Source of the DNA: a virus
IMG/VR virus record: IMGVR_UViG_3300050027_000156
Location: 1 to 20,740 of that record
DNA: 20,740 nt
Strand: one strand, 5' to 3'
In this document: in pieces, positions 1-20,740 of the stretch
Layout of the letters: the number at the start of each line of letters is the position of its first letter
How positions within the stretch are numbered: position 1 is the first letter of the stretch
Translations under genes and position numbers: made by a program
Notes under the pieces: generated by a model
Told to the model about the DNA's origin: nothing
The model's database searches: none
Seen by the model: only the letters and a program-made list of their open reading frames with translations

Positions 1-1
1 T

Positions 2-82
2 TTGGCCACAGCCGCATTTACAAAGCCCGTCATCCAACATGCCACATCCCCTGGCACAAGTGTAGCATGGAGTGTGGCTTAA
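2..82 (+). CDS. C-terminal end of an upstream gene (partial)
   Basis: Frame 2 is open from the window edge to a TAA at 80-82 that directly abuts the portal ATG at 83. It would give about 26 C-terminal residues ending in SVAWSVA. In podovirus modules the large terminase usually precedes the portal, so this could be its last residues, but the fragment has no diagnostic motif. Frame 1 is also open here and runs into the portal gene, with a stop at about 124, so the choice of frame rests only on the tight stop/start junction. Function cannot be assigned. Confidence 0.3.
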   Translation: MATAAFTKPVIQHATSPGTSVAWSVA

Positions 83-1855
83 ATGGCAAACATAACTTTC
101 ATCGGGACAGCAAGAAAATCAGCTAAGCAAGAACATGTTGATCCAAGAGCGAGGCACATCCGTGAATGGCGGGAGGCTTCAGATAGTGCTCGCAACAAGT
201 CCCTCGGTGAAAACTTCGCTAAGGCAGCGGAGGATTTGTACAATCTGCAAGACGCGATGGTGCCGGGTCCGGTTTACCGGCCGTCACTGTCGATTCCAAT
301 GCTCCAGCGGATTATGCTGGAGGAAGCAAATCAGGTCTCTAATCTCTCTCCCCGGATGTACGTTTTCCCGTCCGCCGGCGCTTCCGACCCATCATATTCC
401 TCAGCGCAGCAAGCCGACTCTTCACTTCCGTCTACTTCCGCTCGTGATCTAGCGAGAGAGGTCGTCCTTCAAGCTCAATGGCAGATCAGCAAGATGAATC
501 TGCATTTGTTAATGGCGGGGTTGACCGCTCGCTACTGCGGAGCTGGGTGGATTGTCGCCGGCTTTGACCCGGATTTGAGCCGCGCCCGCGGAGGCATGTG
601 GGCCCGTTCGATCGATCCTCGGCTGGTCTTTTTTGATCCTAACACTGACTACACTTGGAATCCTTCTTACGCGGGCTGGTCTATGGGGATGAATTTGGAG
701 GATATCCGGCTCAAATGGCCAGAAACCTCGCGTGCGATTCAACCGCGTCATACCAGCGGAGGTTTTCAGCCGTTCTCCGGTGATTCCGGGTATGGGATCT
801 CGCAGCCTCCGGGGCCTATGTCTTCGATGCCTTCGTCCCCTGGGCAGAATGCGAAGACACAATCTTCTGATTCAACACTATTAGTGAGCCACTGCTTTTG
901 CCGAGATTACACCCGCGAAACTGTTGAAAAGCCAGATGTGCCCACGACATCTCTGATCGACCCGGAAGTTCGTTTGAAATATCCTCAAGGCCGTTGGTTG
1001 GTCGAATGTGAAGGGGTGATTCTTCAGGATGGCGATAATCCATATCCGGCTCGGCGCGATATTACCGCTCCCCGGTTCCCGTTGTTCCCCAACTACGTCC
1101 TGCCTCCTCTGTTTGGCCCGTGGGGAATTCCCGTCACCAGGATGACTGAAAATATCCAGCGCCTTGCCCAGCGATTTTACACGCAGATATTTGAGAATGG
1201 TCTTCGGTTGAACAATGGGGTTTGGTTCATTGATGAGAATACGGGGATCGATATTGACGGATTCGGTGGGTTGCCAGGTGAAGTTTGCACAATCAAGCCG
1301 GGGTCGCGCATCCCCACTGTTGTGACTCCCAACGCTTCCTCCGCCGCTGTTCTCTCTGCTCCTGAAAAACTTCTCTCCCTTCAGAACGACGTGCTTGGAT
1401 TTTCAGCATCGAGGCAAGGTGAGCCCGGCGCCGGCAATATCTCGACCGACCTGTTTGACTCGGCCGTTCTGCAGTCTTCGGGGCTGCTGCAACTGGCTGG
1501 AAGATTTTTGAGCGAGACGGCAGAGATGATCGGTTCGTTTATGTTTGACACGATGTGCAAATATCAGGCTAAAACCACTCTTCCTTATCGTGGGCCGGAA
1601 GGAATCACTCTTGCCGCGTGGAATGGCCAGGTTGACCCAAGCACGTTTGATGTTGCGCTCGACGAGGCCAGTGTGCGGCCGCTCAGCGAGGCTGTTGTCA
1701 GAAAGATCACTCCTGATCTCATGAAATCCGGCGTGGTCGGGCCGGAGCGCGGGCTGAGGACTCTTGGCTATCCTGATCCCGAAGGAATCGCACAGGAGCA
1801 GCAGACTTCACAGGCGTTGGCCGCACTGGCTAAAGTTCGGAGTGGAAGGAAATGA
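83..1855 (+). CDS. Phage portal protein (podovirus type)
   Basis: This 590-residue protein most likely forms the dodecameric portal at the capsid vertex, the channel for DNA packaging and exit and the nucleus for head assembly. Supporting features are its length, its place ahead of scaffold and capsid genes, and its composition: an N-terminal helical part with REWREASDSARN (about 27-38), a mixed core with SIDPRLVFFDPNTDYTW (about 176-192), and a C-terminal helical part. The segment ARSIDPRLVFFDP resembles the wing/stem junction seen in P22-like portals. Residues about 222-265 are a low-complexity Ser/Gly/Pro/Gln stretch, probably a surface loop. GGAG at 69-72 serves the ATG at 83. Its TGA overlaps the next gene's ATG (ATGA, 1852-1855). 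The family call is by pattern and context, without an alignment. Confidence 0.78.
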   Translation: MANITFIGTARKSAKQEHVDPRARHIREWREASDSARNKSLGENFAKAAEDLYNLQDAMVPGPVYRPSLSIPMLQRIMLEEANQVSNLSPRMYVFPSAGASDPSYSSAQQADSSLPSTSARDLAREVVLQAQWQISKMNLHLLMAGLTARYCGAGWIVAGFDPDLSRARGGMWARSIDPRLVFFDPNTDYTWNPSYAGWSMGMNLEDIRLKWPETSRAIQPRHTSGGFQPFSGDSGYGISQPPGPMSSMPSSPGQNAKTQSSDSTLLVSHCFCRDYTRETVEKPDVPTTSLIDPEVRLKYPQGRWLVECEGVILQDGDNPYPARRDITAPRFPLFPNYVLPPLFGPWGIPVTRMTENIQRLAQRFYTQIFENGLRLNNGVWFIDENTGIDIDGFGGLPGEVCTIKPGSRIPTVVTPNASSAAVLSAPEKLLSLQNDVLGFSASRQGEPGAGNISTDLFDSAVLQSSGLLQLAGRFLSETAEMIGSFMFDTMCKYQAKTTLPYRGPEGITLAAWNGQVDPSTFDVALDEASVRPLSEAVVRKITPDLMKSGVVGPERGLRTLGYPDPEGIAQEQQTSQALAALAKVRSGRK

Positions 1856-2124
1856 CGGTGAAAGTGAAGAAATCTGCGAATGAATTGGCCAGCGATATAA
1901 GTAAAAACGTGATGGCGGGAAGGCCATCTTCTGTGCCTCCGCATCAGTGGGTCGGCCACTGGTTGACTATTTCAGAATTTTCAAGGCTGATGGGACGCGC
2001 GCCGCGAACCGGATACAACTGGATTAGAACTGGCATTTTGCCCGAGTTTGGAATATCTACTTACGAATTCAGGATGGGAAAGAAGCACTCGGCCAGAATT
2101 TTCGTAAGAAATCCTTACGCCTAA
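1852..2124 (+). CDS. Small helix-turn-helix DNA-binding protein (excisionase/MerR-like)
   Basis: This 90-residue basic protein starts inside the portal stop codon (ATGA overlap), so it is probably translationally coupled. Residues about 37-62 read as an Xis/MerR-type winged helix: WLTISEFSRLMG as the first helix and turn, RTGYNWIRTGILPEF as the recognition helix with the typical W-I-R-x-G-x-L-P run. A basic wing follows (GKKHSARIFVRNPYA). The N-terminal 35 residues are Lys-rich and probably flexible. Members of this fold act as excisionases, small terminase subunits or regulators. The site between portal and capsid genes favours a packaging or virion-assembly role, or local autoregulation, but that is inference. 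A nested inverted repeat overlaps its 3' end. Confidence 0.7.
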   Translation: MTVKVKKSANELASDISKNVMAGRPSSVPPHQWVGHWLTISEFSRLMGRAPRTGYNWIRTGILPEFGISTYEFRMGKKHSARIFVRNPYA

Positions 2125-2134
2125 CCGAGTGCTT
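2083..2134 (+). promoter_or_regulatory. Nested RNA hairpin spanning the stop of the HTH gene
   Basis: AAGCACTCGG (2083-2092) is perfectly complementary to CCGAGTGCTT (2125-2134). Inside the 32-base interval is a second perfect stem, CGTAAG (2103-2108) with CTTACG (2114-2119), around a 5-base loop. The outer right arm runs into TTTT (2133-2136), a short U-tract. The stop codon TAA (2122-2124) lies between the two stems. It could be a partial terminator, an RNA processing or stability element, or a structure that blocks ribosomes. The U-tract is too short for a confident intrinsic terminator call. Confidence 0.6.
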
Positions 2135-2267
2135 TTCCATACCGTATCCGAGCCCACCGGACCCAGTGTTATTTCCAACGCCTTGTTCTTACCCCCTTTC
2201 CCGCTCTATCCTTTCCCTAATCGCATCCGTTCAACTCAGGTTGCCGGAAGTGAAAAGGAGAAACACC

Positions 2268-2312
2268 ATGGCCCGTCGGCGTCACGGAAAGAAAGAAGGC
2301 AAGCGCAAGTAG
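2268..2312 (+). CDS. Tiny Lys/Arg-rich peptide, 14 residues
   Basis: The peptide is MARRRHGKKEGKRK, with 4 Arg, 4 Lys and one Glu (net charge about +7). AAAAGGAG (2253-2260) sits 7 bases before the ATG, a strong ribosome-binding site and the main reason to treat so short a frame as real. It is the first of four basic mini-ORFs before the capsid genes. The composition recalls protamine-like DNA-condensing peptides such as the J protein of microviruses, but there is no homology evidence. It could bind packaged DNA, bind RNA, or be translated only to modulate downstream genes. The length is too small for any family assignment. Confidence 0.5.
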   Translation: MARRRHGKKEGKRK

Positions 2313-2373
2313 TTCCTGCGCTGCCTCTGTGTCCTAGTTACGCATTCTCAACTCCCGAAAGGAGCCACCCTCG

Positions 2374-2505
2374 ATGGCCGGAACTCCCTCGAAATCTTCA
2401 CCCCGTCTCATCAAGGACTTTGGCCAACCCCGGAAGTTCCTGCGCGACATGCGTGCCCGGATCGCCCGCAACCCGAAACACCGGGTCGGCGGCAAACGAT
2501 CCTGA
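2374..2505 (+). CDS. Small basic protein, 43 residues
   Basis: The frame is preceded by AAAGGAG (2358-2364), 9 bases before the ATG. The product has 8 Arg, 5 Lys and 2 Asp (net about +11). Residues about 11-33 (from RLIKDFGQPRKF through RDMRARIARNP) could form a basic amphipathic helix. The C-terminus is HRVGGKRS, similar to the GGKRK end of the fourth mini-ORF. A nucleic-acid-binding or virion DNA-condensing role is plausible by charge and location only. No family is recognised. Confidence 0.58.
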   Translation: MAGTPSKSSPRLIKDFGQPRKFLRDMRARIARNPKHRVGGKRS

Positions 2506-2513
2506 CTCATCCC

Positions 2514-2547
2514 GGAGACGATGCTGCTGGCCTTCGCGCCCGTCTCC
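2514..2547 (+). promoter_or_regulatory. Hairpin after the second mini-ORF
   Basis: GGAGACG (2514-2520) pairs perfectly with CGTCTCC (2541-2547) around a 20-base loop. It begins 8 bases after the stop of the 43-residue gene, and TTA follows rather than a U-tract, so it is not a convincing terminator. A 7-bp match can arise by chance. It is listed because two comparable hairpins flank the next mini-ORFs. Confidence 0.35.
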
Positions 2548-2612
2548 TTAACTGGTCAAGCTGAGGCCGTCACCGGCTCGGCTCTGGCTGTGGAAGCGAA
2601 GGAGGTACGCAG

Positions 2613-2672
2613 ATGGCTTCTCGTGGAGGAAGACGATCCACCCGGCGTCGGCGCACCGCCGCTCGCAAGTAG
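2613..2672 (+). CDS. Tiny Arg-rich peptide, 19 residues
   Basis: The peptide is MASRGGRRSTRRRRTAARK: 8 Arg, 1 Lys and no acidic residue (net about +9). The consensus site AAGGAGG (2599-2605) lies 7 bases before the ATG. Such composition is typical of protamine-like or RNA-binding peptides, and a role in neutralising packaged DNA is a reasonable but untested inference. The stop codon is directly followed by the left arm of a hairpin (2673). A longer out-of-frame ORF over this stretch has no such ribosome-binding site. Confidence 0.55.
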   Translation: MASRGGRRSTRRRRTAARK

Positions 2673-2731
2673 TTCGGCGGTCAGGTGGGTGGTAACTGGT
2701 GGGGGACTAGACATCACCCCTCCCCGCCGAA
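2673..2731 (+). promoter_or_regulatory. Hairpin immediately after the 19-residue ORF
   Basis: TTCGGCGG (2673-2680) is perfectly complementary to CCGCCGAA (2724-2731). The 43-base interval is G-rich on the left and C-rich on the right (GGTGGG...CACCCC), so further pairing inside is likely. The left arm starts on the base after the TAG stop. No U-tract follows. It may protect or process the mRNA between mini-cistrons. Confidence 0.42.
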
Positions 2732-2758
2732 AGCGTTCGATGCGCAAGACAGGAGCGT

Positions 2759-2789
2759 GGGCCAGAACGGAGTTAATCCAGCCTGGCCC
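2759..2789 (+). promoter_or_regulatory. Hairpin before the 25-residue ORF
   Basis: GGGCCAG (2759-2765) pairs perfectly with CTGGCCC (2783-2789) around a 17-base loop. It ends 17 bases before the GAGGGAG ribosome-binding site (2807-2813) of the next mini-ORF. There is no U-tract, so a processing or stability role fits better than termination. Confidence 0.4.
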
Positions 2790-2821
2790 GACTCCCAGTC
2801 TAATTTGAGGGAGATTCGATC

Positions 2822-2899
2822 ATGAAGAAGATGTGCAGCAAAATTGACCGGATGACCTACAGGGTGGACCGGCGCGTAAAGGGTGGCAAGCGGAAGTAA
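2822..2899 (+). CDS. Tiny basic peptide, 25 residues
   Basis: The frame reads MKKMCSKIDRM... and ends VKGGKRK, with 6 Lys, 5 Arg and 2 Asp (net about +9). GAGGGAG (2807-2813) is placed 8 bases before the ATG. The GGKRK C-terminus matches the end style of the other mini-ORFs (GKRK, GGKRS, ARK), which hints at a shared function or origin. It contains a single Cys. No family is recognised. Confidence 0.55.
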   Translation: MKKMCSKIDRMTYRVDRRVKGGKRK

Positions 2900-2955
2900 G
2901 CGGGCAGTCAGCACTCAACTAAGTACAACGATTTCAGCATCAAAGGAGGCCGTAA

Positions 2956-3141
2956 ATGGCTAAAATCAAAGAGGGTTTTGGTACAAATTTCAACGAGGAA
3001 ATCCTCAAGAGCCCGTTGACTGTAGGCAGGACTGGCAACGAGCCCGGCCCTGATGTGAATAACAGCCCGGTTGCGATGCCCAAGGATCCTCTTGGACTCA
3101 TCCCCGAAGGCGGCGACAAGCCCCACTGGTCCGGAAAGTAA
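2956..3141 (+). CDS. Hypothetical 61-residue phage protein
   Basis: AAAGGAGG (2942-2949) lies 6 bases before the ATG, one of the strongest ribosome-binding sites in the window. The protein begins MAKIKEGFGTNF, is rich in Pro, Gly and Asn in its second half (residues about 24-58), and ends HWSGK. It has no membrane segment or catalytic motif and looks largely disordered. It lies 6 bases before the next start, so the two are probably co-translated. It may be a minor virion or assembly protein, from position only. Confidence 0.68.
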   Translation: MAKIKEGFGTNFNEEILKSPLTVGRTGNEPGPDVNNSPVAMPKDPLGLIPEGGDKPHWSGK

Positions 3142-3147
3142 GCGAAC

Positions 3148-3660
3148 ATGGCAGCAGGGCATCCAGCCTTGGCGCAGATGATGGCGCGGCAACTGATCGG
3201 GAAAATGGCCGGCGGCGCACCTAATGGTGGTCCTCCTGCCGGTCCCGGTGGTCCGATGCCCCCACCTCCAGGAATGATGGGTCAGGCTGGACCGGGCGCC
3301 GGCGGCCCCGGCGGTCCTCCTGGTCCCAACTCTCCTCCGACTACTCCTGCCGGTCTCCAGCTCTCGCAGCAATTGGCTGAACTTCAGGGTGCAGACCCGG
3401 ATGCGATGGTTAAGTCGCTAACTTCCATCAAATTAGTCGCTGTATCGCTTTACACCCGAGCTGCTTTTACCATGCCTGGGGTCACTCGTAACTTGGCTCA
3501 GGCCGTGAAGTATCTCGACAACTCGATCCAGGAAGCGGAGAAGGCCGCGGCAACCACTGCCGCCGCCTCCCCGATCGCCAACAATGCAGCCATCCCCAAT
3601 CCGGCCGGTCAGCAAGGAACGTCGCCGGTGAGTGGGATGGGATCACAGCCGGCTGGATAG
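3148..3660 (+). CDS. Pro/Gly-rich structural-module protein, 170 residues
   Basis: Three parts are visible. Residues 1-23 form a Met/Ala-rich helix-prone segment (MAAGHPALAQMMARQLIGK). Residues about 24-72 are a Pro/Gly-rich, collagen-like but irregular stretch (runs such as GGPPAGPGGPMPPPPGMM). Residues about 72-145 are helical (LQLSQQLAEL..., NSIQEAEKAAATTAA). Proteins of this layout often sit just before the scaffold in soil-phage modules, but I know no assigned function. A weak GGAAAG (3133-3138) precedes the ATG, and coupling to the gene ending at 3141 is likely. It could be a scaffold accessory or a minor head protein. Confidence 0.7.
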   Translation: MAAGHPALAQMMARQLIGKMAGGAPNGGPPAGPGGPMPPPPGMMGQAGPGAGGPGGPPGPNSPPTTPAGLQLSQQLAELQGADPDAMVKSLTSIKLVAVSLYTRAAFTMPGVTRNLAQAVKYLDNSIQEAEKAAATTAAASPIANNAAIPNPAGQQGTSPVSGMGSQPAG

Positions 3661-3684
3661 CCGGGAAGAAGGAGACCTACCCCC

Positions 3685-4665
3685 ATGGCCCTTAAAGACA
3701 TTCTCTCGAACGCCAAGTATCCCGACGACATGGTGCTGAACCTGCCGGACGGGTCTACGGTCAATGTCGGTGAAATCCGCGCTCTTCCCGTGGCCGAACG
3801 CCAAGCCCTCACTGCTCAGATCGAGCAGCGCCAGAACACTCTCGGCCAGGCAGAACTCGCATTTGCGGCCAAATTTCAGCAGGCGGTTCAGGCCGGCTGG
3901 ATGGCGCAGGATGGGAAGATCGTTCCTCCTGTCGTGCCGAATCCGGTGAGTCCCAAGTCGGCGCCTACCGCGGCTGAAATTCGCGCCGCTGCCGCTGCCG
4001 AGTTCAATCTCGACGAGAACGATCCCCTTCTTGGGCCGGTGGTCAAGGAATTTAGAACGCAATTGGCTCAGCGGGATACCGCTCTCGCTGAATTGAAGAC
4101 CAAGCTCGATGCGCTGCCGTCTCAGTTCGATTCTCTCAAGACCTCCCTGACCGACTCTCTCGGCAGAGTGACCGGCGTCGTGAATACCTCGGTTGGCCGT
4201 TATCTCTCTGACCAGTATCAGTCTCAGTTCGCCGCGGCTACCAAGGATCTGCCCAAGGGTGTGACCGTGGACTACGAGGCGGCTTACAAATATGCCTCCG
4301 ACCACCAGCTCAAGGACAAGGATGGCTTCCTCCAAGTCGCCGATGCCGTGGATCGGCTGACCTGGGATGCGCGCAAGAAGGCGGAATTGGATGCGGCCAA
4401 GGCCGATCTGATCGCGAAGACCACCAAGGATTTGGAAGAGAAGAACAAACTGGCTTCGCTGACTCCGCCTCAGTCGCGCAATCCGCTTCATCCATCGGCC
4501 AAGGTTGCGGACGGAGAATTCAATCCCTACAACGAGCGCACTGACGCCAAGGGAAACAAGGTCAAGGCGGTCAAGACGTTCGAGGAAGCGATGTCGGAAG
4601 CGATGTCGGACGAGGACGTGCTCAAGTCCGCCCTCGGGACAGCGAATTTGGGATCTGTGCAGTAG
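3685..4665 (+). CDS. Putative capsid scaffolding protein
   Basis: This 326-residue protein sits directly before the capsid gene and is mostly charged and helical, as scaffolds are. Coiled-coil-prone stretches lie at about 38-66 (TAQIEQRQNTLGQAELAF), 124-160 (TQLAQRDTALAELKTKLDAL) and 230-256 (KKAELDAAKADLIAKTTKDL). The C-terminus (about 290-320) has a basic stretch, KGNKVKAVKTFEEAM, then an acidic helix, which suits a coat-binding helix-loop-helix. The N-terminal 30 residues (PDDMVLNLPDGSTVNVGEIR) form a small ordered segment. AAGGAG (3669-3674) serves the ATG. Scaffolds guide coat assembly and then leave the prohead. The call rests on composition and synteny. Confidence 0.72.
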   Translation: MALKDILSNAKYPDDMVLNLPDGSTVNVGEIRALPVAERQALTAQIEQRQNTLGQAELAFAAKFQQAVQAGWMAQDGKIVPPVVPNPVSPKSAPTAAEIRAAAAAEFNLDENDPLLGPVVKEFRTQLAQRDTALAELKTKLDALPSQFDSLKTSLTDSLGRVTGVVNTSVGRYLSDQYQSQFAAATKDLPKGVTVDYEAAYKYASDHQLKDKDGFLQVADAVDRLTWDARKKAELDAAKADLIAKTTKDLEEKNKLASLTPPQSRNPLHPSAKVADGEFNPYNERTDAKGNKVKAVKTFEEAMSEAMSDEDVLKSALGTANLGSVQ

Positions 4666-4676
4666 CGAGTTTCATT

Positions 4677-4701
4677 GGGAGCCGGCTTTGAGCCCTCTCC
4701 C
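4677..4701 (+). promoter_or_regulatory. Hairpin between scaffold and capsid genes
   Basis: GGGAG (4677-4681) pairs with CTCCC (4697-4701), and inside it GGCT (4684-4687) pairs with AGCC (4691-4694) around a TTG loop. The two stems are separated by a 2x2 internal loop. There is no U-run after it. It lies in the 98-base gap before the capsid gene and may stabilise or process that mRNA. Confidence 0.4.
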
Positions 4702-4763
4702 CTGACTTTAACCTCTAACCCGTCGGCGGACCTCCCCCGTTTCGCTCGACCAGGAGTGATGAA

Positions 4764-5750
4764 ATGGCTCAGAGCGTGGTTGGACTGGGACTAGCATCGC
4801 CGCCGGTACAGTTGTCGAACACCGTCAATGCGATTTCCCAGAAATTTATCGTCCCTGTCCTCGGCGACAACGTTTTCAAGCCCAGTCCGGTATTCTGGGC
4901 GCTGACACGCGAGGGCAAGCGGTTTGGAGCAGGCGAGTTGATCTTCCCGGAAATCTATCAGGAAGAACTTCCCGGTGGCGCCTATTACGGTGACCAGCTC
5001 CTTGACACTTCGGTTGTGGATTCGGTGCAGCCAGCGAATCAGCAGTGGAAGCCCTACCGCCAGCCGGTAGTCATTCCCATCACCGACATTATCTTCAATC
5101 GTGGCGGCTCGAACAATCTCGACATTATTCGCGCCAAGTACCAGACGGCCTCTGGTTCTTTTCTGCAGAAGCTCTCGCGCGCTCTCTGGCACACCTCACC
5201 GCAGAACACTACGCTGGACGTGGATGATTTGAACTCATGGGTGGTGTCGACAACCAACACCATCGCCGGGATCAGCCGCGCCTCCTCGGCGAACGCCTGG
5301 TGGCTGCCGGCGACTGCGGTGGCCGGTGGTTCCGTTGCCCTGACTTCGGCCATAGCCGAGCCCGCCTACCAGTCTGTCACCTGGGGCTATGACGAGCCGG
5401 ATCTGTTCGTGATGAACCGGACTTCCTACGCTGCGTTCAAGAACAACTTTGTCGCTATCATCCGCTTCGGCCAGGGGATGCAGGATGACGAGGCGCTGCA
5501 GGTTGGCTTCCGCAATCACTTCCTGTTCAATAACGCGGTCACGGTGGCGGATTATTTCTCAACCGCCAACCAGGCTCTGCTGCTGAACTCGAAGTACATC
5601 TTCCCGGTCTTCCACGAGGCGGACTATTTCAACGTCGATCCGTTCCTCAAGCCGTCCAACCAGCGTGTCCTGGTCTCGTGCATGTATCTGACCTGGAACT
5701 TGTCGTGCATCTCGCCGCGCATGAACGTGGCAATCACATCGATCACGTAG
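4764..5750 (+). CDS. Major capsid protein (probable HK97 fold)
   Basis: This 328-residue protein follows the scaffold and is the best candidate for the shell protein. The sequence is typical: a short N-terminal arm (SNTVNAISQKFIVPVLGDNV, 18-37), hydrophobic and aromatic elements such as PSPVFWALT (about 41-49), the E-loop-like region YQEELPGGAYYGDQLLDTSVV (about 66-86), and a later P-domain/A-domain pattern including DEPDLFVMNRTSYAAF and a C-terminal WNLSC. CAGGAG (4751-4756) is 7 bases before the ATG. The HK97-fold call is inference from pattern and synteny. Hairpins in both flanking gaps suggest that expression is tuned after transcription. Confidence 0.82.
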   Translation: MAQSVVGLGLASPPVQLSNTVNAISQKFIVPVLGDNVFKPSPVFWALTREGKRFGAGELIFPEIYQEELPGGAYYGDQLLDTSVVDSVQPANQQWKPYRQPVVIPITDIIFNRGGSNNLDIIRAKYQTASGSFLQKLSRALWHTSPQNTTLDVDDLNSWVVSTTNTIAGISRASSANAWWLPATAVAGGSVALTSAIAEPAYQSVTWGYDEPDLFVMNRTSYAAFKNNFVAIIRFGQGMQDDEALQVGFRNHFLFNNAVTVADYFSTANQALLLNSKYIFPVFHEADYFNVDPFLKPSNQRVLVSCMYLTWNLSCISPRMNVAITSIT

Positions 5751-5759
5751 GACCGAGCG

Positions 5760-5808
5760 GAGAGAAGAGGCAGACCGGGCCATTGACCTGGATTCAACCT
5801 CTTCTCTC
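5760..5808 (+). promoter_or_regulatory. Nested hairpin between capsid and decoration genes
   Basis: GAGAGAAGAGG (5760-5770) is perfectly complementary to CCTCTTCTCTC (5798-5808). The 27-base interval can form an inner stem, CCGGG with CCTGG including one G-U pair. The element begins 9 bases after the capsid stop and ends 7 bases before AAGGAG (5816-5821) of the next gene. No U-tract follows, so it is more likely an RNase III-type processing or stability hairpin than a terminator. Confidence 0.55.
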
Positions 5809-5829
5809 AACCCCCAAGGAGAATTCCAA

Positions 5830-6261
5830 ATGGCTCTACCCTTTGCAAATCCAATCTCCCAATGCATGCCGGGGTTCGGCTCGCCCTCGTTTTACGGTGC
5901 TGCGACTCAGACTCCGACCACCACGGCCGCGGTAACTATTACCGTCGGCTCCACAAACACCACACCATCGACCGGCGGAACAGCGTTCAATCTCTCAGGC
6001 GGCCCGGCTCCCTCGTCAGGCAAGTGGCACCTGCGCATGTCTGCCGCGACCTCGACCACGACCCTGGCGGCCGTCATTCAGGTCTCCGATGGCACGAACA
6101 CCTGGACTGTGGCCACGATTCCGGCTTCGGCCGCTACCGGTTATATCGACTACACCGGCGAGTTCAAGACGGATCTCGCGATCACATCGGTTGTGGCCGC
6201 GTTGACGCCGGGTGGGACTGCATCGAGCATTCCGCTGGACTTTGAAGTGAGCTTGGTCTAA
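5830..6261 (+). CDS. Putative capsid decoration or head-fibre protein
   Basis: This 143-residue protein is encoded directly after the capsid gene. It is rich in Thr, Ser, Ala and Gly, with a low-complexity stretch at about 22-55 followed by alternating hydrophobic strands (KWHLRMSAATSTTTL, NTWTVATIPASAATGYIDY). The predicted all-beta character fits an outer-surface decoration protein that stabilises the shell or exposes weak adhesion sites. AAGGAG (5816-5821) is 8 bases before the ATG. No catalytic motif is seen. A minor tail or fibre component is the alternative. Confidence 0.6.
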   Translation: MALPFANPISQCMPGFGSPSFYGAATQTPTTTAAVTITVGSTNTTPSTGGTAFNLSGGPAPSSGKWHLRMSAATSTTTLAAVIQVSDGTNTWTVATIPASAATGYIDYTGEFKTDLAITSVVAALTPGGTASSIPLDFEVSLV

Positions 6262-6297
6262 GGCTGCTGTTGTCACTGTTGCTCCGTCGCTCGTCAG

Positions 6298-6338
6298 TCG
6301 GCGAGCATTCCACTGACCGGGGATGCTCGCCGATTTTT
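6298..6338 (+). terminator. Intrinsic (Rho-independent) terminator
   Basis: TCGGCGAGCAT (6298-6308) and ATGCTCGCCGA (6323-6333) form an 11-bp perfect GC-rich stem with a 14-base loop, followed by TTTTT (6334-6338). It closes the head-gene block after the decoration protein. The next start codon is only 24 bases further on, leaving no room for a promoter, so it probably attenuates rather than ends transcription. Confidence 0.82.
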
Positions 6339-6362
6339 ATTAGGGGAAGGAAAGAGTTCACG

Positions 6363-6494
6363 ATGCCAAACATACTCGTCGAACTCCAGCGGACACTTGG
6401 CGGGCAACAATCGCAACAACCGCAACTGCAGGAGTTGAATCAGATGCAAGAATATTTGAATATCGGGAAGGCAGCATCGAAGGGAGCACAGTAG
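6363..6494 (+). CDS. Small Gln-rich protein, 43 residues
   Basis: The frame is open further upstream, but the likely start is the ATG at 6363, served by GGAAGGA (6345-6351). An upstream start at 6270 would place the terminator hairpin inside the coding sequence. The protein (MPNILVELQRTLGG...) is helix-prone and Gln-rich at about 13-30, and it ends KAASKGAQ. Its TAG ends 2 bases before the adaptor ATG, implying coupling. No family is recognised. It could be a minor head-tail junction factor by position. Confidence 0.6.
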   Translation: MPNILVELQRTLGGQQSQQPQLQELNQMQEYLNIGKAASKGAQ

Positions 6495-6496
6495 AT

Positions 6497-7780
6497 ATGG
6501 CACAATGGTCACTCGTTGGGGATGCGCTCATGGCCCTGCGCGAGCAGGCAGCAGATCCCCCCAGCTTCCTGCCTGCGCCTACCAGTGTTATCGTCACTCC
6601 CGTCCCGACCGGTGCGCTCAGTATTTGGTTCACGGTCACGCAGCTCACTCCCTGGGGCGAGTCTCCCGCGTCCATTGAGGTCGCGGTCACCACCGGCACA
6701 ATCGGCTCGACCTTCACCGTCACCGGCAATTGCTCATTTGCCGCGACTGCCATCCGGGTCTACTTCACTCTGGGCGCATCGGGCGGCGAGGATCGCTACT
6801 ATCAGTACACGGTTCCTGCCGGCGGCATCGGCGCGTTCTCGATTCCCTTCACGCTATCGACTGTTGGCATCGCTCAGGGATTCGCTCCGGTCAGGTCCTC
6901 GGCCTGGCTGCCGGACACGGACGGAACGGCGCTGAGCGCGGCGGCCCTTTATAGGTGGATCAACGAAGGGCTGGATGTTATTACTGGCATGACCGAGGGA
7001 ATTCGAGACATCACCGGCATTCCATCTACGGCTGGTCAGGCACAGTATCAACTGATTTCCAATTGGCGCAAGCTTGACTCCCGCTGGTACGATGGTTGGC
7101 CTGTTACGGCTGGTTCCAAGAACGACATTTTCCGCCACAGCAATGTTGTGGGAATCTCAGGAACAGGAGTACTCAACCAGGACTCGGTGATCCAACAGGT
7201 CGAGTTCTACCCGCAGTCGAGCAGGACTTCGGGGAACGGCGTTCTTTCTGCTCCTTTGTCGGCAACGGCTACATCGATTCCGTACACCCCTGGTTCTTCT
7301 GGTTGGGTGTTGGGATTTGGGCTGGCTCTTCTTGGTCCTTATCCGACTGATCCGTCTGCTTGCGAATTGGCCTACTATTCGGGCAATGTTTCCAACTCTC
7401 TTGCGCCTGTTACTCGCGGTATGGGTGGAACATTTGCGACTGCGTGGCCTGCGGGCACTCCTGTCTTTGAATGCAATCTCTATTTGACCGGTTTGCGCTA
7501 TCCGACTCACTACACTCGGGGTCAGGCAACGAATCAACTCGGGTTGCCTCCTGCGTGGATCGATGCGCTAAAGGATTATCTGTCGTCGCGATTCAAAGGA
7601 GCTGAGCAGAATGTTGAGGAGCAGCAGGCTTTGTTGAAACAACTGGCGGAGAAATGCAACGGGATCAAGGGGAATCGACAGGTCATGGCACGGCGCAGGA
7701 TTCAGGCGGGAGGAGAGGGAAACGTAGAAATTGCAGGCGGCGGCGTTGGGGGATTTTTCGGCGGTGTCATAATTCCTTGA
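6497..7780 (+). CDS. Putative head-tail adaptor with N-terminal Ig/FnIII-like domain
   Basis: This 427-residue protein probably sits between portal and nozzle. Residues 1-20 form a helix (WSLVGDALMALREQA). Residues about 25-120 read as a beta-sandwich of FnIII/Ig type (FTVTQLTPWGESPAS, ATAIRVYFTLG). Helices follow at about 137-165 (AALYRWINEGLDVITGM). A beta region spans about 190-340 (NSLAPVTRGMGGT near its end). The C-terminal helical part at 349-395 (LPPAWIDALKDYLSSRFKGA, then EEQQALLKQLAEKC) is like the C-terminal helices of podoviral adaptors. The tail is Gly-rich. AGGGAG (6481-6486) precedes the ATG by 10 bases. Adaptor identity is inferred from this helical pattern and from its place before the nozzle gene. 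Confidence 0.62.
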   Translation: MAQWSLVGDALMALREQAADPPSFLPAPTSVIVTPVPTGALSIWFTVTQLTPWGESPASIEVAVTTGTIGSTFTVTGNCSFAATAIRVYFTLGASGGEDRYYQYTVPAGGIGAFSIPFTLSTVGIAQGFAPVRSSAWLPDTDGTALSAAALYRWINEGLDVITGMTEGIRDITGIPSTAGQAQYQLISNWRKLDSRWYDGWPVTAGSKNDIFRHSNVVGISGTGVLNQDSVIQQVEFYPQSSRTSGNGVLSAPLSATATSIPYTPGSSGWVLGFGLALLGPYPTDPSACELAYYSGNVSNSLAPVTRGMGGTFATAWPAGTPVFECNLYLTGLRYPTHYTRGQATNQLGLPPAWIDALKDYLSSRFKGAEQNVEEQQALLKQLAEKCNGIKGNRQVMARRRIQAGGEGNVEIAGGGVGGFFGGVIIP

Positions 7781-7831
7781 AAATAAAGGACTTACAGCCA
7801 ATAGTTGAAGTGGAATCTAGGGGGAATGCTG

Positions 7832-10087
7832 GTGGCCGCAAAGATTATTTCGCAACGCAAATGGGCCAAACTCGTGGCCGCCACCGGCGCCCTCTCTCAG
7901 CCGCCTGGCGCATTGACTCGCCTTTCCAATCTCTTCTTTACGCAGCGCGGATCTCTTCAAATTGCGGATGGCTCTGTCAAGATTGCCACCATCCCTCCGC
8001 CCTACACTTTGATCGAGGCCCTCGCCCCCTTCTCGAATCTCGTGCCCGGTCAATTTCCTTACTACTCTGCCCTGGCTCTCAATCCGGCTGCCCGACTTGC
8101 CGATGTCACCGGATTGCAGGTGACAGGAATCGTTGCCGGGAGCGGCAATCCTCCTGCTTATTACTCCTTCGGTATTGTGGCTACTCTTGCCGGTGGTCAC
8201 AGCGACATCTCGCCTACTTTCATTCAGTTTCATTCTGTCGTAAATTTCAGCTCGATTTCCTTCTCATGGAACGCAGTTCCGGGCGCGACAGGCTATCAAA
8301 TCTATGTGGTCAATGCGATTCCTCCTTTCAATACCGGATCGCTGATTGCAACGGTAGGCGCAGTGACCAGTACGACGATTTCAGGAGCTTTCCCCGGATC
8401 TCCAATCCAGATGCCGTTTGGCAACACGTCTTATCTTCTCCAACTTTTCAACGGAGCGGTCGCTAGCGGCGTCCTGACCTTCACGGCCGTTACCGCTGGG
8501 ATATTTCCCGCGTCCATTCCCTCGCCTGTCTCGCTCGCACCGGGTGGCCCTCAATTCAATCCCACCACCACTTTGCCCGGCTTCTCCCCCTACGGTGGCG
8601 TTTCCGGCATTGCCTGCCCCATTCCCGAGGTCATTCAGTTCGCCGGCAAGGCTATTCTGATCCTTGGCAACGGTTATGCGCCACAAGCTTACGACCCCTC
8701 GCTTGGCTCCTCGGCCGCCGTAACTCCTCTCGTCAACACTTTTACCGCAGCCTATCCAACATGGCAAGCTTCTGTCGATTGGATCACCGGCGCTCAGTTG
8801 TCGGCCTTATACGGCTCGACGAACTATTTGTTCACGGCCACTCAAGGCGGTGTATCGGGCTCAGGTTCAACTCCGTTTACCGGTTCTCCTCCCGCATCTG
8901 GCACACCCGTTTCTGATGGTTCCGTAATCTGGACCTCGCAAGGTCCCATCGCCGCGTCCATTGCTCCGATTGGCGCCGCGCACGCTGTTGCTTACGCAGG
9001 TTCGCTCTGGCTGGCGAATACCTCTCCCGTCACCACAGACATTGACGGTCCATCCTGCCTGAAGATGTCCGACTCGAACAATCCGAACTCGTGGAATCCG
9101 GTCAACACCGCTTTCATCGGCCGGCAGGATGGGACGCAAATTACCGGTCTTTGCTCATTTACCATTGCCGCCCTTGGAATCTCTCCGACTGGCTCCCTCT
9201 GCGTGTTCAAGGAGTTCACTACGTATCAGGTCATCGGAGTCTTCGGGTCAACCTCATTCGATATCCAGCCGGCGCAGACCAACCTTGGCTGCCTGGCCGC
9301 GCGCTCGATTCAGTTTCTGCCTGGGTTCGGCGTTGTGCGATTCACTCATCTTGGGTTTGCGGTGTTCGATGGGATCAATGACCGGCTTATCGATGAAGAC
9401 ATTCGGCCATATCTGTTTGGCGGGGTGGACTCCGAGGCCGATCTGACTCCGGTCGACTCCTCTTTTCTCTATCGGTCAGTTTCCGCGCAAACCACCAATC
9501 CCCCCATGTACTTATGCGCGATGCCTCTGACCGGTCAATCCGGAGCGATGACCCGGCTGTTTTGCTTCGACCTGGTGATGAAATCGTGGATCGTTCTCGA
9601 CCTTCCCTGGGCGATCGACTCCATGTCCGCGATGGCGGTCGGCGAGGGCTACCCGCTGGTTCTTGCTGGAAAAGCGGACGGCACCATCCAGAGACTGCAG
9701 GCAGGAGATCTCAACTGGGACCAGGGAGACGAGGGACAAGCAGCAGTGCAGTGGTCGTTCCGGTCGCCGGATGTGTTCGGCGAGGGGTCCTCGCAACGCA
9801 TTTTCTACGAGACGGCCACGATCCGCGGCTACGGTAACCCAGCGATGGTTAGTTCGATCGTTGCTCGACTTTGGCTCGATGGCCAAATGCTCGGCACGAT
9901 GCAGGGGATCGATATTGTGCCGCAGGGCGGGTCTAATTTGTTTGAGGCAAGAGTTACGCTTTTCAGAAGCGGTTACAGAGCGCATCTCGATATTTCCGGC
10001 AACAACGGCGGCGCCGGCGGGGTGATCGATGCAATCGATTGGGCGGTCGTGCCGAAGTCTTCTTTGGCCCGGAGAATCATTGGATGA
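7832..10087 (+). CDS. Tail nozzle protein, P22 gp10-like beta-propeller
   Basis: The product is about 751 residues. The start is uncertain: TTG 7805, ATG 7826 and GTG 7832 are in frame. AGGGGG (7819-7824) is best spaced (7 bases) for GTG. The core at about 385-600 shows the repeating blades of podoviral nozzle/stabilisation proteins: AYAGSLWLANTSPVTTD, MSDSNNPNSWNP, GLCSFTIAALG then SLCVFKEFTTYQVIGVFG, and GVVRFTHLGFAVFDG. Two insertions stand out: an FnIII-like domain at about 108-195 (SISFSWNAVPGATGYQIYVV) and a surface module at about 310-370 (NYLFTATQGGVSG...SDGSVIWTSQG) of a kind common in tail proteins. It would close the short tail below the adaptor. Confidence 0.75.
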   Translation: MAAKIISQRKWAKLVAATGALSQPPGALTRLSNLFFTQRGSLQIADGSVKIATIPPPYTLIEALAPFSNLVPGQFPYYSALALNPAARLADVTGLQVTGIVAGSGNPPAYYSFGIVATLAGGHSDISPTFIQFHSVVNFSSISFSWNAVPGATGYQIYVVNAIPPFNTGSLIATVGAVTSTTISGAFPGSPIQMPFGNTSYLLQLFNGAVASGVLTFTAVTAGIFPASIPSPVSLAPGGPQFNPTTTLPGFSPYGGVSGIACPIPEVIQFAGKAILILGNGYAPQAYDPSLGSSAAVTPLVNTFTAAYPTWQASVDWITGAQLSALYGSTNYLFTATQGGVSGSGSTPFTGSPPASGTPVSDGSVIWTSQGPIAASIAPIGAAHAVAYAGSLWLANTSPVTTDIDGPSCLKMSDSNNPNSWNPVNTAFIGRQDGTQITGLCSFTIAALGISPTGSLCVFKEFTTYQVIGVFGSTSFDIQPAQTNLGCLAARSIQFLPGFGVVRFTHLGFAVFDGINDRLIDEDIRPYLFGGVDSEADLTPVDSSFLYRSVSAQTTNPPMYLCAMPLTGQSGAMTRLFCFDLVMKSWIVLDLPWAIDSMSAMAVGEGYPLVLAGKADGTIQRLQAGDLNWDQGDEGQAAVQWSFRSPDVFGEGSSQRIFYETATIRGYGNPAMVSSIVARLWLDGQMLGTMQGIDIVPQGGSNLFEARVTLFRSGYRAHLDISGNNGGAGGVIDAIDWAVVPKSSLARRIIG

Positions 10088-10527
10088 CTTCCAGCATCCA
10101 GGTCCGCAATCTTCGAGAAGGTGAAGAGCCCACTCTCCCCCCGGATTTACGCGATCATGGGATGCCGTATTTGGTTGAGCAATGGGTTTGGGTGGTTGAG
10201 CCAACCAGTCCCCTTGGCCCTTTCGCGCCTCCCGCCCCCTTCGCCATCATCGTTACCGCCTTCTGTCACGGATGGTTACTGTTATTCCGCATTCTCGCCC
10301 TTTCCCCCCTTCCATCCGGTATCCCGCTAAACTGGTTCCTAGAAGCCCTCCCCCAGGTCTTCGCTGAGGCGCACGAACGCGGGTGTGTCGGATTTCTGAC
10401 CCTGCTGGCTGACGACCGGCCGGCAGAGGTCAAGATGGCCCGGATTATTCTGCGCATGGCCAAGGGTGGGATTATGCCATTTCAAGGGTCGATAGGCGCT
10501 GGAATGCTGACCGGATCGGTGAACTGA
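10084..10527 (+). CDS. Tail-module protein of 147 residues, weakly GNAT-like
   Basis: The ATG at 10084 overlaps the nozzle stop (ATGA), which favours it over the in-frame TTG at 10039. The protein has an aromatic N-terminal part (YLVEQWVWVVEP, about 29-40), a Pro-rich segment, strand-like AIIVTAFCHGWLLLFRILAL, and helices LNWFLEALPQVFAEAHERGC and AEVKMARIILRMAKGG. Small acetyltransferase-fold proteins are frequent beside nozzle and ejection genes in podoviruses, and the HGW...R strand with EAHERGC recalls them. The canonical acetyl-CoA loop (R/Q-x-x-G-x-G/A) is not visible, so an enzymatic role is doubtful. It may be a virion or assembly protein. Confidence 0.48.
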   Translation: MTSSIQVRNLREGEEPTLPPDLRDHGMPYLVEQWVWVVEPTSPLGPFAPPAPFAIIVTAFCHGWLLLFRILALSPLPSGIPLNWFLEALPQVFAEAHERGCVGFLTLLADDRPAEVKMARIILRMAKGGIMPFQGSIGAGMLTGSVN

Positions 10528-10541
10528 GAGGGGTTTCAATT

Positions 10542-11099
10542 ATGCCGTGGATTGTCCCATACATCCCGCTGATTGCAGCCGGAGCAGGATTGGCTGGAGC
10601 CGGCGTTGGCGCTTACGACGCCAACAACTCCTCGATCGATCAGCAGGCTGCTCAGAAGGCCAATGCCGACGCTTTGCTCAAGCAACAGCAAGCAGCAGCT
10701 AATCAGGCCAATCTGACCAAGCAGGAAGCGGTTCTCGCACAGCAAGGTCAGGCTCAGCAACAGACCGGCGGCTCATTGACCGATTCCGGCACGACCGCGC
10801 TGAATGATCTGCTGGCCGGTTATCCGGGGTATCAGTCGGGATCGGCTGGAGGGAGCGAATCGAGTACGAGTACCGGCACAGGAATTGAGCCAAGCGGAAT
10901 CTCGGGCGGAACCACTACAACCGTGGTAGGTGGCGCCGCTCCGCCGGATATTACCGCGATTCTGATGGCCCTGCGGAATGGCGGTGGAGCCGGTGGCGGA
11001 TTCGGTTCCGGCGCATCTTCAATCTCTGGCGGCAACTGGCAATCTCCACCCACTCCGCCCCAGGGCCAGTTCGAGTTGTCCAATCCGATTTTGGGCTAG
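10542..11099 (+). CDS. Putative internal virion (ejection) protein, 185 residues
   Basis: GAGAGGGG (10526-10533) precedes the ATG. Residues 1-25 (MPWIVPYIPLIAAGAGLAGA) form a hydrophobic, Gly-rich segment without the basic n-region of a signal peptide, so membrane insertion after ejection is plausible. Residues about 28-75 are a Gln/Ala-rich helix (QQAAQKANADALLKQQQ). The rest (about 75-185) is Gly/Ser/Thr-rich and probably disordered. This composition is usual for small P22-type ejection proteins that follow the tail genes. Its location at the head of a run of four such proteins supports the call. Confidence 0.55.
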   Translation: MPWIVPYIPLIAAGAGLAGAGVGAYDANNSSIDQQAAQKANADALLKQQQAAANQANLTKQEAVLAQQGQAQQQTGGSLTDSGTTALNDLLAGYPGYQSGSAGGSESSTSTGTGIEPSGISGGTTTTVVGGAAPPDITAILMALRNGGGAGGGFGSGASSISGGNWQSPPTPPQGQFELSNPILG

Positions 11100-11127
11100 G
11101 CAGTAGAAGCAAGAAGGAGTCATCAAA

Positions 11128-11808
11128 ATGCCGCAACTCGTGAGTACACTCACTTCGCTGGCTCAATCCCCCGCAACTACAGGAGCGATCGATCTCGCTC
11201 AAATGGGTTCCACTGGCTACAATCTCTACAACCAGTACAAGAACCAACAGTACCAGAACCTGCTTCGATCTTACGCGCAGGATCCGGCGAAGATGAACGC
11301 CTACGCTGCGCAATTCACTCAGCCGCTGAATGCCGGTCTGACTACTGGAGTCGCCAATCAGGCTCAAGCCTACCTGGCTCAGCGTGGCCTCAGTGATTCA
11401 CCGCAAATCTCCGAGCAGGTTGAATCCCAGGCTATCGCTCCTTACATTCAGCAGAACCAGCAGGCAGGGTATAACGATGCTTTGCAGGCCCTTAATCTAG
11501 GTGGCGGCGCGATCAATCCGGCTCTCCAGCAACAGAATTCGCTCTCAGCGTTGGCCAAGGCGTTTTCGCAGATGGGCGGAGCAGGTGGGGGATCGGGATC
11601 GAATCCCAACCAGCTTCAGTTACTTCAGAACTATCTCAACTTGATGCAGCCCGGCACGCCATCGGTCATTCCCGATCCTTATGCTGGAATAGGTTCTGAG
11701 CCAGCGCCGATCGATACGTCTTCGTGGGGCGGTGGGACGATGCCCGATCTGAGCAGTTTCTATCAGCCGGATTATTCGGTGGCCGGGGCTGGATCGGAAG
11801 CGGACTAA
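11128..11808 (+). CDS. Putative internal virion protein, 226 residues
   Basis: AAGAAGGAG (11111-11119) lies 8 bases before the ATG. Residues about 1-140 are helical and rich in Gln, Ala and Tyr (QMGSTGYNLYNQYKNQQYQN, EQVESQAIAPYIQQNQQAGY). A Gly-rich hinge follows (about 150-165), then a helix and a Pro/Gly/Ser-rich C-terminus ending GSEAD. There is no signal peptide or enzyme motif. The motif AYLAQRGLSDSPQISEQV resembles phage virion proteins injected with DNA. The next gene starts about 13 bases downstream, which suggests a single expression unit. Confidence 0.55.
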   Translation: MPQLVSTLTSLAQSPATTGAIDLAQMGSTGYNLYNQYKNQQYQNLLRSYAQDPAKMNAYAAQFTQPLNAGLTTGVANQAQAYLAQRGLSDSPQISEQVESQAIAPYIQQNQQAGYNDALQALNLGGGAINPALQQQNSLSALAKAFSQMGGAGGGSGSNPNQLQLLQNYLNLMQPGTPSVIPDPYAGIGSEPAPIDTSSWGGGTMPDLSSFYQPDYSVAGAGSEAD

Positions 11809-11823
11809 GGAGGACCGAACTTG

Positions 11824-13344
11824 ATGAGTTTCTGGAACGCACTCTCCGTCCTCGCACCCGTGGCCCCGGCCATCTCCGATGCCCGCGACATCCGCACCCA
11901 GCGCGAGCAGGAAGAAGCACAGTTTGGTCAGGAAACAGAGCTAAGGAAAGCTCAACTGACCGCGCAGCAGTTTGCAGCCCAAGCGGAGCAGCAACGTATT
12001 CGCGCAGGTAATCAGCCTGTTCCCCGCGGAGATCCGTATTGGGATGGCACTAAGATGGTGCAACCTGTGCTCGATCCTGAAAAAGGACTCACACTCGCAG
12101 ACGCGCCGTGGGCCGAAACGCCGCAAGCGAAGGTCAAGAAATTTGCGGATGAGTATCAGCAGGTGTACGGGAAGCCTATGCCCGACGATGTTAATCGTCA
12201 GGTTATTTCCCAAGTTTATGGCCTACCATTGCCCAAGACTACATTTAAACAATACGAAGGCGTCGCTGGGCAACCGCAAAAAGATCCTTCCAATGGGCAT
12301 TACTACGTCAATGGAACGGATGAAAACGGGAATCATGCACGACAGGATATGGGAATCAATCCTCCGGCCTCTACCACCGAACTAAGCGCTGAGGAAGCTG
12401 ACCAGTTGAATAAGCTCTACAAAGCCGATCCCAAGGCTCCGTATTTCAAAGAAGGCATGAGCAGAGCTGACGCTAATATGCTTAGAAGCTCAATTCAGCA
12501 AACAGAGTCAGAAGCTAATGCAACAAAAAGAATGGATATGGAAGGCCGGAGGTTGGAAGCCGTGTTGCGGAATTCTCCTAACGGCCCTACGCAGGGGGAC
12601 CCACGCCAAGTCGGAAACAGTTACCTTGCGACACTTCCAGCGACAGAGCGCTCGTTAGTGCAAGGTGTTGGAACTGGCCAAATCGGAGTCGATCGACTCA
12701 GTTATATTTTGGCTCGCAATCCGCGCCTTCTTTCCGAGGTGCATCAGGCGTACCCCGATTTTGATTCTTCCAAAGTTCAAAGCTATGTCGCGCAGTATCA
12801 CAATTTCACCAGTGGCAAAGCCTCGGAGCAATTGAAAGCTGGCGCGAATGCTCTTCAACACCTTTACCAAATGAAGGCCATCAACGACGCGCATCCGGTA
12901 GAAGTACACAACGCAGCATCTGCGGCTTACAAACAGTATCAAGCTATCTTGAACGTTGTCACAGGGGAACTATCGAAATTTTATGGAACACCCCAGACTA
13001 ATGTGAACCGAGAGCAACTGCGCGCCCCTCTGGATGGCTGGGTCAATCGCGATTCTGGCATTTTAGGACAAGCCAACGCGATGGGAGTCGCGTTCAATGA
13101 TTTGCAGAATCAGTGGACTCAAGCCAAGCCCAGCTCGTCTTATGAAGCCTCGATGCCGGGGCTGAACCCTTCGGCTTTGGCCGCATTTAAGGAACTGTCC
13201 CCAGATCAATACCAAGAATTTGCAGGAGGAATGAGCGCGTCTACAAACCAAGCGCCCGCTGCCGCACCGCCGCCCTCCACCACTAACCCTGTGGACCAAT
13301 TTCTTATGAGCGTACCTGGAGGGAACAATGCCGCCTCAAGATAG
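11824..13344 (+). CDS. Putative DNA-ejection/internal virion protein, 506 residues
   Basis: AAGGAGG (11807-11813) serves either TTG 11821 (7-base spacing) or ATG 11824 (10 bases). ATG is preferred. Residues 1-30 hold a hydrophobic stretch (ALSVLAPVAPAISDA), then a Glu/Gln/Arg-rich helix to about 60. The clearest family signal is at about 310-347: YPDFDSSKVQSYVAQYHNFT followed by SGKASEQLKAGANALQHL, a pattern I associate with large phage ejection or structural proteins (YP.FD...F....F..GK....N....HL). The C-terminal 40 residues are Ala/Pro-rich. Its end overlaps the next gene by 17 bases. Confidence 0.66.
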   Translation: MSFWNALSVLAPVAPAISDARDIRTQREQEEAQFGQETELRKAQLTAQQFAAQAEQQRIRAGNQPVPRGDPYWDGTKMVQPVLDPEKGLTLADAPWAETPQAKVKKFADEYQQVYGKPMPDDVNRQVISQVYGLPLPKTTFKQYEGVAGQPQKDPSNGHYYVNGTDENGNHARQDMGINPPASTTELSAEEADQLNKLYKADPKAPYFKEGMSRADANMLRSSIQQTESEANATKRMDMEGRRLEAVLRNSPNGPTQGDPRQVGNSYLATLPATERSLVQGVGTGQIGVDRLSYILARNPRLLSEVHQAYPDFDSSKVQSYVAQYHNFTSGKASEQLKAGANALQHLYQMKAINDAHPVEVHNAASAAYKQYQAILNVVTGELSKFYGTPQTNVNREQLRAPLDGWVNRDSGILGQANAMGVAFNDLQNQWTQAKPSSSYEASMPGLNPSALAAFKELSPDQYQEFAGGMSASTNQAPAAAPPPSTTNPVDQFLMSVPGGNNAASR

Positions 13345-15211
13345 TGCCGCCCTTTGGAAATCGCTTAGTCCCGATCAACGCCAACAGGCGCTTGCTCGAA
13401 TGACACCTCAACAGAAAACGAATTTGGCTGGGATTCTGGGGTATCAAAGTGGGGGGAATGGATCCCCACCAACTTCCCAGGCTACACCAGCGCAGCCAAC
13501 AGGAGTTCTTCGTGCGCCTACCGATCGCGAGCGGTTTATGGATCCTAATTTCTATCCGGTGGGACTGAAAGGAGAGGGTACTGGCGAAAATCTGAAAAAC
13601 CTTGCTCAACGTGGAGGAGTAGGAATATTTCAACTCGCTGACGCCGCTATGAACCCACGCCAAACCGCCGCAGGGATGCTGTCTTCGGTTCTTCCTGATC
13701 CAGTGGTCCGTGGCATCAACCACGTGGTTGATTTTGAAAACAAAATTCCGGGAATGTCTTATTTGACGACTCACTTACCAGAGGGAGTCCCAAACCCACT
13801 TCAGCAAGCGTTCCAAGCGCTCATTACTTCTCGTGGACCGATGGAAATGGCCGGCAAAGCAGCCCCCCTGGCCGGTCAGGCTCTTGTTACGGCAGGGCTC
13901 GGTGAGGCTGCCCCAGCGATAGCTTCAGATACTGCGAATGCCGTGCGCGCTGCGGCGCCCTATGCCAGAGACGCTGCGACTTACATTCCGCGCAAGGCAG
14001 GTGCTGGTCTACGCATGGGAATGCAAGATCTTGGCGGAGCTGGTAAAGAGCCTGTGGCCAAAGTTATTCGTCAAGATGCCGCCGATACCGCCGAAGCTCA
14101 GAAAAAATATACCGACGCTCTTCGTGCTGTGCAAGAAAAGAACACGGCTGCTAAGTCTGACTACGTGAACAAGGAGTTCTCTGCGCGTCAATCTGAGGCT
14201 CAACAAGCTGCGATCAAGGCGCAAACACAGGTTGTTGAACGCGGCCAGCGAATTGTCTCTCAAAGATTAATGGAAAACGCGAAGACCACCTACAAGAATG
14301 TCAAGGAAGGATTGGCTCAACGCTGGAATAAGCTCCGTCAGATTCTTGGCGAAAGACCGATCAATTCGGAAAACGTTGCTAATGCAGTTGAGGAAGCCAA
14401 GGCCAAGTATTTGATGGGTGATCCTGAGAGTCTAACAATCTTCAACCAGCTCACCACGCAATTACAAAAACCGACAGAGTTCATTGATCCCGGCGTTCCG
14501 GGGCAACTTAAGCCCACGATGAAAGCTATGCCATGGCAGCAAGGGCGCATATTTTACACGTCCCTCGGCGACAAAATGTACGGCGGCGGACTGCCCGGTA
14601 ACGTATTCAAAGCACTCGAGCATGTTCAGAATGCGCTGGATAAAGAATTGAACGTTACTGCTCGCAATGCAGGCCCTACAGTTGGGAAATTTTATGGATT
14701 GACAAAATCTGATTGGGCACAGTTCAAAAAAGACTGGGACGACATGAGCAATGTCTCTTATTCCGATAGCGCAACGGGAGAGGCCGGATCGCCGCTGGCT
14801 CGACTTGTGCGCGCCGCCGATCCTCAAACTGCTGCACGTGCCCTAGCCAATGATCGAATCATGGGGCAATTGGCTCGTTATCGGGCGCAGGGAATGAACT
14901 TAGACTTAGTTAAAAATTTTCGCGCTCTCAACACACGGCTGGATGGCCTCGACAAAGTAACTTTGGCTAAGCACCCGTCCAAGCCTAGCTATGAGCCAGC
15001 GCCCACTCTGCCTGAAATTACCGCGTCAAAGTCTCCGGCGCAAATCCGTTACGAGAAACTAGAAAATTACTCCAGTCGCCCATGGCGTTGGTTTGACCTC
15101 GTACCGTTCAACCTTTTCGAGCGGACTCTGCTAAAGTCCAACGATATCCGCAAATGGGTAGCGAACCAGCCGCGGCGAGAAATTCCTGTTGAGAAGCAGA
15201 TCACCAAATGA
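13328..15211 (+). CDS. Large internal virion/ejection-type protein, 627 residues
   Basis: Translation probably restarts by coupling, because the ATG lies inside the previous gene (17-base overlap). GGAGGG (13319-13324) is close upstream. The N-terminus (about 8-33, LSPDQRQQALARMTPQQKTN) is helical, then Gly/Pro-rich to about 70. Residues about 178-240 are hydrophobic and Ala-rich (AAPLAGQALVTAGLGEAAPA), possibly membrane-active. Residues about 259-303 form a long charged coil (KKYTDALRAVQEKNTAAKSD). The C-terminus ends in basic/aromatic RPWRWFDLVPFNLFERTLL. The large helical build fits a channel or ejection protein such as the P22 gp16 or T7 core class, but no family motif is certain. The stop overlaps the fibre ATG (ATGA). 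Confidence 0.55.
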   Translation: MPPQDSAALWKSLSPDQRQQALARMTPQQKTNLAGILGYQSGGNGSPPTSQATPAQPTGVLRAPTDRERFMDPNFYPVGLKGEGTGENLKNLAQRGGVGIFQLADAAMNPRQTAAGMLSSVLPDPVVRGINHVVDFENKIPGMSYLTTHLPEGVPNPLQQAFQALITSRGPMEMAGKAAPLAGQALVTAGLGEAAPAIASDTANAVRAAAPYARDAATYIPRKAGAGLRMGMQDLGGAGKEPVAKVIRQDAADTAEAQKKYTDALRAVQEKNTAAKSDYVNKEFSARQSEAQQAAIKAQTQVVERGQRIVSQRLMENAKTTYKNVKEGLAQRWNKLRQILGERPINSENVANAVEEAKAKYLMGDPESLTIFNQLTTQLQKPTEFIDPGVPGQLKPTMKAMPWQQGRIFYTSLGDKMYGGGLPGNVFKALEHVQNALDKELNVTARNAGPTVGKFYGLTKSDWAQFKKDWDDMSNVSYSDSATGEAGSPLARLVRAADPQTAARALANDRIMGQLARYRAQGMNLDLVKNFRALNTRLDGLDKVTLAKHPSKPSYEPAPTLPEITASKSPAQIRYEKLENYSSRPWRWFDLVPFNLFERTLLKSNDIRKWVANQPRREIPVEKQITK

Positions 15212-15303
15212 ACCCACCGAATCATCTTCGCCGCAGGTTGCTTTCGATTCTCGCGCTTGCTGCTCTCCTGTTCCTGACCGCATGCCCGCTGCCGGCCCCG
15301 GCA
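15208..15303 (+). other. Predicted signal sequence of the tail fibre
   Basis: Residues 1-32 have the three-part layout of an exported protein: a basic n-region (HLRRR), an uninterrupted hydrophobic core (LLSILALAALLFLTA), and either a lipobox LTAC with Cys26 as the lipidated residue or an AxA-type site before Gln33. Phage tail fibres normally lack such a sequence, since they assemble in the cytoplasm. The start codon is supported by the ATGA junction, but the ribosome-binding site is weak. Confidence 0.65.
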
Positions 15304-18300
15304 CAGATCCCCTCCGGCTACGTCCAGACCACAGCGACGGTCCCGGCGCTCGCCAACGGCTCCTTTGGCGCCGCATGGACCAATCTCTCTTCCTCCCCCC
15401 AGCTCGCCCTTCTTGGCTGCGTGTCGACCTTCCAGCAAACCGTCAACGGCGCACTTGACGGTAATGGCCATTTTTCGGTTCAACTTGCCGATACCGCACA
15501 GATTTGTCCTTCTCCCTCGACCTGGACCTTTACGTTGACCTACAACTGCGCAAAGCCGCCGAACACCGCGTTTATGGTGCAGATTCCGGTCACCGGCGGC
15601 GGTGGGACCGAAGATATTTCCACTCAGATCGCAGCGGCTCTCCCGGCTAACCCCTGTGGCGGAGGCGGCGGTGGAGGAACGCCGGGCGGCTTGATCGGCC
15701 AGGTGCAGTACAACAATTCGGGAGTATTTGGCGGCTATACGAATGCGCAGGTCGCGGCTTTGCTCGACGGCCAGGACATCGCGCCGAACAGCGTAACGAC
15801 AACAAGCACGGTGAATGTTGGAGAGCCGACAACGGGGCTGTATGTGGCCGCATGGGGCGATTCTCTTACGGAAGGCGGCGAGGGAATACCATCCTTTCGA
15901 GGATATTGGCCTGCGAGCCTCCAGGGTCTTCTTGGCATTCCGGTTTATAACGAAGGTGTTGGCGGTCAGACCTCGAAGCAAATCTGCGTTAGGCAGGGCG
16001 GTTGCCCAACTTATGCGACCGCTCCATTCACCATCCCAGCCTGTGCATCGCTGCCGTGTTCAACAGGTGTGACAGTACCCTTTACGGTGGGTGCGGAGCC
16101 GGTTACGTCAGGAGGCCCATCGGCGGGAACGAACGGATCGTTCTCTGGAGTACAAGGAAACGTTCAATACGTCCTTGAAGGTCAAACTGCGACGGGGATT
16201 GCTTTTGTTGCGGGTGGCGCGGTCAGCAGCCTTGCCGTGGTGGGCATTGGTTTTGGCTATCCCGTGACCAGCAGCGGAGTCGTTACGATCACCGACTCTG
16301 GAGGGCCGGGACTCGGAGCGACCGGACATTACGTGGCTGGCGCTGGCAGTTGGGTCACATCTCTGGTGCTCGATTCTCCTGGGTCGGGATATGTCAATCC
16401 CCAAGTAACTATCGCCCCGCCGCCCACTGTTGGCTCTGCCATCGCGTTTACGCCGACACAGATCACGTCATCGCTCGGAGTCAGTTCCGGCACTCAATTC
16501 ATTGTGAGCCAGCCGTACTATAGCGGGCTCCCGATTATGGAGCCCGGATTCAATGATGGCTGTGTTTCTTCGGTAGTGCTGCCAAACATCGCAGCGATGG
16601 TCGCCAACAAACCCTCCTGGCAACAATTCGGAGTCATGGCCTGCATCAATAAAGACAGCGTATCCGGCAGACCGGGCGGAGCGGGATACATCGCTATGAC
16701 GGCACTCAACGCTGCCGAAGCTTCGACCTACGGGGCAAACTACGTCACGAACTCTGTTGGCCGGGACACGAGACAGGTGCTGGTCGATTACGCTTGCTCC
16801 TCCACCGATCCGGTTGAAGTAACCGAATGCGCCAACGATGAGCCTGCCCTCAGTACGAGAGCGATTATCACCCCATCGACCGTTGGAAGCCTGAGCGGGG
16901 CGATCAACTCCACCGATACAACAATCGTTCAGCATAAGTCGGAAGTAGCGGATGATTGTTGCGGAGCAGGAATCTTGTGGGCGGAGCGGGGTACGGGGAA
17001 TTCCGAGGGAATGCTGGTTCTCACAAGCACGGACTATCCAGGGAATGCCGATCCGATCTACACAGTGCAGCGTGGATGGTTAGGACATCAGACATCGCAC
17101 TCCAACGGTGTGTCACTGGCAAGCATGGACGATACCCACTTCAACAATATCGGATACCCATTGCAGGCCCAGGTGATTCAATCCTGGTTCCAGAGAAACG
17201 TAAATTACACGTTGGGTTTTGGCGCACAGACCACGCTTCTAAATACGCTGATGCCTCTGAATCAGCAAGCTCCGACTCCGATTTATTCCGGGTCTACCGC
17301 GCAACCGAACTATATGTCGGCCAATTCGGTTTTCTCTCAACCCGGATGGAACTACTGGGCCAACACTGGATCGAGCACGTTCTACGCTTCCTCGGTTCAA
17401 GGAGACAACGGTGGAAACATCGATTTTGTTCAGTGTGCTTCCGCAGCCGCCGCGTGGAGTGCAACGCTACCGTCGAACTGCGGGTACTCGTTCATCTTTC
17501 CACTCAACGCGACGAACCTGACGAACGGGTACTTTTACCACTTCTACCAATCAAATCTTGCTTCGGGAATTGCCCTTACCTATCCATCTCTCGCCGGCAC
17601 TTTCGCGCGGGTAGAAGATATTCCTCTTAATCCATCTGCCGGAGTGAAGGACGGCGCGAAGACGATCCTGAGCTATTTTTCGCCAAACACTTATCTGTAT
17701 AATGACGCGGCGGGTGGAACTGTTTATGCCTATGATCAGACCAGTGGATATGCTCCTTTTGCCGCTCTGAATCTCACTCTCGTCGGAAGCGGTTGCGGTG
17801 CAGGAACTTACGCTAAGGCTGATGGGTCTGGCTGCGGCACCCCAAGCGGTAACATCCCCGGCGGCACTCTCGGCTCCGTTCCTTATCAGACGGGCGTGGG
17901 AGCAACTGGAGTCACGCTGGCGAATACCTCAGCCTCAACTCTTTGCTTCACGGAAACCGGCACAGGCTCAGCGGGCGCGGAACCGACTTGGGGATCATGT
18001 GCTGGCAGCGCCGCGACAGCCTTCTCCGCTCTGACAAGCTCGACCAATAACTCGGCCACGATGCAGGTAGGCTCCGGCGGAACGCTTGAGCCAACCGCGC
18101 TGACCCCCGGAGTCATCAGTGCGAACTATGAATACGGATGTTCGACAGCGGGAATTGCTACAACTTCGGCGCTCGGCGCGCTTGGCTGCGAAGCCGCGCC
18201 TACCGGAAGCCTTGTTGGTAATGGGCAGGCGAACACCTACTCAACAGGATTGCAAGATTTCTCGTCTGCGACCGTTAAACTCCCATCGAGCATCACTGTG

Positions 18301-20740
18301 GGCTCCAATAGCGTTACACTCCCTGCGTCGGCAGGGACGGTTGCCCTGACGAGTCAGATTCCATCCGTGGGCACCTGGGGCGCGTTGAACTATCCTACGT
18401 GGGCCTCGGGAAGCCCGTTCGTGAAGATGACGGCGGCGGGGACGTTTGCGCTGGACACGACTATTTATCAGACCGCGCTTACGAACCCGGTCACGGGGCC
18501 AGCTTCGCCCTCGGCAGGCTATCTGACCAAGTGGGGACCGTCCGGCGACGCGATCATTGACGGCCTGAAATTCGGCACCATGACCGACACGGACTGGTGT
18601 ACCTACACAACTGCAAACGGGTTCCAATGCACCAGCCCAGCACCGGGAGGATCAGGACTATCCGGCATGACTTCCGGGCAGGTTCCTCTCGCCGCTTCGG
18701 CCTCTACCGTAACCAGCAGCAAAGCCCTCGCCGGGAGCGGCTCTGGAATCACCACCGGGCCTACTTCCTCAACAGATCAGGACTGCGTGAAGTTCAGCGG
18801 CACAGGCGGTCAGATCGCAGATGCAGGTTCGGCGTGCGGATCAGGCAGCAGTGGACTCTCTGGAATGACGACAGGCGAGATTCCTGTTGCCGCAAGCGCA
18901 TCAACGGTTACAAGCAGCAAGGCGCTAGCGGGCAGCGGAACCGGAATTGTGACCGGTCCCACCAGCAGCACGTCTGGCGATGTTGTGACCTATACCGGGA
19001 CCAGCGGGCAGACGCAGGATTCGGGAACACTGCTGAGTTCGCTGGCAACCGCGCTTGGAAACTGCACCCCCGAAACCTCTGCCTTCTCCTTTGTAACCAA
19101 CTCGTGCTATCGCTTCACAGGATCGGGCGCGGTCAATGCGACCTCTCCCGCTTCATCGAACGCCGGATTCATCGCGGCGATCTACAACGCGGGCACGGCG
19201 GCTGTCACCATCGTCACGGGAGGGGCGACACCGACTTGCGAACCGTCTGACTGCATAATTCACATTGGCGGCAGCGCATCCATTACCACGCATGATGGAA
19301 CGGGCCTCGATGTGCAAATCTCGAACGCCAACGGGAGTGCGTTTGGGTCGTTGGCGAATGCGAGCACGATCAATAACGGGAACTGGTCAGGGACTCAGCT
19401 TGCGGCAGGGAACGGCGGGACGGGGGTTGTAAATACCGCGACGCTCACGCTTGGCAGCAGTAATCAGAATTGGGCGACCCTCGGCACTGGCATTGTCAAG
19501 AACACCATCACAACTGGAGCGCTCTCTGACGCTGGGTACAGCGACGTGGTTTCGCTGTGGGCGAGCGGATCATGCTCAGGCTATTTGAAAAGCGATGGGA
19601 CTTGCGCGACGCCGGGAGGGGGAACAGTCACCGTCGTGGGCGCTGGCAATTTGACTTCAGCCGCTCTGGTGACAGGCGGGGGAACCACGACACTGCAAAC
19701 CCCCTCTACGACCTCGACGCTGAGCAGCGGGGGAGCATTGCAACTTGCAGCGGGCGGATCGGTCGGAAGCGCGGATTCCGGCACGCCCACGCTGACCTTT
19801 GCGACGAATAAGGGTACGTTCAATCAGCCGCTGAATCTGGGAACCGCGAGCAATCAGCTTGTCACCGGAACATCGACCAATCTCACGACCTCGACTTATC
19901 CGGCGTCTTCCGGCGCAGTCACGCTAACTTTCCCAAATACCACTGAGTACATGGTGGGCGCGAACAGCGACACGACGACAACGCATGTTGCTCATGCCAC
20001 GGCAGTCGCAGGCGTGGCGAACTTCGCGGCTATTGCCTATACTGATTTGCCCACCGGGACCGGATCGAATCAAGTAGTCCTTGGCGGAACTATCGCGGGG
20101 GCTGGTCCGACCGGAGGCGCTACTTCAATCCCGGTCATCACCTACAACGCGGCTGGACAGCTTACGACGGTGACCACGGCTACCCCGACCGTGAGCGCGG
20201 TCAACGGCGTGAGTTTCGGCGCGGGCGCGGCAGCGGGAACCATCCCCGACACGACCAGCAGCAGCGCGGCCTCGTGGACCGCTACGCCGACACTGGGCGC
20301 TGCGGGCACGCTCGGCTCCCTCACGATGGGCAACGCGACCAGCGGACTGCTGACCATTGAGCCGATCACTGGGGCGCTGGGAACAATCACAGAGTATTTC
20401 CCCATCGCAAGCGGTGACACGCTGATCGCGGAATCGGCCTCGTCTTCCAACACGGCCTACGTGCTTCACGCGACTGCCGGAGCGGGAATAGGGACTTTTA
20501 GCGCGATTGCGGCTGCTGATCTTCCTGCCGCGCTTTCCAGTTCGACAAGCATCAATAAAGTCACAGTAACGGCTCCGACAACAAGCGCGACGCTCACCGT
20601 CGCGGACGGAACCACGCTCTCGAACACGTACACCATGAACGCGGCGAAGACTGCGGGCGTGGCAGGTGCAATTCCCTGGTACGACACGACCACGAGCGAG
20701 TCGGCATCCGCGCTTCTGACCCAGTACGGGGTGATGATCG
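15208..20740 (+). CDS. Giant tail fibre/spike with signal sequence and SGNH hydrolase domain (3' partial)
   Basis: The frame is open for 1844 codons to the window edge. The ATG overlaps the upstream stop (ATGA). Residues 1-32 look like a Sec signal: RRR at 8-10, a hydrophobic core 11-25, a lipobox-like LTAC (23-26), and an alternative A-P-A|Q site (30-33). Residues 33-148 form a beta domain. A Gly linker and QVQYNNSGVFGG (165-176) follow. Residues about 210-660 carry SGNH blocks: GDSL with Ser219, NEGVGGQT (248-255), GFND with Asn449, and Asp641-x-x-His644. A roughly 190-residue insertion splits blocks II and III. The rest is Ser/Thr/Gly-rich beta repeats. It probably binds and deacylates a surface glycan. 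Confidence 0.85.
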   Translation, partial: MNPPNHLRRRLLSILALAALLFLTACPLPAPAQIPSGYVQTTATVPALANGSFGAAWTNLSSSPQLALLGCVSTFQQTVNGALDGNGHFSVQLADTAQICPSPSTWTFTLTYNCAKPPNTAFMVQIPVTGGGGTEDISTQIAAALPANPCGGGGGGGTPGGLIGQVQYNNSGVFGGYTNAQVAALLDGQDIAPNSVTTTSTVNVGEPTTGLYVAAWGDSLTEGGEGIPSFRGYWPASLQGLLGIPVYNEGVGGQTSKQICVRQGGCPTYATAPFTIPACASLPCSTGVTVPFTVGAEPVTSGGPSAGTNGSFSGVQGNVQYVLEGQTATGIAFVAGGAVSSLAVVGIGFGYPVTSSGVVTITDSGGPGLGATGHYVAGAGSWVTSLVLDSPGSGYVNPQVTIAPPPTVGSAIAFTPTQITSSLGVSSGTQFIVSQPYYSGLPIMEPGFNDGCVSSVVLPNIAAMVANKPSWQQFGVMACINKDSVSGRPGGAGYIAMTALNAAEASTYGANYVTNSVGRDTRQVLVDYACSSTDPVEVTECANDEPALSTRAIITPSTVGSLSGAINSTDTTIVQHKSEVADDCCGAGILWAERGTGNSEGMLVLTSTDYPGNADPIYTVQRGWLGHQTSHSNGVSLASMDDTHFNNIGYPLQAQVIQSWFQRNVNYTLGFGAQTTLLNTLMPLNQQAPTPIYSGSTAQPNYMSANSVFSQPGWNYWANTGSSTFYASSVQGDNGGNIDFVQCASAAAAWSATLPSNCGYSFIFPLNATNLTNGYFYHFYQSNLASGIALTYPSLAGTFARVEDIPLNPSAGVKDGAKTILSYFSPNTYLYNDAAGGTVYAYDQTSGYAPFAALNLTLVGSGCGAGTYAKADGSGCGTPSGNIPGGTLGSVPYQTGVGATGVTLANTSASTLCFTETGTGSAGAEPTWGSCAGSAATAFSALTSSTNNSATMQVGSGGTLEPTALTPGVISANYEYGCSTAGIATTSALGALGCEAAPTGSLVGNGQANTYSTGLQDFSSATVKLPSSITVGSNSVTLPASAGTVALTSQIPSVGTWGALNYPTWASGSPFVKMTAAGTFALDTTIYQTALTNPVTGPASPSAGYLTKWGPSGDAIIDGLKFGTMTDTDWCTYTTANGFQCTSPAPGGSGLSGMTSGQVPLAASASTVTSSKALAGSGSGITTGPTSSTDQDCVKFSGTGGQIADAGSACGSGSSGLSGMTTGEIPVAASASTVTSSKALAGSGTGIVTGPTSSTSGDVVTYTGTSGQTQDSGTLLSSLATALGNCTPETSAFSFVTNSCYRFTGSGAVNATSPASSNAGFIAAIYNAGTAAVTIVTGGATPTCEPSDCIIHIGGSASITTHDGTGLDVQISNANGSAFGSLANASTINNGNWSGTQLAAGNGGTGVVNTATLTLGSSNQNWATLGTGIVKNTITTGALSDAGYSDVVSLWASGSCSGYLKSDGTCATPGGGTVTVVGAGNLTSAALVTGGGTTTLQTPSTTSTLSSGGALQLAAGGSVGSADSGTPTLTFATNKGTFNQPLNLGTASNQLVTGTSTNLTTSTYPASSGAVTLTFPNTTEYMVGANSDTTTTHVAHATAVAGVANFAAIAYTDLPTGTGSNQVVLGGTIAGAGPTGGATSIPVITYNAAGQLTTVTTATPTVSAVNGVSFGAGAAAGTIPDTTSSSAASWTATPTLGAAGTLGSLTMGNATSGLLTIEPITGALGTITEYFPIASGDTLIAESASSSNTAYVLHATAGAGIGTFSAIAAADLPAALSSSTSINKVTVTAPTTSATLTVADGTTLSNTYTMNAAKTAGVAGAIPWYDTTTSESASALLTQYGVMI
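18655..19050 (+). repeat. Tandem 66-residue repeat in the tail fibre
   Basis: Two adjacent copies with a 198-base period (starts 18655 and 18853) encode residues about 1150-1215 and 1216-1281. Copy one begins GLSGMTSGQVPLAASAST and copy two GLSGMTTGEIPVAASAST. Both continue VTSSKALAGSG, then a TGPTSST-like end. DNA identity is lower than protein identity, which implies an old duplication maintained by selection. They probably form repeating beta units in the fibre shaft. Confidence 0.75.
19984..20526 (+). repeat. Spaced 158-residue repeat module in the tail fibre
   Basis: Matching segments occur at 19987-20052 (VAHATAVAGVANFAAIAYTD) and 20461-20526 (VLHATAGAGIGTFSAIAAAD), both followed by LP. 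The offset is 474 bases, or 158 residues. The shared H-A-T-A-x-A-G-x-x-x-F-x-A-I-A-x-x-D-L-P pattern suggests a module repeated along the shaft. A further copy may lie beyond the window. Confidence 0.55.

What the first reader, a model, noticed from the sequence alone, without database searches (positions are those of the whole stretch)
2268..2899. Cluster of four tiny, highly basic ORFs between portal and capsid genes
In a stretch that would pass as non-coding there are frames of 14, 43, 19 and 25 codons. Each has a near-consensus Shine-Dalgarno sequence at 7-9 bases, net charges of about +7 to +11, and similar ends (GKRK, GGKRS, ARK, GGKRK). Repeated good ribosome-binding sites on basic frames are unlikely by chance. 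They could be protamine-like peptides that neutralise packaged DNA (the microvirus J protein is a functional precedent) or RNA-binding regulators of the capsid operon.
Basis: partly seen in the sequence, partly recalled or inferred. Interest (0 to 1): 0.8.

Follow-up and report, generated by a model that had tools for sequence, protein, structure and literature searches.

The report
Tiny basic phage genes, pseudoknot-gated
A group of uncultured soil phages carries a row of genuine genes for tiny, strongly positively charged peptides (about 11-50 amino acids) next to its virus-shell genes, and one of them has its ribosome-binding site paired into a conserved RNA pseudoknot; standard annotation libraries contain neither the peptides nor the RNA.

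Summary
The four frames at 2268-2899 have the stated lengths, Shine-Dalgarno (SD) sites, charges (+7, +11, +9, +9) and ends. All four recur in the same order, each with its own SD, in about 37 related soil-phage contigs, and at least three of them in each of 17 further close contigs. Relatives with only 32-60% portal identity mostly keep one to four tiny K/R/H-rich ORFs in the same gap. Purifying selection acts in the proposed frames. Net charge is held within narrow limits (A: +6 to +9 in 25 alleles). Chance is excluded.

Unexpected: the 19-aa ORF C has a conserved RNA element. A covarying hairpin (18 distinct arm pairs, 94% paired against 50% when dealt anew) carries a loop, CCUUCGC, complementary to the SD region GCGAAGG, including a compensated variant. 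This H-type pseudoknot would sequester C's SD. It occurs once per genome, only with C, and has no Rfam match.

Most likely these are nucleic-acid-binding polycations made with head proteins, C dose-controlled by the pseudoknot. Whether they coat packaged DNA (microvirus-J-like) or regulate RNA is undecided: no isolate, host or virion data exist.

The parts
2268..2312 (+). tiny ORF A, 14 aa, +7; SD AAGGAG 2255-2260
   Evidence: pN/pS 0.52; charge +6 to +9 in 25 alleles
2374..2505 (+). tiny ORF B, 43 aa, +11; SD AAAGGAG 2358-2364; conserved core KDF.QPRKFLRDMRAK, weakly predicted helix 19-32
   Evidence: (pN/pS 0.57; shifted frames 1.03, 1.39)
2514..2547 (+). RNA hairpin upstream of C: stem 2514-2520 / 2541-2547, loop segment CCTTCGC 2531-2537
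   Evidence: covariation; single copy per genome; co-occurrence with C
2596..2602 (+). GCGAAGG in the SD region of C (SD AAGGAGG 2599-2605), predicted partner of the hairpin loop: pseudoknot stem S2
2613..2672 (+). tiny ORF C, 19 aa, +9, RGG/Arg-rich; low synonymous divergence
   Evidence: pN/pS 0.38; four-fold sites 0.16 against 0.55 in gene E
2673..2797 (+). second structured RNA element between C and D (TTCGGCGG...CCGCCGAA helix, GCG-TTCGATG-CGC hairpin, invariant TCCCA), close relatives only
2822..2899 (+). tiny ORF D, 25 aa, +9; SD AGGGAG 2808-2813
   Evidence: (pN/pS 0.54)
83..1855 (+). portal protein (upstream neighbour block)
   Evidence: fold matches podovirus portals, best E 3e-14
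1852..2124 (+). HTH gene directly upstream of the cluster
   Evidence: HTH_17 E 1e-4, below Pfam cut-off
2956..3141 (+). conserved 61-aa gene E directly downstream, not basic; control gene here
   Evidence: pN/pS 0.25
4764..5750 (+). major capsid protein
   Evidence: PHROG 9953 E 3e-22

Best explanation
The cluster is four real genes for polycationic, nucleic-acid-binding mini-proteins lying among the head genes of a lineage of probably lytic, uncultured, podovirus-like soil phages. Shown by sequence: conservation, selection on the peptides and on their charge, and a conserved RNA pseudoknot that pairs a hairpin loop with the SD of C. Inferred: the pseudoknot hides C's ribosome-binding site until it is opened, by a ribosome finishing the ORF just upstream (its stop lies 0-16 nt before the hairpin in most loci) or when free peptide is scarce (autoregulation), so that a sticky polycation is made in the right dose. 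Inferred with less certainty: the peptides work like microvirus J or protamine, neutralising phage DNA or inner-capsid charge during packaging.
For: Order, frame and SDs of A-D conserved in about 37 contigs plus 17 more. Selection in frame. Charge constant while A's sequence and length drift, as expected of an electrostatic role. Tiny basic ORFs persist beside head genes in relatives with 32-40% portal identity. Hairpin covariation 94% against 50%. Loop-SD complementarity in all cassette loci, with a compensated variant and one wobble. Enriched at C starts and not at control starts. Present in contigs retrieved without using it.
Against: No translation, virion or binding data. Tailed phages are generally held to package DNA without such proteins (own knowledge). 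C's strong conservation and RNA linkage fit an RNA target equally well. B and D keep specific non-basic residues, so they may do something else. Pooled pN/pS and the charge shuffle ignore relatedness.
Confidence: 0.42

Rival explanations
1. RNA-binding regulators: the Arg-rich peptides, C above all, bind RNA structures of this operon (the C pseudoknot, the C-D element) and control translation or transcription of the head genes, as lambda N binds boxB.
For: C is RGG/Arg-rich and always accompanies the hairpin; two structured RNA elements flank it; four-fold sites in B and C are constrained.
Against: The invariant hairpin loop is explained by pairing with the SD. Distant relatives keep tiny basic ORFs without this RNA. 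The hairpin is single-copy and no conserved boxA-like tract was found.
Confidence: 0.27
2. Host-directed cationic peptides that act on the membrane, ribosome or RNA polymerase during late infection.
For: Small size, strong charge, fast evolution of A; phage small proteins often target hosts (review PMC11323111).
Against: Fixed position among head genes across divergent relatives; no family match; the hydrophobic face typical of membrane-active peptides is lacking in A and C.
Confidence: 0.12
3. Minor capsid, scaffold or assembly peptides that bind head proteins rather than nucleic acid.
For: Synteny with portal, scaffold-like and capsid genes; B has a conserved core with a weakly predicted helix.
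Against: A and C are almost purely K/R with no hydrophobic surface; no structure-based support was obtainable (pLDDT 68 for B).
Confidence: 0.12
4. Leader ORFs: only the act of translation matters (spacing, coupling, mRNA protection), the peptides are by-products.
For: Stop codons lie close before the C hairpin; strong SDs; structured spacers.
Against: pN/pS below 0.6 in all four, C peptide nearly invariant, charge held constant.
Confidence: 0.06
5. Chance basic frames in G+C-rich spacer DNA.
For: Short basic frames are easy to find in such DNA.
Against: Conservation of order, SD, frame and charge across dozens of contigs.
Confidence: 0.01

Closest known systems
Microviridae J protein (phiX174, G4, alpha3)
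   Same: Very small, highly basic product of a gene in the capsid region; the functional model proposed here
   Different: J belongs to ssDNA phages with T=1 jelly-roll capsids and ends in an aromatic, capsid-binding tail (own knowledge); here a tailed dsDNA phage, several peptides, K/R-ended
T4 gene 32 autogenous operator (PMC535899)
   Same: Phage mRNA with a 5' pseudoknot and a nucleic-acid-binding product
   Different: In T4 the pseudoknot lies upstream of the SD and nucleates gp32 binding; here the SD itself is part of the pseudoknot, and autoregulation is untested
timP pseudoknot (PMC11228461)
   Same: RNA pseudoknot governing translation of a small protein
   Different: There the pseudoknot is needed for translation; here it covers the SD and is predicted to repress; no antisense RNA seen
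lambda N / boxB
   Same: Arg-rich peptide near an RNA hairpin
   Different: N is about 107 aa and boxB has a GNRA-like pentaloop in nut sites (own knowledge); here 19 aa, one hairpin whose loop matches the SD

Membership tests
Microviridae J protein | short, strongly basic protein | tested here: met
   12-46 aa, +6 to +13
Microviridae J protein | encoded by an ssDNA microvirus with jelly-roll capsid | tested here: not met
   major head protein of tailed phages, terminase, podovirus-type portal fold in the group
Microviridae J protein | aromatic/hydrophobic C-terminal tail that docks to the capsid | tested here: not met
   A, C, D end in K/R-rich tails
Microviridae J protein | packaged with the genome | not testable with these tools
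   needs virion proteomics
lambda N / boxB antitermination | nut-type sites with boxA and boxB | tested here: not met
   one hairpin per genome, downstream tract not conserved in distant relatives
lambda N / boxB antitermination | peptide binds its hairpin | not testable with these tools
   needs binding assay
SD-sequestering pseudoknot | covarying hairpin stem S1 | tested here: met
   18 distinct arm pairs, 94.4% paired against 49.9%
SD-sequestering pseudoknot | loop complementary to the SD region, with compensation | tested here: met
   7/7 in all cassette loci but one wobble (L054); L039/L040 changed on both sides
SD-sequestering pseudoknot | represses translation in cells | not testable with these tools
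   needs reporter and probing experiments
T4 gp32-type autogenous control | product binds its own 5' pseudoknot | not testable with these tools
   needs peptide-RNA binding
any described protein or RNA family | profile match in Pfam, PHROGs or Rfam | tested here: not met
   (one PHROG match at E 1.7, not meaningful); Rfam. ORFs under 20 aa could be scanned only through longer alleles or padded

The most novel reading that the evidence does not exclude
A tailed dsDNA phage lineage that packages its genome with its own set of protamine-like mini-proteins and sets their dose by autogenous control through an SD-sequestering pseudoknot, a DNA-condensing strategy not described for tailed phages as far as I know.
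Probability: 0.2. Interest if true: 0.87.

Novelty: new variant of a known kind. Interest (0 to 1): 0.62.

Why it matters
Short-ORF cut-offs and tryptic proteomics would both miss 11-25-aa K/R-rich proteins, so a conserved set of genes in a structural locus can stay invisible. If they bind packaged DNA, the usual view that tailed phages package essentially bare DNA has an exception that can be tested. The pseudoknot is a compact, covariation-supported candidate translational switch absent from Rfam, and a handle for finding more such genes.

Tried and rejected
Chance ORFs: rejected. Rfam, including permissive search: only chance matches. Hairpin as terminator: not followed by a U-tract, and one search lists no terminator there. 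tRNA/tmRNA: none. boxA/boxB reading: downstream tract not conserved. Host through proviruses: no capsid relative in 84,980 genomes, once with the single protein and once with the alignment. Model R1 in distant relatives: no significant match. SD-sequestering pseudoknots at B, D, E, F, scaffold and capsid starts: no consistent signal. At A-type ORFs one is seen in some loci without C (L045, L052, L053, L101, L104, L106) but not as a group. A fuzzy regex scan timed out; an over-strict regex printed nothing and was redone. The phage small-gene survey of Fremin et al. was not held, so overlap with its predictions was not checked.

Full report
OBSERVATION. The window is a 20,740-base IMG/VR virus record. 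The four frames exist exactly as described: A 2268-2312, B 2374-2505, C 2613-2672, D 2822-2899, each with a purine-rich SD 7-9 nt upstream and net charge +7, +11, +9, +9. Upstream are a 590-aa protein and a small HTH gene (HTH_17, E 1e-4, below Pfam's cut-off). The 590-aa protein has no profile match, but its predicted fold (mean pLDDT 72) matches podovirus portals of Pan3, SU10, N4 and P22 (best E 3e-14; viral library). Downstream come a conserved 61-aa gene E, a 170-aa gene F, a scaffold-like gene (by position only) and the capsid gene (PHROG 9953, E 3e-22).

CONSERVATION. Capsid similarity retrieved 71 viral loci, capsid identity 99-58%. Among those with portal identity of about 80% or more, about 37 have the same A-B-C-D order, each ORF with its own SD. 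The spacers vary freely in length, often not by multiples of three, whereas the ORFs change length in whole codons. Contigs found by RNA-motif patterns instead of protein (19 new ones) are a partly independent check: all belong to the same group. Fourteen of the 17 close ones carry A-D; L122 and L156 show no D near the contig end, and in L152 A was not picked up by the scan. The two distant ones carry other subsets. Two contigs (L067, L126) have a fifth tiny basic ORF. Relatives with portal identity of about 32-63% keep subsets: A, B, C and a 30-47-aa peptide between E and F, or, further out, one to four peptides such as MARRKRHSKRK, MARRKHRRGGKRK and MAHRGGRRRRRRMSRRY; in a few (L090, L105) the scan found none. 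The nearest isolates by capsid (Mx9 26%, ctMlz233 24%) show no comparable tiny K/R-rich ORFs there.

SELECTION. In frame, pN/pS is 0.52 (A), 0.57 (B), 0.38 (C), 0.54 (D), against 0.25 for E; in the two shifted frames B gives 1.03 and 1.39, C 1.37 and 2.20. The pooled pairs are not phylogenetically independent, and the D alignment includes some over-long starts. Net charge is nearly constant: 25 alleles of A, 12-23 aa long, are all +6 to +9 (sd 0.69 against 2.97 when residues are dealt anew, which ignores relatedness). In a 77.9-kb relative, SD-preceded ORFs of this composition cluster at this locus; one 31-aa ORF lies just before the portal gene, and weak candidates lie elsewhere.

A SECOND LAYER: RNA. 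The sequence around C is more conserved than ordinary coding DNA. Four-fold degenerate sites differ in 0.16 of comparisons in C and 0.24 in B, against 0.51-0.55 in A, D and E. Between B and C lies a hairpin whose upper part UGGCCUUCGCGCC is invariant in most loci. Its lower stem of 7-10 bp has changed at every position with compensation: GGAGACG/CGUCUCC here, GGGAGUG/CACUCCC, AGACAAUG/CAUUGUCU, CAUCUCAG/CUGAGAUG, GUGAGCGA/UCGCUCAC and others. Over 18 distinct arm pairs 94.4% of positions pair, against 49.9% (maximum 68.1%) when 3' arms are dealt anew; in a divergent set of 14, 93.8% against 46.2%.

PSEUDOKNOT. The loop segment CCUUCGC is the exact reverse complement of GCGAAGG in C's SD region AGCGAAGGAGG. 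This holds in all cassette loci but L054, which has one U-G wobble; two relatives (L039, L040) carry CUUUCGC with GCGAAAG. In a search for a hairpin whose loop pairs with the SD, C starts score -28 (close) and -27 (distant) against -13 and -6 in dinucleotide shuffles, and 26 of 30 pass p<=0.05, whereas E, F, scaffold and capsid starts show no enrichment. With looser geometry 20 of 30 C starts pass and one of 122 control starts does. The exact core occurs once in each of 18 of 20 relatives searched whole; the other two carry variants. It is present with C-type ORFs and absent without them. Seven contigs retrieved only through the element downstream of C also have the hairpin and its partner. 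Some lineages without C have a pseudoknot of other sequence at their A-type ORF (L045, L052, L053; L101, L104, L106), suggestive but not established for the group. The stop codon of the upstream ORF lies 0-16 nt before the stem in most loci, 8 nt in nearly all close ones, so a terminating ribosome could disturb it; this is inference. A further element, 30 consensus pairs of which 11 show two-sided changes, lies between C and D in close relatives. Neither element matches Rfam.

MECHANISM. Shown computationally: conserved genes, constant charge, SD-pairing pseudoknot. Inferred: the pseudoknot limits C translation, released by upstream translation or when peptide is scarce. T4 gene 32 is a precedent for a phage nucleic-acid-binding protein controlled through a 5' pseudoknot, although there the SD lies outside it (PMC535899); in timP a pseudoknot activates translation (PMC11228461), so the sign must be measured. 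The peptides' targets are not shown. Constant charge with drifting sequence and head-gene synteny favour unspecific binding to phage DNA during packaging; C's RGG/Arg-rich make-up and its link with the RNA keep RNA regulation open. My weights: genes real 0.98; pseudoknot real 0.9; DNA or packaging role about 0.4; RNA regulation about 0.27; the rest is shared by other roles.

CONTEXT AND LIMITS. The group is uncultured: portal and gene E have no match among 50,697 phage records, and no capsid relative was found in 84,980 bacterial and archaeal genomes, which fits a lytic life or unsampled hosts. One relative carries terminase, DNA polymerase, primase and helicase genes. Peptides under 20 aa cannot be scanned directly by the profile tools. 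The pseudoknot statistics use my own simple energy model. Literature searches covered open-access papers only.

Noticed in passing
window 2673-2797; 48 IMG/VR stretches: Second structured RNA element between C and D with invariant GGUGGGGGAC and GCGCAAGACAGGA segments and a T-loop-like hairpin; its GGGGGAC loop might pair with the invariant UCCCA just before D's SD.
   Followed up: partly
window about 2212-2227, upstream of A: Conserved block (U)CUCCUUAAUCGCA before ORF A in most close relatives; UCUCCUU could pair with A's SD AAGGAGA, or the block could be a promoter element.
   Followed up: partly
L045:4588-4731, L044:4487-4606, L029:4539-4631: Distant relatives have another basic 30-47-aa ORF between gene E and gene F (for example ending PRRTKRW or GRGGGLRG), absent from the window.
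   Followed up: partly
L067:2800-2859; L126:5630-5689: A fifth tiny basic ORF, MAKSTKVSRRVARKSAHRY, between A and B in two contigs.
   Followed up: no
L108:19318-19413: A 31-aa basic ORF (MEGRSHPASFLRKATRVAEKKSGKRAAKKRG) with SD just upstream of the portal gene of a 77.9-kb relative.
   Followed up: no
window 2956-3141: 61-aa gene E, strongly conserved (LKSPLTVGRxxNEPGPDV), no family match and no match in phage records; a family hallmark of unknown function.
   Followed up: partly
window 83-1855 and 4764-5750: The capsid protein is far more conserved than the portal across the group (for example L051: capsid 76%, portal 37%).
   Followed up: no
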